Assembly (NCBI GenBank): GCA_028279425.1
Contig: JANQNV010000072.1
Span: 1-64,000, forward strand
Reading direction: 5' to 3'
Source of the DNA: Longimicrobiales bacterium
GTDB taxonomy: Bacteria; Gemmatimonadota; Gemmatimonadetes; Longimicrobiales; Gaopeijiaceae
DNA: 64,000 nucleotides
Shown piece by piece: positions 1 through 64,000 of this stretch. Position 1 is the stretch's first letter. Each line of letters opens with the position of its first letter. The position numbers were made by a program, and so were the translations under genes. The notes below the pieces were generated by a model. The model ran no database searches. It was not told where the DNA came from and was given only the letters and a program-made list of their open reading frames with translations.

Positions 1-1815
1 GAGGAGCCGGACGCCCAAGGTGCCGAAGTAGCCCGCCGTCGTGATCCGCATGCGCGGCGCCGGCGCCCCGTCGACCTCGGCCTCCCGCCCCGAGGGCACG
101 ACCGGGAGACCGAAGTTGCTCCCCGCCAGGGGGGCGCGCGACGTGAGGTCAGCCCCTGCGACACCGGGCACTCGCTCCATGGCCGCCAGGATGCGGTCCA
201 GCCCGGCGATGGCATCGGCGACGGTGGGATACCGAGACTCGGGGAGCTCGACGCGCGCCGTCACGACGCTTTCGTCGAAGCCGCGATCCACGGCGGCCAG
301 CGCCGCAGCGCTGCGGAGCAGGAGCCCCGCCCCACCCAGAAGGACCACGGATGCGGCCACCTCCACCACCACGAGGCCCCACAGGGATCGTTCGCCCAGG
401 CGACCACCGAGTGCCGAGCTACCCTGCTTCAGGATCGCGTGCACGTCGACCCGAGCGGCGCGTAGCGCCGGCAGGAGGCCCGAGAGCAACCCGGTCAGGA
501 CGGCGAGGCCGAGCGCGAAGGCGAGGGAGGCCGGGTCCAGACCGGCTTCCGAAATGCGGGGCACCCCGGCCGGGGCGATCGCGCGGAGGCCTCTCGCGGT
601 GAGGTGAGCGAGGGGGAGGGCCAGCACCGTGCCCGCCATCGCCACCACGAGACTCTCGACCATCATCAGTCGGATCAGCCTCCATCGGTCCGCGCCGAGG
701 GCGGTCCGGACGGAGAGTTCAGACGACCTCCGTGCCCCGCGCGCCGAGAGAAGCGTCGCCACGTTCACGCAGCCGATGAGGAGGATGAAACCGACGGCGA
801 CGAGCAGGAGCCAGAGCGGCGCCCGCACCGCATCGGTGAGCACGCGCTCGAAGGAACGGAGGTCGAGGGGGGCGGTGGTGCCGGTCTCCCGGCCCGCCTC
901 GGCGGCTCTGAGCCGCACTTCGGTACCCGCGGCTTCGACGTCCACCCCGGGGCGCAACCGGACGAGGCTCCCCAGCCAGGGCGTGCGGTTCTGCCACTGG
1001 GCCGTATTCAGGCGCAGCGGCACGATGAAGTCCGGGGCGCGTCCGCCCAGGCCCATCGCGCCGGGCAGGACTCCGATCACCTCGTGGACGTCGCCGTCCA
1101 ACCGCAGGGTTCGGCCCACGACGTCTTCACTGCCCCCGTAGAGGTCGCTCCAGAGTTGGCGGGAGATGAGGACGACCGCCTCGGCGTCGGCTCGGTCGTC
1201 GTCTTCGGTGAACCAGCGTCCGCGGAGCATCGGTAGGCCGATCACCCGCTCCATGGCGTTCGACACACGCCACCCTTCCACGACCCGAGGGGTCTGCGGG
1301 CCTGTGAGCGCCTTCCGTTCCGACGACATCGCCGCTGCGGCCACCCAAAACGAGCTCGGCCGGTTCAGGGCGTCGACGACGGCGGGCGAGACTGCGGCAC
1401 CCTCGATGTCGTCGGCGGTCACCAGCCAGTGCAGTTGCCCGACGTCGGGGAGGGGGATCGGGTCGAGCACGACCGCGTGAAGAACGCTGAAGACCCCCGT
1501 CGTCGCGCCGACCCCGAGGGCGATGGTCGCCAGCATCACGCCGGCGAACCCGGGGCGTCGCAGCGCCGAGCGCGTGGCCCAGGCCACGTCCTGCCGGAGC
1601 GACGACAGCGCGTCGAGCGCGCGCCGCTTCGCCCTGCGCCGCCGACCGATGCGGGCGCACGAAGCGCGGAGACGGGCTCGGTCGCCGAAGCGGGCGACCG
1701 CCTGCGAACGGGCCTCCTCGGGCGAAAGGCCGGCGCGGATCAGGGCCTCGGTGCGGCGGGCGATGTGGTCGTCGAACTCCTCGTCGATGTCGCCGTCGCG
1801 CGACTCGCGCATCAT
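1..1815 (-). CDS. ABC transporter permease, ADOP family (partial, 3' end outside window)
   Basis: Large inner-membrane permease of the type found as PadR-linked duplicated orphan permeases in Acidobacteria and Gemmatimonadota; it is probably a MacB/FtsX-like exporter component, substrate unknown. 605 codons are visible. The first ~60 residues form the soluble N-terminal segment rich in Glu/Arg, followed by a membrane segment after the FAGVMLATIALGVG stretch, a MacB-type periplasmic domain, then three membrane helices around LLLVAVGFILLIGCVNVATL typical of FtsX. The ATG at 1815 overlaps the stop of the upstream PadR gene by 4 bases, so the two are translationally coupled. The reading frame is open to base 1; the second permease half is only partly visible. 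Confidence 0.88.
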   Translation of the reverse strand, partial: MMRESRDGDIDEEFDDHIARRTEALIRAGLSPEEARSQAVARFGDRARLRASCARIGRRRRAKRRALDALSSLRQDVAWATRSALRRPGFAGVMLATIALGVGATTGVFSVLHAVVLDPIPLPDVGQLHWLVTADDIEGAAVSPAVVDALNRPSSFWVAAAAMSSERKALTGPQTPRVVEGWRVSNAMERVIGLPMLRGRWFTEDDDRADAEAVVLISRQLWSDLYGGSEDVVGRTLRLDGDVHEVIGVLPGAMGLGGRAPDFIVPLRLNTAQWQNRTPWLGSLVRLRPGVDVEAAGTEVRLRAAEAGRETGTTAPLDLRSFERVLTDAVRAPLWLLLVAVGFILLIGCVNVATLLSARGARRSSELSVRTALGADRWRLIRLMMVESLVVAMAGTVLALPLAHLTARGLRAIAPAGVPRISEAGLDPASLAFALGLAVLTGLLSGLLPALRAARVDVHAILKQGSSALGGRLGERSLWGLVVVEVAASVVLLGGAGLLLRSAAALAAVDRGFDESVVTARVELPESRYPTVADAIAGLDRILAAMERVPGVAGADLTSRAPLAGSNFGLPVVPSGREAEVDGAPAPRMRITTAGYFGTLGVRLL

Positions 1816-2147
1816 CCGCCCGTCTCGAGAGCTCGGGTCACCGCCGCGGTGAAGTCGTGCCAGACGTGCGCGCCCTCTGCGAGCCGGCGTCGCCCCTGTG
1901 GGGTCAACGTGTAGAACTTCGCCCGCCGGTTGTTGTCCGACCGGCCCCACGAGGCCGCGATCCAGCCCCGCTCTTCGAGCCGGTGGAGCGCGGGATACAA
2001 GGTCCCCTCCTCGACGAGCACCTGTGTACCGATGCGCCGCTCGATCCACTCGAGAATTCCGTAGCCGTGTTGAGGCTCGGCCTCGATGGCCTTGAGGATC
2101 AGGAGCTCCAGGGCTCCCCGCAGCAGATTCGCTTGTACGCGCGACAC
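1812..2147 (-). CDS. PadR family transcriptional regulator
   Basis: Winged-helix repressor of about 111 residues. It has the PadR core: a helix starting LLRGALELLILKAI, then GYGI, then GTLYPALHRLEERGW, then SDNNRRAKFYTLTPQGRR, which forms the wing. The GTG at 2147 is preferred because GGGAG lies 9 bases upstream; a TTG at 2180 would add 11 residues encoded inside the operator-like palindrome. It is coupled to the ADOP permease, so it probably represses its own operon and that permease. The inducer is unknown. Confidence 0.88.
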   Translation of the reverse strand: MSRVQANLLRGALELLILKAIEAEPQHGYGILEWIERRIGTQVLVEEGTLYPALHRLEERGWIAASWGRSDNNRRAKFYTLTPQGRRRLAEGAHVWHDFTAAVTRALETGG

Positions 2148-2163
2148 GATGACCGGCTCCCGT

Positions 2164-2184
2164 TCCCTTGGTGTGACCAAGGGA
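2164..2184. promoter_or_regulatory. Perfect 9-bp inverted repeat, likely PadR operator
   Basis: TCCCTTGGT-GTG-ACCAAGGGA is a perfect palindrome with a 3-base spacer. It lies between a TTGACA -35-like box (2207-2212, minus strand) and the GTG start of the padR gene at 2147. PadR proteins commonly autoregulate by binding such repeats at the promoter or leader; binding here is inferred from position and symmetry only. Confidence 0.6.
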
Positions 2185-2247
2185 GCCTCTCGCCGTCCCC
2201 TGACGTTGTCAAGGGAGTGCCGCCTGGGGGGTGGGGTGGGAGGAGGA

Positions 2248-4254
2248 CTACACGCCCGCCGGCCGACCCGCTCGGATGGCCGCCCGGACCTCGGCGAGGA
2301 GTTCGTCCTTTCGCACGGGCTTGCCGATGTGGCCGTCGCATCCGGCCTCGATCGCCTCGCGGATCTCTTCGGGTGCCGTGGCGGCCGAGAAGGCCACGAT
2401 CGGGGTGGCGCGCCGGCCGCCGTCCGCCTCTCGCCGACGCAGCGCGCGCACCGTCTCGAAGCCGTCCATCCCAGGCATGACCAGGTCCATCAGCACCAGG
2501 TCGACGGCCGGCTCGCGGGTGAGGCGGACCAACGCCTCGCTCCCCGACGACACCTCCTCGACGATGGAACCCTGCTTCTCGAGCAGCGCGTGGACGAGCA
2601 GGCGGTTCACGGCGTTGTCGTCGACGACCAGCACCCGCTCGGGCCAGTCGGACGACGGCGCCTCTTCGGTCGGCTCCGCACCCTGCCCCGATGCGTGATC
2701 CGCGTCCAGAGCGTGGCCGCGGCGGGTGTCGGGGTCGGCTTTCGTCACAGCGTCGAGGAGGTCGGCCCTGGAGGCGGGCTGTGTGACGTGTCGGGCCAGG
2801 GCCTTGCCCGAATCGTGTTCGTCCTGGACTCGCGTTACGAGGACGAGTCCCGGCGGCTCCGACTCGCCGGCGATCGCCTCGACGACCTCGTCGACGCTCC
2901 CCTCCGCCCACGTATCGTCGAGCACCACGACGTTGAAGGGTTGGCCCGCTTCCCGCTCGGCGGCGATCATCGCGACCACGTCGGAGAGCGAGCTCGCTTC
3001 CTCCACGCGGGCTCCGGCCCCACCGAGCACCGAGGCGAGAATCGAGCGGTGCATCGCGTGGTCGTCGGCGACGAGGATCCGCCGGTCCGGCGCGAGCATG
3101 GGCGCTCCGTTTGGTCGGTCCTCGTCGGCGAGCGGGAGCGCGACCGTGAAGGTACTGCCCTCGCCCACAGCACTTTCGGCCGTCAGCGTGCCGCCCATCA
3201 GATGACAGAGCTCGCGCGAGAGAGTGAGTCCGAGCCCGGCCCCGCCGTGCCGGCGCGAGCGTGACCCGTCGCCCTGCGTGAAGCGCTCGAACACGTCGTC
3301 GAGCTGCTCCGAGGGGATGCCGATCCCGGTGTCGCGGACCTCGATCTCGAACCCACCCCCGCGCGAGGCGATGGGTGCGCGGGCCGTGATCCGAACCTCG
3401 CCGGACTCCGTGAACTTCACGGCGTTGCTCAGCAGGTTCATCACCACCTGGCGAACGCGCACGGCGTCTCCGCGCCAGAGCCGATCCACCTCGCGGTCGA
3501 CCTGCGCCAGGAGGACCAGACCTCGGCGGTGTGCCATGGGTGCGACGACCGACGTGGCACCCTCGAGCAGGTCGCGCAGGTCGAAGAGGCGATCGTCGAG
3601 ACGCATCCCGCCGGCCTCGAGCTTCGAGAGGTCCATGATCTCGTTCACGAGCCCCAGGAGGGACTCTCCGGCGCGACGCAGGACGTCGAGTTGGCCCCGT
3701 TGCCGTGCATCGAGGGCGGTATCCGTCAGGAGGTCGGCCATCCCGAGCACGGCGTTGAGCGGTGTTCGGATCTCGTGGCTCATGTTGACCAGGAAATCCG
3801 ACTTCACCTTGGCGGCCGCCTCGGCGGCGTCTCGAGCCGCGGCCAGATCTTCCGTGATCTTCACTCGATCCGAGACGTCTCGGCCGACTCCCGCGAAGTA
3901 GAGCAGGTCGCCGGTATCGTCGGTTACCGGGAAGATGTTGGTCTGCTGCCAGTAGATCGAACCGTCCTTGCGCCGGTTCGGGATCACCATGTTCCAGTTG
4001 CGACCCTCCAGCAGCGTCTGCCAGAGGTGCGCGTAGAAGTCCCGGTCACGCAGTCCCGATCTAAGGATGGCCGGGGTCCGGCCGAGCGCCTCTTCGGCGC
4101 TGTAGCCCGTGGTATGGGTGAAGCCCTCGTTCACGTACACGATCCGGCCGTCGAGGTCGGTCAGCAGCACCATCGCCGGCGTCTGCTCGACCACCGACGC
4201 GAGAACCGTCGATGGAATCGGGTGCGTGGAGCGCGAGCGGGGAAGTGTCGACAT
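2248..4254 (-). CDS. Hybrid sensor histidine kinase (PAS-HisKA-HATPase-REC-REC)
   Basis: Soluble 668-residue hybrid kinase with no membrane segment. A PAS domain spans about 15-130 (PAC-like VGRDVSDRVK at its end). HisKA carries H160 in MSHEIRTPLNAVLGM. HATPase has the N-box N276 (NLLSNAVKF), DTGIGIP and GAGLGL motifs. The first receiver (~392-505) keeps D446 but has TQP where the conserved Lys-Pro belongs; the second (~540-665) is complete, with D590 in LMDLVMPGMDG and K645 in GKP. The sigma-28-type promoter 36 bases upstream suggests expression with late flagellar genes, so it may modulate motility; the output partner is not visible. Confidence 0.9.
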   Translation of the reverse strand: MSTLPRSRSTHPIPSTVLASVVEQTPAMVLLTDLDGRIVYVNEGFTHTTGYSAEEALGRTPAILRSGLRDRDFYAHLWQTLLEGRNWNMVIPNRRKDGSIYWQQTNIFPVTDDTGDLLYFAGVGRDVSDRVKITEDLAAARDAAEAAAKVKSDFLVNMSHEIRTPLNAVLGMADLLTDTALDARQRGQLDVLRRAGESLLGLVNEIMDLSKLEAGGMRLDDRLFDLRDLLEGATSVVAPMAHRRGLVLLAQVDREVDRLWRGDAVRVRQVVMNLLSNAVKFTESGEVRITARAPIASRGGGFEIEVRDTGIGIPSEQLDDVFERFTQGDGSRSRRHGGAGLGLTLSRELCHLMGGTLTAESAVGEGSTFTVALPLADEDRPNGAPMLAPDRRILVADDHAMHRSILASVLGGAGARVEEASSLSDVVAMIAAEREAGQPFNVVVLDDTWAEGSVDEVVEAIAGESEPPGLVLVTRVQDEHDSGKALARHVTQPASRADLLDAVTKADPDTRRGHALDADHASGQGAEPTEEAPSSDWPERVLVVDDNAVNRLLVHALLEKQGSIVEEVSSGSEALVRLTREPAVDLVLMDLVMPGMDGFETVRALRRREADGGRRATPIVAFSAATAPEEIREAIEAGCDGHIGKPVRKDELLAEVRAAIRAGRPAGV

Positions 4255-4289
4255 AGCCGGGTCTGTGCGGGTCGAAGCCGTTTGGTAGA

Positions 4290-4316
4290 TTATCGGCCAA
4301 GCGGTGCGACCCTTGA
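4290..4316 (-). promoter_or_regulatory. Sigma-28 (FliA) promoter for the hybrid kinase gene
   Basis: On the minus strand the site reads TCAA-N15-GCCGATAA. The -10 box equals the enterobacterial sigma-28 consensus and the -35 is one base from TAAA. The ATG at 4254 is about 30 bases past the expected start site. Similar boxes precede flgL, fliC and flgM in this window, which supports the call. Confidence 0.7.
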
Positions 4317-4463
4317 GGCGAGCGGCGCGCGTCGACTGGCCGACGCCGATTCAGACCGTCACGTTGCCTGGCGTCGTGTCGAATCCGACAAGGAACGTTT
4401 TCCGTCGGACCAGGATATGGATGCCATGGCTTACTCCGACCCCGCCTGCGGGTGTAGACACCT

Positions 4464-5264
4464 ATGTTCGCGATGACACCGTGGGTGCGCAGACTACTGA
4501 TCGCCAATGTGGTGATCTTCCTGCTGAGCACGTCGGTGATGCCGTATCTGTTTCGCGACTTCGTGCTGATCCCGTCGCTGCTGCTTCAGCGTCCGTGGAC
4601 GGGTCTGTCGTACATGTTCCTGCACGGCGGCCTGTCGCACATCGCATTCAACATGCTGGGGCTCTTCTTCTTCGGCCCTCGGATCGAGCAGCGGCTGGGC
4701 GGCAACGACTTCCTCAAGCTCTACTTCTTCGCGGGCTTCGGCGGGGCGGCTTTTTCGTTCCTCTTCGAGCCGTCCGCCCCAGTCGTGGGAGCCTCGGGCG
4801 CCATCTATGGGGTGCTCCTCGCCTTCGCGATGTTCTATCCGCGCGAGCGCATCTACATCTGGGGTGTGCTGCCGGTCGAGGCGAGGATCCTCGTCGCGAT
4901 CGCCGTGGGCGCGAGCGTGTATCTCGGATTTGGCGGAACCGGTGGCAACACCGCGCATTTCGCCCACCTCGGCGGCCTGGTGTTCGCCTTCGCCTACGTG
5001 AAGTGGCGCGAATGGCGTCAGGGTTCGGCGCGCCGCGACTTCCAGCGGCGCCTCGAGGGCAGCCAGGTCGCCCCCTCGGTCGGGCTCTCCGACAAGGCCC
5101 AGCTCGCGCGCTGGCAGAGCATCGACGTGGCGTCGCTTCACGAACTCAACCGTGACGAGGTGCAGTCGTTGCTCGAGAAGGCCAAGGCGCACGGCACCCG
5201 GGGGCTCACGCCGAGCGAGCGACAGTTCCTCGATCGGATGGTCGTGAGTTCGGGGTCGCGCTGA
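4464..5264 (+). CDS. Rhomboid family intramembrane serine protease
   Basis: Six-helix integral membrane protease that cleaves transmembrane substrates. Visible signatures are N63 in SHIAFNMLGL (oxyanion side chain), catalytic S111 in VGASGAIYG, and H168 in AHFAHLGG, so the Ser-His dyad is intact. A hydrophilic tail of about 80 residues after residue 185 ends in LTPSERQFLDRM, a pattern common in rhomboids of this type. ATG 4464 is used; ATG 4473 is equally possible and neither has a good Shine-Dalgarno. A short palindrome GGTGT-AG-ACACC (4450-4461) lies directly before the start and might be regulatory. Confidence 0.92.
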   Translation: MFAMTPWVRRLLIANVVIFLLSTSVMPYLFRDFVLIPSLLLQRPWTGLSYMFLHGGLSHIAFNMLGLFFFGPRIEQRLGGNDFLKLYFFAGFGGAAFSFLFEPSAPVVGASGAIYGVLLAFAMFYPRERIYIWGVLPVEARILVAIAVGASVYLGFGGTGGNTAHFAHLGGLVFAFAYVKWREWRQGSARRDFQRRLEGSQVAPSVGLSDKAQLARWQSIDVASLHELNRDEVQSLLEKAKAHGTRGLTPSERQFLDRMVVSSGSR

Positions 5265-5274
5265 TGCCGCTCGG

Positions 5275-5892
5275 GTGACCTCGTCGGGGAGTTACCTGAT
5301 TCCTGCCCGAACCGCTCGGGCCGAAGAAGTCATACAGCGCAGCCGCTTTCTCACCGTGCTCGCGCACGCCCCGTCGTCGGAGTCGGCTCGCCTGCTCGTC
5401 CGCTCCGTTCGCGACGAGTTTCCCGACGCGACGCATCACTGCTGGGCCTTCGTGGCAGGGCCCCCGGGCGGCACCGCCTCGATCGGCATGAGCGACGATG
5501 GAGAGCCCCACGGCACCGCCGGTCGCCCCATGCTAACGGTGCTTCTCCACAGCGGAGTCGGCGAAATCGCCGCGGTATGCGTGCGATGGTACGGCGGCAC
5601 GAAGCTCGGTACCGGAGGGCTGTCGCGTGCGTACTCCGGTGGCGTACGGGCCGCCCTGGGTCGTCTCGAAACGGAGTTGCGGGTGCCGCGCGCCCGCGTG
5701 CGCGTCCGGGTGGGGTACCCGTACGTGGATGCCGTCCAGCGCCTTCTGGACGAGATGGACGCACTACCGGTCGACGAACGCTACGGGGCCGACGTGATCT
5801 ACGTCGTCGACGTGCCGGAGATGCGGTTCGTCGCCTTCCAGCGAGCCCTCGCCGACCTCACCCAGGGGGAGGGCGAGGTGGAGCGCGCGTAG
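5275..5892 (+). CDS. YigZ/IMPACT family protein
   Basis: 205-residue cytoplasmic protein of the YigZ (UPF0029/IMPACT) family. The N-terminal fold is recognisable from SRFLTVLAHA, the ATHHCWAF stretch, the DDGEPHGTAGRPML signature and VRWYGGTKLGTGGLSRAY. The C-terminal ~70 residues match the small second domain of YigZ proteins. The biochemical role of the family in bacteria is poorly defined. GTG 5275 starts 10 bases after the rhomboid stop, so the two genes may be cotranscribed. Confidence 0.88.
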   Translation: MTSSGSYLIPARTARAEEVIQRSRFLTVLAHAPSSESARLLVRSVRDEFPDATHHCWAFVAGPPGGTASIGMSDDGEPHGTAGRPMLTVLLHSGVGEIAAVCVRWYGGTKLGTGGLSRAYSGGVRAALGRLETELRVPRARVRVRVGYPYVDAVQRLLDEMDALPVDERYGADVIYVVDVPEMRFVAFQRALADLTQGEGEVERA

Positions 5893-6028
5893 CGGCGCCA
5901 GCGTGGCTCCCCGTCGGAGGCTGGAACCACGACGGGAGTTCGCCGGTTGGGACCACGACAGCAAGACCGGTCGGGGCTCCACCCATCGTGATCCGGTCTT
6001 CGACACAGACGCGATCACGGAGATCGAC

Positions 6029-6640
6029 ATGACATACTTCACGAAAGCCCTCACCCTCGCCGCGGCCGCGACCGGGATCGCCGCGGCACCCGTCGCCGCT
6101 CCGGCTGGATGGGAGATCGATGCCTCACACACCACCGTCGGATTCACGGTGAAGCACTTCTTCACACCGGTCGAGGGCCAGTTCTCGGACTTCAGCATCG
6201 ATCTGCAGTACGACGACCAGAACGTATCGGCCAGCTCGGTGTCGGCGACCATCGAGGTCGCGAGTGTGGACACGAACAACGAGCGCCGCGACAACCACCT
6301 GCTCTCGGCCGACTTCTTCGAGGCCGAGGTGCACCCGTCGATCACCTTCGAGAGCACCTCCGTGCGCGATGCGGGCGATGGCAACTTCGTGGCGACCGGC
6401 AACCTGACCATCAAGGGCGTGACCCGTCAGGTCGAGATGCCGATCAACCTCCTCGGTATCCAGGACATCCCAGCCGAGATGCAGGAGATGCTGGGCGGAG
6501 CCAAGCGCGTCGCCTCGTTCGAGGGCGCACTGAGCATCGACCGGGGAGACTTCGGCGTCGGGACCGGCAACTGGGCCGCCACGGTCGTCGTGGGTGGCAC
6601 GGTCGATATCGCGATCGCCGTGGAGGCGCACCTGCGCTGA
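6029..6640 (+). CDS. YceI family periplasmic lipid-binding protein
   Basis: 203-residue protein with a cleavable signal peptide (MTYFTKALTLAAAATGIAAA, probable cleavage near APA-GW) followed by a YceI lipocalin-like barrel. Family marks are WEIDASHTTVGFTVKHF at the mature N-terminus, FSDFSIDL, the DNHLLSADFFEAEVHPSITF block and the ending GVGTGNWAATVVVGGTVDI. YceI proteins bind isoprenoid-like ligands in the periplasm. The ATG at 6029 is chosen because it begins the signal peptide. The gene stands alone. Confidence 0.92.
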   Translation: MTYFTKALTLAAAATGIAAAPVAAPAGWEIDASHTTVGFTVKHFFTPVEGQFSDFSIDLQYDDQNVSASSVSATIEVASVDTNNERRDNHLLSADFFEAEVHPSITFESTSVRDAGDGNFVATGNLTIKGVTRQVEMPINLLGIQDIPAEMQEMLGGAKRVASFEGALSIDRGDFGVGTGNWAATVVVGGTVDIAIAVEAHLR

Positions 6641-6681
6641 CGGCATACCGCCCCCTCGTGGCGGACGATCGCAGGCGCTTC

Positions 6682-6711
6682 GGGGGTCGGGTCCGTATGG
6701 ATCCGCCCCCC
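6682..6711. terminator. GC-rich hairpin between convergent genes
   Basis: GGGGGTCGGGTCC pairs with GGATCCGCCCCCC (one wobble, one mismatch) around a GTAT loop between the convergent YceI and amidohydrolase genes. There is no U-tract, so bidirectional termination is only likely from position. Confidence 0.4.
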
Positions 6712-6747
6712 GCTTCGCGTCCGCACCGTGTGCGGAGAGGCCTGGGC

Positions 6748-8382
6748 TCAGCCTTCGGGATCGGCGAAGTCCTCGCCCGCGCGAATCGGCATTCCGAGTG
6801 TGCCGTCGACGAAGGCGCCATCGCGAATGGCGAAGCCTCCGTTGACGAGAAGGTGTTCTACACCGGTCGCGTACTGATGCGGATCGTCGAAGTCGGCGCG
6901 AGCCCCGAGAGCGTTGAGGTCGAGGACGGCGATGTCGGCCCAACCCCCGGGCTCCAGTACGCCGCGGCCGTCGAGCCCGAGGAAGTCGGCGGGGCTGCCC
7001 GACATGCTCTCGACCGCCGCGGCGATCGAGAGGTCTCCAGTGGCGATCGCGTAGCGACGCAGCTTCTCGGCGAACGCTCCGTACACCGCGGGATGTACGA
7101 GACCGCGCGGATCCGAGGGAGTGCGGCCGTTGGTGGAGGTCGTCATCCAGCCCATCGTGGCGAGAAACCCGGTATCGGCGGGATCGTACGCCTCGAGGTT
7201 GATGGTCCCGGCGTTCCCGTTTTCGCGGATGATTCGTTCGACGCTTCGGGCCGGCGTCAGGCCCCATTCTCGCGCCACCTGAGCGAGCGTCTTGCCATCG
7301 AGCCGGCTGTCGGCGTCGGCAAACAGGATCTTGTCGGGGCCGCCGCGAAGGGCGAGCGCCTGGTCGATGTGCGAGTAGATGATCTGCGCGGTATCTCGTC
7401 GCGAGAAGCGGCGCACCGTCGCATCCGGGCCGCCCCCGGTCGCCCACGTAGGTAGGGCGTCGGCCCGGAGGGTCGAGCGGGTCGACGGGTAGAAGGGATG
7501 CGCGGCGACCACGTCGAGGCCGCGAAGGGTGGCATCTTCGATGAGCTGCGCGGCCTCTTCGACCCGACCGTAGTTCTCCGGGCCCTGTGGATGGAAGTGC
7601 GAGAACGACACACGAAGGCCGGATTCGGCCCCGACCTGCACGGCCTCCCGTATCGATGCCTCGATTCCCACGCCGCCGGGGGTGGCGCCGTCGTCGCGGT
7701 CGCGGGTGTCGTAGATCGCTCCCGGCATCTCGTCTGCGACGGCCTGCGCCAATTGGACGATCTCGCTCGTCGAGGCGAAGTAGCCCGGCGCGTCGGTGAG
7801 GTCCGTCGAGAGTCCGAAGGCCCCCTCGTTGATGGCCTGGCGGACCATGTCCCTCATGGTGTCCAGCTCGCCGGGCGTCGGCGCGCGGTCGTCGAATCCG
7901 AGCACCTCACGTCGTACGTGGGAATGGCCCACGTAGGTCAGGGCGTTCACCCCGATCCCCGCGTCCGCCCAGGCCTCGAGGCGCGCCTCGACCTCGTGTG
8001 TCCCGCTTCCGGCGCCTCCCAATACGACCGTGGTGATTCCCTGCGACAGGAACGGCCGAGCATCCCGGCCGACATCCTCGTCCAGCTGCGCATGCGAGTG
8101 CATGTCGATGAAGCCCGGGGTGAGCGTCCGACCCACGACGTCGATGCGCTCGTCCGCCTCCTGGCCCGCGAGGTCGCCGATGACCCGGATACGCTGATCG
8201 AGAATGCCCACATCGGCCACGAAGCTGGCTCGTCCCGTTCCGTCGACGATCGTACCGCCCTCGAGAATCAGGTCGAGGCGCGGGATCGGCTCCGGCTCGG
8301 GCTCCGCGCACCCGGTCGAGCCGAAGGCCACGGCGACGGCGATGGCGATGTGCAAGCATCGGGGCACGAACGGGTGTTTCAT
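6748..8382 (-). CDS. Lipoprotein amidohydrolase, N-acyl-D-amino-acid deacylase-like
   Basis: 544-residue metal-dependent hydrolase of the amidohydrolase-3 group. A lipoprotein signal (lipobox GSTGC, C25) predicts membrane anchoring. The urease-type barrel starts with LDLILEGGTIVDGTG, and the metal motif GFIDMHSHAQLD places H95 and H97. SFSHFHPQG and AAHPFYPS supply further histidines, and the terminal ADIAVLDLNALG ... VEHLLVNGGFAIRDG is the usual second beta-sandwich. Closest recognised relatives are D-aminoacylases and dihydroorotase-like hydrolases; the true substrate cannot be read from the sequence. Confidence 0.82.
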   Translation of the reverse strand: MKHPFVPRCLHIAIAVAVAFGSTGCAEPEPEPIPRLDLILEGGTIVDGTGRASFVADVGILDQRIRVIGDLAGQEADERIDVVGRTLTPGFIDMHSHAQLDEDVGRDARPFLSQGITTVVLGGAGSGTHEVEARLEAWADAGIGVNALTYVGHSHVRREVLGFDDRAPTPGELDTMRDMVRQAINEGAFGLSTDLTDAPGYFASTSEIVQLAQAVADEMPGAIYDTRDRDDGATPGGVGIEASIREAVQVGAESGLRVSFSHFHPQGPENYGRVEEAAQLIEDATLRGLDVVAAHPFYPSTRSTLRADALPTWATGGGPDATVRRFSRRDTAQIIYSHIDQALALRGGPDKILFADADSRLDGKTLAQVAREWGLTPARSVERIIRENGNAGTINLEAYDPADTGFLATMGWMTTSTNGRTPSDPRGLVHPAVYGAFAEKLRRYAIATGDLSIAAAVESMSGSPADFLGLDGRGVLEPGGWADIAVLDLNALGARADFDDPHQYATGVEHLLVNGGFAIRDGAFVDGTLGMPIRAGEDFADPEG

Positions 8383-8470
8383 CCAGGGCTCCTTCGAAGG
8401 ACGGGCTCGGAATCTTCACCCCGCGTGGGGTCGGGGCAATTCCTCGCTCACGCCCTCCCCGGCGCGCCGT

Positions 8471-9127
8471 CTACGGATAGAGCCGACCGACCGACCAGTT
8501 ACCGTCTTCAACGCGCTGCCAAACCCATCGGTCGTGCAGGCGGCTCGCCCGGCCCTGCCAGAACTCGATCCGGGAGGGCACGACGCGATAGCCGCCCCAG
8601 AATGGGGGGAGCGGTACATCGTCGCCGGGATACCGAGCGTCGGCCTCGCGCACCCGAGCCTCGAGTTCCTCCCGGGAGTTCAGGGCCCGACTCTGTTTCG
8701 AAGCCCAGGCGCCGATCCGACTGCCCCGCGGGCGGCTGCTGAAGTAGGCGAACGACGTCTCTTCGGACGCTCGCTCCACGCGCCCTTCCACACGGACCTG
8801 GCGTTCGAGAACCCCCCAGTGGAAGAGCAGGGCGGCCTGCGGATTCGCCTCCAGGTCACCCGCCTTCCGGCTCTCGAAATTCGTGTAGAATACGAAGGCC
8901 TCGGGCTCGACTCCCTTCAGGAGCACCATGCGACTCGAGGGCGCCCCCTCCGGCGTGCAGGTCGACAGGCACATGGCCTCCGGCAGGAAGAGGCCACTGC
9001 GTCGAGCATCGGCGAACCAACGCTCGAACAACTCCATCGGGTTTTCGTCGCCCGTCGGATCAGGGAGGCCGAGGGCGACTCCGCGGCCGAAGGTCCAGAG
9101 CGCTCGGAGGCGGGAGGAAAACGACAT
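8471..9127 (-). CDS. pdxH: Pyridoxamine 5'-phosphate oxidase
   Basis: FMN-dependent oxidase making pyridoxal 5'-phosphate from pyridoxine/pyridoxamine phosphate. The 218-residue length is normal for PdxH. Signatures are PEAMCLSTCTPEGAPSSRMV, the FYTNFESRKAGDLEANP block (FMN site), RVEGRVERAS, SRPRGSRIGAWASKQS, and the C-terminal WQGRASRLHDRWVW ending in RLYP. ATG 9127 gives the standard length; the frame continues upstream with no homology. It lies downstream of the tRNA on the opposite strand, with a 201-base gap between them. Confidence 0.95.
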   Translation of the reverse strand: MSFSSRLRALWTFGRGVALGLPDPTGDENPMELFERWFADARRSGLFLPEAMCLSTCTPEGAPSSRMVLLKGVEPEAFVFYTNFESRKAGDLEANPQAALLFHWGVLERQVRVEGRVERASEETSFAYFSSRPRGSRIGAWASKQSRALNSREELEARVREADARYPGDDVPLPPFWGGYRVVPSRIEFWQGRASRLHDRWVWQRVEDGNWSVGRLYP

Positions 9128-9288
9128 CGTCGGGCTGGAGGGGTGGGGAAGGAGGGGGACGAGTGCCCGGAGGCGTGCCGCGAACCCTTCGGCGGTGCGT
9201 GGGTTCCGCGGTGTTTCGGCCCTGAGCCGCAGAACATGGGGCGCGACGACGACGTTGTCACTGCGAGCCGTCGCGAAGATGGCGGCGG

Positions 9289-9316
9289 TTGACCCGCGCA
9301 GGGCCAGGGTTACCTT
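9289..9316 (+). promoter_or_regulatory. Probable sigma-70-type promoter of tRNA-Ile
   Basis: TTGACC (9289-9294) and TACCTT (9311-9316) with a 16-base spacer end 12 bases before the tRNA 5' end. The -35 is strong and the -10 weak. Confidence 0.45.
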
Positions 9317-9328
9317 ACACGGCTCCAG

Positions 9329-9402
<74 letters not shown>

Positions 9403-9413
9403 CTCGAGCTTTC

Positions 9414-9450
9414 GGGCAGAGCTTCGTCGCGAGGCTCTGCCCTTTCTTCT
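9414..9450 (+). terminator. Rho-independent terminator after tRNA-Ile
   Basis: GGGCAGAGCTTCG pairs with CGAGGCTCTGCCC (13 bp, one wobble) around a TCG loop, followed by TTTCTTCT. It begins 12 bases after the tRNA, the clearest intrinsic terminator of the window. Confidence 0.88.
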
Positions 9451-9525
9451 GGTGCTTCTTCCATGCGTCGCGTACTTCTTGGTGGGCTGTCGATCGCCCT
9501 CGATCCCTCCGCCGCGGAGACGCCG

Positions 9526-10092
9526 ATGCGCAACGTTTTCCACCGCAGGCTCCCCCTCTCCAGGCGCTCACGGTTGGCGCTCGCCGGTGCTCTCGGGATG
9601 GGGCTGGTGCTCCCCACCGGGCTCGACGCGCAGGAGCCCGCCCCCCGAGAAAGCGACCGATTTCCGGGCTCGGCACGCATCGTGGTCGATGACAACGAGT
9701 TCCTCGTGCGCCTCGAGTGTCGCGTACAGGGCCGCCCGGAGGCGGGCTTCATCACCGAGGCCAACCGCATCACGAGAGGGGAGACGGGGCGTTCGAACGC
9801 GGTTTCACTGCGGTTGCGGCCGTGGCAGGACACCGACGATGTGGTCGTCTCCCTCGAAGGGTGGGTTGCGTGGATGCCGCGCCCGACCTCGGTCGATGGC
9901 GTCCTGGAGCTCACGGTCGACATGGCGGCCGTCTCTGAGATGCGAGCAGACGGCACCACCGTGCTGACGACCTACGACATGTGGAATGCCGGCGAGCGCC
10001 CGGAGGGCCGGGACGGGATCTGGTTCGAGGCCAACTGTGCCGAACGTGATCCCGCGGCGCCGGCCTTCGGAAGACGTGGAGGGAATCCGTAG
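9526..10092 (+). CDS. Hypothetical exported protein
   Basis: 188 residues with an Arg-rich start (MRNVFHRRLPLSRRSR) and a hydrophobic stretch ending LPTGLDAQEP, i.e. a signal peptide with likely cleavage at DA-QE. The mature part is a beta-rich domain with two cysteines (LECRVQ and EANCAE) that could form a disulfide. No family recognised. ATG 9526 is preceded by GGAGA at good spacing. It follows the tRNA terminator and is probably monocistronic. Confidence 0.6.
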   Translation: MRNVFHRRLPLSRRSRLALAGALGMGLVLPTGLDAQEPAPRESDRFPGSARIVVDDNEFLVRLECRVQGRPEAGFITEANRITRGETGRSNAVSLRLRPWQDTDDVVVSLEGWVAWMPRPTSVDGVLELTVDMAAVSEMRADGTTVLTTYDMWNAGERPEGRDGIWFEANCAERDPAAPAFGRRGGNP

Positions 10093-10111
10093 GGCGGGAG
10101 CTGTGATCCCG

Positions 10112-10207
10112 ATGGCCCGATTCCTCGCTGGACGATCGATCCTGACGGCGTGCATGGCCTTCGTCGGGTGCGAGGATGTGCTCGGCGGAGGCTCATGCTC
10201 GTGTTGA
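10112..10207 (+). CDS. Possible 31-residue lipoprotein-like peptide
   Basis: Small ORF beginning MARFLAGRSILTACMAF and ending GGGSCSC, with GGGAG 10 bases before the ATG. The hydrophobic core with Cys resembles a truncated lipoprotein signal. In the 224-base gap before the convergent ADOP gene nothing else is seen. It may well be chance. Confidence 0.18.
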   Translation: MARFLAGRSILTACMAFVGCEDVLGGGSCSC

Positions 10208-10316
10208 CCGAGGACGCGTGCGGCCTCGTGGACGGACCTGGTATCCTCGTCGCTTCCATGCAAGCTCTCGCACCCTGACGCCCCCGGGTGTGTCTGCGTC
10301 GCATGGGGCGGTTTCC

Positions 10317-12959
10317 TCAGTCTGCTCGGAGTGCCAGGGCGGGGTCGACCGCCGTTGCGCGTCGTGCGGGGATCCAGGCCGCGACCAGGACTGCCGCGCC
10401 GACCACGAGCGCGGCACCCAGGAGCACGCGGGGGTCATCGGGGCTCGTCGCTGAAACGAATGCTCGGAGGCCGCGGGCGACGGCCTTCGCGCCGAGGAGG
10501 CCGAGCACGACCCCGGCCAACGTGATCTTCGCCACGTGCCCCGCGACCAGGCCGAGTACTCGTCGCCTCTGCGCGCCGAGCGCCATTCGGATCCCGATCT
10601 CTCGCGTCTGTCGCCCCACGCGGTAGGCCACGCTTCCGTAGGTGCCCATGGCCGTGAGGAGCAGGGCGAACCCGGCGAACAGGTTCAGCGCCAGCGTGTT
10701 GAAGCGCTCGAATCGGTAGCGCTGGCCGAGCGATCCTTCCACCGACTCGAGCGCGCTCGTTGGGTGGCCCAGGCCCTCGCGCACCGCTGCTTGCACCGCG
10801 GCCACCATTCGAGGCGATCCATCCGCGAGCCGCACCATGAGCGCCGCTGCCGCATGGTAGATCGGGGCCTGTTGGAGCGGCCGATAGACAACCGACCAAT
10901 GGCGCTCGACCATCTGGCCGCGCTCGACATCTGCCGCGACACCAACGACCGTCAACCACTCCCCTGCTCCGGCCGCATCGCCAACGAAGAGCTGGCGCCC
11001 GAGGGGATCCTCATCCGGCCAGAAGCGAAACGCAGCGGACTCGTTCACGATGGCCACCCCGCTCGCCCCCCGCCGATCGGTCTCGCGAAAGTCCCTTCCC
11101 CGCAAGACCTTCGTCCCGAGCGTCTCGAAATACCCATGGTCAACCGCCAGGACGCGCGGATGGGGGTCCTCGAGGGTCCGGCCGTCGGCTCCGCCCGACC
11201 GGACCACCTCCGGAGACCGAGCGGACCCATGCTCGAGCGACGCATCGACCACGCCCGGTACGGCTCGTGTGCGTGCGAGGACGTCCTCGATGAAGGGCCG
11301 CCACCCCTCCGGGTGGTCCAGGAATCGGGCCTCGCCGAAACCGAACAGGTAGGCCTGGTGGAGGCCTTTGGGCTCGAACCCGAGATCCCGGTAGCGGATC
11401 TCCATGAAGTCGGATGCAAGGATTCCGGCCCCTGCGAGCAGAGCGAGGCCCGCACCCATCTGAGCCGCCAACAACCCGCTGGCCACGCCCCCGGCGCGAG
11501 AGAGAAGGCCGGACGTCGGCCGCTGGCGCAGCGAGGTGCCGGGCTCCCGACGGGCAATTCGTACCGCCGGCAACGCGGCGGTCACCAGGCCGACCGCCAG
11601 GGCCGTCACTCCGATGAAGGCGAAGACGCGGAGATCGACGACCACCGACAACACGGAGTGTTCGAGGCGGAACCACGTGCGGGCTGCGCCCACCCCCGCG
11701 AGGGCCACCATCACGCCCACCGCCCCACCGAGCAAGCCGACGAGAGATCCCTCGACGAGAAGCTGACGTACCAGCCTGAACCTCGGCGCTCCGAGAGCCG
11801 TTCGGAGTGCCATCTCGCCACGACGTGACATGCAACGGGGCAGTGACAGCGCGGCCACGTTGAGAGTGGCGATGAGGAGAACCAGACCAGCTATGGAGAA
11901 GAGGATCCCGCGACCCTCACCCGATCCCCAGCCCAGTCGGTCGCGCAACGGAAGTACCGCGACGCTGCGGTGGTCACGCTGCTCGGCGGCGGCCAGGGCG
12001 CGGGCGAGCCCATTCAGTTCAGTCTCTGCCATCGCTCGGGTGATACCGGGATCGAGGCGCGCGAAGACCGACACCGCCGAGCGGGGCCCGCTGCCCTGGC
12101 CGGGCCCGAGCGGGGTCCAGAACGCTCGATCGGACTCGAACCGGAAGCTCTCGGGGAGGACCCCTACGATGGTGGCGCCCGCCCTTTCCTCGAGGGTCAT
12201 GTCCCGGTAGTACTCCAGGCGCCGACCGACCACGCCTGGATCGCCACCGAAGGCGCGCTCCCACATGGCGTGACTCAGCACGGCGACGGGCTCTGCGCCG
12301 GACAGGGTGTCGTCGGGCACGAAACCGCGACCGAGCTGGAGTTCGGTGCCCAGCATCCCGAAGAACCCCGGCGACACGTGACTCACCCTCGCGCTCCGGG
12401 AGGCGTCTCCCTCGGCAAAGTACGCCCCCGAGTTGGCCCACCCGACGACCGAGCCGAGTGAGCGCGCTCCTTCGGTCCAGGCGGCCGCCGTGGAGGACGA
12501 TACGTCCCAGGGGCAGCCGGGGCAGCGCGGGTTTTCGGGATCGAGTCGCTCGGCGAGCCACACCAGACGCTCGGCGTCCGGGAATGGCAGAGGCCGAAAG
12601 TCGAGGGCGTCGATGACTCCGAAGAGTGTGCTGGCGGAACCGATGCCGAACCCGAGAGAGAGCACTGCCACGACCGTGAACCCTGGACTGTGCCACAGCC
12701 GGCGCCCGGCGTACCGTGCCTCTTCGGCGAACTCGTCCAGCAGCGGCCACCGCCAGGTGTCGCGAGCCTCCTCCTTCAGGCGCCCCGGGTCGCCGAAGGC
12801 GCGGCGGGCCGCGCGCCTCGCTTCTGTGGGTGTCATGCCGCGGGCCACGTTGCGCTGGACCTCACGGTCGAGGTGGTAGCGCAGCTCCTCGTCGAACTCC
12901 GCCTCGACGCGTTCGCGCCGCACGAGCGTCTTCAGTCGAAGGAGCCACCGCGAGAGCAC
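10317..12959 (-). CDS. ABC transporter permease, ADOP family (complete)
   Basis: 880-residue permease with the full ADOP plan. The N-terminal soluble helix pair (residues 1-75: ELRYHLDREVQRNVARGM, ARRAARRAFGDPGR) is followed by a first TM near 92-115 (FTVVAVLSLGFGIGSAS), a MacB periplasmic domain, three FtsX helices (GILFSIAGLVLLIATLNVAALSL region), a TM, a second periplasmic domain and a final FtsX triple helix ending in VDPALALRAD. The start is GTG 12959, 6 bases after the PadR stop. No ATPase subunit is adjacent, which is usual for this orphan group. Substrate unknown. Confidence 0.9.
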   Translation of the reverse strand: MLSRWLLRLKTLVRRERVEAEFDEELRYHLDREVQRNVARGMTPTEARRAARRAFGDPGRLKEEARDTWRWPLLDEFAEEARYAGRRLWHSPGFTVVAVLSLGFGIGSASTLFGVIDALDFRPLPFPDAERLVWLAERLDPENPRCPGCPWDVSSSTAAAWTEGARSLGSVVGWANSGAYFAEGDASRSARVSHVSPGFFGMLGTELQLGRGFVPDDTLSGAEPVAVLSHAMWERAFGGDPGVVGRRLEYYRDMTLEERAGATIVGVLPESFRFESDRAFWTPLGPGQGSGPRSAVSVFARLDPGITRAMAETELNGLARALAAAEQRDHRSVAVLPLRDRLGWGSGEGRGILFSIAGLVLLIATLNVAALSLPRCMSRRGEMALRTALGAPRFRLVRQLLVEGSLVGLLGGAVGVMVALAGVGAARTWFRLEHSVLSVVVDLRVFAFIGVTALAVGLVTAALPAVRIARREPGTSLRQRPTSGLLSRAGGVASGLLAAQMGAGLALLAGAGILASDFMEIRYRDLGFEPKGLHQAYLFGFGEARFLDHPEGWRPFIEDVLARTRAVPGVVDASLEHGSARSPEVVRSGGADGRTLEDPHPRVLAVDHGYFETLGTKVLRGRDFRETDRRGASGVAIVNESAAFRFWPDEDPLGRQLFVGDAAGAGEWLTVVGVAADVERGQMVERHWSVVYRPLQQAPIYHAAAALMVRLADGSPRMVAAVQAAVREGLGHPTSALESVEGSLGQRYRFERFNTLALNLFAGFALLLTAMGTYGSVAYRVGRQTREIGIRMALGAQRRRVLGLVAGHVAKITLAGVVLGLLGAKAVARGLRAFVSATSPDDPRVLLGAALVVGAAVLVAAWIPARRATAVDPALALRAD

Positions 12960-12965
12960 GACGGT

Positions 12966-13298
12966 TCAGTCCGTCCCGAGGATCAGTTCGAGAGCGCCGG
13001 AGAAACGCTTCCACTGCTCGCGTTCCGCCGCGAGTTGCTTGCGCCCCCTCGCTGTCAGCTCGTAGTAGCGCGCGCGTCGATTGTTGTCGGAGCGCGCCCA
13101 GTGGCCACTCACCCAGCCCCGGGCTTCCAGCCGACGAAGAGCGGGATATATGGAGCCGTAGTTCACCTCGAGCACGCCCTGGCTCACGATCTCGATGTTC
13201 TGCGTCAGATCCCATCCGTTTGCCGGTCCACCCTGCAGCATTCGGAGCACGATCAGATCGAGCGTTCCCTGGAGCACATCGATCTTGTCCGTTCCCAT
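12966..13298 (-). CDS. PadR family transcriptional regulator
   Basis: 110-residue winged-helix repressor. The core reads LQGTLDLIVLRMLQGGPANG, GSIYPALRRLEARGW and SDNNRRARYYELTARGRK, closely parallel to the PadR at 1812-2147, so the two modules are paralogous. The ATG at 13298 is preceded by GGGAGAGCCGGA; an in-frame start 8 codons upstream lacks such a site. Directly upstream of the ADOP gene, which it probably represses. Confidence 0.9.
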   Translation of the reverse strand: MGTDKIDVLQGTLDLIVLRMLQGGPANGWDLTQNIEIVSQGVLEVNYGSIYPALRRLEARGWVSGHWARSDNNRRARYYELTARGRKQLAAEREQWKRFSGALELILGTD

Positions 13299-13318
13299 TC
13301 CGGCTCTCCCTTTAGCAT

Positions 13319-13363
13319 CCAATAGATACGAGTGTGGGGACTCTTCCTATTGCATGTCAATAG
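13319..13363 (-). promoter_or_regulatory. Promoter/operator of the padR-ADOP module
   Basis: CTATTG-ACATG-CAATAG (13347-13363) is a perfect inverted repeat that contains the -35-like TTGACA. A third CTATTG half-site lies nearer the gene (13320-13325). Placement over the promoter fits PadR autorepression; the half-site sequence differs from that of the first module. Confidence 0.55.
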
Positions 13364-13452
13364 AAAGGGGTCGACGGGTCGAGTGGGGCCCACTTGGTCG
13401 GCCGCTGCGGTTTCGGCACATTCCGGCGACCCGTTACTCCCTGGAGTTCCCC

Positions 13453-13971
13453 ATGTCTGCCGACCTGAAGGACACCGTCGCGTCTTGGCTCGAAGCCCTG
13501 CAGTGCAACCATCGCGAGGTGGAGGATGCGCACATGGCGTGGCGGTTCGAGGTGAGATACCCGGCCCGAAGAGACGACCACGTGATGCATGTAGCCGGGG
13601 TGCCGGGTACGGTGCCTTCGCTGGTCATCGTATCGGTGACCCGCATGTCGGAGCGCCACCTCCAGCGCTTCGAGGGCATGCCCGACGACGAGAAGCGGGT
13701 TTTCCTCTTCGGCCTGCGCCACACCCTCAACAGCCCCGACGTCGACTTCGAGTTGCGTGGGGCGGGCGGTCTCTCCTGCCCGGAGGCGTTTCAGGTGAGC
13801 GTGCGGCGGTTCGTCGACGGTCTCTCGCTCGACGAGTTCGCGCGCAGCATCGGCGCCGTGTACAAAACGGAGCTGAGCGCGATCTGGTACATCCAGGAGA
13901 CCCTCGACGCGGACCCCACGAATCCACCGGTCTTCTTCGACTTCGGTGGCTCCGACATTCCCGAGGCATGA
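13453..13971 (+). CDS. Hypothetical protein, possibly DUF2299-like
   Basis: 172-residue soluble protein with no signal or membrane segment. It begins with an amphipathic helix (DLKDTVASWLEAL) followed by alternating strands (WRFEVRYP, SLVIVSVTRM) and a helical C-terminal half. The layout resembles DUF2299 and chaperone-like alpha/beta proteins, but no diagnostic motif is present. ATG 13453 has GGAG 7 bases upstream. Its stop overlaps the ATG of the FG-GAP gene, so the three genes 13453-16753 form a coupled unit. Confidence 0.7.
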   Translation: MSADLKDTVASWLEALQCNHREVEDAHMAWRFEVRYPARRDDHVMHVAGVPGTVPSLVIVSVTRMSERHLQRFEGMPDDEKRVFLFGLRHTLNSPDVDFELRGAGGLSCPEAFQVSVRRFVDGLSLDEFARSIGAVYKTELSAIWYIQETLDADPTNPPVFFDFGGSDIPEA

Positions 13972-15092
13972 TTCCCAGGTCGGGTGTGGTGCTTCTGTTG
14001 GCGATGGGGGCGCCGCTCCAGGCGCAGGATCGATCGTTCGTCCACACCAACCGCATGATCCTCGGGTCGGACTCCGATCTGACGGCCTCGGTCGAGTTCG
14101 CCGATCTGGACGGTGACGGAGATCTCGATCTCGTGTACGCCAACGGTCGCCATTGGCCGCAGCAAAACGAGGTCTATTTCAATACGGGCGCGGGGCGCTT
14201 CATGCACGGGTGGCCGGTGGGGCCCGAACTCGGAACGACCTACGGTGTGCCGGCCGGAGATCTCGACGGAGACGGCGACGTCGACGTGGTCGTGGCCAAC
14301 GACCAGGCGCCGGATTGGATCTACCTCAACGACGGGGAGGGCCGCTTCGGACTTCACGGACGGGTGTCGAGCGACATCGAGCCGACTCGGAGCGCTGAAC
14401 TGTTCGACCTCGACGGCGATGGAGATCTCGACGCCCTGTTCACGAATCGGGGCACACCCAACGGATTCTATCTGAACGACGGCTCGGCAGGCTTTTCGCC
14501 GAAGCGATCGTTCGGTGATCGCGGCGGCTCGACGATCTCCGTTGCACCGAGCGACCTCGACGGTGACGGGCACGTCGATCTCGTGCTCGCCAATCGCGAC
14601 GGCCAGCCCAATCAGGTCTTGTGGAACGACGGAGAACTGGGGTTCGAGCGTGTCTCCACCTTCGGCACGGGGAGCGACGAGACCCGCTCGGTCGTGGTGG
14701 TCGACGTCGACGGCGACGGCCGCCTCGACCTCGTCACCGCCAACATCGGCGAGCCGAACGGAGTGTTTCTGGGGCGCCCGGGCGGGGTCTTCGAGCACGC
14801 CGCCGACTTCGGGGGCGATCAGGCGACCTACGCGGCGACTGCGACGGATCTGGATCTGGACGGCGACGTCGACCTCGTGGTGGCCAACGTCCGGAGCCCC
14901 AACGAGGTGTACTGGAACGACGGGACCGGTCGCGTCTGGACGGCTGCGTCGCTCGGGGACGGGGACGCCGCGACGTATGGGGTGGCCGTGGGAGATGTGA
15001 ACGGGGATGGCTACCCGGACATCGCCGTCGCCAACTCCGGGTCGGTGAACCGCCTGTTCATCAACCGGCCCGCGGGCCCCGCAGGGCGATGA
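13968..15092 (+). CDS. Secreted FG-GAP/VCBS repeat beta-propeller protein
   Basis: 374 residues with a signal peptide (MIPRSGVVLLLAMGAPLQAQ). Seven repeats follow, each carrying an integrin-type calcium loop of the form DxDGDGxxD (DLDGDGDLDL, DLDGDGDVDV, DLDGDGDLDA, DLDGDGHVDL, DVDGDGRLDL, DLDLDGDVDL, DVNGDGYPDI). They are spaced about 48 residues apart and each is followed by a VxxAN ... N(E/Q)VxxN strand. The count fits a closed seven-bladed propeller stabilised by calcium. It is exported and probably binds a ligand or surface partner. It overlaps both neighbours by 4 bases. Confidence 0.88.
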   Translation: MIPRSGVVLLLAMGAPLQAQDRSFVHTNRMILGSDSDLTASVEFADLDGDGDLDLVYANGRHWPQQNEVYFNTGAGRFMHGWPVGPELGTTYGVPAGDLDGDGDVDVVVANDQAPDWIYLNDGEGRFGLHGRVSSDIEPTRSAELFDLDGDGDLDALFTNRGTPNGFYLNDGSAGFSPKRSFGDRGGSTISVAPSDLDGDGHVDLVLANRDGQPNQVLWNDGELGFERVSTFGTGSDETRSVVVVDVDGDGRLDLVTANIGEPNGVFLGRPGGVFEHAADFGGDQATYAATATDLDLDGDVDLVVANVRSPNEVYWNDGTGRVWTAASLGDGDAATYGVAVGDVNGDGYPDIAVANSGSVNRLFINRPAGPAGR

Positions 15093-16753
15093 GCGAGCCG
15101 CCCGACGATCTCGAGCGCAGGATCCGCGAGGCGACGCGGCTGCTCGAGGCGATCGCCGACGATCGGGGCCTTCTCGCGGCGACCGACCGCGGGGAGCAAC
15201 GCCGCCTGATCCAGGCGGCCGGAAAGGTATGGAATCCCGACCCGATCGACCGTCGTCGCCTCACGAAGCGGCTGGCCAAGCAGCGGAAGGCCGAAAAGGT
15301 GCGCCGCTCCGAGGAGACGCTGGACCAGACGGGGATCCGCACCCTGCGCCGTCAGCCGACGTTCACCACACCCAACGTCTACCCTCCGACGGGGCCCGGC
15401 GAGCTTCCACCCACGGCGCACGAAGGGCCGGGTGAGGCCACGGCGCATGCGCCGGCTCTCGGTCCGGGCTCCGAGCCTGAGGACGCACCGGCGCTCGTGC
15501 CGGGTGGGGGGGCCGACTCCGCGCCGACCCGTCCCGTCGTAGAGGCCCGCCGTCAGCATTGCTACGTCTGCAAGCAGAACTTCACGAGGGTGCATCACTT
15601 CTACGATCAGCTCTGCCCCGAGTGTGCGGAGTTCAACTACCACAAGCGCACCGAGCTGGCCGATCTCTCGGGCCGCGTCGCCCTGCTCACCGGTGGCCGG
15701 GTCAAGATCGGCTATCAAGCCGGCATCAAGCTGCTGAGGTGCGGTGCGGAGCTGATCGTCACGACCCGTTTCCCCCGCGACGCCGCGGCGCGCTACGCCT
15801 CCGAGCCCGACTTCGACCTCTGGGGCGACCGACTCCAGATCTTCGGGCTGGATTTGCGTCACACGCCGAGTGTCGAGGCCTTCTGCACCGAGGTGAAGGC
15901 CACGCGCGATCGGCTGGACTTCATCATCAGCAACGCCTGCCAGACCGTGCGCCGACCGCCGGAGTTCTACGCGCACATGATGGAACAGGAGCAGGTCGCT
16001 CTGAAGGGACTTCCTGCGCGGGTGCAGGCGGTGCTGGGTGACTACGAGGGTCTCCGTGGCGTCGACCTCCTGCCCGATGGCCAGCGTGGAGGCGCCTCCG
16101 ATCCCGACGTGCGATCACACGGGAGCGATCTTCCGGGGCTGACCCACGCGGCGGCGCTCTCGCAGGTCCCGCTCCTGCCCGACGAGGTGGAGGCCGCCGA
16201 GGCGCGCGCGGCGCTGTTTCCGGTGGGGGTGCTCGACCAGGACCTGCAGCAGGTCGACCTCCGCGAGACGAACTCGTGGCGCATGTTGCTCGCCGACGTG
16301 CCGACGGTGGAGCTGCTCGAGGTGCAGCTCGTCAACGCGGTCGCCCCGTTCGTGCTCAATGCGAGGCTCAAGGAGCTGATGCTCCGCACGCCGGAACGCG
16401 ACAAGCACATCGTCAACGTGTCGGCCGTGGAGGGGCAGTTCTACCGGAACTCGAAGACCACCCGCCATCCCCACACCAACATGGCCAAGGCGGCTCTGAA
16501 CATGATGACCCGCACGTCGGCCACGGACTACTTCAACGACGGGATCCACATGAATGCGGTCGATACGGGGTGGGTCACCGACGAAGACCCCGAAGCGATC
16601 GCAGCTCGCAAGACGAAGGTGCATCGCTTCCACCCTCCGCTCGACATCGTCGACGGCGCGGCCCGCATCGTCGACCCGATCATCGATGGCTTCAACACCG
16701 GGGTGCACATGTGGGGGCAGTTCCTGAAGGACTACCGACCGACCGACTGGTAG
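15089..16753 (+). CDS. Zinc-ribbon plus SDR-like Rossmann protein
   Basis: 554 residues in three parts. Residues 1-150 are charged and low-complexity. A CxxC pair (C158/C161 and C176/C179) forms a likely zinc ribbon. From ~190 a short-chain dehydrogenase fold begins with VALLTGGRVKIGYQAG (variant TGxxxGIG), then SNAC, NVSAVEG and MAKAALNMM. K467 aligns with the SDR lysine, but the tyrosine four residues earlier is T463; Y452-x3-K456 lies just upstream. About 110 residues (~290-410) are inserted into the SDR core. Role unknown; the ribbon suggests protein or nucleic-acid contacts. It is coupled to the FG-GAP gene. Confidence 0.75.
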   Translation: MSEPPDDLERRIREATRLLEAIADDRGLLAATDRGEQRRLIQAAGKVWNPDPIDRRRLTKRLAKQRKAEKVRRSEETLDQTGIRTLRRQPTFTTPNVYPPTGPGELPPTAHEGPGEATAHAPALGPGSEPEDAPALVPGGGADSAPTRPVVEARRQHCYVCKQNFTRVHHFYDQLCPECAEFNYHKRTELADLSGRVALLTGGRVKIGYQAGIKLLRCGAELIVTTRFPRDAAARYASEPDFDLWGDRLQIFGLDLRHTPSVEAFCTEVKATRDRLDFIISNACQTVRRPPEFYAHMMEQEQVALKGLPARVQAVLGDYEGLRGVDLLPDGQRGGASDPDVRSHGSDLPGLTHAAALSQVPLLPDEVEAAEARAALFPVGVLDQDLQQVDLRETNSWRMLLADVPTVELLEVQLVNAVAPFVLNARLKELMLRTPERDKHIVNVSAVEGQFYRNSKTTRHPHTNMAKAALNMMTRTSATDYFNDGIHMNAVDTGWVTDEDPEAIAARKTKVHRFHPPLDIVDGAARIVDPIIDGFNTGVHMWGQFLKDYRPTDW

Positions 16754-16757
16754 CGCC

Positions 16758-18056
16758 TCACGGAGTCGGGGCGCCCTCCGGGTCGGTTTCGCGAATCAGA
16801 TCGCGGAGCTCCACGTAGCTCACGCCGATATCGTCCAGGCGCTCGACCAGGAGGTAGTCCCTACCGATGTCGAGGAGGCGTCCACTCGGCATCGAGACCG
16901 CGCCGACCGGCGTACCGGAGGGGGCGAACACCCGGTAGCCGGGTGACGCCCCGGCGGCCCCGTTGTCGGTTCCGACCCCGATCTCGACCCAGAGATACCC
17001 TTGTCGGTCTACGTGGAGGCCGACGAAGGGGGGCCGGACATTGGGCGCCGGTACCTGCGCCAGGAGTTCATCCACCGTCTCGGGCGCGATCTTCGGTTCG
17101 TAGAGCGCGCGGGTCTCCTCCATCCAGCGCGCGATCTCGGGATCGCCGCGCGCGACGCCGACCTCCGGGGTAGCCCAGGTCACGACGGATTCCGTTCCGT
17201 CCGGCGCGAAGCAGGTGACGCGGGGCGAATAGGCATCGCCGGCGCATATGCGTCCGGTGTGCGGATCGATGCCCATCCGTGGCCCGCGGGCGAGGGGCGG
17301 TGCGATCGGCTGGGGTCCCCAGGGGGCCTCGACCACGACCTCCTCGTCTCCTTCGAGGCGGGCCAGAAGGGTGGTTCGCGCGAGGTCGGCCGAGCCTCGC
17401 ATGATACCCGCGCCGGGTGATCCAGCGGTCGTCTCGGCCTTCGTGGCCGTCTTGGTTTCCTCTGCCTTGGAGATCAATTCGATCGCCCAGCCCGTCGGAC
17501 CGAGAAACCGCACGGACCGGGGATGAAGCGGTGGCAGGGACGCCTCGACGAAGTCCCCCAACCCGAGCCCCGCAGAGCCCAGATGCTCGCCTCGAACGTC
17601 GAACTGCTCGAGCCTCCAGTGGCCCTCATCCCACACCGATACGACCCCGTCGAGTACGGCGATCTGGACGGGTCGAGCGAACTCGCCCGGACCCGAGCCC
17701 GGGCCGCCCCACTCCGAGACGAATCGGCCCGAGGCGTCGAAGTGCCGAACCCGCCCCGCGCCGGCGTCCGCCACGACGATTCCACCGTCGTCGAGCCGCA
17801 CCGCGTCCCCGATTTCGACGAAGTGGTAGGCGTCGTCGCCGGCCAGCTCGCCGATGCGCACCCGTGCGTCATCGACGGCCCACGCCGAGATCTCGGGCTC
17901 TGGTGGGTCGGGTGGGGGTTGGTCGGTCGCACACCCCGCTCCCAGCATCGTGCCGAGGACCACGGCACCGACCACGCTCCGCTCCGGTCGGCCGGTGCGA
18001 GGCCCCGGAGCCATGCCGGCGCGAGGAACGTGCGGTGGCCGGCGGGTGTTGGACAT
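16758..18056 (-). CDS. Beta-propeller lipoprotein (6-bladed, NHL-like)
   Basis: About 432 residues. A late lipobox (GTMLGAGC) predicts an outer-membrane or periplasmic lipoprotein, followed by a Pro-rich linker. Propeller repeats are visible as IGDAVRLDDGGIVVADAGAG, VRHFDASGRFVSEWG, the GPGSGPGEF turn, and FVGLHVDRQGYLWVEI ... YRVFAPSGTPVG, a pattern shared with 6-bladed propellers of Gemmatimonadota and Bacteroidota. Start uncertain: ATG 18056 is given; ATG 18014 would give a tighter signal peptide, and neither has a clear ribosome site. It is divergent from the DUF3108 gene. Confidence 0.72.
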   Translation of the reverse strand: MSNTRRPPHVPRAGMAPGPRTGRPERSVVGAVVLGTMLGAGCATDQPPPDPPEPEISAWAVDDARVRIGELAGDDAYHFVEIGDAVRLDDGGIVVADAGAGRVRHFDASGRFVSEWGGPGSGPGEFARPVQIAVLDGVVSVWDEGHWRLEQFDVRGEHLGSAGLGLGDFVEASLPPLHPRSVRFLGPTGWAIELISKAEETKTATKAETTAGSPGAGIMRGSADLARTTLLARLEGDEEVVVEAPWGPQPIAPPLARGPRMGIDPHTGRICAGDAYSPRVTCFAPDGTESVVTWATPEVGVARGDPEIARWMEETRALYEPKIAPETVDELLAQVPAPNVRPPFVGLHVDRQGYLWVEIGVGTDNGAAGASPGYRVFAPSGTPVGAVSMPSGRLLDIGRDYLLVERLDDIGVSYVELRDLIRETDPEGAPTP

Positions 18057-18109
18057 GTGGACTCGAGGCGATGTGCCGCGGGACCCTACCCTCTCGGCGA
18101 CAGACTTCG

Positions 18110-18922
18110 ATGACGACGCATTCATGGCTTGCCTCGGCCGCATTTCTGGCCCTTTGCGCTGGTTCGCTCGCCGCGGGAGACCCCCTCGCGGCACAGAACG
18201 GCGGCAGTGCGGCCGACTCGATCACGCCGCTTCCGGAGCGCACGGGAATGTACCACGCCTACCGGCCAGGTGAGCGACTGGAGTACGATGCGCACGTCGG
18301 GATCCTCGGCGGAGTCGGGGACGCGGTTCTCGAGATTCGAGCCGACTCCCTGCGAGGCGTGCCGGTGTACAACACGCGCATGGAGCTGAGCGCTTCCGCG
18401 CTGTTCGGGACGCTCAAGGTCGACAACCTGTTTCAGTCGTGGCTCGATCCGCACACGATGCGGTCGCTGCGGTTCGAGAAGCAGCAAGACGAGCCGCGCA
18501 CGAAGACGCACGAAACGTTCGATTTCTTCATCGACGAAGGCGAGTGGCGCCGTACGGACGGGGGTGAGCAGGGGGCGTTGAACTCGGAAAACCCCCTCGA
18601 CGACGTGTCGTTCATCTATTTCGTTCGGGCCCTCCCGCTCGAGGTCGGACAGCGCTACGTGCTCGAAGACTACTACAAGGAGTCCGGTAACCCCGTGATC
18701 CTCGACGTCGTGCGGCGTGAGACCGTGAAGGTCCCGGCCGGTGAGTTCCAGACGATCGTCGTGCGCCCCACGATCCAGACGAGCGGCCTCTTCTCGGAGG
18801 GGGGCGAGGCGGAACTCTACTTCACCGACGACTCCTACCGGTTTCTCGTGATGCTGCGCTCGAAGCTGCCGCTGCTGCAGTCGCTCGAGTTCCGACTGCG
18901 GTCGTTTTCGACGGGACGCTGA
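18110..18922 (+). CDS. DUF3108 domain exported protein
   Basis: 270 residues with a signal peptide (LASAAFLALCAGSLAA, cleavage around LAAQ). The mature protein shows the DUF3108 pattern: YRPGERLEYDAHVGIL, then VDNLFQSWLDPHTMRSLRFEKQ, then a FDFFIDEGEWRR strand, then DDVSFIYFVRALPLEVG and VPAGEFQTIVVRP. It is an envelope protein of unknown function, predicted as a beta-sandwich. Divergent from the propeller lipoprotein across a 53-base gap. Confidence 0.82.
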   Translation: MTTHSWLASAAFLALCAGSLAAGDPLAAQNGGSAADSITPLPERTGMYHAYRPGERLEYDAHVGILGGVGDAVLEIRADSLRGVPVYNTRMELSASALFGTLKVDNLFQSWLDPHTMRSLRFEKQQDEPRTKTHETFDFFIDEGEWRRTDGGEQGALNSENPLDDVSFIYFVRALPLEVGQRYVLEDYYKESGNPVILDVVRRETVKVPAGEFQTIVVRPTIQTSGLFSEGGEAELYFTDDSYRFLVMLRSKLPLLQSLEFRLRSFSTGR

Positions 18923-19001
18923 CTGCGCGTCACGTCGCGGGGCTCTCGCTCGTTCTCTCCACGGTCGACGATGGTCGCATCGCCAAGGTCGAGGAGGACT
19001 C

Positions 19002-19421
19002 ATGCGGGGCATCGGGCATGGACGCATCGGGCACGGACGCATCCGGCGAACGGGAATCGGGGGGCTGCTGTTGATCCTGGCGGCGGCCTGCGGCGACGAT
19101 CTGCTGCTCGGGCCCGAGGCCGACCAGGGCGTCGAGGGCGTCGTGCTCCTCGGCCCGCAGTGTCCTGTGCAGAGCGACACCGACCCCTGTCCCGATGCGC
19201 CGTATGCGGCGTCGATCGTGGTTCTCGACCGCGACGGCGACCGCGTGACGCGCGTCGAAGCCGGCCTCGATGGTCGTTTTCGCGTGGGCCTGAAACCGGG
19301 TCGGTACACCCTGGCGCCGGTCTCCGGGAACCCCTTCCCCACGGCCTCCGACCAGGTCGTCGACGTCTCTGCTCGCGTGTGGACGAGTGTCACCGTGCAG
19401 TTCGATACGGGGATTCGGTAG
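19002..19421 (+). CDS. Small lipoprotein with carboxypeptidase-regulatory-like domain
   Basis: 139 residues. The N-terminus contains the repeated GHGRI unit, then IGGLLLILAAACG, a lipobox with Cys 30. The mature part reads YAASIVVLDRDGDRVTRVEAGLDGRFRVGLKPGRYTL, a transthyretin-like fold of the carboxypeptidase regulatory type. GAGGAGGACTC precedes the ATG. Function unknown; it is upstream of cutC with a 25-base gap. Confidence 0.68.
   Translation: MRGIGHGRIGHGRIRRTGIGGLLLILAAACGDDLLLGPEADQGVEGVVLLGPQCPVQSDTDPCPDAPYAASIVVLDRDGDRVTRVEAGLDGRFRVGLKPGRYTLAPVSGNPFPTASDQVVDVSARVWTSVTVQFDTGIR
19014..19043 (+). repeat. Two-copy 15-nt tandem repeat at a gene start
   Basis: GGGCATGGACGCATC is followed by GGGCACGGACGCATC (one mismatch), encoding the duplicated GHGRI in the n-region of the lipoprotein signal peptide. 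Confidence 0.8.
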
Positions 19422-19446
19422 CGGCGCTCTCCCGCACGGAGCCGAG

Positions 19447-20127
19447 ATGACGGCGTCGCCCACGGTGCAGGTCGAGGCCTGTGTGACGTCTCTCGACGAG
19501 GCCGTCGCCTGTGCATCGTGGGGGGCCGACCGCCTCGAACTGTGTCGCGACCTCGCCTCCGGCGGGCTGACGCCGCCGGTGTCCCTGGTCCGTGAGGTCG
19601 GTCGAGCGGTATCGGTGCCGGTCTTCGTCATGGTCCGACCCGAGGCGGGACCGTTCCGCGCGCGCAGCGGTGTGACCGACGTCATGCTCCAGCAGATCCG
19701 GGCCCTCAAGGTCGCGGGGGCCTCGGGGCTCGTCTTCGGCCTTCTCGGCCCCAATGGGGGCGTGGACCGACCGGCAGTGACCGCCTTGTGCGAGGCCGCG
19801 GGCCCTCTCGAGGTGACCTTCCATCGCGCGTTCGACGAAGTGCCCGACCCGGACCGCGACCTGGACACGTTGGCGTCTCTCGGCGTGACGAGGGTCCTGA
19901 CGGGTGGGGGCGGGGGATCGGCATGGGAGGGGCGCCACGCCCTCGCCCGCTACGTGCGGCGGGCCCGCGCGCGTCCCGGAATCCTGGCCGCGGGCGGGGT
20001 GCGCGGCGATCACGTCGTGGCCCTGGTGCGCGAGACGGGGGTCCGGGAGGTGCATGCGCGCGCCTCGGGCATCGAGGGGATCTGTGCGGCGCTCGGGCGG
20101 GATCGCCGCCCCGACGTGCCGGCGTAG
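19447..20127 (+). CDS. cutC: CutC family protein
   Basis: 226-residue TIM-barrel protein of the CutC family, historically linked to copper homeostasis although its activity is unsettled. Family signatures are VEACVTSLDEAVACASWGADRLELC, the following L-x-SGGLTPP, VPVFVMVRPEAG, VFGLLGPNGGVD, and EVTFHRAFDE, then GVTRVLTGGGG and ILAAGGV. The length is normal. ATG 19447 is used, with GGAG nearby. Cytoplasmic. Confidence 0.92.
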   Translation: MTASPTVQVEACVTSLDEAVACASWGADRLELCRDLASGGLTPPVSLVREVGRAVSVPVFVMVRPEAGPFRARSGVTDVMLQQIRALKVAGASGLVFGLLGPNGGVDRPAVTALCEAAGPLEVTFHRAFDEVPDPDRDLDTLASLGVTRVLTGGGGGSAWEGRHALARYVRRARARPGILAAGGVRGDHVVALVRETGVREVHARASGIEGICAALGRDRRPDVPA

Positions 20128-20214
20128 ACGGGCCGAGGCCTCGCAAGACGGGCCGAGCCCTCGGTGGGCGGTCCGTGCCTTCGCCCCGGTGTGGCCTCGC
20201 CGTATCTTGGGGCC

Positions 20215-20952
20215 ATGTCTCTCCCCTTCGCGCTGGGCTCATCGAACCCGGGCGATGTCCGCGACGAGGTTCGTCTCGTCCGGGCGTCGCTCGACGATCC
20301 CCCCGTGCCGGCCGACCGACTCGGTGACCTCCTGTCGCCCGAGGAGCGCCGGCGCGCGGAGAGGTTCCGGTTCGATCGGGATCGCCGGCGCTACCGGGTC
20401 TCGCGGGGGCTCCTGCGGATGCTTCTGGGCTCGCTCGTCGAGCGAGACCCGGCGTCGCTCGAGATCCTTCTCGGCGAGCACGGCAAGCCGGCGTTGGGGT
20501 CAGGACCCGTCTTCAACCTCTCCCATTCGGGCGCGTGGTGGTTGTGCGGGTACGCCGCGGAGGGGCGACTGGGCGTCGACGTCGAGTGCCACCGGGTGCT
20601 GAAGGATCTGGATTCGCTCGCACTGGACACCTTTCACGCCGACGAGGCCGCGGCGGTGCTGGACTATCCGGAAGGACTGGAGCGGCAGGGCGCGTTCTTC
20701 CGTGTGTGGAGTCGCAAGGAGTCGTTCATCAAGGCCCACGGACTCGGACTCGCCTATCCACTCGACGGCTTCATCGTCTCGGCGGCTCGAGCCCCCTCGC
20801 GAGAGCTGCTGGATATCGCCGATCCGGGAGACGACACGAGGCGGTGGACCATGCGGTCGGTGTCGTGGGAGGCGGGTCTCGAGGCGGCCGTCACCTGGGA
20901 TCGCCCCGGGGCCCGTCACAGCTGGCACCCGTTCCCCGGAGTGGGCGCTTGA
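20215..20952 (+). CDS. 4'-phosphopantetheinyl transferase (Sfp type)
   Basis: 245-residue enzyme moving phosphopantetheine from CoA to carrier-protein serines. The three Sfp motifs are visible: NLSHSGAWWLCG, GVDVECHR (Mg-binding Asp/Glu) and WSRKESFIKAHGLGL. The N-terminal LSPEERRRAERFRFDRDRRRY is also typical. ATG 20215 is chosen for alignment. A TATCTT box ends 8 bases before the ATG, so transcription could start almost at the codon. No polyketide or peptide synthetase lies nearby, so its carrier target is elsewhere. Confidence 0.92.
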   Translation: MSLPFALGSSNPGDVRDEVRLVRASLDDPPVPADRLGDLLSPEERRRAERFRFDRDRRRYRVSRGLLRMLLGSLVERDPASLEILLGEHGKPALGSGPVFNLSHSGAWWLCGYAAEGRLGVDVECHRVLKDLDSLALDTFHADEAAAVLDYPEGLERQGAFFRVWSRKESFIKAHGLGLAYPLDGFIVSAARAPSRELLDIADPGDDTRRWTMRSVSWEAGLEAAVTWDRPGARHSWHPFPGVGA

Positions 20953-21007
20953 TCTCCCGGCCGACCGCCCGGTAGCTTCACGCGTCTCTCCAGCCGCGAG
21001 TGTTGTC

Positions 21008-22201
21008 GTGCCGCACCCCTCGGTATCCCCTGCCGAACCTCAGAGTACCGCCCACTCGTCGAGCACCGCCGACTCCTCGAGCACCGCGGAGCGCGAGCTC
21101 CGGCAGGCGCAGCGCATGCAGGTCATCGGACAGATGGTGAGCGGCGTCGCCCACGATCTCGCCAACATCCTCACGGCGATTCGGGGCTTCGCCGAACTCG
21201 CGACGGAAGACGCCCCCGAGTCGACCCGCGCCGTGATCCGTGAGATCCAGGACACCGCCGACCGAGGCACCGCGCTCGCCCGCAAGCTCCTGGCAGTGGG
21301 ACGGGGGCGGAACACACGGGCGTCGTCGCTCGATCTGAACGAATGTGTGGGCGAGGTCGAGACGCTCTTGCGGCGGGTCGTGGGGCCGGATCTCGAGATT
21401 CGTACCGATCTCGACCCCGAGGTTCCGAGGATCAACGCCGTCGTCAGCGACATCGAGATGGTGCTCCTGAACCTCGCGCTCAACGCGCGCGATGCCGTGG
21501 AGGGTGCGGGGTGGATCGAAATCCGCACCTGGCCCGAGCCGGCTTCGGCCGACGAGGATTGGGGTCACGTCGTGTTGTCGGTCGCCGACTCCGGCGTCGG
21601 AATGGACGGTCCCACCCTCGATCGGGTGTTCGAACCGTTCTTTACCACGAAGGAGGAAGGGGTCGGCACCGGCCTGGGTCTGGCCGTGGTTGCCGACGTG
21701 ATCCGTGACCTCGGGGGACACGTATCGGTGTCGAGCGCGCCCGGGCAGGGCACCACCTTCACGATTCGGATTCCCGCGCCCGACGACGTGGCGGCGGTGA
21801 CGGTGCCCGCTCCCCGGCAGCCCGTCGCGGGAGGTTCGGAAACCCTCCTCTTGTGCGATGACGATCCCGGGATCGTACGAATGCTCGCCTCGACACTCCG
21901 GCGGGTCGGCTACTCCGTGATCGAAACGCACGGACCGCACCAGGCGATCGCGGCGTTCCACGAGTGCGACGGCGCGGTCGATCTGCTCGTGAGCGACGTG
22001 ATGATGCCCGATCTGACCGGAGCCGAACTCCTCGCCCAGCTTCGGATGGGGCAGCCCCGCTTGCGCGCGGTCCTCCTCACGGGCTACACGCAGGACGGTC
22101 TCGAGGCGCAGGGGATCGGCCTCGGCGAGGGCCGCGTGCTCCAGAAGCCCTTCGCCCCCGAGGACCTCCGTCGTACCGTGCGAGAGGTGCTCGACGGGTG
22201 A
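21008..22201 (+). CDS. Hybrid histidine kinase (HisKA-HATPase-REC), no sensor domain
   Basis: 397 residues. A Ser/Thr-rich lead of ~35 residues is followed by HisKA with the H-box SGVAHDLANILTAIRGF. HATPase shows N-box LNLALNARDAV, DSGVGM and EGVGTGLGL. A receiver (~277-395) has CDDDPGI, SDVMMPDLTG, LLTGYT and LQKPFAPEDL, so all receiver residues are present. No PAS or membrane segment, so its input must come from a partner, perhaps the overlapping gene downstream. GTG 21008 keeps HisKA intact; the first in-frame ATG (21116) would cut it. Confidence 0.85.
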   Translation: MPHPSVSPAEPQSTAHSSSTADSSSTAERELRQAQRMQVIGQMVSGVAHDLANILTAIRGFAELATEDAPESTRAVIREIQDTADRGTALARKLLAVGRGRNTRASSLDLNECVGEVETLLRRVVGPDLEIRTDLDPEVPRINAVVSDIEMVLLNLALNARDAVEGAGWIEIRTWPEPASADEDWGHVVLSVADSGVGMDGPTLDRVFEPFFTTKEEGVGTGLGLAVVADVIRDLGGHVSVSSAPGQGTTFTIRIPAPDDVAAVTVPAPRQPVAGGSETLLLCDDDPGIVRMLASTLRRVGYSVIETHGPHQAIAAFHECDGAVDLLVSDVMMPDLTGAELLAQLRMGQPRLRAVLLTGYTQDGLEAQGIGLGEGRVLQKPFAPEDLRRTVREVLDG

Positions 22202-23979
22202 AGCCGGCCGAAGCCTACCGCACCCTGTACGGCCGCTCGCCGATCCCTCTCGTGACGGTGCGCGAGGATGGGCGTATCGCCGATGCCAACCCGGCCTTCT
22301 GCCGGGCGGCCCGAATGAACCGCGACGAGCTCGTGGGGTCTGCCTTCGTCGATCAACTCGCGCCGGCCGATCGCGGCGGGAGTCGCGTGTACCTGCGGCA
22401 ATCGCTCGACAAGGGTGTGGCGGAGTGGCCTGTCTCGCTGGTGGGGTCCCCGGCCGTGCGTTGGACTCTGCGTTCGGTCGCTTTCCTCGATGAGGTGGCC
22501 GTCATGATGCTCTGGACGCCTCCCGTGCACGACGTGCCGCGGAGCCTGGTGCCCGCGCTGGCGGCCTTGGTCAAGCGCCTCCCGGGGCAGGCCGTGGTTC
22601 TGCTGTCGGAAGACCTGTGGGTGCTGGGGTCTTGGGGGATGGCTGCGGTCGGTGGGCGAGACGACACCGAGGCCCTGGGGCGGCATCTGTCGAAGCTCGT
22701 CGAGTTCGAGGGCCTCGGTCTGGACGGCCTGTCGACGGCCCTCGCCGGCGAGTTGCCGTGGAACGGGGCCTTCGCCGTGCTTCGCGACGGCGACGATGGC
22801 GCCGCCTGTGTCGGGGATCTGATCCCCGCTCGGGTCGTCGGAGGGGGACGCCAGGGCGCGGGGTTCCTGGTCATCCGCCCGGCCGAAGACCAGGCGGCCG
22901 AGGGTGGAGAACGTCAGCGCGTGAGACGCCTCGCGCGCGTGGGCGACTTCACCGTGCATCTCGTCGAGGGCCTGAGAGATCGGGTGCGGCGACTCACCAG
23001 TGCGGAGTCGGCCGGTGTCGCGCAGGCCCGCTTCCGGCTCGAGATGGAGTCGCTCGAGAATCGGCTCGGCCACTTCACGGAAGGGGTGCGAAGCGAGGGA
23101 GCCACCTCACTCGGTGTGCTGGTGGACTCGATGCGGGAGCGCTGGGCTCCGTTTCTGAGCGATCAGGGGATCCAGCTCGTGCTCCCGGCGCTCGAGGACC
23201 AGCGCGACACCCCGGTGGCCTTGCCGGAAGAGGTGGCGACGGCCGTACTGGACGAGTTGATCGAAAACGCGCGCATCGCCGTCGAAGAGAGCGAAGACCC
23301 TCGAATCGTCGTTCACGCGGACGGGGAGGGGGCCATCGTCACGGTGCGTGTCGAAGACTCGGGCCCCGGTGTGCCCCGCGCGCATCAGGACGCGCTGTTC
23401 GAGCCCTTCTACTCGAGGTGGGAGGGGCGCCTCGGCCTGGGGTTGTCGGTGGCTCGCGCCCAGGTGGAGCTGCGCGGGGGCCGCCTCGAGGTGTCGGAGG
23501 GTCAGCTGGGCGGAGGGAGCTTCGTCGTCGCGCTCCCCAAAGACGCCTCGCGCGATGCGACGCCCGAGCGGCCGACGCGCGAGGCGCAGCTGCGACCTCA
23601 GCTGGCCGGCCGCAGTGTGCTCGTTCTCGAAGAAGCCGAAGACGTGCGAACGGCGCTGGTGCGGATCCTGCAGACGGTGGGTATGGAGGTGCGGGAGGCG
23701 TGGAGTGGTCGGAGTGCGATTTCGGATCTGGTGCAGCGAGGCGGGACCGACCTCGCCGTGTGTTGCTTCACCGGAGACGAGGCGGCTGCACTTCGGTTCG
23801 TGTCGGACCTGCGCGATGCGGATCCCGATCTGGCGCGACGGACGGTCGTCGTGACCGACGCGGCGTCGGTCGACCAGAGGCGAGAACAGGAGGCCCGTCT
23901 CGAGTGTCCTGTGCTCGCGCGACCGATCGTCGTGGAGCGTTTGCTGGAGCGTCTCGAGGCGATCGCCTCGAGGGGGTGA
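22198..23979 (+). CDS. PAS-containing pseudo-histidine kinase with degenerate receiver
   Basis: 593 residues. A PAS domain lies at ~1-105 (IPLVTVREDGRIADANPAFC) and a GAF/PAS-like middle at ~115-230. A DHp-like helix LARVGDFTVHLVEGLRDRV carries Glu (E257) where the phospho-accepting His aligns. HATPase motifs persist (N357 in DELIENARIAV, D387 in EDSGPGVP, RLGLGLSVA). The receiver-like tail has EEAED instead of the acidic pair and VCCF instead of the phospho-Asp. It probably acts as a sensor or allosteric partner of the kinase it overlaps (GTGA overlap at 22198-22201), rather than as a kinase itself. Convergent with fliW, 6 bases apart. Confidence 0.78.
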   Translation: MKPAEAYRTLYGRSPIPLVTVREDGRIADANPAFCRAARMNRDELVGSAFVDQLAPADRGGSRVYLRQSLDKGVAEWPVSLVGSPAVRWTLRSVAFLDEVAVMMLWTPPVHDVPRSLVPALAALVKRLPGQAVVLLSEDLWVLGSWGMAAVGGRDDTEALGRHLSKLVEFEGLGLDGLSTALAGELPWNGAFAVLRDGDDGAACVGDLIPARVVGGGRQGAGFLVIRPAEDQAAEGGERQRVRRLARVGDFTVHLVEGLRDRVRRLTSAESAGVAQARFRLEMESLENRLGHFTEGVRSEGATSLGVLVDSMRERWAPFLSDQGIQLVLPALEDQRDTPVALPEEVATAVLDELIENARIAVEESEDPRIVVHADGEGAIVTVRVEDSGPGVPRAHQDALFEPFYSRWEGRLGLGLSVARAQVELRGGRLEVSEGQLGGGSFVVALPKDASRDATPERPTREAQLRPQLAGRSVLVLEEAEDVRTALVRILQTVGMEVREAWSGRSAISDLVQRGGTDLAVCCFTGDEAAALRFVSDLRDADPDLARRTVVVTDAASVDQRREQEARLECPVLARPIVVERLLERLEAIASRG

Positions 23980-23985
23980 AGCCGC

Positions 23986-24435
23986 TCAGGCCCCTGCTAC
24001 GGCGGGGCGGAATGGAGTCCGGACGCCGGGTGCGTCGCTGCGCACGAACTGCACGCCGAGACCGGCTTCGAGATTCAGCGCCACCGGGCCCTGCAGATTC
24101 GCGGTCCACATCTCGCCCGCCTTCCGGGGAACGGTGGCGATCGCAAGCACGGCCACCTGGTTGGGCTGCGTGACGCGGAGTATCTCCGCCTCCTGCGCGG
24201 GTACGTCGACGCTGTATCCCTCGATGACCTGGAACGGGTCTACGAGCACGAAGGCGAGCGGAGCGTGCTCTTCGGATTTGAGCCAGTAGAACCCGGGCAC
24301 GTCGGCGGCCTCCAAACGATACGTCTGGGTGTCGGGGAAGCCGAGTAGACCGGCCGGGAACCGAACGAGCTGACCCGCCTCCGCCCCGTCGGAGGGATCG
24401 CGGGGTGGGGAGGGGAGCGGTAGGACAGCGCTCAT
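23986..24435 (-). CDS. fliW: Flagellar assembly factor FliW
   Basis: 149-residue FliW, the protein that binds CsrA and flagellin and relieves CsrA repression of flagellin translation. Signatures are RFPAGLLGFPDTQTYRLEAA, FYWLKSEEHAPLAFVLVDP, and later LAIATVPRKAGEMWTANLQGPVALN. Its ATG overlaps the flgL stop (ATGA), so both are made from the sigma-28 promoter at 25376-25402. Together with csrA (55123) and the hairpin-bearing fliC leader it closes a known regulatory loop. Confidence 0.95.
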   Translation of the reverse strand: MSAVLPLPSPPRDPSDGAEAGQLVRFPAGLLGFPDTQTYRLEAADVPGFYWLKSEEHAPLAFVLVDPFQVIEGYSVDVPAQEAEILRVTQPNQVAVLAIATVPRKAGEMWTANLQGPVALNLEAGLGVQFVRSDAPGVRTPFRPAVAGA

Positions 24436-25316
24436 CGCAGGTAGTTCGTCAGGGTGGCGTCGAGGATCCGGCTCGTCGAGAGGAGCGCGGCCTGGTAGGA
24501 TGCCTGGCGGTTGACCAGAACGGTGACGGCTTCTTCCATCTCAACGTCCATCAGATCGGAGCGGAGGTTGCGGAGGTTGAGGTCGAGGGACTCCACGTTG
24601 GCCTCGGCCACATCCAATCTCACCTGGCGGGCGCCAACTTCGCCGACGTATCCCTGCACGCTCGTGTGGGCGGCGTCGAGGCGGTCGGTGGCGGTGCCGA
24701 TTCCGTCGGTATCATTGGCGCGCAATGCAACCGAGAGGGCTTCGATCGAGGCGAGAACGTCGGTGTCGACGAAGATGGTTCCGGCGCCGTGCGCACCCTG
24801 CATGATGCTTCCCGCTCCGACCTCGTACGAGGGGGACTCGCGGGTCGGCGCGGCAGGATCTTCGGCGCCGGTCACGGCATCGAGAGGGGCGCGGTCCGGG
24901 TAGAGTCCGCCGAAGACGTAGGCGCCTCCGGACTGCGTATTGGCGATCTGGATCGCCTGGAGCCGCAACTCGTCGACTTCGTCGGCCGTGACCGAACGCG
25001 TCTGTGCGTTGGCGGTGGCTCCCGCCTGACCGTAGGCGAGCTCTCGTGCGCGCTCCAGGAGACCTGAGATCTGATCGAGCGCCGTCTCTTCGACGGAGAG
25101 GCGCTCCCGGGCGGCCGAGATGTTGCGCCCGTACTGGGTCAACGCGCGCAGGTCCGAATCCGTGGCGAGCACGCGTGTGGCGGTGGCCGGGTCCTCGGAA
25201 GGCCGGTCGATCCGCTGCCCTGTCGAGACACGCTTCTGCGCCGCAGCCACATCCGACATCCCTGTCCGGACGGTGCCGAGGCTACGCATGAGGCTCAGAT
25301 TGTTGGTGATCCGCAC
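24432..25316 (-). CDS. flgL: Flagellar hook-associated protein 3 (hook-filament junction)
   Basis: 294-residue FlgL that joins the hook, via FlgK, to the filament. It has the flagellin-like N-terminal coil (RITNNLSLMRSLGTVRTG, then QKRVSTGQRIDRPSEDP) and the C-terminal helix EMEEAVTVLVNRQASYQAALLSTSRI. The central domain is about 150 residues. GTG 25316 has GGAG 9 bases upstream. Placing flgL with fliW, away from flgK, is notable. Exported through the flagellar type III system. Confidence 0.95.
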   Translation of the reverse strand: MRITNNLSLMRSLGTVRTGMSDVAAAQKRVSTGQRIDRPSEDPATATRVLATDSDLRALTQYGRNISAARERLSVEETALDQISGLLERARELAYGQAGATANAQTRSVTADEVDELRLQAIQIANTQSGGAYVFGGLYPDRAPLDAVTGAEDPAAPTRESPSYEVGAGSIMQGAHGAGTIFVDTDVLASIEALSVALRANDTDGIGTATDRLDAAHTSVQGYVGEVGARQVRLDVAEANVESLDLNLRNLRSDLMDVEMEEAVTVLVNRQASYQAALLSTSRILDATLTNYLR

Positions 25317-25375
25317 CTGGTCTTTCTCCGCGTCGAGTTGAGTACGGACGTACCGACTCGTAGTCTACCGTCGTA

Positions 25376-25402
25376 GTTTCGGCTCGCCCTGTACCAACTT
25401 GA
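25376..25402 (-). promoter_or_regulatory. Sigma-28 (FliA) promoter of flgL-fliW
   Basis: Minus-strand TCAA-N15-GCCGAAAC, about 60 bases upstream of the flgL GTG. It matches TAAA-N15-GCCGATAA at 3/4 and 6/8 positions. It lies in the 114-base divergent gap shared with the NtrC-type gene. Confidence 0.65.
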
Positions 25403-25430
25403 GCCGTCTCTCACCCGAAACGGACGACTG

Positions 25431-26786
25431 ATGGCGCGAATTCTGTGTGTCGATGACGAGGCCGGTGCGCTCGATATCCTCAAGGAGACCTTGCGCCAGG
25501 CTGGACACGAGCCCGTGGGGGTTCGAAACGTCGACGCCGCCATGGCCGTTCTGGGGCGTGGAGGCATCGATCTCGTTCTGTCCGACTATCGGATGCCGGA
25601 GACGTCGGGGCTCGAGTTTCTCGGTCGAATCCAGGAGGAGGGGCTCGACGTTCCGCTGGTGATGATCACGGGTCACGCATCGGTGGGCCATGCGGTGACG
25701 GCCATGAAGGCGGGGGCCATCGACTACGTCACGAAGCCGGTCCGCGCGGGCCAGCTCGAACTGGTGGTGGAGCAGGCGCTGGAGCTGGTTCGGCTCCGCC
25801 GCCAGAACCAGGCGCTACGCAGTGAGGTCTCCGAACTCCGGGCCGGCAACGAGCTGGTCGGAGAGAGCCCTTCCTTCCAGAAGCTGCTCGATGTGATCCG
25901 CGCGGCGGCGCCCACGCGCGCGAGCGTGTTGCTGCAAGGCGAGTCCGGGACCGGCAAGGAGCTGCTGGCGCGCACGATCCACAACATGAGCGGACGCGAC
26001 GACGGAGCGTTCATCACCGTCAACTGCGCCGCCATGCCGGAGCACCTGGTCGAGAGCATTCTCTTCGGACACGAGAAGGGGGCCTTCACCGGCGCGGTGA
26101 AGCAGGCGAAGGGGGCCTTCGAGCGCGCGAACCGCGGCACGCTCCTGCTCGACGAGATTTCGGAGATGCGGCTCGACCTGCAGGCGAAACTCCTTCGAGC
26201 CCTTCAGGAAAACGAGTTCGAGCGCGTGGGTGGTGCCTCGCCCGTGCGCGTCGACGTACGCGTGATCGCGACGACGAATCGCGACCTCCCCGTCGAGGTC
26301 GACGAAGGCCGCTTCCGTCAGGACCTGTACTATCGCCTCAACGTCCTGCCGATGCGGGTGCCGGCGCTGCGCGAACGGGTCGACGACATTCCGCGGCTCG
26401 CCCAACACTTCGCCCGCAAGGTCGCCCGCGAGCTGCAGCGGCCCGTGCCCGGCTTCACGCCGGACGCCATCGAACGGCTGCGTACCTATCGGTGGCCGGG
26501 CAACGTGCGCGAGCTCGCGCATGCCGTCGAACGAGCGGTCATCCTGTCTCAGGGCGACGACCTCGGTCCCGAGGCCTTCGATCTGCTCGACGGTGCTCCG
26601 GCCGGCGGGCTCGGGGCCGGAGTGCCCGAGGGGGCCGTGGTCCTGCAGAGCCTCCGGGTGGACGATGCGGAGGCGGCGCTGATCGAGGCGGCGCTCGATC
26701 GAACGGAGGGGAATCGCACGAAGGCGGCGGGGCTGTTGGGAATGAGTGTGCGAACCCTTCGTTCCAAGCTGAATCGCGCCGACTGA
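25431..26786 (+). CDS. Sigma-54-dependent NtrC-family response regulator (flagellar activator)
   Basis: 451 residues: receiver (CVDDE, D50-region LVLSDYRMPETSG, VMITGH, TKPV), then AAA+ domain with Walker A GESGTGKE, the sigma-54 contact loop GAFTGA, Walker B LLLDEI, arginine region and RWPGNVREL, then a Fis-type helix-turn-helix (NRTKAAGLLGMSVRTLRSKL). All catalytic and contact residues are present. Its position at the head of the locus, plus sigma-54 promoters before flgB, fliL and flgF, makes it the likely FlrC/FleR-like activator of middle flagellar genes. The cognate kinase may be one of those at 21-24 kb (inference). Confidence 0.93.
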   Translation: MARILCVDDEAGALDILKETLRQAGHEPVGVRNVDAAMAVLGRGGIDLVLSDYRMPETSGLEFLGRIQEEGLDVPLVMITGHASVGHAVTAMKAGAIDYVTKPVRAGQLELVVEQALELVRLRRQNQALRSEVSELRAGNELVGESPSFQKLLDVIRAAAPTRASVLLQGESGTGKELLARTIHNMSGRDDGAFITVNCAAMPEHLVESILFGHEKGAFTGAVKQAKGAFERANRGTLLLDEISEMRLDLQAKLLRALQENEFERVGGASPVRVDVRVIATTNRDLPVEVDEGRFRQDLYYRLNVLPMRVPALRERVDDIPRLAQHFARKVARELQRPVPGFTPDAIERLRTYRWPGNVRELAHAVERAVILSQGDDLGPEAFDLLDGAPAGGLGAGVPEGAVVLQSLRVDDAEAALIEAALDRTEGNRTKAAGLLGMSVRTLRSKLNRAD

Positions 26787-26820
26787 CCCCGGTCGGCCCT
26801 GGTCGCCGGGGCCGCGCGAG

Positions 26821-26977
26821 CCGGAGAATTCGTCCGGGTTCGGCCCGGCAGAACCTTCCCCTCGGTCGTTTCGTGCCGCCCCCTCCAGACGGGTCGCATC
26901 GACCTCAGGGCCGCCCCCTCCGGGCGAGTCGTCGCCGTGGCCAATCCGCGTAAGCGATTGATGTAGTGCGTTTTGCG
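26821..26977. promoter_or_regulatory. Bipartite conserved non-coding element, copy A (upstream of flgB)
   Basis: In the 290-base gap before flgB, a 39-nt block (26821-26859, containing hairpin CCGGG-TTCGG-CCCGG) and a 28-nt block (26950-26977, GTAAG...AGTGCGTT) each recur in the gap before fliL (37926-37964 and 38020-38047). 33 of 40 and 23 of 28 aligned columns match. Both blocks lie upstream of the sigma-54 promoter, so they could be activator-binding (enhancer) sites. Confidence 0.6.
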
Positions 26978-27027
26978 ACGCCGGAGTGTCACGCCGCGAG
27001 CTTCGCTGCGGCGAGGCGACGACGTCG

Positions 27028-27043
27028 TGGAACGGCCGTTGCT
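27028..27043 (+). promoter_or_regulatory. Sigma-54 promoter of the flgB operon
   Basis: TGGAACG-GCCG-TTGCT has the invariant GG and GC separated by 10 bases and differs from TGGCACG-N4-TTGCW at one position. The flgB ATG lies 34 bases downstream. Confidence 0.8.
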
Positions 27044-27076
27044 CATGGACCTCCCCGCACACATGGGAGGACCAAC

Positions 27077-27364
27077 ATGATCAACCACGTAATGGGGCCC
27101 GGGACCACGACTGCCGACCTTCGGCAGCACCTCACCTCGTCGATGGAACGGACGCGGGCGGGGGCCGACCGGATCGCCAACGCATTCAACGGCAATGACG
27201 CGTCGTTTACCGATGCGCTCGATGCCGCACAGAACGGCGAGGCCGAAGCCGTCGACGTCGAGACGGAGATGATCCGTCTGGCCGACGAGCAGATCCGTTT
27301 CGACGCGATGAGCCGGATGCTGTCGAAGGTCTACCAGCAGGTCCGCGCGAGCGTCCGAGGCTGA
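27077..27364 (+). CDS. flgB: Flagellar basal-body rod protein FlgB (shortened)
   Basis: 95-residue proximal rod protein. The C-terminal helix AVDVETEMIRLADEQIRFDAMSR then SKVYQQVRASVRG is clearly FlgB. The N-terminal rod motif (usually ANNIAN-TPGF) is degenerate here: ADRIANAFNGNDASFTDAL. FlgB is normally about 130 residues. GGGAGG precedes the ATG. First gene of the sigma-54 operon; its stop overlaps the flgC start (TGATG). Confidence 0.87.
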   Translation: MINHVMGPGTTTADLRQHLTSSMERTRAGADRIANAFNGNDASFTDALDAAQNGEAEAVDVETEMIRLADEQIRFDAMSRMLSKVYQQVRASVRG

Positions 27365-27861
27365 TGAACGGCCCTGGAGGAGTGCCCGGACTGCTGCGCG
27401 GACTCGGCATCAGCGCGAGTGGATTGACGGCGCAGCGCCGGCGCCTCGACGCGATCGCCATGAACATCGCGAATGCCGAGACGACGCGGACCGCGGACGG
27501 GGGTCCGTACCGACGCCGTTTCGTGGAACTGGTGCAGGCCCAGCCCGGCTCTACCCAGGCCGTGCCCGGCGACCCCATGCGCATCCCGGAGATCGAGGTC
27601 CCTCGACCCGGCGCAGCGCCGGCTTCCGAGGACGTCCCCCAGGGCGTCGAAGTGGCGGGCGTCGTAGAAGACACGACCCCCGGGCCTCGCGTCTACGATC
27701 CCGCGCACCCCGACGCCGACGCCGATGGCTTCGTCGAGTACCCGAACGTCGATATCGCTCAGGAGATGGTCAGCCTCATGGAGGCCCGCCGCGGCTACGA
27801 GGCCAACGCGACCGCCTTCGAGGCGATGAAGTCCATGCTCCAGCGCGCCCTCGAGATCTAG
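27364..27861 (+). CDS. flgC: Flagellar basal-body rod protein FlgC
   Basis: 165-residue proximal rod subunit. Signatures are GISASGLTAQRRRLDAIAMN then IANAETTRTADGGPYRRRFV at the N-terminus and the rod helix YPNVDIAQEMVSLMEARRGY then EANATAFEAMKSMLQRALEI at the C-terminus. Normal length. It is exported to the periplasm by the flagellar type III system and assembles on FlgB. Confidence 0.95.
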   Translation: MNGPGGVPGLLRGLGISASGLTAQRRRLDAIAMNIANAETTRTADGGPYRRRFVELVQAQPGSTQAVPGDPMRIPEIEVPRPGAAPASEDVPQGVEVAGVVEDTTPGPRVYDPAHPDADADGFVEYPNVDIAQEMVSLMEARRGYEANATAFEAMKSMLQRALEI

Positions 27862-27871
27862 GAGATATCGC

Positions 27872-28210
27872 ATGAGCATCGGCATTCCCGGTCTCTCGAG
27901 TCTTCCCGGCGGCATCGGACCGCTCGGCGGCTCCAACCGCCCGGGTGGCTCTCGGGCGGCCGACGTCGCCACGACGGAGTCGAACGGGCGCTCCCGCAGT
28001 GAAGAAGCTGCGCCCGCGCGAACCTCACCGGCTTCGGACGTTCCCCCGGGAACCGACCCGGAGCTGTGGGCCGTGTTGACTACCGAAGAGCGGGCCCACT
28101 TCACCCGCCTGAGGTCGATGGGGCCGTTGACCTACAACACCTCTTCGAATGCCGACGCGCCGGCGCGCAGCCAGGCCCGTCGCGGCGTTCGTCTGGACAT
28201 CCGCGCATGA
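27872..28210 (+). CDS. Conserved-position hypothetical protein between flgC and fliE
   Basis: 112 residues. The first ~60 are Gly/Pro/Ser-rich and probably disordered. The only ordered-looking part is DPELWAVLTTEERAHFTRLRSMGPLTY, an amphipathic helix with a conserved-looking end. No signal peptide. It lies between rod and rod-MS-ring junction genes, and its stop overlaps the fliE ATG (ATGA), so a role in rod assembly or export is plausible but unproven. Confidence 0.75.
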   Translation: MSIGIPGLSSLPGGIGPLGGSNRPGGSRAADVATTESNGRSRSEEAAPARTSPASDVPPGTDPELWAVLTTEERAHFTRLRSMGPLTYNTSSNADAPARSQARRGVRLDIRA

Positions 28211-28512
28211 GTGCCATCGATCAGATGCGGGCGGCCGCCTCGGCGGCCGGCGCCAACGCACTTCGACCCAATGCATCGCTCGCGAATGCGGCACCGGGGT
28301 TCGGTGACGCTCTCAAGGCGATGCTGGGTGACGCCCAACAACTTCAGGACCAGTCGGCCGACGCGATCGGCGCGTTTCTGCGCGGCGAACCCGTCGAGAT
28401 TCACGAGGTGATGGCCGCGGTCGAAGAGGCCGGCATCGCGCTCGACTTCCTGATCCAGCTTCGCAATAGCCTGACCGAGGCCTACCGCTCGGTCGTCGGT
28501 ATGCAGACCTGA
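28207..28512 (+). CDS. fliE: Flagellar hook-basal body complex protein FliE
   Basis: 101-residue adaptor joining the MS ring to the rod. The family pattern is GFGDALKAMLGDAQQLQDQS, then ADAIGAFLRGEPVEIHEVM, then AAVEEAGIALDFLIQLRN and KLxEAY-like SLTEAYRSV. The length is normal. ATG 28207 overlaps the preceding stop. Secreted early by the flagellar export gate. Confidence 0.95.
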   Translation: MSAIDQMRAAASAAGANALRPNASLANAAPGFGDALKAMLGDAQQLQDQSADAIGAFLRGEPVEIHEVMAAVEEAGIALDFLIQLRNSLTEAYRSVVGMQT

Positions 28513-28527
28513 TGAGGGACTTCTGAG

Positions 28528-29985
28528 ATGGGATCGTTGAACGACATCCTGCGCGACCTCGGCCGGCCCCGCATCGTGGGGCTGCTCGCGGTCGTCGTCG
28601 TCGCCGTCGCCGGCCTCTGGGGCGTCGTGGCATGGGGTACCGCTCCCACGTGGGTACCGCTGTTCCGTGACCTCCCGGTCGACGCGATCGGTCAGTACAG
28701 CCAGTTGCTCACGGATGCGGGCATCCAGCACGAACTGACCCGGGGCGGCACCGAGATCCAGGTCGAGGAGTCGGAGGTGCCCCGTGCACGCGTGACCCTC
28801 GCCCAGGCCGGGATCGAGCCTGCCGGCAAGCCCGGTTGGACGATCTTCGACCAGGCGTCGTGGGGGATGACCGAGTTCACCCAGCGGGTCAACTACCGTC
28901 GTGCTCTCGAGGGCGAGCTCGCTCGCAGCATCGCGCAGATGCAGGGGATCGCGAGCGCGGACGTGCTGCTCGGCATGCGGGAGACCCCCACCCTGCGGGG
29001 TGGCGCGGCTCCGGTCGAGGCGTCGGTCATGCTCAACCTCGCCTCGGGAGCGAGGCCGTCGGGCGAACTGGTCGAAGCGATCACCTTCCTGCTCGCCCGC
29101 AGCGTCGACGGCCTCAACTCCGACCACGTGAGCGTGGTCGACAACACCGGCCGGGTCCTTTCGGCGGGTGAGGAGCCGGGCCTGTCGACGGCGGGGAGTT
29201 CGCGCCGTCAGCTGGCCATGCAACGCGACCTCGAGTCGTATCTCGAACGCCGCGCCGAAGAAATCGTGGCTCCCCTCGTCGGCTCGTCCAACGTACGCGT
29301 GCGAGTGGCGGCCAACCTCGATACGGAGCGCGTCCAGCGGGTCACGCAGGGCGTGGATCCCGAGGTGTCGGTCCTGATGAGCGAGGAACGGTCCGAAGTG
29401 GTGCCCAGCGACCCCTCGCAGGGCGCGGCCAGCACCATCTTCAACACGCAGTTCCAGACCAACCAGAGCACCGAAACGGTCGAGCGTTCGCCTGGAGCCG
29501 TGCAGCGACTGACGGTGTCGGTCGCCCTCAACGAAGCCGCCCTGGCCGACGGCGGAATCGCCCTCGCGCAGGTGCAGCGCCTCGTCGCCAACGCGGTGGG
29601 ACTCGACCCGCAACGAGGCGACGAGATTTCGGTCGAGGCGATGCCGTTCGAGCAGCCCGACACCCCACCTGCGCCGGTAGAGGAAGGAAGCCCGGTCTGG
29701 CTGGCGCTGTTGCTGCAGTACCAGCGTCAGATCATGGCCGCGCTCGCCATGATGGTCACGCTCGGCGTCGCGTTCTTCGCCCTGCGGTCGCTCAAGACCG
29801 CGGCCGATGGGCTGATCGAGCAGCGGGCGCTTCCCACGGCGGAACGGCGGGAGGGCGGCGAAGCCGCGCTCCCCGCCGTGGCGGGTGAGACGGCTCTCAC
29901 GCCTAGAGACCAGCTCGCCGACCTGCTGTCGCAGCGACCCGAAAACGCGTCCCGCGTGCTGCGGGCCTGGATGAAGGACGCCTGA
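28528..29985 (+). CDS. fliF: Flagellar MS-ring protein FliF
   Basis: 485 residues, somewhat shorter than the ~550 of enterobacteria. The first TM is at ~18-37 (IVGLLAVVVVAVAGLWGVVAWG). Ring-building motifs RBM1-3 include YSQLLTDAGIQHELTRGGTEI and RRALEGELARSIAQMQGIASADV, then SVSVALNEA-like LTVSVALNEAAL. The second TM is at ~397-417 (QIMAALAMMVTLGVAFFAL). The C-terminal DQLADLLSQRPENASRVLRAWM is the FliG-binding tail. Forms the inner-membrane ring that anchors rod and switch. Confidence 0.96.
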   Translation: MGSLNDILRDLGRPRIVGLLAVVVVAVAGLWGVVAWGTAPTWVPLFRDLPVDAIGQYSQLLTDAGIQHELTRGGTEIQVEESEVPRARVTLAQAGIEPAGKPGWTIFDQASWGMTEFTQRVNYRRALEGELARSIAQMQGIASADVLLGMRETPTLRGGAAPVEASVMLNLASGARPSGELVEAITFLLARSVDGLNSDHVSVVDNTGRVLSAGEEPGLSTAGSSRRQLAMQRDLESYLERRAEEIVAPLVGSSNVRVRVAANLDTERVQRVTQGVDPEVSVLMSEERSEVVPSDPSQGAASTIFNTQFQTNQSTETVERSPGAVQRLTVSVALNEAALADGGIALAQVQRLVANAVGLDPQRGDEISVEAMPFEQPDTPPAPVEEGSPVWLALLLQYQRQIMAALAMMVTLGVAFFALRSLKTAADGLIEQRALPTAERREGGEAALPAVAGETALTPRDQLADLLSQRPENASRVLRAWMKDA

Positions 29986-29986
29986 C

Positions 29987-31027
29987 GTGCCCGCCGCCGT
30001 GAATGGTCGTCGTGCCATCAAGTTCGAGAACCTCTCGGGCCGCCAGAAGTGTGCGATCCTCCTGATGACCCTGGGTCCGAAGGGGGCTCCCGCCCTGACC
30101 AAGAGTCTGACGGCCGACGAGATCGAGGCGCTGTCTCTCGAAATCGCCCAGCTCGACGAGGTGCCACCCGACGTCGTCGAGCGCGTCCTCGAGGAGTGGT
30201 TCGACACCGAGGAGGCCGCATTCACGCTGGCGACCGGCGGTGTGGATGCCGCTCGCGAAATCCTCAACAACACCTTGGGCCCCGACCAGAGCGAGCTGGT
30301 GCTCGCTCGCATCGAGAGTCAACTGCGCGAAGGCACCGGCTTTCACTCCCTCCGTCACGCCGACCCGACGCAGCTCGCCAACGTGCTGCGCAACGAACAC
30401 GTGCAGACGATCGCGCTGATCATGGCGCACCTCGAGACGACGCTGGTCGCCGAGGTGGTTCGGCACCTCAACCCCGAGGTGGCTGCCGAGGTCATGCTCC
30501 GTATGGCGCGGATGGAGAAGGTGCACCCCGAGGTCCTCGAGATCGTGGAGCGCTCGCTGGGTGGCGAGGCCAACATCGCCCTGTCGCGGGATCTGGCGGC
30601 GGCGGGAGGCCCGGCTTCGGTTGCGGCCGTTCTGAACCTCTCCAGTTCGGCGCTCGAGAAGGAACTGCTCGACGGCGTGGGTCAGCGCGACCCCGAACTC
30701 GTCGATGAGATCAAGTCCTTGATGTTCATCTTCGAGGACATCATCCGCATCGACGATCGTGCGGTGCAGAAGGTCGTCCAGGAAGCCGACGTCCGTGAAC
30801 TCGCGCGGGCGCTCAAGGGCGCGAGCGACGAGCTCAAGGCCAAGATCCTCGGCTGCATGTCGCAGCGCGCGAAGGCAGCCCTGGAGCAAGAGATGGAATT
30901 CATGGGTCCGACGCGCCTGCGCGATGTCGAGGCCTCCCAGGCCGCCGTGGTCAAGGTCGTGCGCGACCTCGAATCGGCGGGTGAACTCGTGATCAGTACG
31001 GGAAGCGATGACGATGTCCTCCTCTAA
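29987..31027 (+). CDS. fliG: Flagellar motor switch protein FliG
   Basis: 346-residue C-ring subunit. The N-domain (SGRQKCAILLMTLGPKGAPA) binds FliF. The middle domain holds the EHVQTIALIMAHLE (EHPQ-type) motif for FliM. The C-domain keeps the charged torque helix: IRIDDRAVQKVVQEADVREL, then ALKGASDELKAKILGCMSQR, which contacts MotA. The GTG start lies 1 base after the fliF stop; the 3' end overlaps fliH. Cytoplasmic face of the motor. Confidence 0.96.
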   Translation: MPAAVNGRRAIKFENLSGRQKCAILLMTLGPKGAPALTKSLTADEIEALSLEIAQLDEVPPDVVERVLEEWFDTEEAAFTLATGGVDAAREILNNTLGPDQSELVLARIESQLREGTGFHSLRHADPTQLANVLRNEHVQTIALIMAHLETTLVAEVVRHLNPEVAAEVMLRMARMEKVHPEVLEIVERSLGGEANIALSRDLAAAGGPASVAAVLNLSSSALEKELLDGVGQRDPELVDEIKSLMFIFEDIIRIDDRAVQKVVQEADVRELARALKGASDELKAKILGCMSQRAKAALEQEMEFMGPTRLRDVEASQAAVVKVVRDLESAGELVISTGSDDDVLL

Positions 31028-31694
31028 GCAGGCCTTCACGGCAGACGGCTGGATCGAAGCCCCGGCGATCATCGGTGGTGAGATTCGCCTGTGGGAAATG
31101 GGCGAAGTGGCCCCGATGCGCCCGGCCGCACCCGCGGTCCCCGAGTCGACGGCTTCGGCCGCCGAAAGGTGGGAAGCCGCCATCGAGGCGGCGCGCGCCG
31201 AGGGGTGGGAAGACGGCCACCGCGCGGGTATCGCCGAAGGGCGAGCCTCGGAGGAAGCCCGGACCCGCAGCGCCTTCGACGCGGCCGCTCGGGTGGTGTC
31301 GGAGGTGGAGGCCCGCCTGGCTCAGATGGAGGAGGGGGCCCTGCGTGACCTACCCGGTCTCGCGACCGCCATCGCGTCGCACCTCGTCGGGCAGACGGTG
31401 GAAAGCGACCCGGCGCTCCTCGCGCGCCTGGTGCAGCAGGCGGTCTCGGAGTTCCTCCCGGACGAGCCCCTCAAGATTCGCGTGAATCCCCGTGACCTCG
31501 CCCTCCTCTCGGGCCCGCTCGGCGCCGACATCGAGGGCGACGACCCCGTGGCGGGGCGCACGGTCCGGTGGATTTCGGATCCCGAGGTGCGTCCAGGCGG
31601 GTGCCTCGTCGAAAGCCGAGACCGCCTCGTCGACGGTCGTGTGAGCACGGCCCTCGAACGCATCTACCGAGCGATGACCGAGGACGAGGCGTGA
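31008..31694 (+). CDS. fliH: Flagellar assembly protein FliH (FliI regulator)
   Basis: 228-residue stator of the export ATPase. The central coil WEAAIEAARAEGWEDGHRAG, continuing RASEEARTRS, is the FliH glycine-repeat-like region. The C-terminal half (GLATAIASHLVGQTVESDP, PLKIRVNPRDLALL, RWISDPEVRPGGCLVES) matches the FliH/YscL globular domain. ATG 31008 overlaps fliG by 20 bases; ATG 31014 is an alternative two codons on. Cytoplasmic partner of FliI. Confidence 0.92.
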   Translation: MTMSSSKQAFTADGWIEAPAIIGGEIRLWEMGEVAPMRPAAPAVPESTASAAERWEAAIEAARAEGWEDGHRAGIAEGRASEEARTRSAFDAAARVVSEVEARLAQMEEGALRDLPGLATAIASHLVGQTVESDPALLARLVQQAVSEFLPDEPLKIRVNPRDLALLSGPLGADIEGDDPVAGRTVRWISDPEVRPGGCLVESRDRLVDGRVSTALERIYRAMTEDEA

Positions 31695-33019
31695 TCGAAC
31701 TCGCTCCTGTATTGGACCGGATTTCCGACGTTCCCCGGCTGGCTCAGCATGGCCGGGTGAGTCGGGTCGTGGGACTCGTGATGGAGGCTACGGGCCTCGA
31801 CGTGTCTCTCGGCTCCATCTGTCGAGTTCGACCGCTGAGCGGCAGCGGCGAGGTCCTCGCCGAGGCCGTGGGATTCCACGCGAACGGGGTTCTCCTGATG
31901 CCCTTCGGTGAGCTCGACGGGATTCATCCCGGGAGCTCGGTCGAGGCGGTGGGGCGGTCGCCGCACATCGAGGTTGGCCATGGCCTGTTGGGCCGGGTCC
32001 TCGACGCCATGGGCAATCCGATCGATGGCCTGGGCCCGCTACGGCGCGACACGCGGGTGCCACTCGCCGGAGTGCCGATCAATCCGCTGGTACGCGAGAC
32101 GATCGACGACGCGCTGGTGACGGGCATCCGCGCCATCGACGGACCTCTCACGATCGGGCACGGGCAGCGTGTCGGGATCTTCGCAGGGAGCGGGGTCGGG
32201 AAGAGTTCGCTCCTGGGAAGCATCGCCCGCGGCAGTTCGGCCGATGTCAACGTGATCGCCCTCCTGGGCGAGCGTGGTCGCGAGGTGCGCGACTTCCTGC
32301 GGCATTCTCTGGGTGAAGAGGGGCTCAGCCGGTCGGTCGTGATCGTGGCCACGGGCGACGAAGCGGCTCTGCTTCGCGCGCGCGGCGCGTTGGTCGCGAC
32401 CGCCATCGCCGAACACTTCCGCTCGAATGGCCTGCACGTCCTGCTCATGCTGGATTCCGTCACGCGCGTCGCGATGGCGTGGCGCGAGATCGGTCTGGCC
32501 GTAGGGGAGCCCCCGACGACCAAGGGATACCCGCCCTCCGTATTCGCCAACCTGCCTCGCCTGCTGGAGCGGGCCGGCAACGACGACAACGGGAGCATCA
32601 CCGGGATCTACACCGTGCTCGTCGAGGGCGACGACTTCAACGATCCGATCGCCGACTCGGCCCGCTCGATTCTCGACGGACACATCGTGCTCAGCCGACG
32701 TCTGGCGACCAGCGGCCACTTCCCCGCGGTCGACGTCAACGAGAGCGTGTCGCGGTTGCGCGATCGAGTGGTCACCGAGGAACACCGCCAGACCGTCAAC
32801 GCGATCCAGCACCTGCTCGCCGTCTACCGCGACAAGGAAGATCTCATCGCCGTGGGTGCCTATCAGCAGGGCTCGGATCCCGACGTCGACCGCGCCATCG
32901 CCACCCGCGGAGAGATAATCCGCTTCCTCCGGCAGGAGCGCGACGAGGTATCGACCCACGCCGAGACCGAGGCGTGGCTCACACGGTTGAAGGCGCTCGT
33001 GCGCCCGAGGGAGGCCTAG
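31691..33019 (+). CDS. fliI: Flagellum-specific ATPase FliI
   Basis: 442-residue export ATPase related to F1-beta. Visible: HGLLGRVLDAMGNPIDG, Walker A GIFAGSGVGKSSLL, catalytic Glu in LLGERGREVRDF, Walker B LLMLDSVTRVAMAWREIGLA and GEPPTTKGYPPSVFA. The N-terminal barrel begins VGRVSRVVGLVME-like. GTG 31691 overlaps the fliH stop. Drives unfolding and release of chaperoned substrates at the gate. Confidence 0.97.
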   Translation: MIELAPVLDRISDVPRLAQHGRVSRVVGLVMEATGLDVSLGSICRVRPLSGSGEVLAEAVGFHANGVLLMPFGELDGIHPGSSVEAVGRSPHIEVGHGLLGRVLDAMGNPIDGLGPLRRDTRVPLAGVPINPLVRETIDDALVTGIRAIDGPLTIGHGQRVGIFAGSGVGKSSLLGSIARGSSADVNVIALLGERGREVRDFLRHSLGEEGLSRSVVIVATGDEAALLRARGALVATAIAEHFRSNGLHVLLMLDSVTRVAMAWREIGLAVGEPPTTKGYPPSVFANLPRLLERAGNDDNGSITGIYTVLVEGDDFNDPIADSARSILDGHIVLSRRLATSGHFPAVDVNESVSRLRDRVVTEEHRQTVNAIQHLLAVYRDKEDLIAVGAYQQGSDPDVDRAIATRGEIIRFLRQERDEVSTHAETEAWLTRLKALVRPREA

Positions 33020-33490
33020 ATGCGCGACGACAACGACCCTCGCCGACTCGACAAGGTGCTCGAGGTGCGGCGGTGGAAGGAGCAGTCCGAGATCCAGGCC
33101 CTCGTGACCGCCCAGGAGGCGGTGACCGAAGCCGAGGCGACGCTGGCGCGACTCCGCGAGGAGTGGCGAGAGCTGCGCAACGGTATGAACGCGGCCAGCG
33201 CCGCGGTGGTCGGTCAGCTGCAGGCGTTGAGTCTGATGATGGAGCAGCTCGAACTCGGCATCGAACTCGCCGATCGCGCGCGAAGCGCGGCGGCGCACCG
33301 CGTCACCGAGCAGACCGGTTCGTATCTCGAGGCCCACGCCGAGCGTCGCGCGGTCGAGAAGGTGCAGGAACGCCGGATCGAACGCGCTGAATTGGCCCGC
33401 AAGGGGCGAGAACGGAAACGCGAAGATGAAATCGCCGTCGACCGCTTCTGGCGTGGCGAAGGCATGTCCCCGAGGGGAGATACAGAATGA
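33020..33490 (+). CDS. fliJ: Flagellar export protein FliJ
   Basis: 156-residue two-helix coiled coil with the typical FliJ start (RRLDKVLEVRRWKEQSE) and long charged helices through residue ~140. FliJ is the central stalk of the FliI hexamer and links it to FlhA. It starts at the base after the fliI stop and overlaps the next gene by 4 bases. Identification rests on coil pattern, length and position. Confidence 0.9.
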   Translation: MRDDNDPRRLDKVLEVRRWKEQSEIQALVTAQEAVTEAEATLARLREEWRELRNGMNAASAAVVGQLQALSLMMEQLELGIELADRARSAAAHRVTEQTGSYLEAHAERRAVEKVQERRIERAELARKGRERKREDEIAVDRFWRGEGMSPRGDTE

Positions 33491-34086
33491 AGCCCGTGAT
33501 TCTCGCACTGGTCGGTACGCTGATCGGTGGTGGGGTGGGTACCGGCGGCGGCGCGTTTCTGCTCGCGCAATGCGAGTCCGATGCGGCCGACGCGCACGCG
33601 TCCGACGACGCCGTCCACGACAGCACGGCGGTCGACTCGACCGCCGTCATCGAGGCCGAGGGCCCCGATACGGTTGGCGCGCTCGGGCCGCTTCCCGACC
33701 ACGCTGCCGACTCGGTCGCCGCCCCCGGCGACGAGGCGGAGCCTGCGCCGACCCCGGAAGACGTCGCCCCGCCTGCCGACGTCGAGGCCGCAGCGGAGCC
33801 CGATACGCCTCCGCCGGGATCGATCGATCCGGTGGATCCGGCGGTGGAGCCGATCGTGCTCGCGCCGACGCCCGACCCGACGGCGCTTCGCCGGCTGGCC
33901 CGAATCTTCTCGAACATGAAGGCCGAACAGGCGGCCGCGGTGATGGTGGAACTGACCGACGCCGAGGCGCAGCGGATCCTCGTCAGTATGTCCGAACGGG
34001 CGGCCGCCGCCATTCTCGGCAAGATGGATTCGTCGCGAGCTGCGGTGCTGAGTCAGTTGGTGCTCGGCGGGGGAGGTGAGGAATGA
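33487..34086 (+). CDS. MotE/YlxF-like flagellar protein
   Basis: 199 residues. One N-terminal TM (VILALVGTLIGGGVGTGGGAFLLA) is followed by a ~110-residue acidic Pro/Ala linker. The C-terminal MgtE-N-like helical domain reads RRLARIFSNMKAEQAAAVMV then ELTDAEAQRILVSMSERAAA. The fliJ-[this]-fliK order equals B. subtilis fliJ-ylxF-fliK, and MotE-family proteins share the same MgtE-N-like C-domain. It probably acts as a periplasmic or membrane chaperone for motor parts. ATGA overlaps on both sides. Confidence 0.8.
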   Translation: MKPVILALVGTLIGGGVGTGGGAFLLAQCESDAADAHASDDAVHDSTAVDSTAVIEAEGPDTVGALGPLPDHAADSVAAPGDEAEPAPTPEDVAPPADVEAAAEPDTPPPGSIDPVDPAVEPIVLAPTPDPTALRRLARIFSNMKAEQAAAVMVELTDAEAQRILVSMSERAAAAILGKMDSSRAAVLSQLVLGGGGEE

Positions 34087-35939
34087 GCGGCCTCGACATC
34101 GGCGGCGCATCCTTCTTCCACTCCGCCGGTGCGGATGCACCCAGGGCCGGGGAAGGCGTTCTCGCTCCGACCCCCACCGAGGGCCGCGAGGGTCGTGGTG
34201 GAACGCTTCGACAACACCTCGAGCGCGCGGCCTTCCCCGCCGTCTTCCTGACGCTCCTCGGCACCCCGGTCGAGGCCGAGGTGTCGTCGGCCGACGCGGT
34301 CGGCGAGGTCTCGGTGCCGCTAGGCGAAGAAGAGGTGCTCGACTTCGACGCGGTGGTCGACCTGGCGTTTCTTCTGGGCGAAGAATTGGAGTACCTCGAA
34401 GAGGGCCTCGATGCCGCGACCGACTTCTGGCAGCTCGGCGAGCAGATGGCCGACCTCGCCCCGTCTGCCGATGGCGAGACGGAGCGGGCCCTCCTCCGGG
34501 AGTTCACGGCGCTCCTCGGAGTGCACGAGGCCGTGGTGGGCCCCTACGCTCGCGGCGAGGGCGAACTCGCGGCCCGAGTCGTGTCGGCTGTCGAGGGCGT
34601 GACGGCGATTCCGTCGGTCCAGGTCGCCGACACACTGGAGGGGTGGGGGCTCAACCCGGAGTTCCAGTCGCGACTGTCGCGCGTGATCGACCGCATGCGG
34701 ACGGAATACGGCATGGACGTCGAGGTGTTCGAGGGGTACCGGGCGCAGTCGCGCCAGAACGATCTCTGGGCGCAGGGACGGACCCGCCCGGGCCCGATCG
34801 TGACCTGGACCCGCCAGTCGAGGCATACCGTCGGCGCGGCCGCGGACGTGCTCATCGACGGGGATTGGGCCAAGGGGCGAGGTGCGATTCTGCTCTCGCG
34901 CGTCGCAGCCGAGGAGGGACTCCGCACCCTGGGCCCGAGGGATCCGGGGCACGTCGAACTCCCCGGAGACATGACCCAGTTGGCCGCGCGGGCAGGAGAG
35001 CTCGATCTGGCGAAGCAGCTGGACGAGAGATTCCGACCGGTTCCCACGGGAGCGACCGCGCGGCGAGACGGTGAGGGTGCGCGTGGAGTCGCACGAGTGG
35101 CACCGGTGGCGCGCGTCGCCCGACCCGCCCGACCCGGAGGAGAGCTGGCGGCCCTGCCGACGGCAGGAGTCGATGCACGCGCTGCTCCCGGGGCGGCGAC
35201 CGATGGACTCGACGCTCGCCGACAGGCCATCGTCGAACAGGTGCGGGCCGACGCGCTCGAGCGCGCACCCGATCCAGCGGCGAACACCTCGCGTACGGCC
35301 GAAGCCGCCGCGGCGGCCCGACTGGACCGAGCGTTCCGCTCGGCCAAGGACGGAGGCGAGGCGAACGACGCGGAGGCGGGTGATCTCCGCCCCGGGCGCT
35401 CCGACGGGTTCGGCCTCGGGTCGTCGTCGGAGAGGAGCCTGGAAAGCTGGGTGCGTCGAGTGGGCAGCGGCACACCCGGGCTCGATATGATCCGTCGCGT
35501 CGAAGCGATCCGGAACGCCGAGCCGCGCGACGCCCTTCGGCGCGTGATGATTGCGCTCGAGGGGGCGGACGCCGCCGAAGTCGGCCGCGTTCGACTCGAC
35601 GTCCGCGGCGAGCGGGTGGACGCCCTCTTCGACATCGACGATCCGACTCTGGCCCGACGCATCGAGCGCGACATGGCGGCGCTCCGCACACAGTTGGCGG
35701 CCGAAGGCGTCGACCCGGGTCGTCTCAAGGTCCGCACGGGCGGAGGTGAGCTGGCGCCGAGTACTGATGTACGCATCGACGCCACGCGCTCGTCGTCCGG
35801 GGCCGAGACCAGTCGCGATCGAGGGGACGGCGGTGCTCACCATCAGGGTCGCGATCAGCGCGATTTGACCGAGCGCCGGCGCGAGTTCCCGGAAGACCAG
35901 GGCCCGTCACGGGACACCGACATGGAGGATGAATCATGA
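34083..35939 (+). CDS. fliK: Fusion: M15-type peptidase domain and FliK hook-length control domain
   Basis: 618 residues in the fliK position. Residues 1-180 are acidic and helical. Residues ~182-295 form a D-Ala-D-Ala/L-Ala-D-Glu peptidase fold of the M15 type: FEGYRAQSRQNDLWAQGR, SRHTVGAAADVLI, DPGHVEL, with zinc ligands H248, D255 and H290 and the usual R220. Residues 320-480 are an Ala/Arg-rich disordered ruler-like stretch. Residues ~485-555 carry the FliK C-domain pattern (VGRVRLDVRGERVDALFDID, then LAAEGVDPGRLKV), which flips the export gate. A peptidoglycan-cutting activity on the hook ruler is unusual, and FlgJ here lacks its muramidase. The reading frame is continuous. Confidence 0.82.
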   Translation: MSGLDIGGASFFHSAGADAPRAGEGVLAPTPTEGREGRGGTLRQHLERAAFPAVFLTLLGTPVEAEVSSADAVGEVSVPLGEEEVLDFDAVVDLAFLLGEELEYLEEGLDAATDFWQLGEQMADLAPSADGETERALLREFTALLGVHEAVVGPYARGEGELAARVVSAVEGVTAIPSVQVADTLEGWGLNPEFQSRLSRVIDRMRTEYGMDVEVFEGYRAQSRQNDLWAQGRTRPGPIVTWTRQSRHTVGAAADVLIDGDWAKGRGAILLSRVAAEEGLRTLGPRDPGHVELPGDMTQLAARAGELDLAKQLDERFRPVPTGATARRDGEGARGVARVAPVARVARPARPGGELAALPTAGVDARAAPGAATDGLDARRQAIVEQVRADALERAPDPAANTSRTAEAAAAARLDRAFRSAKDGGEANDAEAGDLRPGRSDGFGLGSSSERSLESWVRRVGSGTPGLDMIRRVEAIRNAEPRDALRRVMIALEGADAAEVGRVRLDVRGERVDALFDIDDPTLARRIERDMAALRTQLAAEGVDPGRLKVRTGGGELAPSTDVRIDATRSSSGAETSRDRGDGGAHHQGRDQRDLTERRREFPEDQGPSRDTDMEDES

Positions 35940-36586
35940 TCAGCTTGGACCCCCTGGCGGCAGCCGGGATCAACACGGAACCGAGTCTGTTGGGAACGGG
36001 GGAGGATCTCGGGAAGGACGAGTTCCTCCAGCTCCTCGTGGCGCAGTTGCGCTATCAGGACCCGCTCAACCCGATGGAGGCGCAGGAGTTCGCCTCGCAG
36101 CTGGCCGAGTTTTCGGGGCTCGAGCAGCAGATCAAGACCAACGATCTGCTCGAGGCCCAGGTGAACAGTCAGGCCGACCTCATCCAGGGCCTCCAGGCCG
36201 GTTCGGCCCTCAACGCGATCGGCCACACGGTCCTGGCCCTCGGCAACACGATCGAGGTCGCCGGTGAAGGCGCCGATCAACTCACGTTCGAGCTTGCGGC
36301 CGAGGCGTCGGACGTCACCGTCCGCTTCACCGACGAGAACGGCAACGTCGTACACACCATGGACGTCGGAGCGCTGAGCGCCGGGCGTCAGCAGTTGGAC
36401 CTGCAGGGCCTGGACACAGGCACCTACACGGTCGAAGTCGAGGCGGTCGGAGCCGAGGGGCCGGTCACCGCCACGACCTACACCTCAGGTCGCGTCGAAG
36501 GAGTCCGTTGGGGACCCGACGGTCTGGTCTTCGTCATCGGCGGACGGGAAGTCTCGTTCGCGTCCGTCCTTGAAATCACGAGTTGA
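35936..36586 (+). CDS. flgD: Flagellar hook-capping protein FlgD
   Basis: 216-residue hook cap needed for FlgE polymerisation. The N-terminal signature is DEFLQLLVAQLRYQDPLNPM then EAQEFASQLAEFSGLEQ, followed by an FlgD Ig/Tudor-like core (RFTDENGNVVHTMDVGALSA then GRQQLDL) ending in VFVIGGREVSFASVLEI. The ATG overlaps the fliK stop. Exported and later displaced by FlgK. Confidence 0.95.
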   Translation: MISLDPLAAAGINTEPSLLGTGEDLGKDEFLQLLVAQLRYQDPLNPMEAQEFASQLAEFSGLEQQIKTNDLLEAQVNSQADLIQGLQAGSALNAIGHTVLALGNTIEVAGEGADQLTFELAAEASDVTVRFTDENGNVVHTMDVGALSAGRQQLDLQGLDTGTYTVEVEAVGAEGPVTATTYTSGRVEGVRWGPDGLVFVIGGREVSFASVLEITS

Positions 36587-36613
36587 ACCCAACCAACCGA
36601 GAGGAACCCCATC

Positions 36614-37843
36614 ATGATGAGATCCCTTTTCGCCGGCGTGTCCGGCCTGCGCAACCATCAGGTCCGCATGGACGTGATCGGAAACAACATCGCCAATGTG
36701 AACACCGTCGGATTCAAGGCCGGCCGCGTCACCTTCGAAGAGGCCTTCGCGCAGCTGGTTCGCGGGCCCGGAGCCGGTAACCAGGCGACGGGTGGAACCA
36801 ACCCCATGCAGGTCGGGCTGGGCATGAACATCGGCTCGATCGACATGCTGTTCGGCCAGGGCAACTTCGAGAACACCGGTCGTACCACCGACCTCGCCAT
36901 CCAGGGAGACTCGTTCTTCGTAGTGAACGACGGTTCGCAGAACTTCTATACGCGCGCCGGGAACTTCAATCTCGACAACCAGGGGCGCCTCGTCGCCCCG
37001 AACGGCTACATCGTGCAGGGACGCCAGTCGGTCGACGGAGTGCTGACCGACACGGTCGGCAACCTCATCCTCCCCTTCGGTCAGCGCGCCGCCGCGCGGG
37101 CCACCGAGATGGTCGACATGACCGGAAACCTCGACGCGTCGGCCGCGATCGACGACACGCGCGAAACGACCATCGCCGTGTTCGACGAACAGGGTGGCCG
37201 GCACGAACTCACCGTCACCTTCACGAAGACGGCGACCAACACCTGGGACTTCGCGATCACGACGCCCAACGGAACCGTCAATGGTGGCGATACCGGCACG
37301 CTGACGTTCAACGACGACGGTACGCTGGTCGGCCCGGAGGACATCGACTTCGAGTTCACGCCGACCGACTTCGGGGCCAGCCAGACGATCACCGTCGACT
37401 TCGGTACCGCTGACACCATCGACGGCCTGTCGCAGTTCTCGGCCGCGTCCACGGCGGTGCTCAGCGAGCAGGACGGGTACTCGATGGGTGATCTCCAGCA
37501 GATCAGCATCGACCAGTTCGGCATCATCGCGGGTGCGTTCACCAACGGCACGACACTGGTGCTCGGGCAGGTGGCGCTCGCCGACTTCAACAACCCGAGT
37601 GGTCTGTTCCGCGCGGGCGACAACATGTACACCCCGTCCAACAACTCCGGCACCGCGGTCATCAACTACGCCGGTGAGGGGAGCCAATCGGTCGTGGCCT
37701 CGGGCGCGCTCGAGATGTCGAATGTCGACCTCGCCCAGGAGTTCACGAACATGATCACCGCGCAGCGCGGCTTCCAGTCGAATGCGCGGGTGATCACCAC
37801 GAGTGACGAGATGTTGCAGGAGTTGGTGAGTCTGAAGCGGTAA
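36614..37843 (+). CDS. flgE: Flagellar hook protein FlgE
   Basis: 409-residue hook subunit. The N-terminal rod/hook motif is LFAGVSGLRNHQVRMDVIGN then NIANVNTVGFK, the FlgE-type TTDLAIQGDSFFVV follows, and the C-terminal helix is SNVDLAQEFTNMITAQRGFQ then SNARVITTSDEMLQELVSL. Length and variable middle are normal. GAGAGG precedes tandem ATG codons (36614, 36617). Last gene of the flgB operon; a strong hairpin follows. Confidence 0.96.
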   Translation: MMRSLFAGVSGLRNHQVRMDVIGNNIANVNTVGFKAGRVTFEEAFAQLVRGPGAGNQATGGTNPMQVGLGMNIGSIDMLFGQGNFENTGRTTDLAIQGDSFFVVNDGSQNFYTRAGNFNLDNQGRLVAPNGYIVQGRQSVDGVLTDTVGNLILPFGQRAAARATEMVDMTGNLDASAAIDDTRETTIAVFDEQGGRHELTVTFTKTATNTWDFAITTPNGTVNGGDTGTLTFNDDGTLVGPEDIDFEFTPTDFGASQTITVDFGTADTIDGLSQFSAASTAVLSEQDGYSMGDLQQISIDQFGIIAGAFTNGTTLVLGQVALADFNNPSGLFRAGDNMYTPSNNSGTAVINYAGEGSQSVVASGALEMSNVDLAQEFTNMITAQRGFQSNARVITTSDEMLQELVSLKR

Positions 37844-37870
37844 TCACCGCCTGATTCGCTGAATCGGTCC

Positions 37871-37915
37871 GCCGGCCGTCGCTCCCATCCGGGGCGGCGG
37901 CCGGCTGTCGTTTCC
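37871..37915 (+). terminator. Terminator-like hairpin after flgE
   Basis: GCCGGCCGTCGCTCC pairs with GGGGCGGCGGCCGGC (15 bp, two wobbles) around CATCC. It is followed by TGTCGTTTCC, a weak U-tract. It separates the flgB and fliL operons. Confidence 0.6.
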
Positions 37916-37925
37916 GGGTCCCGCG

Positions 37926-38047
37926 CCGGAAGAGTTCGCCGGTTTCAGCCCGGCACGACCTTCCGGGCGAGGGATCTCGAGCGATCGTGCGCCTGGAGGT
38001 GAACGGTCGGGCTGCCCCTGTAAGTCGTTTGATCGCAGTGCGTTGCA
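37926..38047. promoter_or_regulatory. Bipartite conserved non-coding element, copy B (upstream of fliL)
   Basis: Blocks 37926-37964 (with hairpin GCCGG...CCGGC) and 38020-38047 repeat the two blocks seen before flgB, in the same order and orientation but closer together. They sit between the flgE terminator and the sigma-54 promoter of fliL, about 50-170 bases upstream of the expected start site, a range used by enhancers of NtrC-type activators. Confidence 0.6.
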
Positions 38048-38072
38048 GATAGGTCTCAAGAAATCGGCACGA

Positions 38073-38088
38073 TGGTACGATCCCTGCC
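38073..38088 (+). promoter_or_regulatory. Sigma-54 promoter of the fliL operon
   Basis: TGGTACG-ATCC-CTGCC keeps the invariant GG-N10-GC. Expected start ~38099; fliL GTG at 38133. Confidence 0.65.
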
Positions 38089-38132
38089 AATCCCCGGGGC
38101 AGCATATCGCACCATCTCCCGGGACGGGACTT

Positions 38133-38687
38133 GTGAGCAACGACACCAACGACAGTCAGGACACCGAGGCCGAGGGCGGCGGGGTACCCGCCAAGAGCCG
38201 CCGTGGCCTGCTTCTCGGTTCGATCGCCATCGGCGTCGGGCTGGGGGCCTGGCAGGGCGCGCCTCGCCTCGCGCCGAGGATGGCTCCCTGCGCAGCCGAC
38301 GCCGGCCCGGTGTGGGCTGCGATTCCCCTCCCCTTCGGTGGTGACGGCGGTCACGACGACGGTCACGGCGAGAGCAAGGAGTCGTCGAACAGCTTCGTCC
38401 AGTTCGACGACCTGATCCTCAATCCGGCCGGCACCGACGGCTCGCGATTCCTGGTGCTTTCGCTTGCACTCGAGTTGGGCGAGGGCGCGTCGCTCAGCGA
38501 CATCGAGGCGCGCGACCCCGAGGTCCGCGACGTGATCCTCACGATGCTGTCGGCCAAGACCGTCCAGGAGTTGGCCGATGTGACGGCCCGCCCCGCTCTG
38601 CGCGAAGAACTGCGGCAGCTTCTCAACGAGCTGCTCGGAGGCGAGCCGATCGTGCGCCTCTACCTCCCCCGATTCGTCATCCAGTAG
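38133..38687 (+). CDS. fliL: Flagellar basal body-associated protein FliL
   Basis: 184 residues. A short acidic N-terminus is followed by one TM (RGLLLGSIAIGVGLGAW) and a periplasmic stomatin-like domain: FVQFDDLILNPAGTDGSRFL then VLSLALEL, with the end RLYLPRFVIQ, the usual FliL terminus. A His/Asp/Gly-rich linker lies at ~80-95. GTG 38133 is chosen (GGGAC upstream, right distance from the sigma-54 promoter). Supports stator rings around MotAB. Confidence 0.88.
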   Translation: MSNDTNDSQDTEAEGGGVPAKSRRGLLLGSIAIGVGLGAWQGAPRLAPRMAPCAADAGPVWAAIPLPFGGDGGHDDGHGESKESSNSFVQFDDLILNPAGTDGSRFLVLSLALELGEGASLSDIEARDPEVRDVILTMLSAKTVQELADVTARPALREELRQLLNELLGGEPIVRLYLPRFVIQ

Positions 38688-38694
38688 GCCCGAC

Positions 38695-39687
38695 GTGTCG
38701 ACCGAGAACCTCTCCCAGCAGGAGATCGATCAGCTCTTCGGAGTCCCCGAAGAGACTCCCGACGGCCCGGCGACGCCGTCGACCGAAGTCACGGTACAGC
38801 CGTACGACTTCCGTCGGCCGAGTCGGATTTCGAAGGGGCGCTACCGCTCCCTCGAGGCGATGTACGGCCTCGTGGCCAAGTCGATCGAGTCGTGGCTCGG
38901 CGGGCGTGTGCGTTCACAGGTGGAGGTGGAACTCCTTTCGGTCGAGCAGTTCAGCTTCACCGAATACCTGCTGTCGCTCGACTCGCCCTGCTCGGCGTTC
39001 GTCTACGACATCGCGGGCACCGGCGGGCAGCAGCTCGTGGTCAATCTGGGCCAGGACCTGGCCTTCGTCCTGCTCGACCGACTGCTCGGCGGCTCCACCG
39101 AGCCTCGGATCGAGGCGCGCGCCCTGACGCCGCTGGAGCGTCGCGTCGTTCGGGTCGTCGCCGACCACACTGCCGAGGAGCTCTCGATGGCGTGGGAAGA
39201 CCACGTATCGATCCCGACGTCGTGGAGCCGATTCGAGACGCTGCCCGAGATGATCCAGGTCGCCGCCCCGGAGGATCCGGTGCTGGTGGCCAACCTCCAG
39301 GTCCGCTTCGGTACCCGCCGCAGCCTCGTCCTGCTCTGCATCCCGTTCAGCGTGCTCGAGCGCTTCTTCTCGGATTCGTCCGAGCGCCGGGTTCACGGGC
39401 CGAAGGGCAACCCCGAAGAGCGCCAGATCGAACGCGTGCTCGTCGAGCAGGCCGTTCTCGATACCGAGGTGCACGTGGCCGTTCGGCTCCCGTCCACCCC
39501 GGTCTCCATGCAACGACTCGCCGACCTCAACCCCGGCGACGTCATCCAGACGCCCATCCCGACCGACAGCCTGGCCGAAATCCTCGTCCAGGACCGCCCG
39601 CGCTTCGAGGCCCGGGTCGGTCGCAAGGGCAACTACGTCTCCGCGCAGATCCTGCACGAGATCGCGCCGGCTCACGCGGCCGACTGA
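38695..39687 (+). CDS. fliM: Flagellar motor switch protein FliM
   Basis: 330-residue C-ring protein. The N-terminal LSQQEIDQLF is the CheY-phosphate docking peptide, so chemotaxis control of rotation is expected even though no che gene is in the window. The CheC-like middle (VYDIAGTGGQQLVVNLGQDL, RLLGGSTEP, LTPLERRVVR) binds FliG, and the SpoA C-domain (ADLNPGDVIQTPIP, ARVGRKGNYVSAQI) binds FliN. GTG start 7 bases after fliL. Confidence 0.96.
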   Translation: MSTENLSQQEIDQLFGVPEETPDGPATPSTEVTVQPYDFRRPSRISKGRYRSLEAMYGLVAKSIESWLGGRVRSQVEVELLSVEQFSFTEYLLSLDSPCSAFVYDIAGTGGQQLVVNLGQDLAFVLLDRLLGGSTEPRIEARALTPLERRVVRVVADHTAEELSMAWEDHVSIPTSWSRFETLPEMIQVAAPEDPVLVANLQVRFGTRRSLVLLCIPFSVLERFFSDSSERRVHGPKGNPEERQIERVLVEQAVLDTEVHVAVRLPSTPVSMQRLADLNPGDVIQTPIPTDSLAEILVQDRPRFEARVGRKGNYVSAQILHEIAPAHAAD

Positions 39688-39711
39688 TTCCCCCATCCCG
39701 CCGACTTCACG

Positions 39712-40101
39712 ATGACGACTGAATCCCCCGACCCGTCTGCCTCCAACGACGCCGGCGCCGTGGCTGCGGCTCCGCAGGCCACGCCACCCCAGGCCCCCGC
39801 CGCCGACGCGAACGCGCAGGCGGCTGCCCTGGCCGGCATGGCCGGTGGCGGCTCGCTCGAGGCCCTCTACGACCTGACCCTTCCCGTCTCGATCGAGTTG
39901 GGTCGCACCCGCATGACGGTGCAGGAGGTGCTCGCCCTCGGTCGCGGGTCGGTGGTCCAGCTGGAGCGCCTGGTCGGCGAGCCCGTCGACGTGTTCGTGG
40001 CCGATCGCCACTTCGCCGCGGGCGAGGTCGTCGTCATGGGCGAGCAGTTCGGCGTTCGCATCACGCGCATCTTCAAGTCCGGCAAGGGCGACGACAGCTG
40101 A
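39712..40101 (+). CDS. fliN: Flagellar motor switch protein FliN
   Basis: 129 residues: an Ala/Pro-rich lead of ~45 residues, then a SpoA domain (LTLPVSIELGRTRMTVQEVL-like, LGRGSVVQLERLVGEPVDVF, VMGEQFGVRITRI). It forms the lower C-ring and docks FliH. The stop overlaps the fliO-fliP start (TGATG). Confidence 0.95.
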   Translation: MTTESPDPSASNDAGAVAAAPQATPPQAPAADANAQAAALAGMAGGGSLEALYDLTLPVSIELGRTRMTVQEVLALGRGSVVQLERLVGEPVDVFVADRHFAAGEVVVMGEQFGVRITRIFKSGKGDDS

Positions 40102-41303
40102 TGTCCAGTCTGCTCGTCTCGTCGTTCTCCAGCCTCGCGCTGGTCCTCGCCGGACTCCTCGGGGCGTTGTGGCTCGTCCGCCGCTTCGGTGAGGCTCGCC
40201 GTACCGAGGCCGGTCGGCCCTCGCTGGCCCTCGAGTCGCGCCTCCCCCTCGGTCGCAACCAGGGGCTGGCCCTGGTGCGGTGTGGGGAGCGCACGCTGCT
40301 CGTGTCGTACGGCGAGGGTGGGGTCCGCCGCATCGAGGAAGAGGTTCGTCCGGCGCCCGCCGCCCGCTCGGTAGAACCGCCGCGCCCCCTCTCTCCCGCC
40401 GCCAAACCCGAGGATCACGACGCGCCGCTTCGATTCCCACTCGGCCGGCGTGCGCGCACGCTGTCGACGCTTCTGCTCGCGGCCGGGATGCTCGTGGTCG
40501 GGACCGCGTCGCTGTCTGCTCAGGCTGCTCCACCCGTGCAGCCCGGCCCCCAGGCTCTGGTCGGCCCCCAGGCGCCGCCGCCGACCCCGCTGGTCGGTCC
40601 CGAGGCCGGCTTCGGCCCGGCCATCGGCCAACTTCCGCCGGTATCGGTTCAGATGGGGCCCGAGGGCGAGGGCTTTCGCCTCGACGGCACGGTCGGGACG
40701 GTGGTGCTCCTCGGCCTCATGTCGATCGCGCCCACGCTGCTGCTGCTCACGACGAGCTTCACGCGCATCCTCGTGGTGCTCCACTTCCTCCGGCAGGCCC
40801 TGGGCACGCAGAACACCCCACCCGGCCACCTCCTGGCGGCGCTGGCGCTGCTCCTCACCTCGGTCGTCATGGCTCCGACCCTGGCCGAGATCAACGCCAC
40901 CGCCATTCAGCCGTGGACGCAGGGCACCCTCGACGAGGGAGGCATGATCCAGCGGGCCGCCGTGCCCCTCAAGGCGTTCATGCTCGACCATACGCGCCCC
41001 GAGGATCTTCAGACCTTCGTAGAACTCGGCGTGGGCCCTGTGCCGATGACCGGCGCCGACGTTCCGATGGTGACCCTGATGTCGGCGTTCGCCCTGAGTG
41101 AGCTCCGGGCGGCCTTCGAGATCGGCTTCGCGCTGTTCCTGCCGTTCGTGGTGATCGACCTCGTGGTCGCCGCGGTCCTCACGTCGATGGGCATGTTCAT
41201 GCTGCCGCCGACGATGATCGCGCTGCCGTGCAAGCTGATGCTCTTCGTCTTGATGGACGGGTGGTCGCTCGTGGTGACCAGCGTCGTCCAGAGCTTCATC
41301 TGA
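40101..41303 (+). CDS. fliP: FliO-FliP fusion, flagellar export gate
   Basis: 400 residues. Residues 1-85 are FliO-like: a TM (LALVLAGLLGALWLVRRFG) followed by a small domain with LALESRLPLGRNQGLALVRC then GERTLLVSYG. A Pro-rich linker (~83-115) leads to a signal-peptide-like segment (TLSTLLLAAGMLVVGTASLSA, ~120-140) and then complete FliP: MSIAPTLLLLTTSFTRILVV, RQALGTQNTPPG, LKAFMLDHTRPEDL, ALSELRAAFEIGF. The frame is continuous with no start codon at the junction, so one polypeptide is made and may be cleaved after the internal signal. FliP is the pentameric core of the gate; FliO is its assembly chaperone. Confidence 0.92.
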   Translation: MSSLLVSSFSSLALVLAGLLGALWLVRRFGEARRTEAGRPSLALESRLPLGRNQGLALVRCGERTLLVSYGEGGVRRIEEEVRPAPAARSVEPPRPLSPAAKPEDHDAPLRFPLGRRARTLSTLLLAAGMLVVGTASLSAQAAPPVQPGPQALVGPQAPPPTPLVGPEAGFGPAIGQLPPVSVQMGPEGEGFRLDGTVGTVVLLGLMSIAPTLLLLTTSFTRILVVLHFLRQALGTQNTPPGHLLAALALLLTSVVMAPTLAEINATAIQPWTQGTLDEGGMIQRAAVPLKAFMLDHTRPEDLQTFVELGVGPVPMTGADVPMVTLMSAFALSELRAAFEIGFALFLPFVVIDLVVAAVLTSMGMFMLPPTMIALPCKLMLFVLMDGWSLVVTSVVQSFI

Positions 41304-41313
41304 GGCCGGCGCC

Positions 41314-41583
41314 ATGACCTATCAGAGCGTCGTCGACCTGGCTCAGCACACGCTGATGATGGCCCTGCTTCTGTCGGGCCCGCTCCTCGTGTCGGCCCTC
41401 GTGGTCGGCCTCGTGGTGAGCGTGATCCAGACGGTGACCCAGGTCCAGGAACAGACCGTCGCCTTCGTCGTGAAGCTGCTGGCCGTGGGCGTCGTCTTCT
41501 TCGTGCTCCTGCCCTGGACGCTCGAAACTTCGGTCGGCTTTTCGGTCGAGATCATCCGGGCCATTCCGGTGATGGTGCGCTGA
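41314..41583 (+). CDS. fliQ: Flagellar biosynthesis protein FliQ
   Basis: 89-residue two-helix export gate subunit: VVDLAQHTLMMALLLSGPLL, ALVVGLVVSVIQTVTQVQEQ then TVAFVVKLLAVGV. Normal length. It overlaps fliR by one base (TGATGA). Packs around FliP-FliR in the export channel. Confidence 0.95.
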   Translation: MTYQSVVDLAQHTLMMALLLSGPLLVSALVVGLVVSVIQTVTQVQEQTVAFVVKLLAVGVVFFVLLPWTLETSVGFSVEIIRAIPVMVR

Positions 41584-42356
41584 TGATCGACGCACCCCTC
41601 GACTACGGCGCCGCGGCAATACTGGTGCTCTTCCGTCTCGGAGGGCTTTTCCTGATCGCGCCGCTGTTCGCCAGTCGCCTGCTTCCGATGCAGGTGCGGG
41701 GCGGCCTGGCGCTACTCCTGACCGTGGTCGTGACCCCGCTGGCGCTTGCCGTTCCGGGCTCGGGCGTGACGCTGAACTTCACCACGCTCACGACCGAGAT
41801 GTTCGTCGGCTTCGGAATGGGATTCGGGGCTGCCGTCCTCGTGGGCGCCGCCGACATGGCGGGCGACATCCTCGCCACGCAGACAGGGCTTTCGGGTGCT
41901 TCGGTGCTCGACCCCTTCACGGGCCAGGGAAGTGCCGCGCTCGGTCAGCTGCTCGGTTTCACGGTCGTGATCCTCCTGATCGTGACCGAGGGCCACCTGG
42001 TGATGATCGAGTCGGTGGCCGGCTCGTACGAGTGGATTCCGCTGGGATCGCGTCCCGATCTGATGGCGGGGAGCATCTCGCTGGTGCGCGGCGCGTCGCG
42101 GCTCTTCTCGACGGGACTCCAATTCGCCGCGCCGGTGGTCGGGACGGTCACGGTCGGCTACGTGGCCCTGGGCGTCCTCGCCAAGACGGCGCCCCAGCTC
42201 AACGTGCTCGCCGTGTCGTTCCCGCTGCAGATCGCTCTGGGCCTGCTCGTTCTCGGCGCCGCCCTGCCGCTGCTGACCACCCACTTCGCCGCGTGGCCCG
42301 TACACATCGACGAGATGACGGGCTCGTTCGTGCGCGCTCTGGCCGGAGGGCTGTGA
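41583..42356 (+). CDS. fliR: Flagellar biosynthesis protein FliR
   Basis: 257-residue multi-helix gate protein. Marks are LFRLGGLFLIAPLFASRLLP, FVGFGMGFGAAVLVGAADMA, GDILATQTGLSGASVLDP and FAAPVVGTVTVGYVALGVLA. It caps the FliP5FliR1 core. Normal length; one base before flhB. Confidence 0.95.
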   Translation: MIDAPLDYGAAAILVLFRLGGLFLIAPLFASRLLPMQVRGGLALLLTVVVTPLALAVPGSGVTLNFTTLTTEMFVGFGMGFGAAVLVGAADMAGDILATQTGLSGASVLDPFTGQGSAALGQLLGFTVVILLIVTEGHLVMIESVAGSYEWIPLGSRPDLMAGSISLVRGASRLFSTGLQFAAPVVGTVTVGYVALGVLAKTAPQLNVLAVSFPLQIALGLLVLGAALPLLTTHFAAWPVHIDEMTGSFVRALAGGL

Positions 42357-42357
42357 G

Positions 42358-43449
42358 ATGGCCGACGACGGCTTCCAGGAGCGTACCGAGCAGGCGACGC
42401 CGCGGCGTCGCCAGGAGGCTCGCGACGAGGGGCGGATCCCGAAGTCGAAGGAAATCGGGGCTGCCTTCGGTCTGCTCGCGGCCGGCCTCGCCATGGGTCC
42501 CTCGGTCAAGCTGTCGGGCGATGCGCTCGAGTCGTTCTTCCAGCAGAGCCTCTACTCGCGAGGCTCGATGCTGGGCAGCACCGACTGGACGACCGTGTGG
42601 ATGCGGCAGAGCCTCGTCGACGTCCTGATGTCGTTCGTGCCGCTCATGGCGACCCTCGCCGGGGTCGGGCTGCTCGTCGCCGCCGTGCAGGCGCGGGGGA
42701 CCCTCACCACCAAGACGCTCGAGGTGAAGTGGGAGCGTCTCGCCCCGCACAAGAACCTGAAGCAGTTCGCCGGCATCAAGCCGTTCGTCGAGCTGCTGAA
42801 GGCGCTGCTCAAGGTGACGCTCGTCGGGGTGGTGATCTACCTGGTCCTCGATCGAGCCTGGGGCGAGTTGATCCGCCTCCCGCAGACGTCTCCGGGGAGT
42901 CTTCTCGCGCTGCTCGGCTACTACGTCGTGCGCGTGCTGGTCGCCTCGGCCGTCGCGCTCATGGCGCTCGCCGGCGCCGACTACCTCTACCAGGTCTGGC
43001 AGCACGAGAAGGAGCTGCGCATGACCCGCGAAGAGGTCAAGAAGGAGCTTCGCGAGACCGAGGGTGACCCGTTCATCAAGGCGCGTCTGCGGCAGCTGGG
43101 GCGCTCTCTCGCGCGGATGCGCATGATGCACGAGGTGCCGACCGCCGACGTCGTGGTCACCAACCCGACCCACATCGCAGTCGCGCTCCGCTACGACGTC
43201 ACGGTGTCGCCCGCCCCGATCGTGGTCGCCATGGGCGCCCGCAAGACGGCCCAGCGCATCAAGAAGATCGCGGCCGAGTCGGGCGTTCCGGTCATCGAAA
43301 ACAAGCCGCTCGCGCGTGCTCTGTTCAAGACGGCCGACGTCGGTGGACCGGTACCGCCCGCGCTGTACATCGCCGTCGCCGAGGTTCTGGCCTTCGTGAT
43401 CCGCCACGGCCTCGGACGTGCCCGTAGGGTCGTCGAGGTGCACGCATGA
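42358..43449 (+). CDS. flhB: Flagellar export switch protein FlhB
   Basis: 363 residues: four TMs in the first ~210, an amphipathic charged linker (EKELRMTREEVKKELRETEG), and the autocleaving C-domain with the NPTH site in VVTNPTHIAVALRYD. The typical start TEQATPRRRQEARDEGRIPK is present. FlhB cleavage and FliK together switch export from hook to filament substrates; here FliK carries an extra peptidase domain. Overlaps flhA by 4 bases. Confidence 0.96.
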   Translation: MADDGFQERTEQATPRRRQEARDEGRIPKSKEIGAAFGLLAAGLAMGPSVKLSGDALESFFQQSLYSRGSMLGSTDWTTVWMRQSLVDVLMSFVPLMATLAGVGLLVAAVQARGTLTTKTLEVKWERLAPHKNLKQFAGIKPFVELLKALLKVTLVGVVIYLVLDRAWGELIRLPQTSPGSLLALLGYYVVRVLVASAVALMALAGADYLYQVWQHEKELRMTREEVKKELRETEGDPFIKARLRQLGRSLARMRMMHEVPTADVVVTNPTHIAVALRYDVTVSPAPIVVAMGARKTAQRIKKIAAESGVPVIENKPLARALFKTADVGGPVPPALYIAVAEVLAFVIRHGLGRARRVVEVHA

Positions 43450-45506
43450 GCACCGAGGCGAAGCGTTCGTTCGGTGCGGCCCCGGAGCTGCTGATCATCG
43501 TCGCGGTGATCCTCATCGTCGGGCTCCTGGTGCTGCCGCTGCCCGCGATCATCCTCGACCTGATGCTCACGATCAGCATCGCCACGTCACTCGTGGTTCT
43601 GCTCGTGGCGTTGGATACACGCGACGCGCTCGAGTTCAGCGCCTTCCCGACGCTGCTCCTCCTGCTCACGCTGTTCCGACTCGGGCTCAACGTCTCCAGC
43701 ACGCGTCTCATCCTGGGCGAAGGCGATGCCGGACGAGTGATCGGCGCCTTCGGTGGCTTCGTGGTCGGCGGGAACTACGCGGTCGGGATCGTGATCTTCC
43801 TGATTCTCGTCGCGATCAACTTCGTCGTGATCACGAAGGGTGCCGGGCGCGTGGCCGAGGTGGCCGCCCGCTTCACCCTCGACGCGATGCCGGGTCGGCA
43901 GATGAGTATCGATGCCGACCTCAATGCGGGTCTGATCGACGACGCCGAAGCCAAGCGACGTCGCGAGGAGATCTCGGCCGAGGCCGACTTCTACGGGTCG
44001 ATGGACGGTGCCGCGAAATTCGTGCGCGGTGACGCGATCGCCGGGCTGTTGATCACCGGCATCAACATCATCGGTGGCATCGTGATCGGTGTCGCTCAGC
44101 GTCGCATGACCTTCGCTCAGGCCGTCGATCAGTACACGGTGCTGACCGTGGGTGACGGCCTGGTCAGTCAGATCCCCGCGCTGATCGTCAGCACCGCAGC
44201 CGGTATCATCGTGACCCACGCGGCCGGCGGGACACGGATCGGCGCCGCGCTCACGAAGCAGCTCGGAATCCCGCAGCCCCTCTGGGCCTCGGCGGGGATC
44301 CTCTTCGGGTTGGCGCTGGTGCCGGCTCTTCCCGCCCCGCCGTTCCTCCTGCTGTCGGCTGCGTGCGGCGGCGCGGCGTTCCTCATCCAGAATCGCGAAG
44401 AGCCGGAGCCGGTCCCGGAGGTGGGTCAGACCACGGGCACCGAGATCGAGCAGCGCGAATCACCGGTGCAGGAGCTGCTGCAGCTCGACCCGGTCGAGCT
44501 CGAGGTGGGCTACGGTCTGATCCCGCTCGTCGATCAGGCGCAGGGGGGTGACCTCCTCGAGCGCGTACGCCTGCTGCGCAAGCAAGCGGCCCTCGAACTC
44601 GGGCTCCTGATCCCTCCGATCCGCATTCGCGACGACGTCGATCTGGCCCCCGGCGAATACGTGATCCGTGTGCGGGGATCCGAGGTTTCGCGCGGTGAGC
44701 TGATGCAGCGTCGTCTGCTCGCCCTCGACACCGGTACGGCCACGGTCCCCGTCGACGGCGTCGAGACCCGGGATCCGAGCTTCGGCCTGCCCGCGCGCTG
44801 GATCCCCGAAGGAAACCGCGCCGAGGCGGAGGCCCGTGGCTGGATGGTCGTGGATCCTGGAGCCGTGCTGTCGACGCACCTGATGGAGACGCTGAAGGGC
44901 CACGCCGCCGAGCTCCTCGGCCGCCAGGACGTGCAGGAGATGGTCGACACGCTCAAGGAGACCCAGCCGGCGCTCGTCGACGAGGTGGTCCCCGCCCGTG
45001 TCTCGCTCAGCCTCGTGCACCGCGTCCTCCAGCGTCTGCTCAAGGAGCGCGTACCGATCCGCGACCTCGTCACGATTCTCGAGGCGATGGCCGACCACGC
45101 CGACACGGCGAAGGACCCGGAGTCGCTGACCGAGTACGTGCGGCGGGCCATGGGGCACGTCATCGCCGAGCCCTACACCGATGCCGCGGGGGTTCTGCGC
45201 GGCATCACCATCGGGCCGCGTCTCGAGGCGGCCCTGATGGGCTTCTTCAGCCCCCGTGCGCGCACCGGCGACCCGCTGGGGCCGCAGGCGCTGTCGGAGG
45301 CCCTTCGGAGCCTCGACACCCTCGCGCGCGACCTGGGATCCGGCGGTCAGCCGATTCCGCTGATCACCCCGCCGTCCCTGCGCGTCGGCGTCCGGCGTCT
45401 GCTCGAACCGGTCCTTCCGACGCTCCCCGTGCTTTCCCTGGCCGAGCTCCCCGCTCAGGCCAACCTCACGTCCCTCGCTACGTGGGAACTGAACGATGCG
45501 AATTGA
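43446..45506 (+). CDS. flhA: Flagellar biosynthesis protein FlhA
   Basis: 686-residue export gate protein. Eight TMs occupy the first ~320 residues and include the FHIPEP-region signature (SAFPTLLLLLTLFRLGLNVS, then STRLIL) and MPGRQMSIDADLNAGLIDD, then a cytoplasmic domain with PVQELLQLDPVELEVGYGLI, GVETRDPSFGLPARWI and RVSLSLVHRVLQRLLKERVP. It forms the nonameric docking ring. Overlaps flhF by 11 bases. Confidence 0.97.
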   Translation: MSTEAKRSFGAAPELLIIVAVILIVGLLVLPLPAIILDLMLTISIATSLVVLLVALDTRDALEFSAFPTLLLLLTLFRLGLNVSSTRLILGEGDAGRVIGAFGGFVVGGNYAVGIVIFLILVAINFVVITKGAGRVAEVAARFTLDAMPGRQMSIDADLNAGLIDDAEAKRRREEISAEADFYGSMDGAAKFVRGDAIAGLLITGINIIGGIVIGVAQRRMTFAQAVDQYTVLTVGDGLVSQIPALIVSTAAGIIVTHAAGGTRIGAALTKQLGIPQPLWASAGILFGLALVPALPAPPFLLLSAACGGAAFLIQNREEPEPVPEVGQTTGTEIEQRESPVQELLQLDPVELEVGYGLIPLVDQAQGGDLLERVRLLRKQAALELGLLIPPIRIRDDVDLAPGEYVIRVRGSEVSRGELMQRRLLALDTGTATVPVDGVETRDPSFGLPARWIPEGNRAEAEARGWMVVDPGAVLSTHLMETLKGHAAELLGRQDVQEMVDTLKETQPALVDEVVPARVSLSLVHRVLQRLLKERVPIRDLVTILEAMADHADTAKDPESLTEYVRRAMGHVIAEPYTDAAGVLRGITIGPRLEAALMGFFSPRARTGDPLGPQALSEALRSLDTLARDLGSGGQPIPLITPPSLRVGVRRLLEPVLPTLPVLSLAELPAQANLTSLATWELNDAN

Positions 45507-46314
45507 CACCTTCCGAGCCGACAAGGGGCGCCACGCCCTCGACGAGGTTCGGGCCGTCCTGGGCGACGAAGCCGTCGTGCTCCGCACCCGCAAGGTGGGC
45601 CGAGAGGTTCGGGTCCAGGCGACGACCACCGACGAGCTGGAGGCCTTCCAGCGCCGGCTCCGGCCGGCCCCCCTCGTGGGTCCGCGGTTCGGTCGTCCCT
45701 TCCGGATCATTGCTCTCGTGGGGCCGACCGGGTCGGGCAAAACCACGACTCTGGCGAAGCTGGCCCTCGGTGAACAGGCGTTCGGCGGCCGCAACGTCGG
45801 GGTGATCTCGCTCGATACCTATCGCATCGGAGCCGTCGAGCAGATCCAGACCTACGCCGACCTCGCCGACTTCCCGCTCGAGGTGTTGTCCGACGTGGTC
45901 GAGGTCCCTGGCGCCCTCAAGCGTCTCAAGGGCTGCGACACGGTGATCGTCGATACCCCCGGACGTGGGCCGCGCGAGAGCGAAGACGAGATGGCGTGGC
46001 GCCGGATCCTCAAGCTTCTGCGCCCCGAAGAGGTACACCTCGTGCTGCCCGCCGGCCTACGTCCCGACGTCGCGGCGGGTCTGCGGCAGTTCTATGCACC
46101 GCTTGCGCCCTCGCACTTGCTGATGACGAAGCTCGACGAGGTGCCCTACGAGGAGGGCGTGGCCGAGCTGGCCGATCTCGTGGGACTTCCCACGCGTTGG
46201 GTGAGCGATGGACAGGACGTGCCCGGTGATCTCCACGAAGCCGGCACGCGCTTGCTGCGCAGCCTTTCACACGACCGGGGCCCCTGGCTCCCGGCCCGGG
46301 CGCACGCGTCGTGA
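45496..46314 (+). CDS. flhF: Flagellar biosynthesis SRP-type GTPase FlhF
   Basis: 272 residues, shorter than usual because the basic N-terminal domain is only ~65 residues. The start MRIDTFRADKGRHALDEVRA is FlhF-like. The GTPase has G1 ALVGPTGSGKTTTLAKLA, the DTYRIGAVEQI motif, DTPGRG and TKLDE. FlhF places flagella at the cell pole and works with FlhG, which follows directly. Confidence 0.94.
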   Translation: MRIDTFRADKGRHALDEVRAVLGDEAVVLRTRKVGREVRVQATTTDELEAFQRRLRPAPLVGPRFGRPFRIIALVGPTGSGKTTTLAKLALGEQAFGGRNVGVISLDTYRIGAVEQIQTYADLADFPLEVLSDVVEVPGALKRLKGCDTVIVDTPGRGPRESEDEMAWRRILKLLRPEEVHLVLPAGLRPDVAAGLRQFYAPLAPSHLLMTKLDEVPYEEGVAELADLVGLPTRWVSDGQDVPGDLHEAGTRLLRSLSHDRGPWLPARAHAS

Positions 46315-47114
46315 GCCTTCAGGCCATGCAGGTTCGGCGATTCGTCGCGTCGCGCGGCGTGGCTCCCGGTGCGGGCGGTCGACGCGTCGTCGCCGTGGGT
46401 TCGGGTCGTGGCGGTTCCGGCACGTCGCTCGTGACCGCTCTGCTGGCCTCTCGTGCGACTCTGCAGCACGGGCGCGTGCTCCTGGTCGATGCCGACCCGC
46501 TGGTGGGCACGCAGCACCTCCTCTGGGGGGTGTCGGACGGACCCGGCCTCTGGGCGCTGAAGGGAGGCGCCCGGGATCCGGAGGAACTCCTGGTTCCAAT
46601 TTCGGCCAGCCTCTCGCTGGTCACGCTGTCGGCGGGGGGTGATGCCCCCACCGAAGCCGAGGCCCGCACACTGCTCCGCCGGGTGGCGGGGCTGTTCGGT
46701 GCCTGGGATGTGGTGGTCGTCGACGCGGGTAGTCGCCGGTCGAGTCTTCGCGCCTGCCGAGATCTGGGGGCGAGCGTTCTGCTCGTCGTCGGGCAGGTCG
46801 ATTCGATCGGTATCGCGACCACACATGCGCTCCTCAAGGCGTCGGCGCTCGATGTGCCGGGGCTGGAGACACCCGTGCTGTTCAACCGCTCGGCCGCCCA
46901 CGAGGCCGACCGGGCGGCCGATGTACTCGACGACGGGGTGAACCGGTTTCTCGACCGGCCGCTCCGCGTCGCTGGCTCTTTCCCCTCCGACCTCCGCCTC
47001 GCAGCGGCGCTGGAACAGGGAGCACGGCTCCCCGGCGCGCTCGCAGAGAGCCCTCTCCTGGGCCTGGCGGACGGTGTCCTGAACCAACTTCTGGCCACGG
47101 TGGCAGACCGATGA
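46311..47114 (+). CDS. flhG: FlhG/FleN-like MinD-family protein with degenerate P-loop
   Basis: 267-residue ParA/MinD-type protein in the flhG position. The N-terminus VRRFVASRGVAPGAGGRRVV, then AVGSGRGGSGTSLV, aligns with the deviant Walker A (KGGxGKT/S), but both lysines are replaced: R33 for the signature lysine and T38 for the P-loop lysine. VLLVDADPLVG and VVVVDAG remain. FlhG normally limits flagellar number through ATP-driven dimerisation; with this P-loop ATP use is doubtful. GTG 46311 overlaps flhF. Confidence 0.85.
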   Translation: MSLQAMQVRRFVASRGVAPGAGGRRVVAVGSGRGGSGTSLVTALLASRATLQHGRVLLVDADPLVGTQHLLWGVSDGPGLWALKGGARDPEELLVPISASLSLVTLSAGGDAPTEAEARTLLRRVAGLFGAWDVVVVDAGSRRSSLRACRDLGASVLLVVGQVDSIGIATTHALLKASALDVPGLETPVLFNRSAAHEADRAADVLDDGVNRFLDRPLRVAGSFPSDLRLAAALEQGARLPGALAESPLLGLADGVLNQLLATVADR

Positions 47115-47866
47115 AGGATCAAGCCGAGCTTTGGCAGCGGATGAAGGCAGACGACCCGATCGCGCGGGAGACGCTGCTGGAATCCCACATGGGACTGGTG
47201 CGGCACGTCGCACTCAAACTCGCCCGAACCGCAGGCCCCGGGGTCGATGTCGACGACCTCGTGAGCGCCGGTTCGATCGGACTCATCCAGGCCGTCGAGG
47301 CGTACGAGCCCTCGCGGGGGCACGCGTTCAGCACCTTCGCGGTCATGCGCATCCGAGGCGCCATCCTCGACGAGCTGCGACGCTGGGACCCCGCCTCGCG
47401 CTCTGTCCGCAAGAAACAGCGGGCCCTCCAGAAGTCCGAGGCCGCGCTTCGGCAGTCGCTTCAGCGTGAGCCGACGGCCGTCGAAATCGCCGAGGACCTC
47501 GAGCTCGAGGTGACCGACCTTCATCGCTGGAACGACGCGGTGGCGCGAACCAACGTGGTATCGCTCCACGAGCCTCGGACCGACGACGGCGTCGACACGC
47601 GAATCGACGTCGTGGCGGGCGAGACGGGCGACGAGATCGAGCGGCGGGTGAACCACTCCGAGGAGGTCGAACTCCTGAAGGGGTGCCTCTCGCGGCTGAA
47701 GGAGCGCGAGCGGCAGGTGGTCTCGCTCTATTACTTCGAGGGCCTCCGACTCGCCGGTATCGCCGAGATTCTCGGCGTCACCGAATCGCGCGTGTCGCAG
47801 ATTCGGCATGCGGCGATGGACACCCTCCGCTCGATGCTGTCCCTCCACGGGGTGGAGGCACCATGA
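47111..47866 (+). CDS. fliA: RNA polymerase sigma-28 factor FliA
   Basis: 251-residue flagellar sigma factor. Region 2 reads HMGLVRHVALKLARTAGPGV then DVDDLVSAGSIGLIQAVEAY, with RGHAFSTFAVMRIRGAILDE then LRRWD. Region 3 is KKQRALQKSEAALRQSLQRE. Region 4 is SRLKERERQVVSLYYFEGLR then LAGIAEILGVTESRVSQIRH. Normal length. It should recognise the TAAA/TCAA-N15-CCGA boxes upstream of flgL, fliC, flgM and the kinase at 2248, and is held in check by FlgM (63561). Confidence 0.96.
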   Translation: MKDQAELWQRMKADDPIARETLLESHMGLVRHVALKLARTAGPGVDVDDLVSAGSIGLIQAVEAYEPSRGHAFSTFAVMRIRGAILDELRRWDPASRSVRKKQRALQKSEAALRQSLQREPTAVEIAEDLELEVTDLHRWNDAVARTNVVSLHEPRTDDGVDTRIDVVAGETGDEIERRVNHSEEVELLKGCLSRLKERERQVVSLYYFEGLRLAGIAEILGVTESRVSQIRHAAMDTLRSMLSLHGVEAP

Positions 47867-48636
47867 GCGCCTTCTCCAGTCTGGCCGTTCGGGGGCCGCG
47901 CGCCTTCGCGGGGGTCGGTCTGCTCGGCCTCCTGCTCGTCGCCAGCCCGGCTTCGTCGCAAGATCGAACCGCCGCCCAGGCAGACCTGGTACGCCAGGTC
48001 CTTGCGGCTCCCGACGACGGTGACGCGTGGTCGGCCCTCGAGAGCGAGGCGACCGCATCGGCCGACGGTCCCTTCATGCTCCGCGGCGTCGCACTGCGGC
48101 CCGACGATGGCGTCCTGGCGCTCGAACTCGGTGGCTACGGTCTGCCCACCCTCGAGCAGTCGATGAAGGCCGGTCGTCGTACCCGCGTGGTGATAACGCT
48201 CCCCGGTGCTCGATCCGCCCTCGCCCACGGTACGCAGATCGCTTCAGCCGCCGGCTTCGAGGGCGTACGCGTGCGTCACGCTCCTTTCGGGGTCGAGGTC
48301 GAGGCGAGCCTTCCCGAGGGGATGGCGGCCGTGCTCGACGAGACGAGCGAGGGCATCGAGGTCCGCTCCCTTCCCGGCGCGGTGCAACCGCTCTCGGCCC
48401 CGGCGTCCCGGGCCGCCGACGACGCACTCGCAGTCTTGAGGGCGGTCGGCCAGACCTGGCTCGTCTCACTCCGACAGGGGCGGCCCCTCGCGGTCTTCCC
48501 GGTGGTCGGAATGGCGGCGTTGATCCTGCTCCTCGGGAGCGTCCTCCTGGTGCGGCGCCGCGCGCACCCGCGCTCCTGGCAGACGGCAGCGGACGCCCAG
48601 CGGCTCGCGGAGCGGCTGCTGTCGGGGGCCTCGTGA
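47863..48636 (+). CDS. Membrane-anchored hypothetical protein, possibly AMIN-like
   Basis: 257 residues. A signal peptide (AFAGVGLLGLLLVASPASSQ) is followed by a helix, then a beta-rich region (VLALELGGYGLPTLEQSMKA then GRRTRVVITLPGARSAL) that resembles an AMIN peptidoglycan-binding domain, and a C-terminal TM (LAVFPVVGMAALILLLGSVL) with a basic cytoplasmic tail. Type I membrane topology in the periplasm next to fliA suggests a role in anchoring or placing the basal body. Overlaps fliA by 4 bases; last gene of the fliL operon. Confidence 0.65.
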   Translation: MSAFSSLAVRGPRAFAGVGLLGLLLVASPASSQDRTAAQADLVRQVLAAPDDGDAWSALESEATASADGPFMLRGVALRPDDGVLALELGGYGLPTLEQSMKAGRRTRVVITLPGARSALAHGTQIASAAGFEGVRVRHAPFGVEVEASLPEGMAAVLDETSEGIEVRSLPGAVQPLSAPASRAADDALAVLRAVGQTWLVSLRQGRPLAVFPVVGMAALILLLGSVLLVRRRAHPRSWQTAADAQRLAERLLSGAS

Positions 48637-48790
48637 CCGGTCTGCGGTTCCACGCGACCCGGCGGTCCGATCCGGCCGCCCGGCAGCGGCTGCCGGGGTG
48701 GTCGGCTCCCGTACCGCGCCCCGAGCACCGATCCCGAGGCCTCCGGCCGAATATGCGCATGGTTGAGCGACATCGTCGGGGCCTTCGATG
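48637..48790 (+). other. Gap between fliL and flgF operons
   Basis: About 150 bases without a gene. A hairpin CCCGGCA-GCGGC-TGCCGGG (48679-48697) has no U-tract and may end the fliL operon. No copy of the bipartite element found before flgB and fliL could be recognised here. Confidence 0.4.
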
Positions 48791-48806
48791 TGGCACGCGC
48801 GTTGCT
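48791..48806 (+). promoter_or_regulatory. Perfect sigma-54 promoter of the flgF operon
   Basis: TGGCACG-CGCG-TTGCT equals the TGGCACG-N4-TTGCW consensus at every defined position. The flgF ATG at 48857 lies ~40 bases after the expected start site. Confidence 0.9.
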
Positions 48807-48856
48807 CGTCCGTTCCACCGCGCGCGCACGACGTCCCCGTCATGGGAGGGTACACG

Positions 48857-49558
48857 ATGAGTGGAGGTCCAGAGAGCCTCCGCGCCGCCGGCCAGGCCCT
48901 TGGGTATTGGCAGCGGCGCGCCGAGGTCGTCACCCACAATCTCGCCAACGCCGAGACCGCGGGATTCCGCGGACAGCGGGTGTTCACACAGATGATGGCC
49001 GACGGGGTCCCGCGTGTGGGCACCCGCACGGACCCCCGCGCTGGCGCGCTCCGGCAGACGGGCGCTCCGCTCGACCTTGCTCTGCGTGGCGACGGCTACT
49101 TCGTCGTGCGATCCGGGGACCAGGAGAGTCTGGTGCGAACCGGGAGTTTCACACTCGACCCCGAGGGCCGCGTCGTCGACGCCCAGGGGCGCGAACTGAT
49201 GGGCGAGGCGGGCCCGATGATCCTTCCCGAAGGGCCCGTCGAGATCGACGCCCAGGGGCGGGTCATGGTGGCCGGTGTCGACGTGGGGCGTCTGCGCATG
49301 GAGATGCCCGATCCCGCGGCCCCTCCGGTCGATCCCGGGCGCGGAGGCCGGGCGGACCTGAGGTCCGTCGGGTCCGACGTACCGCTCGAAGCTCGGACGG
49401 TCCGGCAGGGCTTCCTCGAAGACAGCAACGTCCAACCTCTCGAGTCGATGGTCGAGCTGGGCATCGTGCAACGCTCCTTCGACTCCGTGCAAAACAGCCT
49501 TCGTGTCCTCGACCAGGTCCTGGACACCGCCGTCAATCGATTGGGACGCGTGGGCTGA
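48857..49558 (+). CDS. flgF: Flagellar basal-body rod protein FlgF
   Basis: 233-residue proximal rod protein. The rod motif is QRRAEVVTHNLANAETAGFR, a central LDLALRGDGYFVVRSGD and SFTLDPEGRVVDAQG follow, and the C-terminal LEDSNVQPLESMVELGIVQR closes the fold. ATG 48857 has GGGAGGG upstream; ATG 48842 would place the start inside that site. First gene of the third sigma-54 operon. Confidence 0.9.
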   Translation: MSGGPESLRAAGQALGYWQRRAEVVTHNLANAETAGFRGQRVFTQMMADGVPRVGTRTDPRAGALRQTGAPLDLALRGDGYFVVRSGDQESLVRTGSFTLDPEGRVVDAQGRELMGEAGPMILPEGPVEIDAQGRVMVAGVDVGRLRMEMPDPAAPPVDPGRGGRADLRSVGSDVPLEARTVRQGFLEDSNVQPLESMVELGIVQRSFDSVQNSLRVLDQVLDTAVNRLGRVG

Positions 49559-49599
49559 CGCGCCCGCCGCCGTATCTCGCTAGCTGAGGACACTGAACC

Positions 49600-50388
49600 A
49601 TGGATCCGTCACTTCGCACCGCAGCCACCGGCATGATGGCGCAGCAGACCCGGGTCGAGGTCATTTCCAACAACCTGGCCAACGTCAACACGCCTGGCTT
49701 CAAGCGCTCTCGCGCACACTTCGAAGACCTCCTCTACCAGACCGTGCAGGGGCAGACCACGCTCGGCGCCGGAGAGGCCGAAACGCTACCGGCGGTACAG
49801 ATCGGTCGCGGCACGCGGCTCTCGGCGATTCAACGCATCGAGCTGCAGGGGTCGCTCGAGATCACGGGGCGTCCCCTCGACTTCGGGATCGAAGGCGAGG
49901 GCTACTTCCAGGTACGTCGGGCCGACGGTCAGCTGGCCTACACGCGCGACGGGAGCTTCAGCGTCTCGGACCAGGGCCAGCTCGTGACGTCCAGCGGATA
50001 CGCCCTCGTACCCGACATCACGGTCCCCCAGGGCTCCACGGAGATCGGGGTCTCCCGCACCGGGATCGTCACGGCGCTCGTCGCCGGCTCCGAAGACCCG
50101 ATCGAACTCGGTCGCCTCGAGCTTGCGCGTTTTCCCAATCCCCCGGGACTGCTCGCGCTGGGTGAGAATCTCTTCGCCGAGACGCAGGCGTCCGGTGACC
50201 CGATTCTCGGGGTGCCCCAGGAGGATGGTGTGGGGCGCGTCGTCCAGGGCACCCTCGAGGGAAGCAACGTCGAGGTCGTTCAGGAGATGGTCGAGATGAT
50301 CGCGGCGCTGAGGGCCTACGAGATCAACTCCAAGGCCGTGCAGACCAGCGAGCAGATGGCCGACACCACCAACAGCATGGTCCGCTGA
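49600..50388 (+). CDS. flgG: Flagellar distal rod protein FlgG
   Basis: 262 residues, the canonical FlgG length. Signatures: LRTAATGMMAQQTRVEVISN then NLANVNTPGFKRSRAHFEDL, DFGIEGEGYFQV, YTRDGSFSVSDQG, and EGSNVEVVQEMVEMIAALRA then YEINSKAVQTSEQM. Forms the drive shaft through the P and L rings. Confidence 0.97.
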   Translation: MDPSLRTAATGMMAQQTRVEVISNNLANVNTPGFKRSRAHFEDLLYQTVQGQTTLGAGEAETLPAVQIGRGTRLSAIQRIELQGSLEITGRPLDFGIEGEGYFQVRRADGQLAYTRDGSFSVSDQGQLVTSSGYALVPDITVPQGSTEIGVSRTGIVTALVAGSEDPIELGRLELARFPNPPGLLALGENLFAETQASGDPILGVPQEDGVGRVVQGTLEGSNVEVVQEMVEMIAALRAYEINSKAVQTSEQMADTTNSMVR

Positions 50389-50390
50389 TC

Positions 50391-51125
50391 ATGAATCGTA
50401 TGTCTGCCCGCGCGGGCGTTTGGGCGACCGCTCTGAGCGTGTTCGTCGTCGCCCCGGTGACCGGCCAGTCCCGAGCGCCGGCACCGGCCGAGTTCGCGTC
50501 CCTGCCCGGAGCCCCGGCACCCGAGGTCGCGGTCGCCGATTGGCTCCCCGCTGAGATCGCTCGGCGCTGGTCCGTCGCCGCATCGCGCATCGAGGTCGAC
50601 TGGGGTGACACCCCGGCTCGCCTGATCGCACGGGGGTCGCGCGGCGCGACTCTGTCGGGTGGAGCGACCGACGGCTGGGTGCTGACCCTGCCCGCCGATG
50701 GAGCCGACGCCGCGCGTCGCCTGCTCGTGCGTGTGGGGGTCCAGAGCCCGATGCCGGTTGCGGCCCACGAGATCGACCGCGGGTCGATGATCGGCGACGA
50801 CGATGTGCGATGGACGTCGCAGACGGTGTGGGGTCCTCCGACCCCGGCTGCCGACGATCCCGTCGGGATGCAGGCGCAACGTCGCGTGTCGACCGGGGCT
50901 CCGCTCCTGGCGCCGACCGTGCTTCCCGGCCCCTGGGTCCGATCCCGGGATCCCGTCGAAGTGATGTTCGAGAAAGGCCGGGTCACCATCGCGCTCCGGG
51001 GCACCGCCCTGGCCGACGGGCGACCCGGTGAACGTGTCCACGTGAGATTGGAAGACGGGCGTCGAATCCAGGGCCGTGCGATTGCACCGGGCCGGGTGGC
51101 GCTCGATCCCGGAGGAGATCGATGA
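50391..51125 (+). CDS. flgA: Flagellar P-ring assembly chaperone FlgA
   Basis: 244 residues with a signal peptide (WATALSVFVVAPVTG). The C-terminal SAF/FlgA domain is visible as VGVQSPMPVAAHEIDRGSMI, QAQRRVSTGAPLLAPTVLPG and RDPVEVMFEKGRVTIALRGT then ALADGRPGERVHVR. Periplasmic chaperone for FlgI. Overlaps flgH by 4 bases. Confidence 0.92.
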   Translation: MNRMSARAGVWATALSVFVVAPVTGQSRAPAPAEFASLPGAPAPEVAVADWLPAEIARRWSVAASRIEVDWGDTPARLIARGSRGATLSGGATDGWVLTLPADGADAARRLLVRVGVQSPMPVAAHEIDRGSMIGDDDVRWTSQTVWGPPTPAADDPVGMQAQRRVSTGAPLLAPTVLPGPWVRSRDPVEVMFEKGRVTIALRGTALADGRPGERVHVRLEDGRRIQGRAIAPGRVALDPGGDR

Positions 51126-51811
51126 AGACCCGAGTGCTGCTCCCCTCGACGTCGTGGAGCTATGCGGCGGCCCTCCTGGCTGTGGTCGGGGCTCCCGTCG
51201 CGGTCACCGCCCAGGCCGACCCGGCCGCGACGCCTCCACCCGCGGCGCCTGCCGCCGCCCAGCAGCCGCAGCAGCCGGCTCCCGTGGTCCTATCGACGGC
51301 CGGTGGCTTCGGATGGCTGACCGACGCCCGGCTCTATCAGGTGGGCGACGTCATCACCATCCTCGTCGACGAATTCACGGCAGCGTCGGCCGACCGCTCT
51401 ACCGTAGCGACCGAGGAGCGCTCGAGTGATCTCGGCCTCACGGGTCGCGTAGCCGGTGGGTCGTCGGGCTTCGGTCAGGACGGCCGGTTGGCGACCGGGA
51501 TCGCGGGAGACAGCTACCGCCGCGGTCGCGATACGCGCCAGGATCGGCTGAACTCCGAGATCACGGCGCGAGTGGTCGAGGTCAACCCCGACGGATCGCT
51601 CCGGCTCGAGGGTCGCAAGCGGCTGGTCATCGACAAGCACGAGCAGGAGGTCGTGGTGACGGGGTGGATCCGTCCCGACGACGTGGCTCCGGGCAATACC
51701 ATCGAGTCGTGGCGTATGGCCGATGCCGAGATCCTGTACTCGACCAACGGCGAACTCGGGAAGCCGAACAAGAGCATCCTCATGAAGCTCCTCGGCTTCA
51801 TCTGGCCATGA
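51122..51811 (+). CDS. flgH: Flagellar L-ring protein FlgH
   Basis: 229-residue outer-membrane ring protein. Core motifs: ARLYQVGDVITILVDEFTAA, RLNSEITARVVEVNPDGSLR, GWIRPDDVAPGNTI and NGELGKPNKSILMKLLGFIW. The signal peptide ends VAVTAQA without a lipobox cysteine, so unlike the enterobacterial protein this FlgH is probably not lipidated. A Pro/Ala-rich linker (~34-55) follows. Its presence implies a diderm envelope. Confidence 0.93.
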   Translation: MKTRVLLPSTSWSYAAALLAVVGAPVAVTAQADPAATPPPAAPAAAQQPQQPAPVVLSTAGGFGWLTDARLYQVGDVITILVDEFTAASADRSTVATEERSSDLGLTGRVAGGSSGFGQDGRLATGIAGDSYRRGRDTRQDRLNSEITARVVEVNPDGSLRLEGRKRLVIDKHEQEVVVTGWIRPDDVAPGNTIESWRMADAEILYSTNGELGKPNKSILMKLLGFIWP

Positions 51812-52842
51812 TGATGCGCACGCTGTCGTTGGCGCTGGTGCTGCTCGGACTTCTGCCCCTGCAGGTGTCGGGACAGATCACCACGCGCATCAAGGACCTC
51901 ACCGTGATCGAGGGCGACGTCCCCGTTCGCCTCGTGGGGTACGGGTTGGTCGTGGGTCTCGACGGTACGGGAGACCGCGCGATCGGCACCTCGATCGGGG
52001 GCGGTGCGACCGTGCGGTCGGTGGCCAACCTGCTTCGCAACCTCGGGGTCGACGTGCCGGAGAATGTGATCCGGACGCGAAACGCCGCCGCCGTGCTCGT
52101 CACGGCCGAGGTGTCGTCCTACCTGAGGCGCGGCAACCGCTTCGACGTCTCCGTGGCGTCTCTCGGCGACGCGACGTCGCTTCGCGGCGGCCAGCTGTGG
52201 GTGACGCCGCTCGTCGGTGAACTCCAGGGGCGGCCCATCGCCACCGCGCAGGGTTCGGTCGTGCTCAGCCAGGGCAACATCGACGGCGCCCGGGTGGTCG
52301 AAAACTCGGGGCTCCTTCCCCAGGGCGGTGTCGCGGTGGCCGACCTCGCATCGTTCGGGCTCGCCAACGTGAGCCGGCTCGTCCTGAACCGACCCGACTT
52401 GACCACGGCCCAGCGGATCGCCGAGACGATCAGCGCGACGCTGGGTGATGGGGCCGCGCAGGTCGAAGATCCGGGATCGGTGGGCGTGCAGCTGCCGGCG
52501 GACCAGGATCCGGCCACCGTACTCGCGCAGTTGGGCGAACTCGAAGTCACTCCGGATGCCGCCGCCCAGGTGGTGATCGACGCGAGAGACGGAACGGTGG
52601 CCGCGGGTGGACCGCTTCAGGTCGGGCCCGGGGTCGTCAGTCACGGATACCTCACCCTCAGCGTCGGCTCCGAAAACCAGAACCCGCCCGCAGAGGGGTC
52701 GGTTCGAATGGATCCGGGTGTCAGTGTGCAGGATGTGGCCGAGGCTCTGCATGCGGTGGGAGCCACACCGGAATCCATCGCTGCGGTGTTCGAGTCGCTG
52801 AATCGAGTCGGGGCGTTGCGGGCGCAGGTCGTCGTCCGATGA
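51808..52842 (+). CDS. flgI: Flagellar P-ring protein FlgI
   Basis: 344 residues with a signal peptide (TLSLALVLLGLLPLQVSG). Motifs: RIKDLTVIEGDVPVRLVGYG then LVVGLDGTGDR, LLRNLGVDVPENVIRTRNAA then AVLVTAEV, GDATSLRGGQLWVTPL, and a long second domain ending VQDVAEALHAVGATPESIAA. Peptidoglycan-associated bushing around the rod. The ATG overlaps the flgH stop. Confidence 0.97.
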   Translation: MMMRTLSLALVLLGLLPLQVSGQITTRIKDLTVIEGDVPVRLVGYGLVVGLDGTGDRAIGTSIGGGATVRSVANLLRNLGVDVPENVIRTRNAAAVLVTAEVSSYLRRGNRFDVSVASLGDATSLRGGQLWVTPLVGELQGRPIATAQGSVVLSQGNIDGARVVENSGLLPQGGVAVADLASFGLANVSRLVLNRPDLTTAQRIAETISATLGDGAAQVEDPGSVGVQLPADQDPATVLAQLGELEVTPDAAAQVVIDARDGTVAAGGPLQVGPGVVSHGYLTLSVGSENQNPPAEGSVRMDPGVSVQDVAEALHAVGATPESIAAVFESLNRVGALRAQVVVR

Positions 52843-53225
52843 ACGTGTCCGGCCCGAGCGGTCCCGACCCGATCCTCGGTGCACTCCGGATCCTGCGCCG
52901 GGCCGAGCCGGGCATGGCACGCCCCACGGGCGTCGATGGGCTGCATCGCGCAGCGCCCGACGCCGGACTCGAGTCCGGGGTCGATCCTCGACTCCGCGAG
53001 GCGACCGTCGCCCTCGAGGGGGTCTTCGCCCGTGAACTCGTGAAGGCGCTGCGCGGCACGGTGCCCGAGGGGGGATCCCCCGACGCGCCTGGCGGGCAAC
53101 TCTACACCTCGCTCTTCGACGATCACCTCGCCGAGGTTCTCGCGGGAGACGACGGTCTCGGGCTCTCGGCGGCGATGCTCAAGCAGCTGATTGGAGCTGC
53201 CGATCCTGCTCCCGGAGGGTCGTGA
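52839..53225 (+). CDS. flgJ: Rod-cap protein FlgJ, N-terminal domain only
   Basis: 128 residues. The rod-binding domain is recognised from LREATVALEGVFARELVKAL, then RGTVPEGG, then LYTSLFDDHLAEVLAGDDGL then GLSAAMLKQL. The muramidase domain that follows in proteobacterial FlgJ (total ~310 residues) is absent, so another enzyme must open peptidoglycan for the rod; the FliK fusion at 34083 is a candidate. Overlaps both neighbours by 4 bases. Confidence 0.9.
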   Translation: MNVSGPSGPDPILGALRILRRAEPGMARPTGVDGLHRAAPDAGLESGVDPRLREATVALEGVFARELVKALRGTVPEGGSPDAPGGQLYTSLFDDHLAEVLAGDDGLGLSAAMLKQLIGAADPAPGGS

Positions 53226-53722
53226 TGACGACATCCACGACCGCACCCGAGCTTGGAGCCCATGTGGACACGGAGCGTCTCGCAGAAGCGTTGGTCGAGG
53301 AGGAGCGACTTCTGGTCGAACTCGCCTCGATCTTTCGCCGCCAGCGTGATGCGCTCGTGCGTTCGGATCCGGAAGCCGTCGACGAGTCCGTCTTCGCCGC
53401 GAGCCGGATCGCCGGAACGCTGGGCGAGGCGCGCCGTCGCCGGAGGATCCTTCTCGGGGTCGTGGCCGGATGGGAGGACGCCGACCTTCGCGACCTCGAC
53501 GATCTGCTCGGGGAGCGTATGTCGATGGAGCTCATCGAAGCCCGCGGCGCACTGCAGGCCACGGCGGCCGACCTGCGTCGCGAGGTGGAGCTGAATCGCA
53601 CGATCCTGCGCAGACTGATGGACGACAACCGGACGCATCTGGCCACGCTCCTCGGGGGCGATGGGAGCGCGTCGGGGTACTCCGCCGCCGCTCCGCGCCG
53701 GCTCCTCGATCGGGAGATCTGA
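53222..53722 (+). CDS. flgN: FlgN-family export chaperone
   Basis: 166-residue all-helical protein: TERLAEALVEEERLLVELAS then IFRRQRDALVRSDPEAVDES and a C-terminal helix VELNRTILRRLMDDNRTHLA. Pattern, length and position directly before flgK fit FlgN, the chaperone that brings FlgK and FlgL to FlhA. Sequence conservation of FlgN is weak, so position carries much of the weight. Confidence 0.88.
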   Translation: MMTTSTTAPELGAHVDTERLAEALVEEERLLVELASIFRRQRDALVRSDPEAVDESVFAASRIAGTLGEARRRRRILLGVVAGWEDADLRDLDDLLGERMSMELIEARGALQATAADLRREVELNRTILRRLMDDNRTHLATLLGGDGSASGYSAAAPRRLLDREI

Positions 53723-53725
53723 GTC

Positions 53726-55123
53726 ATGCCGAGTTCACTCTTCGGAATCCTGAACATCGCCCGTTCCGGCATGGCGGCTCAGCAGCTCTCGCTCGAAGTC
53801 GCCAGCCACAACCTCGCGAACGCCTCCACCGAGGGGTATTCCCGTCAGCGGGTCGAACTCGCCGCCCGGCGCCCCCTCTTCATGCCCGAGGGCATGTTGG
53901 GGACCGGCGTCGAGGTGACCGACATCTCGCGCAGCCGCGATCTGCTTCTCGACCGCCAGGTACGATCGTCGACCAGCGATCTGATGGGTGATCAGGCGCG
54001 ACTCGGGTTGCTGTCGAGCGTCGAGTCTCTGCTCGACGAACCGGGTGGGTCGGGCTTCGGGACCACGCTCGACGCGTTCTACTCCGCCTGGTCGGATCTG
54101 GCCAACGACCCGACGGGCGTGGGCACGCGAGCCGCTCTGGTCGAGCGGGGCCGTCAGGTGGCCGAGCACCTCAACCGGCTCGGAGGCGGCCTCGACACGC
54201 TCCGCACGACGGCGGCCAATCAATTGGGCGGTGACGTCACGCAGGCGAACCAGCTCCTGGGTGAGGTGGCGCGGTTGAATCGCGAAATCACGGCGGCCCA
54301 GGCCACCGGCAACTCGGCGCCCGATCTGGGCGACCAACGCGACCGAGCGCTGGATCAGCTCTCCCGGATTCTCGATATCGAGATCCACCCCCAGGCGACC
54401 GGTGCCCTGAACGTCACGGTGGGGGGGATCTCCGTCGTAGGCGAGGCGACGGCGCAAACGTTGACGTTGGTCGGGGGAGCCGGCAGCTGGAGTATCGAGA
54501 CGAGCGGTGGCTCCACGCTCGGCATGCCGGGGGCCACGGCTGGGGCGGCCCTGCAGGTGTTGATGAGCGACGAACCCGCGTTCCGCAGCGCGCTCGACGA
54601 CCTGGCGCGGGGGATCGCGGAGTCGGTGAACGCGATTCACACCACGGGCACCAACCCCAACGGGACCACCGGGATCGACTTCTTCGACGTATCGGGTGGT
54701 CTGGCCAACCTGACGGCGAGCACCATCTCGCTCGACGCCCAGATCCTCGCGGATTCCTCGAACGTGTCGGCCGGTACCCCCGACGGCGGCGGCGCCTATC
54801 AGCCCGGTGCCAACGACGTCGCCCTCGCCCTCGCGGGGCTGCGGACGACCGGCTCGCCGGGGTATCTCAATGGCTCCACGGCCGGAGACGCCTACCGCGG
54901 ACTGGTGACCCAGGTGGGGCTGGCGGTGAGCGGCGCTGCGACCAATGTTGCGGCCGGAGAGTCTCTCCAGATGGCTGCAATGGAGCGTCGGGAGAGCCTC
55001 GTCGGGGTGTCTACGGATGAGGAGTTGGTGAAGGTGATCCAGTACCAGGCTGCCTACGCCGCCAGCGCTCGCATCGTGAACGTCGTCGACGAGATGCTTC
55101 AGACGTTGCTCAGCATCGCCTGA
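53726..55123 (+). CDS. flgK: Flagellar hook-associated protein 1 FlgK
   Basis: 465-residue hook-filament junction protein. N-terminus: LFGILNIARSGMAAQQLSLE then VASHNLANASTEGYSRQRVE, then DLLLDRQVRSSTSDLMGDQA. C-terminus: SLVGVSTDEELVKVIQYQAA then YAASARIVNVVDEMLQTLLS. Compact middle domain. The stop overlaps the csrA start by one base, linking junction assembly to the translational regulator. Confidence 0.96.
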   Translation: MPSSLFGILNIARSGMAAQQLSLEVASHNLANASTEGYSRQRVELAARRPLFMPEGMLGTGVEVTDISRSRDLLLDRQVRSSTSDLMGDQARLGLLSSVESLLDEPGGSGFGTTLDAFYSAWSDLANDPTGVGTRAALVERGRQVAEHLNRLGGGLDTLRTTAANQLGGDVTQANQLLGEVARLNREITAAQATGNSAPDLGDQRDRALDQLSRILDIEIHPQATGALNVTVGGISVVGEATAQTLTLVGGAGSWSIETSGGSTLGMPGATAGAALQVLMSDEPAFRSALDDLARGIAESVNAIHTTGTNPNGTTGIDFFDVSGGLANLTASTISLDAQILADSSNVSAGTPDGGGAYQPGANDVALALAGLRTTGSPGYLNGSTAGDAYRGLVTQVGLAVSGAATNVAAGESLQMAAMERRESLVGVSTDEELVKVIQYQAAYAASARIVNVVDEMLQTLLSIA

Positions 55124-55386
55124 TGCTCATCCTGTCCCGCCGAGCCGGGGAGGCGATCCGGATCGGCGGCGACATCCGCCTGGTCGTGATCGCGACCGAC
55201 TCCGGGGGCGTGCGCATCGGCATCGAAGCCCCCTCCGATGTATCGATTCTGCGCGAGGAGCTCCTTCTCGAGGTGGAGTCCGAAAACATCCGGGCTCAGG
55301 CCGAGCATACGGGACCGTTGCGCGACCTCATGGGCGGCGATGGCGGTGCGGCTGGCGCCGAGTCGTCGGAGGCCGAGGACTCCTGA
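55123..55386 (+). CDS. csrA: Translational regulator CsrA
   Basis: 87-residue RNA-binding protein. The core is canonical: MLILSRRAGEAIRIGGDIRL, VRIGIEAPSDVSILREELLL, with Arg in the SILREE loop used for GGA binding. After residue ~60 it has a ~25-residue acidic tail, a feature of CsrA proteins in FliW-containing lineages. Candidate target: the fliC leader at 58304-58364, which has two GGA-loop hairpins. Last gene of the flgF operon. Confidence 0.96.
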   Translation: MLILSRRAGEAIRIGGDIRLVVIATDSGGVRIGIEAPSDVSILREELLLEVESENIRAQAEHTGPLRDLMGGDGGAAGAESSEAEDS

Positions 55387-55411
55387 TTCCGCGGCGCCGA
55401 GGCCCCCTCCC

Positions 55412-56050
55412 CTAGTGTAGTCGAGGTAGTTCGAGCCAGGGAGCGCCCGTGTCGGGGTCGGCGCCGACGTTCGCCCCCGCCTCGGTGGCCTCGGTCGCCA
55501 GCGGGGTCGTGCTACCGCGACGCCCGACGCCCGTCGGACCGAATCGAACGGTCGCGGTGTGTGCTCCCACCTCGACGTCGACCTCGATCGTGGGAGGCGC
55601 GTCGCCCCCGACCGCCGCGTCGACGGCGAGGAGGAGAAGGCGCAGCCCGGAGGCTGGATCGACCCGCACGGCCGGAAGGTCGTCCGGGCGGCGGATTTCG
55701 ATGCTCGAGCGGGTGAACCGAGGGTGCTGCCGCACCACGGTCGACCACAGGTCGAAGAGGTCCGCGAGGCTGGATGGCGTCGTGGTGCGCTCGTCGTCGC
55801 GCACCATGCTGCGCAGTTCTCGCAGCAGCATCTCGATTCGCTCGAGGCAGTCGCGCAGGTGCTGTCCCGGTCCCTCCGCGTCGATGCGGGGGCCCAGCAG
55901 GTACACGAATCCCATGGCACTCGCGAGCTGACCGTTGAGGTCGTGGCAGTAGCCCGCGAGGACCTGTTCCGTGGCCGGAAGACGGGTCGGAGCGGAGCCC
56001 GATTCGGTGCCGATCGGGCGTCCGCTTTCGGGGGAATCGCCAGGGGTCAC
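55412..56050 (-). CDS. ChpT-like histidine phosphotransfer / degenerate histidine kinase
   Basis: About 212 residues. A DHp-like helix VLAGYCHDLNGQLASAMGFV then YLLGPRI carries a candidate phospho-His in CHDLNGQL, much like the ChpT family (CHDLxSP). A second helix DCLERIEMLLRELRSMVRD follows, then a Bergerat-like region with no recognisable N-box or glycine loops, so ATP binding is doubtful. Start uncertain: GTG 56050 is preferred because an upstream GTG (56113) would overlap motA. It is divergent from motA and may pass phosphate to the lone receiver at 57872. Confidence 0.65.
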   Translation of the reverse strand: MTPGDSPESGRPIGTESGSAPTRLPATEQVLAGYCHDLNGQLASAMGFVYLLGPRIDAEGPGQHLRDCLERIEMLLRELRSMVRDDERTTTPSSLADLFDLWSTVVRQHPRFTRSSIEIRRPDDLPAVRVDPASGLRLLLLAVDAAVGGDAPPTIEVDVEVGAHTATVRFGPTGVGRRGSTTPLATEATEAGANVGADPDTGAPWLELPRLH

Positions 56051-56075
56051 GCGGGCTCCAGTTCTGTTGGGTTTC

Positions 56076-56083
56076 GTCGATAC
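56076..56083 (+). promoter_or_regulatory. Weak sigma-28 -10 box before motA
   Basis: GTCGATAC, with TCCA 15 bases upstream (56057-56060), resembles the other sigma-28 sites here. motAB is commonly FliA-dependent. The -35 is poor. Confidence 0.4.
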
Positions 56084-56100
56084 TCGGTGCGAGGCCCGAC

Positions 56101-56997
56101 GTGGGGCAACCACACCTCGATCAAAGTGGTCCGATCGCCGTGTTCGTCATAGTAGGAATGATCTTCGTCTTCGGCAGCATTGCCGTGGGGTACACCATGC
56201 ATGGTGGTAACCTCATGGTGCTGATGCAGATCTCGGAGTTCATCATCATCGGGGGAGCCGGGATGGGCGCTCTCGTCGTGGCGAACCCCCCCCACGTGGT
56301 GAAGGAGATCTTCCGCGAAATGGCGGGGCTCTTGAAGCCCGTACCCTACCGTCGCCAGGAATACCAAGAACTCCTCCAGGTGCTCTACCAGCTGTTCTAC
56401 ACGGCCCGGCGCGACGGCCTGATCGGGATCGAAGACCACATCGAAGATCCCGACTCGAGCGACCTCTTCAATCAATTTCCCGCGTTTCGCGCCCACACGG
56501 CGGCTGTACGATTTCTCGCGGACACGTTGAAGGTCCTGCTCACCGGGGCTGTCGAAGATCATCATCTTCAGGAGATCCTCGACCTCGACATCGAGCAATA
56601 TCACGACGAGCGCATGGAGATTCCCCACGCCGTCGCGACGATCGCCGACGCCATGCCCGGGTTCGGGATCGTGGCCGCGGTGCTGGGTGTGATCATCACG
56701 ATGGGCAAGATCGGCGGCGAGCCCGCAGTGATCGGTGAGAGTGTCGCCGCCGCCCTCGTCGGGACCTTCGTGGGGGTGCTCCTCGCCTACGGCGTGGTGG
56801 GCCCCATCGCGACGTCGATGGAGCAGCGGATCAAAGCCGAGCACGTGTACATGCTCTGCATCCGCACGGCACTGCTGTCGTTCGCGCGCGGCGACTCTCC
56901 GTTGACCTCGGTCGAATTCGCCCGGCGCTCGATCCACCCCGAGGAAAGGCCGTCGTTCGAAGAGGTCGAAGAGATGACCCGACAGAAGGCGGCCTGA
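56101..56997 (+). CDS. motA: Flagellar motor stator protein MotA
   Basis: 298-residue stator. TM1 FVIVGMIFVFGSIAVGYTMH and TM2 FIIIGGAGMGALVVANPP; the loop with the FliG-contacting charges (RREYQELLQVL-type: YRRQEYQELLQVLYQLFYTA then RRDGLIGIEDHI); TM3 MPGFGIVAAVLGVIITMGKI and TM4 AAALVGTFVGVLLAYGVVGP. The MPGFGIVAAVLGVI signature is diagnostic for proton-type MotA/LafT. GTG 56101 has GAGG 7 bases upstream; GTG 56140 is an alternative that begins at TM1. Confidence 0.95.
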   Translation: MGQPHLDQSGPIAVFVIVGMIFVFGSIAVGYTMHGGNLMVLMQISEFIIIGGAGMGALVVANPPHVVKEIFREMAGLLKPVPYRRQEYQELLQVLYQLFYTARRDGLIGIEDHIEDPDSSDLFNQFPAFRAHTAAVRFLADTLKVLLTGAVEDHHLQEILDLDIEQYHDERMEIPHAVATIADAMPGFGIVAAVLGVIITMGKIGGEPAVIGESVAAALVGTFVGVLLAYGVVGPIATSMEQRIKAEHVYMLCIRTALLSFARGDSPLTSVEFARRSIHPEERPSFEEVEEMTRQKAA

Positions 56998-57863
56998 TGT
57001 CGGGCCTCAAGGTGACGCCGAAGATCATCGTCGTCCGCCCCCGCAAGAAGAAGTCGTCGGGGCACCACGGTGGGTCGTGGAAGGTGGCCTACGCAGACTT
57101 CGTGACCGCGATGATGGCCTTCTTCATGGTCATGTGGATCGTGAGCATGGACGAGGGCGTGAAAGACGTCGTCGAGGGCTACTTCAACAACCCCATCGGC
57201 TTCCGCCGCGGATACGCAACCGGCAACAGCCCGATGTTCGAGGGCAGCGCAGCCACCAACAAGACGCCCGCGCCCGTGGCGACCCCGCAGCGCGCCGCCG
57301 AGCAGCAGCGCCTCAACGAGGCCGCGCAGGAGATCCGGCAGGGAGTCGAGACGCTCGGCCTGCAGGGCGTGGAGGCCGAAATCGCGGTGTCGGTCACCGC
57401 CGAAGGCCTCCGGGTCGAGATGGCCGAGGGCGCCGAGGGCGAGACGTTCTTTTCGTTCGGTTCGGCCCGTCCCGAACAGGCGCTCGACCGGGTGCTTTCG
57501 GTCGTGGCCCAGTCGCTCGGCGAGATGCCCAACACGGTGGTCATCGAGGGGCACACCGATGCCGCACCGTATCCGCGTGCCGACTACACCAATTGGGAAC
57601 TGTCGGTGGATCGGGCCAACACGGCGCGTCGCATGTTGGTTGAGCGAGGGCTGGCCGAGTCGCGCGTGCTCGAGGTGCGCGGGTACGCCGATCGACGCCT
57701 GCGGTACCCCGACGAGCCCCGAAATCCGGGGAACCGGAGGGTCACCCTCTTCGTCGCCAGCGCCGTCGATACACCGACCGCGCCGATCGAAGGCACGGAG
57801 ACGGGCGGTGAGCCGTCCGACCCCTCGGAGGCTTCCTCCGCCGGGGCTCCCTCGGGCGGCTGA
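56997..57863 (+). CDS. motB: Flagellar motor stator protein MotB
   Basis: 288 residues. A basic N-terminus, then one TM with the proton-binding Asp in SWKVAYADFVTAMMAFFMVM, then a plug/linker, then an OmpA-like peptidoglycan-binding domain (VIEGHTDAAPYP, YTNWELSVDRANTARRMLVE, VRGYADRRLRYPDEPRNPGN, RRVTLFV). All key residues present. The start overlaps the motA stop by one base. Confidence 0.96.
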   Translation: MSGLKVTPKIIVVRPRKKKSSGHHGGSWKVAYADFVTAMMAFFMVMWIVSMDEGVKDVVEGYFNNPIGFRRGYATGNSPMFEGSAATNKTPAPVATPQRAAEQQRLNEAAQEIRQGVETLGLQGVEAEIAVSVTAEGLRVEMAEGAEGETFFSFGSARPEQALDRVLSVVAQSLGEMPNTVVIEGHTDAAPYPRADYTNWELSVDRANTARRMLVERGLAESRVLEVRGYADRRLRYPDEPRNPGNRRVTLFVASAVDTPTAPIEGTETGGEPSDPSEASSAGAPSGG

Positions 57864-57871
57864 AGTCCCGC

Positions 57872-58252
57872 TCAGGCGGTTGAGTTACTCTCGGCCGCCA
57901 TCCGCTCCACCCGCGCCACCAGTTCGGCGAAGTCGAAGGGCTTGGCGAGCACCTCGGGGTGATCGGCCAGCTCTCCCAGGGCGTAGACGTCGCCCGTGAG
58001 GAGTAGCGCGCCCCCGGCGGGCTCTCCGGAGGCCCGGCAGTCCGCCCAGAACGTGGTCCCGCCGCGAGGCATGCCGGCGTCGATCAGCGCCACGTCGAAC
58101 TCCCCGTCATCCAGAATTTCCCGGGCGATATCGGTGGTTTCGGCGACCCGCACGAGGTGCCCCCGACGCTGGAAGGCCATGGTCAGAACGAGCCTCATCG
58201 AGGGGTCGTCATCGGCCACGAGGATGTGCAACGGGCGGGGTTCACCGGTCAT
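57872..58252 (-). CDS. Single-domain response regulator
   Basis: 126-residue stand-alone receiver. VADDD acidic pair, phospho-Asp D58 in ALIDAGMP, T86 in LLLTGD and K104 in LAKPFDFAEL are all present, so it is phosphorylatable. No output domain. CheY-like length, located between motB and fliC, makes a motility role likely; a partner could be the ChpT-like protein at 55412. It is divergent from fliC. Confidence 0.85.
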   Translation of the reverse strand: MTGEPRPLHILVADDDPSMRLVLTMAFQRRGHLVRVAETTDIAREILDDGEFDVALIDAGMPRGGTTFWADCRASGEPAGGALLLTGDVYALGELADHPEVLAKPFDFAELVARVERMAAESNSTA

Positions 58253-58265
58253 GCGTGGGGCAGCC

Positions 58266-58292
58266 TAAAGGTTTGTGGGGAGGGCCCGACAC
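58266..58292 (+). promoter_or_regulatory. Sigma-28 (FliA) promoter of fliC
   Basis: TAAA (58266-58269), 15-base spacer, CCCGACAC (58285-58292). Expected start ~58299, just before the first leader hairpin. Confidence 0.8.
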
Positions 58293-58303
58293 TACTTCTC
58301 AGA

Positions 58304-58364
58304 GGTTGGAGGACCAACCCAGTACAGGGGCAAGGAAGCCCCGACACACCATCCAAGGAAGGAG
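58304..58364 (+). promoter_or_regulatory. fliC 5' leader with tandem CsrA-type GGA hairpins
   Basis: Hairpin 1 is GGTTGG-AGGA-CCAACC (58304-58319); hairpin 2 is GGGGC-AAGGAA-GCCCC (58327-58342). Both stems are perfect and both loops hold the GGA core that CsrA reads. A third region AAGGAAGGAG (58355-58364) contains two more GGA and is the Shine-Dalgarno for the ATG at 58375. CsrA dimers could bridge a hairpin and the ribosome site and block translation. Confidence 0.82.
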
Positions 58365-58374
58365 TATCACCACC

Positions 58375-59484
58375 ATGCGCATCAACACCAACGTCGCCTC
58401 GATCAACGCTCAGCGCTCGCTGGGCATGGCGAACATGTCGGTGAACCGTTCGATCGGTCGCCTCTCGTCGGGCTTCCGGATCAACCGCGCGGCCGACGAC
58501 GCCGCCGGTCTCGGTATCGCCAATCAGCTTCGCGCCGACCTTCGCGCGCTCAAGCAGGCGTCGCGCAACGCCGAGCAGTCGAACGCTCTGCTGCAGATCG
58601 CCGAGGGTGGCGCGCAGCAGATCCAGGGAATCCTGGAGCGGATGAAGGAGCTCGCAACGCAGTCCGTGTCGGACAACGTCGACGCGAACGGCCGGAACCG
58701 GATCCAGACGGAGTACTCGGAGCTGCTGCTCGAGATCGATCGTATCGCCGACTCGACCAAGTACCAGGGCAACGCGCTCCTCGATGGCTCGTTCGGCGCC
58801 ACGGTCGACACCAACGTCGCCAACAGCACCGTTCTCGCCGCCGCGCAGAACATCTTCTCGGCCACAATCAGCGGTGTCGGAGCCGGTACGGTCGCGTTCA
58901 CGCGTCCCTCGGCGACCACCATCACCGCGACGTTCGGTGGCCTGGCCCAGACCGTCGACCTGACCGGCTTCTCGGCTGGTGGGGCGATTCAGTTCGACGC
59001 CATCGGCGTCACCCTGCAGACCACGGCCGCGTTCACCACGGCGACCGACGGTGTCGGCAACCTGGTAGTGACGGGCAACACGGCGGAGTTCGTGGTTGGT
59101 GCGTCGGGCGTGCTCGCCGACGACAAGATCACGATGTCGGGCGTCAACCTGACGACCGCGGCGACCGGCCTCAACCTGGTCGGATCGAGCCTCGCTACCG
59201 ACACGAACGCCGAGACGGCGCTCTCGTCGATCGACGCCGCGATTACCGTGGTGTCGGACGCCTTCTCGCAGATCGGCGCCAAGCAGAACCGGCTCGACTA
59301 CGCGAGTGCGAACGTCAACACCGCCATCGAGAACTTCTCGGCGGCCGAGTCCGTGATCCGTGACGCCGACATGGCGGCCGAGATGGCGGAGCTCACGCAG
59401 AACCAGATCCTCCAGCAGGCCGGTGTCTCGGTGCTCGCTCAGGCGAACCAGAGCCCCCAGCTGGTGCTGCGTCTCCTCCAGTAG
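58375..59484 (+). CDS. fliC: Flagellin
   Basis: 369-residue filament protein. The conserved N-terminal D0/D1 is MRINTNVASINAQRSLGMAN, RLSSGFRINRAADDAAGLGI, QSNALLQIAEGGAQQIQGIL; C-terminal D1/D0 is QIGAKQNRLDYASANVNTAI, DADMAAEMAELTQNQILQQA and SPQLVLRLLQ. The variable middle (~145-275) is Thr/Ala/Gly-rich and hydrophobic. ATG 58375 follows AAGGAAGGAG. Expression is set by sigma-28 and probably by CsrA at the leader. Confidence 0.97.
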   Translation: MRINTNVASINAQRSLGMANMSVNRSIGRLSSGFRINRAADDAAGLGIANQLRADLRALKQASRNAEQSNALLQIAEGGAQQIQGILERMKELATQSVSDNVDANGRNRIQTEYSELLLEIDRIADSTKYQGNALLDGSFGATVDTNVANSTVLAAAQNIFSATISGVGAGTVAFTRPSATTITATFGGLAQTVDLTGFSAGGAIQFDAIGVTLQTTAAFTTATDGVGNLVVTGNTAEFVVGASGVLADDKITMSGVNLTTAATGLNLVGSSLATDTNAETALSSIDAAITVVSDAFSQIGAKQNRLDYASANVNTAIENFSAAESVIRDADMAAEMAELTQNQILQQAGVSVLAQANQSPQLVLRLLQ

Positions 59485-59519
59485 TCTCGATGAGGGACGC
59501 GAAGCAGTAACGCGGGTTC

Positions 59520-59555
59520 GCCCGGGGCCGGGATTCCGGTCCCGGGCTTCCGCGC
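59520..59555 (+). terminator. Hairpin after fliC
   Basis: GCCCGGGGCCGG pairs with CCGGTCCCGGGC (12 bp, one wobble) around GATT, followed by a short TTCC. The weak U-tract would allow partial read-through into fliD, which has no promoter of its own that can be recognised. Confidence 0.55.
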
Positions 59556-59579
59556 ACGCATGGTGACAAGGAGCTTCAC

Positions 59580-62500
59580 ATGGAATCATCGATCAGCGGA
59601 TTGGCCAGCGGGATCCAGTGGGCCGACCTCATCGACGACATCATTTCAGTCGAACGCCGCCCCGTGGCGCGGCTCGAGGCCGAGATCGAGGCTCAGCAGG
59701 TCAAGACGGACGCCTGGGATACCGTGCGTTCGCTTCTCCAGGGTCTCAACTCGGCGACGACGGCGCTGTCGGCCTCGACGGCCAACGCCCTCGATGCGTT
59801 CCAGGTCAACCTCTCGGGGTTTCCGACGGCGGGTGGTAGCCCCCTGCAGGCCTTCGTGTCTTCGGACGCCTCTCCCGGGAACCACACGGTGCGGGTCCTC
59901 GCCCGTGCCGAGAGTGAGATGGTGGGGGGGGCGCTTCAGGCGTCCCGCTCGGATGCCCTCGGTCTGTCCGGCGAATTCCTGGTCAACGACCGCGCCGTGG
60001 TCGTCGAGGCCACGGACTCGCTCGACGATATCGCTGGGAAGATCAATGCGGTCGATACCGGGGCGTCCCGCTCAGGCGTCGGTGCGACCGTGGCCTCGGT
60101 CGACGGTGCGTCCCGGCTGTTGCTCTCGGCGTCCGAGACCGGCGAAAACGGGATCCGCCTGGCCGACCCCGACGGCGTACTCCAGACGCTCGGCCTCGTC
60201 GACGATACGACCTCGCTCACCAATCGCACGGCCAGTGGTTTTGCGACTTCGACCTTCGCCGACGATACGACGGCCGTCGCGTCGCTTCGAGGGTTGAGCA
60301 GCGGCGGGGTCGGGACGATTCAGCTGAGCCAGGGGCCGGGTCAGTTTTCCGTCGTTCTCGACCTCACCTCGATGAGCCTTTCCGACGTTGCCGCCGAGAT
60401 CAATGCCGCCGCTGGGGTGGCGGGCAGTGGCGTGACGGCCAACATCGAGACCAGCCCGGACGGGTCCGTTCGGCTCGTGTTGTCGGGTACGGCCAGCTAT
60501 GTCGACACCGCCGGCGTGCTCGAGGTGCTCGGGGCCCTGGAAGGGGGTCGCTCCGCGGTAGCCCAACGCATCGAAGGCGGCGTTCTCGCCACCGACGGTA
60601 CCGGGACGCCGGCCACGGCCGCGACCTCGCTCTCGGCGCTCTTCACGGGGGGGGCCGCGGCCGGCATCACGGCCGGGGACACCCTCACCTTCGAGGGGAC
60701 CCGCGGCGACGGTACGACGTTTTCGTTCGTCCACACGATCTCCGGTGGCGACACGCTACAGACGATTCTGGACCGCCTGAACGGCGCCGAGGGATACGAC
60801 GGTTCGGCCACGGCCTCGATCTCGGCCACCGGGACGCTGACCGTCACGGACGGGTCGTCGGGAGCGTCGCTCCTCGACCTGTCCATGTTTGCCGGCAACG
60901 AGGGAGGTGGGACCTTCGATCCCGGGGCCTTCACGGTGGCCGAGGAGGGTCGCCGTCGCGAGATCGTGGCGGGCTCCAACGCCCTGCTCGAAGTCAACGG
61001 CACGTTTCTTGAGCGATCGTCCAACACGGTGACCGACGCGATCCAGGGCGTCACGCTCAACCTCACCAGTGAGGATCCTGGGACGGAAGTCGATCTTACG
61101 ATCACCCGCGACGTGTCGGCAGCGGCCGAGGCGATCACGGCCTTGGTCACGGCGTACAACGAGTTCTCGCAGTTCGTCGACCTGGGACTGGGCGTGACGG
61201 GTAACGCACGACCCTCGCTTGCGGGCGACGCGGTGCTTCGGAACATGCGCAGCACCCTTCAGCAGTCGATGCAGTCCCAGATCCTTCAGAGCCTCGGTGG
61301 CGGGTACGCCCGTCTGGGTGACATCGGGATCGAGATCGAGAAGGACCGCACGTTTTCGGTCGACAGCGCCGTGCTGACCGCGGCGCTGGAGGACGACTTC
61401 GCCGGCGTATCGAACGTACTGCGTGGGCAGGGCTTCGCGTCGACCTCGGCGATCTCGTTCGTCGGGGCGACCAGCGCTACCCAGCAGGGCGAATACGCCG
61501 TCGAAGTCACCGCTGTGGGTACTGCCGCCTCGCTGACCTCGGTCGGCGCCCTGGCCACCTACGTCGACGACGGGGTGGCCGACCTGCTGTCGCTCACGGA
61601 CCTGTCATCGAACCGAGCGTATGAAATCTCGCTGGGCAATGGTGACACGCTTCAGGAGATCGTAGACCGTCTGAATGCCGAGCTCGCGACCGCGCAGGCA
61701 CGGGAGCTCGCGGCATCGCGCGTCGTCTACAGCGACGCCGGCGCAACGGCCGCGGCCGACGAAAACACCCTGCTCTCGGACCTGTTCTACGGCGACGGTA
61801 GCGGGGCGGGCTTCGAGGCCGGGACCGTGGTGAACTTCAGTGGGACGGCCGGGAACGGCGTGTCGTTTCTTCGAAACTTCACGGTGACCGATCCTTCGAC
61901 CCAGACGTTGGGCGACCTCCGCGACTCGCTGTCGGGCGCCCTGCTCGGTACGGCCGAAGTGACCGTCGAGAACGGCGCTCTGAGCGTTCGATCCACCACA
62001 CCCGGAACGTCGCTCCTCTCGGTCACCGTGGGGTCGGATATCGACGGAAACAGCTCGTTCCTCGGCACCATGGACGTCGAGGTCGAAGGGCGGAACGCAT
62101 CGGCCCTCGTAGCCGAGGTTGTGGGGAGCGAGATCGACATCCGCTCACCGGTCGAGGGCGAGGCCTATGGCTTCACGCTGGGCTTCACGGCCGGCGGCGC
62201 CGACGGTACGGGCGGCCTCGGGCTCGCTGCGGGCACCTATCAGGGGACCGACGTGGTCGGAACCATCGGTGGGGAGCCGGCGACGGGTGTGGGCGCCATC
62301 CTGACGGGAGCGGCGGGGAGCGCGGCCGAGGGTCTATCGGTCGGCACCGCGGGTGCCGGTCTCGGCGCCCTGGGAAGCGTCACCTACAACCGCGGCGTCG
62401 CCGCCTCGATGGAGGCCGTCCTCGAACGCCTCCTCGGAACCGACCCGGGCTCGGTCACCTCGATCCAGGAGGGATTGGACCGTACGGTCACTCGCCTCGA

Positions 62501-62663
62501 GGATCGCGTCGATCAGTGGGAGGGGCGTCTGGAGATCCGCCGCGACCAGCTGATTCGCCAATTCACCGCGCTCGAAGAGGCGCTGGCCCGGGCGCAGTCC
62601 CAGTCGGCGTGGCTGAGCGCTCAGTTCGCGTCACTCAACGGTACCAACCAGAGCAACGGCTGA
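59580..62663 (+). CDS. fliD: Flagellar filament cap protein FliD, enlarged
   Basis: 1027 residues, about twice the usual size. The FliD N-domain reads SSISGLASGIQWADLIDDII then SVERRPVARLEAEIEAQQVK. The C-domain ends with the coiled coil VTRLEDRVDQWEGRLEIRRD then QLIRQFTALEEALARAQSQS. The middle holds a diverged repeat: ~347-467 and ~727-843 share the order TxLSxLF, AGxxxxFxGTxGxGxxF, TLxxxxDxLxGA, SLLxxxx. AAGGAG precedes the ATG. Exported and sits at the filament tip. Confidence 0.92.
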   Translation: MESSISGLASGIQWADLIDDIISVERRPVARLEAEIEAQQVKTDAWDTVRSLLQGLNSATTALSASTANALDAFQVNLSGFPTAGGSPLQAFVSSDASPGNHTVRVLARAESEMVGGALQASRSDALGLSGEFLVNDRAVVVEATDSLDDIAGKINAVDTGASRSGVGATVASVDGASRLLLSASETGENGIRLADPDGVLQTLGLVDDTTSLTNRTASGFATSTFADDTTAVASLRGLSSGGVGTIQLSQGPGQFSVVLDLTSMSLSDVAAEINAAAGVAGSGVTANIETSPDGSVRLVLSGTASYVDTAGVLEVLGALEGGRSAVAQRIEGGVLATDGTGTPATAATSLSALFTGGAAAGITAGDTLTFEGTRGDGTTFSFVHTISGGDTLQTILDRLNGAEGYDGSATASISATGTLTVTDGSSGASLLDLSMFAGNEGGGTFDPGAFTVAEEGRRREIVAGSNALLEVNGTFLERSSNTVTDAIQGVTLNLTSEDPGTEVDLTITRDVSAAAEAITALVTAYNEFSQFVDLGLGVTGNARPSLAGDAVLRNMRSTLQQSMQSQILQSLGGGYARLGDIGIEIEKDRTFSVDSAVLTAALEDDFAGVSNVLRGQGFASTSAISFVGATSATQQGEYAVEVTAVGTAASLTSVGALATYVDDGVADLLSLTDLSSNRAYEISLGNGDTLQEIVDRLNAELATAQARELAASRVVYSDAGATAAADENTLLSDLFYGDGSGAGFEAGTVVNFSGTAGNGVSFLRNFTVTDPSTQTLGDLRDSLSGALLGTAEVTVENGALSVRSTTPGTSLLSVTVGSDIDGNSSFLGTMDVEVEGRNASALVAEVVGSEIDIRSPVEGEAYGFTLGFTAGGADGTGGLGLAAGTYQGTDVVGTIGGEPATGVGAILTGAAGSAAEGLSVGTAGAGLGALGSVTYNRGVAASMEAVLERLLGTDPGSVTSIQEGLDRTVTRLEDRVDQWEGRLEIRRDQLIRQFTALEEALARAQSQSAWLSAQFASLNGTNQSNG

Positions 62664-62688
62664 TGCAGGAAACCCGGAGGAATTCGTG

Positions 62689-63096
62689 ATGCGCGGTGCG
62701 TCGGTCTACCAGAACAATCGCGTCGTGGGCGCACGGCCGGAGAATCTGGTCGTGATGCTCTATGAGCGGCTGCTCGCCGATCTGCGCGCCGCCGCGGTGG
62801 CGATCGACGATCGAAACTACGAGCGGAAGGCCGAGCGGCTGCAGCACGCTCTCGACATCATCTTCGAACTGATGGCGACCCTCGACGCCGAAGCGGGAGG
62901 CGACCTGGCCGCACGGCTCAGGAGCCTCTACACCTTCTTCATCTCGGAGATCAACGACGTGAGTCGCACGCTCGACACGGCGAGGCTCCACCGGGTGATC
63001 GATCTGGTCGACGGGCTCTATGACTCATGGCGCCAGGTGGGCGACCTCACCGACGATCCTTCCTCCCCCGCAGCCCCCCTCGGTACGGTCCAATGA
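62689..63096 (+). CDS. fliS: Flagellin export chaperone FliS
   Basis: 135-residue helical bundle: SVYQNNRVVGARPENLVVML then YERLLADLRAAAVAIDDRNY, RLQHALDIIFELMATLDAEA then GGDLAARLRSLYTFFISEIN. All FliS landmarks are present. ATG 62689 sits 8 bases after GGAGG; the GTG one codon before is possible. Overlaps the next gene by 4 bases. Binds the flagellin C-terminus before export. Confidence 0.95.
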   Translation: MRGASVYQNNRVVGARPENLVVMLYERLLADLRAAAVAIDDRNYERKAERLQHALDIIFELMATLDAEAGGDLAARLRSLYTFFISEINDVSRTLDTARLHRVIDLVDGLYDSWRQVGDLTDDPSSPAAPLGTVQ

Positions 63097-63488
63097 TCGG
63101 CCCCGGCGGTGTGCGGCCGGTGTCGTCGGTCACGGGACCGTCGGCGTCCGCATGGCTGCAGCGCCGCCGGGAAGGGCTGGAGGCCCAGCATCGGGCGCTC
63201 GACGAGGGTCGCCTCGACGATCTGGTCGACCTCATCGACGGCGATGAGCAGAACGATGGCGGTTTCGAGCGGGAGGGCGACGCCGACGAGAGCGGAGACG
63301 AGGCGCGTCTCGCACGGGAAGTCGAGGTTCTCGCAGCCGAACTCGAAGAAAGAATCGCCCGTGTTCGTGCCGAGACTCTCGAAGAACTGCACCAGCTGGA
63401 TCGTCGTATGGAAGGGGCCCGATTCGGCTCGTCCGGTCCCGGCAGGAGTGGTGGGCGGAGGGGCGGGCAGTTCAACGGATATCTCTAA
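63093..63488 (+). CDS. Hypothetical coiled-coil protein in the fliT position
   Basis: 131 residues: a short Gly/Pro-rich lead, helix SAWLQRRREGLEAQHRALDE then GRLDDLVDLIDGDEQ, an acidic stretch, then a long helix EVEVLAAELEERIARVRAET then LEELHQLDRRMEG, ending Gly/Arg-rich. Placement after fliD-fliS suggests a FliT-type chaperone, but no FliT motif is seen. ATGA overlap with fliS. Its TAA stop is part of the -35 of the flgM promoter. Confidence 0.7.
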   Translation: MIGPGGVRPVSSVTGPSASAWLQRRREGLEAQHRALDEGRLDDLVDLIDGDEQNDGGFEREGDADESGDEARLAREVEVLAAELEERIARVRAETLEELHQLDRRMEGARFGSSGPGRSGGRRGGQFNGYL

Positions 63489-63513
63489 AGCTCCTCTCCG
63501 CGCGGCCCGATAC
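63486..63513 (+). promoter_or_regulatory. Sigma-28 promoter of flgM
   Basis: TAAA (63486-63489), 16-base spacer, CCCGATAC (63506-63513). The -35 overlaps the stop codon of the preceding gene. ATG at 63561. Confidence 0.65.
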
Positions 63514-63560
63514 TCAACAGCAAGATTCGATTCGCGTAAGAAGCAAGCTGGAGAAGAGAG

Positions 63561-63857
63561 ATGTACGTCAACGGAGTCGGTCCGCACGGACCACCCGGAC
63601 CCGAAGGAGCTTCGGGGCCGAGGCCGATCGACGGACTAGAGGGGGGAGTCGGAGGGGTGCAGGACGCATCCCTCCGTGACCGGGAGGACCGCGTCGAGAT
63701 CTCCGACCGCGGACGTGCCATGTCGGAGGCCGATCAGGCCGGTTTGGGCCCCGAGCAAATCGCCCGTCTTCGCGGGCGAGTCGATGCGGGCTTCTACGAC
63801 CGTTCCGACGTCATGACGGAAACCGCTCGCCGCATCGCTCGATCAGGCGATCTCTGA
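63561..63857 (+). CDS. flgM: Anti-sigma-28 factor FlgM
   Basis: 98 residues. A Pro/Gly-rich disordered lead is followed by the FlgM C-terminal pattern DRVEISDRGRAMSEADQAG then LGPEQIARLRGRVDAGFYDR then SDVMTETARRIARSGDL, which wraps sigma-28. Export through the completed hook frees FliA. GGAG lies upstream of the ATG. FlgM under a sigma-28 promoter gives negative feedback on late genes. Confidence 0.9.
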   Translation: MYVNGVGPHGPPGPEGASGPRPIDGLEGGVGGVQDASLRDREDRVEISDRGRAMSEADQAGLGPEQIARLRGRVDAGFYDRSDVMTETARRIARSGDL

Positions 63858-63864
63858 GGCGACC

Positions 63865-64000
63865 GTGATTCAGCGATCCCCTCTTTCGAACGACTTGCTC
63901 CTGGAGTCTGACGACGCCCTCAGAACCGTCGTCGGGCTCCTCGACGATGTGGCCCCGGTACGCCAGGGCCCGTCGTCGTCTCCGCTCGACCTCCACCTGG
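63865..64000 (+). CDS. Start of an unidentified gene (partial, runs off the window)
   Basis: An open frame from GTG 63865 (MIQRSPLSNDLLLESDDALR then TVVGLLDDVAPVRQ) continues to the window end, 7 bases after the flgM stop. Forty-five residues are too few to identify it. A minus-strand frame also crosses this stretch but overlaps flgM and looks less likely. Confidence 0.4.
   Translation, partial: MIQRSPLSNDLLLESDDALRTVVGLLDDVAPVRQGPSSSPLDLHL

Follow-up and report, generated by a model that had tools for sequence, protein, structure and literature searches.

A conserved M15C-type peptidase domain inside the flagellar hook ruler FliK of Gemmatimonadota, a candidate tool for opening the cell wall

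The window, a stretch of 64,000 nucleotides from a Longimicrobiales bacterium of the phylum Gemmatimonadota, carries a flagellar gene cluster in which fliK contains a built-in M15 peptidase domain (Table 1). According to Pfam, this gene is preceded by genes for FliG, FliH, the export ATPase (FliI), FliJ and a protein that we take to be MotE-like, and it is followed by those for FlgD, FlgE, FliL, FliM, FliN, a FliO and FliP frame, FliR, FlhB and FlhA. The FliO and FliP domains stand together in one frame (window 40101-41303). FliD looks long (1027 aa, window 59580-62663), with FliD_N, Flagellin_IN and FliD_C all present. The protein encoded by fliK combines a Flg_hook domain with a position in a hook-basal-body locus, adjoining flgD and flgE. 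The sequence-only reading had proposed that a single frame holds both a peptidase motif set and a FliK C-terminal domain, and this was borne out. Judged by sequence and structural model, the window protein is a genuine FliK in which an M15C-type domain separates the predicted export signal from the C-terminal switch domain.

Table 1. Features of the fliK locus in the window, and related frames at other loci
Feature	Coordinates	Strand	Remarks
MotE-like gene, just upstream of fliK	33487..34086	+	MgtE_N match, E 1.9e-5
fliK with built-in M15 peptidase domain	34083..35939	+	618 aa; open from ATG to TGA; Flg_hook and VanY matches; PDB matches to M15C endopeptidases
F51-P-A-V-F55, FxxxPhi motif	34233..34247	+	resembles the gate recognition motif seen in early substrates of flagellar export
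M15C-type peptidase domain, residues 187-300	34641..34982	+	profile, model and fold match
R220 of GYR, conserved active-site arginine	34740..34742	+	87/87 domains
H248, first zinc ligand (predicted)	34824..34826	+	86/87 domains; Q in L086 (G172)
D255, second zinc ligand (predicted)	34845..34847	+	87/87 domains
D287, presumed catalytic acid, three residues before H290	34941..34943	+	87/87 domains
H290, third zinc ligand (predicted)	34950..34952	+	87/87 domains
(V-A-x)4 tripeptide repeat, residues 336-347	35088..35123	+	lies after the M15 domain in the majority of orthologs
Flg_hook (FliK C-terminal, export-switch) domain, residues 503-555	35589..35747	+	PF02120, E 2.2e-5, below the curated Pfam cut-off
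flgD, hook cap, overlaps the end of fliK	35936..36586	+	PF03963, E 5.4e-21
flgJ, rod-binding domain only, without hydrolase	52839..53225	+	PF10135 only, 128 aa
FlgJ-SLT	L034:8335-9225	+	f11; lytic transglycosylase on FlgJ
FlgJ-SLT	L035:7535-8410	-	f11; lytic transglycosylase on FlgJ
G040 FliK, decayed M15 domain	L051:4833-6551	-	HxxxxxxD and DxxH motifs lost, zinc ligands gone

The nearest relatives of the domain, both by sequence and by predicted fold, are M15C L-alanyl-D-glutamate endopeptidases (Ply500, LysB4, ChiX), and the M15 fold that had been proposed was recovered in the predicted structure. Membership in M15C is based on the PDB profile and the predicted fold, the VanY match of the domain reaching 15.6 bits against a curated cut-off of 25. 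The Pfam model PF13539 (Peptidase_M15_4) gave no match in the window's own genome; it thus misses the domain, and it was not used for the survey. The domain was aligned with its orthologs, 87 domains from 86 genomes, to which G374 contributes two. R220, S246, D255, D287, G289 and H290 are invariant in all 87, and the complete predicted zinc triad H248-D255-H290, whose conservation in orthologs the earlier reading had put at stake, is present in 86. D287 is presumably catalytic, by analogy with M15C.

We then compared the domain with the rest of the protein and with its neighbors. Mean column identity was 64% for the M15 domain (30 rows), as opposed to 25% for the whole FliK frame (26 rows) and 17% in the other 57 frames. 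Outside the genus, identity to the window was 49-61% for the domain versus 24-31% for the FliK frames. In blastp searches against 30 loci, the domain was 52-72% identical to that of the window, FlgE 44-85% and FlgD 28-74%; the C-terminal part of FliK, where it was matched, was 23-34% identical outside the genus. FliK outside the M15 domain thus drifts much more than the domain itself. A Flg_hook match at E <= 0.01 was obtained by Pfam in 57 of the 83 orthologous frames scanned out of 87 (L020, L021, L024 and L025 were left out), and in about one third of orthologous frames the C-terminal domain appears too diverged for Pfam, or cut off.

Conservation of this kind bears on the notion that the M15 fold is a structural or zinc-switch module, serving as a plug or as a length element of the ruler. 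Hedgehog proteins indeed use the same fold without peptidase action. However, the invariance of D287 and R220 in 87/87 domains is more than a zinc-only fold would need. Moreover, the stretch before the domain spans 136-491 residues (30 stop-to-stop frames, in which true starts are undefined), and the domain therefore appears to have no fixed place in the ruler. We regard a structural or zinc-switch role as unlikely.

The distribution of the fusion was investigated in 395 genomes of the phylum. The window protein matched 96 of them, 86 strongly. Ten matches were set aside: nine were weak and came from genomes of family f3 without flgI (G032, G180, G243, G251, G286, G312, G347, G362 and G380), four of these nine proving to be separate M15 proteins when inspected at the locus, and that of G376 was confined to residues 27-90, outside the M15 domain. 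The flagellar P-ring gene flgI was found above the cut-off in 106/395 genomes (G392, with a match below the cut-off, was left out of this number). All 86 genomes with a strong M15-FliK match carry flgI, and no strong match occurred among the 289 genomes without above-cut-off flgI. The 20 flgI-positive genomes that lack a strong match comprise six of f11, which belongs to another class, ten of f4, and G040, G188, G204 and G353. Outside f4, the class has 90 flgI-positive genomes, 86 of which thus carry the fusion; among the four exceptions, G040 has a decayed copy and fliK was unreadable in the other three, probably due to assembly. Indeed, in G188 and G353 flgD lies at a contig end, so fliK has probably been cut off, and in G204 flgD was not found. 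As genomes were counted by a similarity that the M15 domain dominates, decayed copies would be missed in these counts.

The neighborhood is conserved as well. A flagellar neighbor gene stands beside the M15-bearing frame in 86/87 loci; a MotE-like match adjoins it in 28 of 30 loci and in 48 of 57 further ones, and a flgD match in 26/30 and 53/57, respectively. These orthologs also dispose of the idea that the fusion is an artefact of assembly or reading frame. The window genome, in 339 contigs, 89.78% complete and with 5.76% contamination, would give some ground for such a concern, but the loci with the same neighborhood include those of the single-contig genomes G069 and G074, and 57 of 83 such frames also match Flg_hook. 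We therefore rule this reading out, its probability being negligible. As far as sequence can tell, the M15-FliK architecture is genuine, strongly selected and common across the class.

The M15 domain is followed by a tripeptide repeat. Units of the form (V/I/L-A-x)n number at least three in 80/87 frames and at least four in 75/87; in the first 30 frames, where they were observed 30 and 29 times, shuffles of the same stretches gave expected counts of 0.24 and 0.0. Among the seven frames without the repeat, at least two run off the end of a contig, and in L099 the repeat is imperfect. None of eight FliK frames that were verified by Pfam and lack an intact M15 domain (L039, L042, L044, L046, L048, L050, L051 and L053) contains the repeat; this count is restricted to verified frames and leaves out L040 and L041. 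Repeat and enzyme thus tend to occur together. That it docks to the rod, the hook or the wall is a guess.

We next considered how the protein might reach the wall. The residue corresponding to F51 is invariant in 26/26 rows, each of which has L or F at the fourth position after it. This F-x-x-x-L/F pattern is found at position 51 in the window protein and at positions 38-264 across 26 stop-to-stop frames, in which true starts are undefined. The FxxxPhi pattern resembles the gate recognition motif. No Sec-like start was found in the window protein. According to the excerpt of PMC8983047 used here, early flagellar subunits carry a gate recognition motif and FliK export requires a hydrophobic N-terminus; the FxxxPhi pattern, looked for in the text of that article, gave no match. 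The conserved motif, the lack of a Sec-like start and the known behavior of FliK together suggest that M15-FliK would be exported as an early substrate. In Salmonella, as described in the part of PMC13344023 that we consulted, the periplasmic activity of FliK-beta-lactamase was highest in rod and hook mutants and twofold less in PL-ring mutants, with a further drop in the wild type and in later mutants. Going by that part of the source, an enzyme borne on FliK can in principle work in the periplasm.

The remaining wall hydrolases were then examined. FlgJ of the window was expected to have no muramidase, and this was confirmed: only PF10135 was matched, and the glucosaminidase model PF01832 found nothing in the window genome. 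FlgJ here thus differs from the dual-domain type, its rod-binding domain not being fused to a wall hydrolase. Likewise, the expectation that no other wall hydrolase would be seen among the flagellar genes held for the 39 window ORFs scanned by Pfam, FliK among them, of which FliK alone matched a wall hydrolase family. PF01832, the rod-binding domain and SLT were searched for in 80 of the 107 genomes with a flgI match; 60 of these 80 carry the fusion and 20 do not. PF01832 was absent from all 80 flagellated genomes, that of the window included, and gave matches in 5/14 control genomes; FlgJ was found via its rod-binding domain in 78/80.

Six genomes of f11 present a different arrangement. An SLT domain shares a frame with the rod-binding domain of FlgJ in all six flagellated f11 genomes, two of which were confirmed by Pfam, and among the matches listed such a frame occurs in f11 only. 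Matching FlgJ-SLT frames are seen in G005, G007, G009 and G011, the SLT domain standing where proteobacterial FlgJ has its glucosaminidase. FlgJ frames measure 297-434 aa in f11 and 110-232 aa in the ten f4 genomes. The M15 profile found no match in the six f11 genomes. Thus, the wall enzyme of that class would be on FlgJ, and that of the window's class mostly on FliK.

The ten flagellated genomes of f4 gave no FliK fusion with the M15 profile. A weak M15 match in G296 (E 0.0056) lies in a separate 149-aa frame with a stop. In six of the ten, the fliK frames were inspected by Pfam, which found Flg_hook in 6/6 and an M15 family in 0/6. Pfam detected no hydrolase in six genes of the flagellar cluster of one f4 genome, G119, and among the matches listed for f4 no SLT or M23 fell within flagellar clusters. 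G040 retains most of the flagellar genes looked for, and the M15 domain of G090, from the same genus, is intact. Flagellar gene clusters can therefore persist without the domain, which seems dispensable in places. In a FlgD+FlgE tree rooted on f11, built with 25 of the 30 fusion rows since the other five lacked FlgD or FlgE, f4 falls inside the fusion-bearing group, joined to f3 and f5, and loss in f4 would thus be the simpler history.

Beyond the phylum, a limited tblastn search against phages and plasmids matched 84 phage and 19 plasmid records. Among the matches listed (20 of the 84 phage and all 19 plasmid records), none was annotated as FliK; the annotations were endolysin, carboxypeptidase, CwlK-type endopeptidase, M15 metallopeptidase, glycosyl hydrolase 108 family, hypothetical protein or none. 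Regarding the origin of the domain, separate M15 proteins were observed at L055-L058, in non-flagellated f3 genomes, with a D-x-GHV context as in the FliK domain (three have DPGH, one DAGH). This context, shared by four proteins of the phylum, would speak for a chromosomal over a phage source, and the separate f3 proteins are a possible source of the FliK-fused domain.

The genomes without an intact domain raise the question of whether a housekeeping SLT or M23 enzyme, recruited to the rod, opens the wall, with the M15 domain as a minor helper or a regulatory element. Such enzymes are present and could make the hole: SLT was found in 79/80 and M23 in 18/18 genomes searched, and f4 and G040 keep flagellar genes without an intact M15 domain on FliK, two points that also count against a FliK-borne wall hydrolase. 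In the window genome, SLT and M23 enzymes lie outside the scanned flagellar ORFs; in the single-contig G069, all 9 M23 matches and the 3 SLT matches listed of 4 lie outside the flagellar stretch at 2.516-2.535 Mb. Recruitment of housekeeping enzymes would, however, not account for an active site that has been retained in 86 genomes of several families, and we consider it improbable.

In Salmonella, the wall-opening job is done by the glucosaminidase of FlgJ. We think it reasonably probable, from sequence comparison and the predicted model, that in the window's class a wall hydrolase borne on FliK and delivered via the flagellar export gate opens the peptidoglycan for the rod or hook. As an early substrate, FliK would pass through the flagellar type III channel, and at the channel tip in the periplasm its M15 domain would refold and bind zinc. 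It would then cut peptidoglycan stem peptides beside the growing rod, and the widened mesh would let the rod and hook pass, each FliK molecule acting as both ruler and wall cutter. Support comes from the architecture, the gene neighborhood, the predicted fold, the conservation of the active site, the link to flagella and the absence of a glucosaminidase from the genomes searched; export, refolding, zinc binding, activity, substrate and timing of M15-FliK are what we infer. Some observations fit this proposal less well. The ortholog L086 (G172) has Q in place of H248. Periplasmic FliK-beta-lactamase was lower in wild-type Salmonella than in rod and hook mutants, in the portion of PMC13344023 that we consulted.

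Moreover, FliK exported once the hook is past the outer membrane would free the enzyme outside the cell. Indeed, an active endopeptidase might act extracellularly, on neighboring cells or shed wall, rather than in assembly. In model systems, part of the FliK is released into the medium, and the nearest solved relatives of the domain are phage endolysins and ChiX. However, strong matches occur only in flagellated genomes (86/86) and beside flagellar genes in nearly every locus, the amounts released would presumably be tiny, and the class that has FlgJ-SLT without M15-FliK is a better fit to a shared assembly job. An extracellular role thus appears rather unlikely to us. Extending the proposal of a FliK-borne wall hydrolase, we suggest, tentatively and with slightly less than even confidence, that across one Gemmatimonadota class the hook ruler of most flagellated members is itself the enzyme that opens the wall for the flagellum. 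Each FliK would bring an endopeptidase to the rod tip and couple length measurement to wall opening, (VAx)n would dock or tether it, and the phylum would use two carriers, FliK-M15 or FlgJ-SLT.

Passage of the flagellum through the wall has been worked out in few lineages, where the tool is FlgJ or a separate lytic transglycosylase. Most flagellated members of the class studied here appear to use peptide-bond cleavage on another exported protein, the hook ruler. Within one phylum, the same job would then be placed on different exported proteins, which bears on whether wall opening is coupled to the export machine. The length and composition of FliK in M15-FliK species would likewise not be simply readable as a ruler. 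In the titles and abstract openings of the papers listed by our literature searches, we found no description of a peptidase-bearing FliK.

The window protein resembles FliK (PF02120) in its Flg_hook C-terminal domain, its adjoining flgD and flgE, its long low-complexity linker and an FxxxPhi motif toward the N-terminus, and differs in that its family adds a conserved peptidase domain and the (VAx)n repeat. To our knowledge, model FliK has neither. Compared to the M15C endopeptidases (Ply500 2vo9, LysB4 6akv, ChiX 5opz, LysECD7 8q2g), the window domain lies inside an export ruler without a Sec-like start, and its family has a conserved VTWT and D-x-GH context. Dual-domain FlgJ, a rod cap with a glucosaminidase, belongs to the beta- and gamma-proteobacteria, according to the section of PMC8517470 consulted; if our reading is true, M15-FliK would share with it the principle of mounting a wall enzyme on a substrate of flagellar export. 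In contrast, the carrier here is FliK, a peptide bond rather than the glycan would be cut, and FlgJ of the window has a single domain. Other systems pair a single-domain FlgJ with a lytic transglycosylase that is a separate protein, the examples in the same section being SltF and LTaseBb (BB0259); FlgJ likewise lacks a hydrolase of its own in those systems, whereas the enzyme described here is on FliK and not a separate protein. By analogy, M15-FliK probably works like dual-domain FlgJ, but it is not a member of that family.
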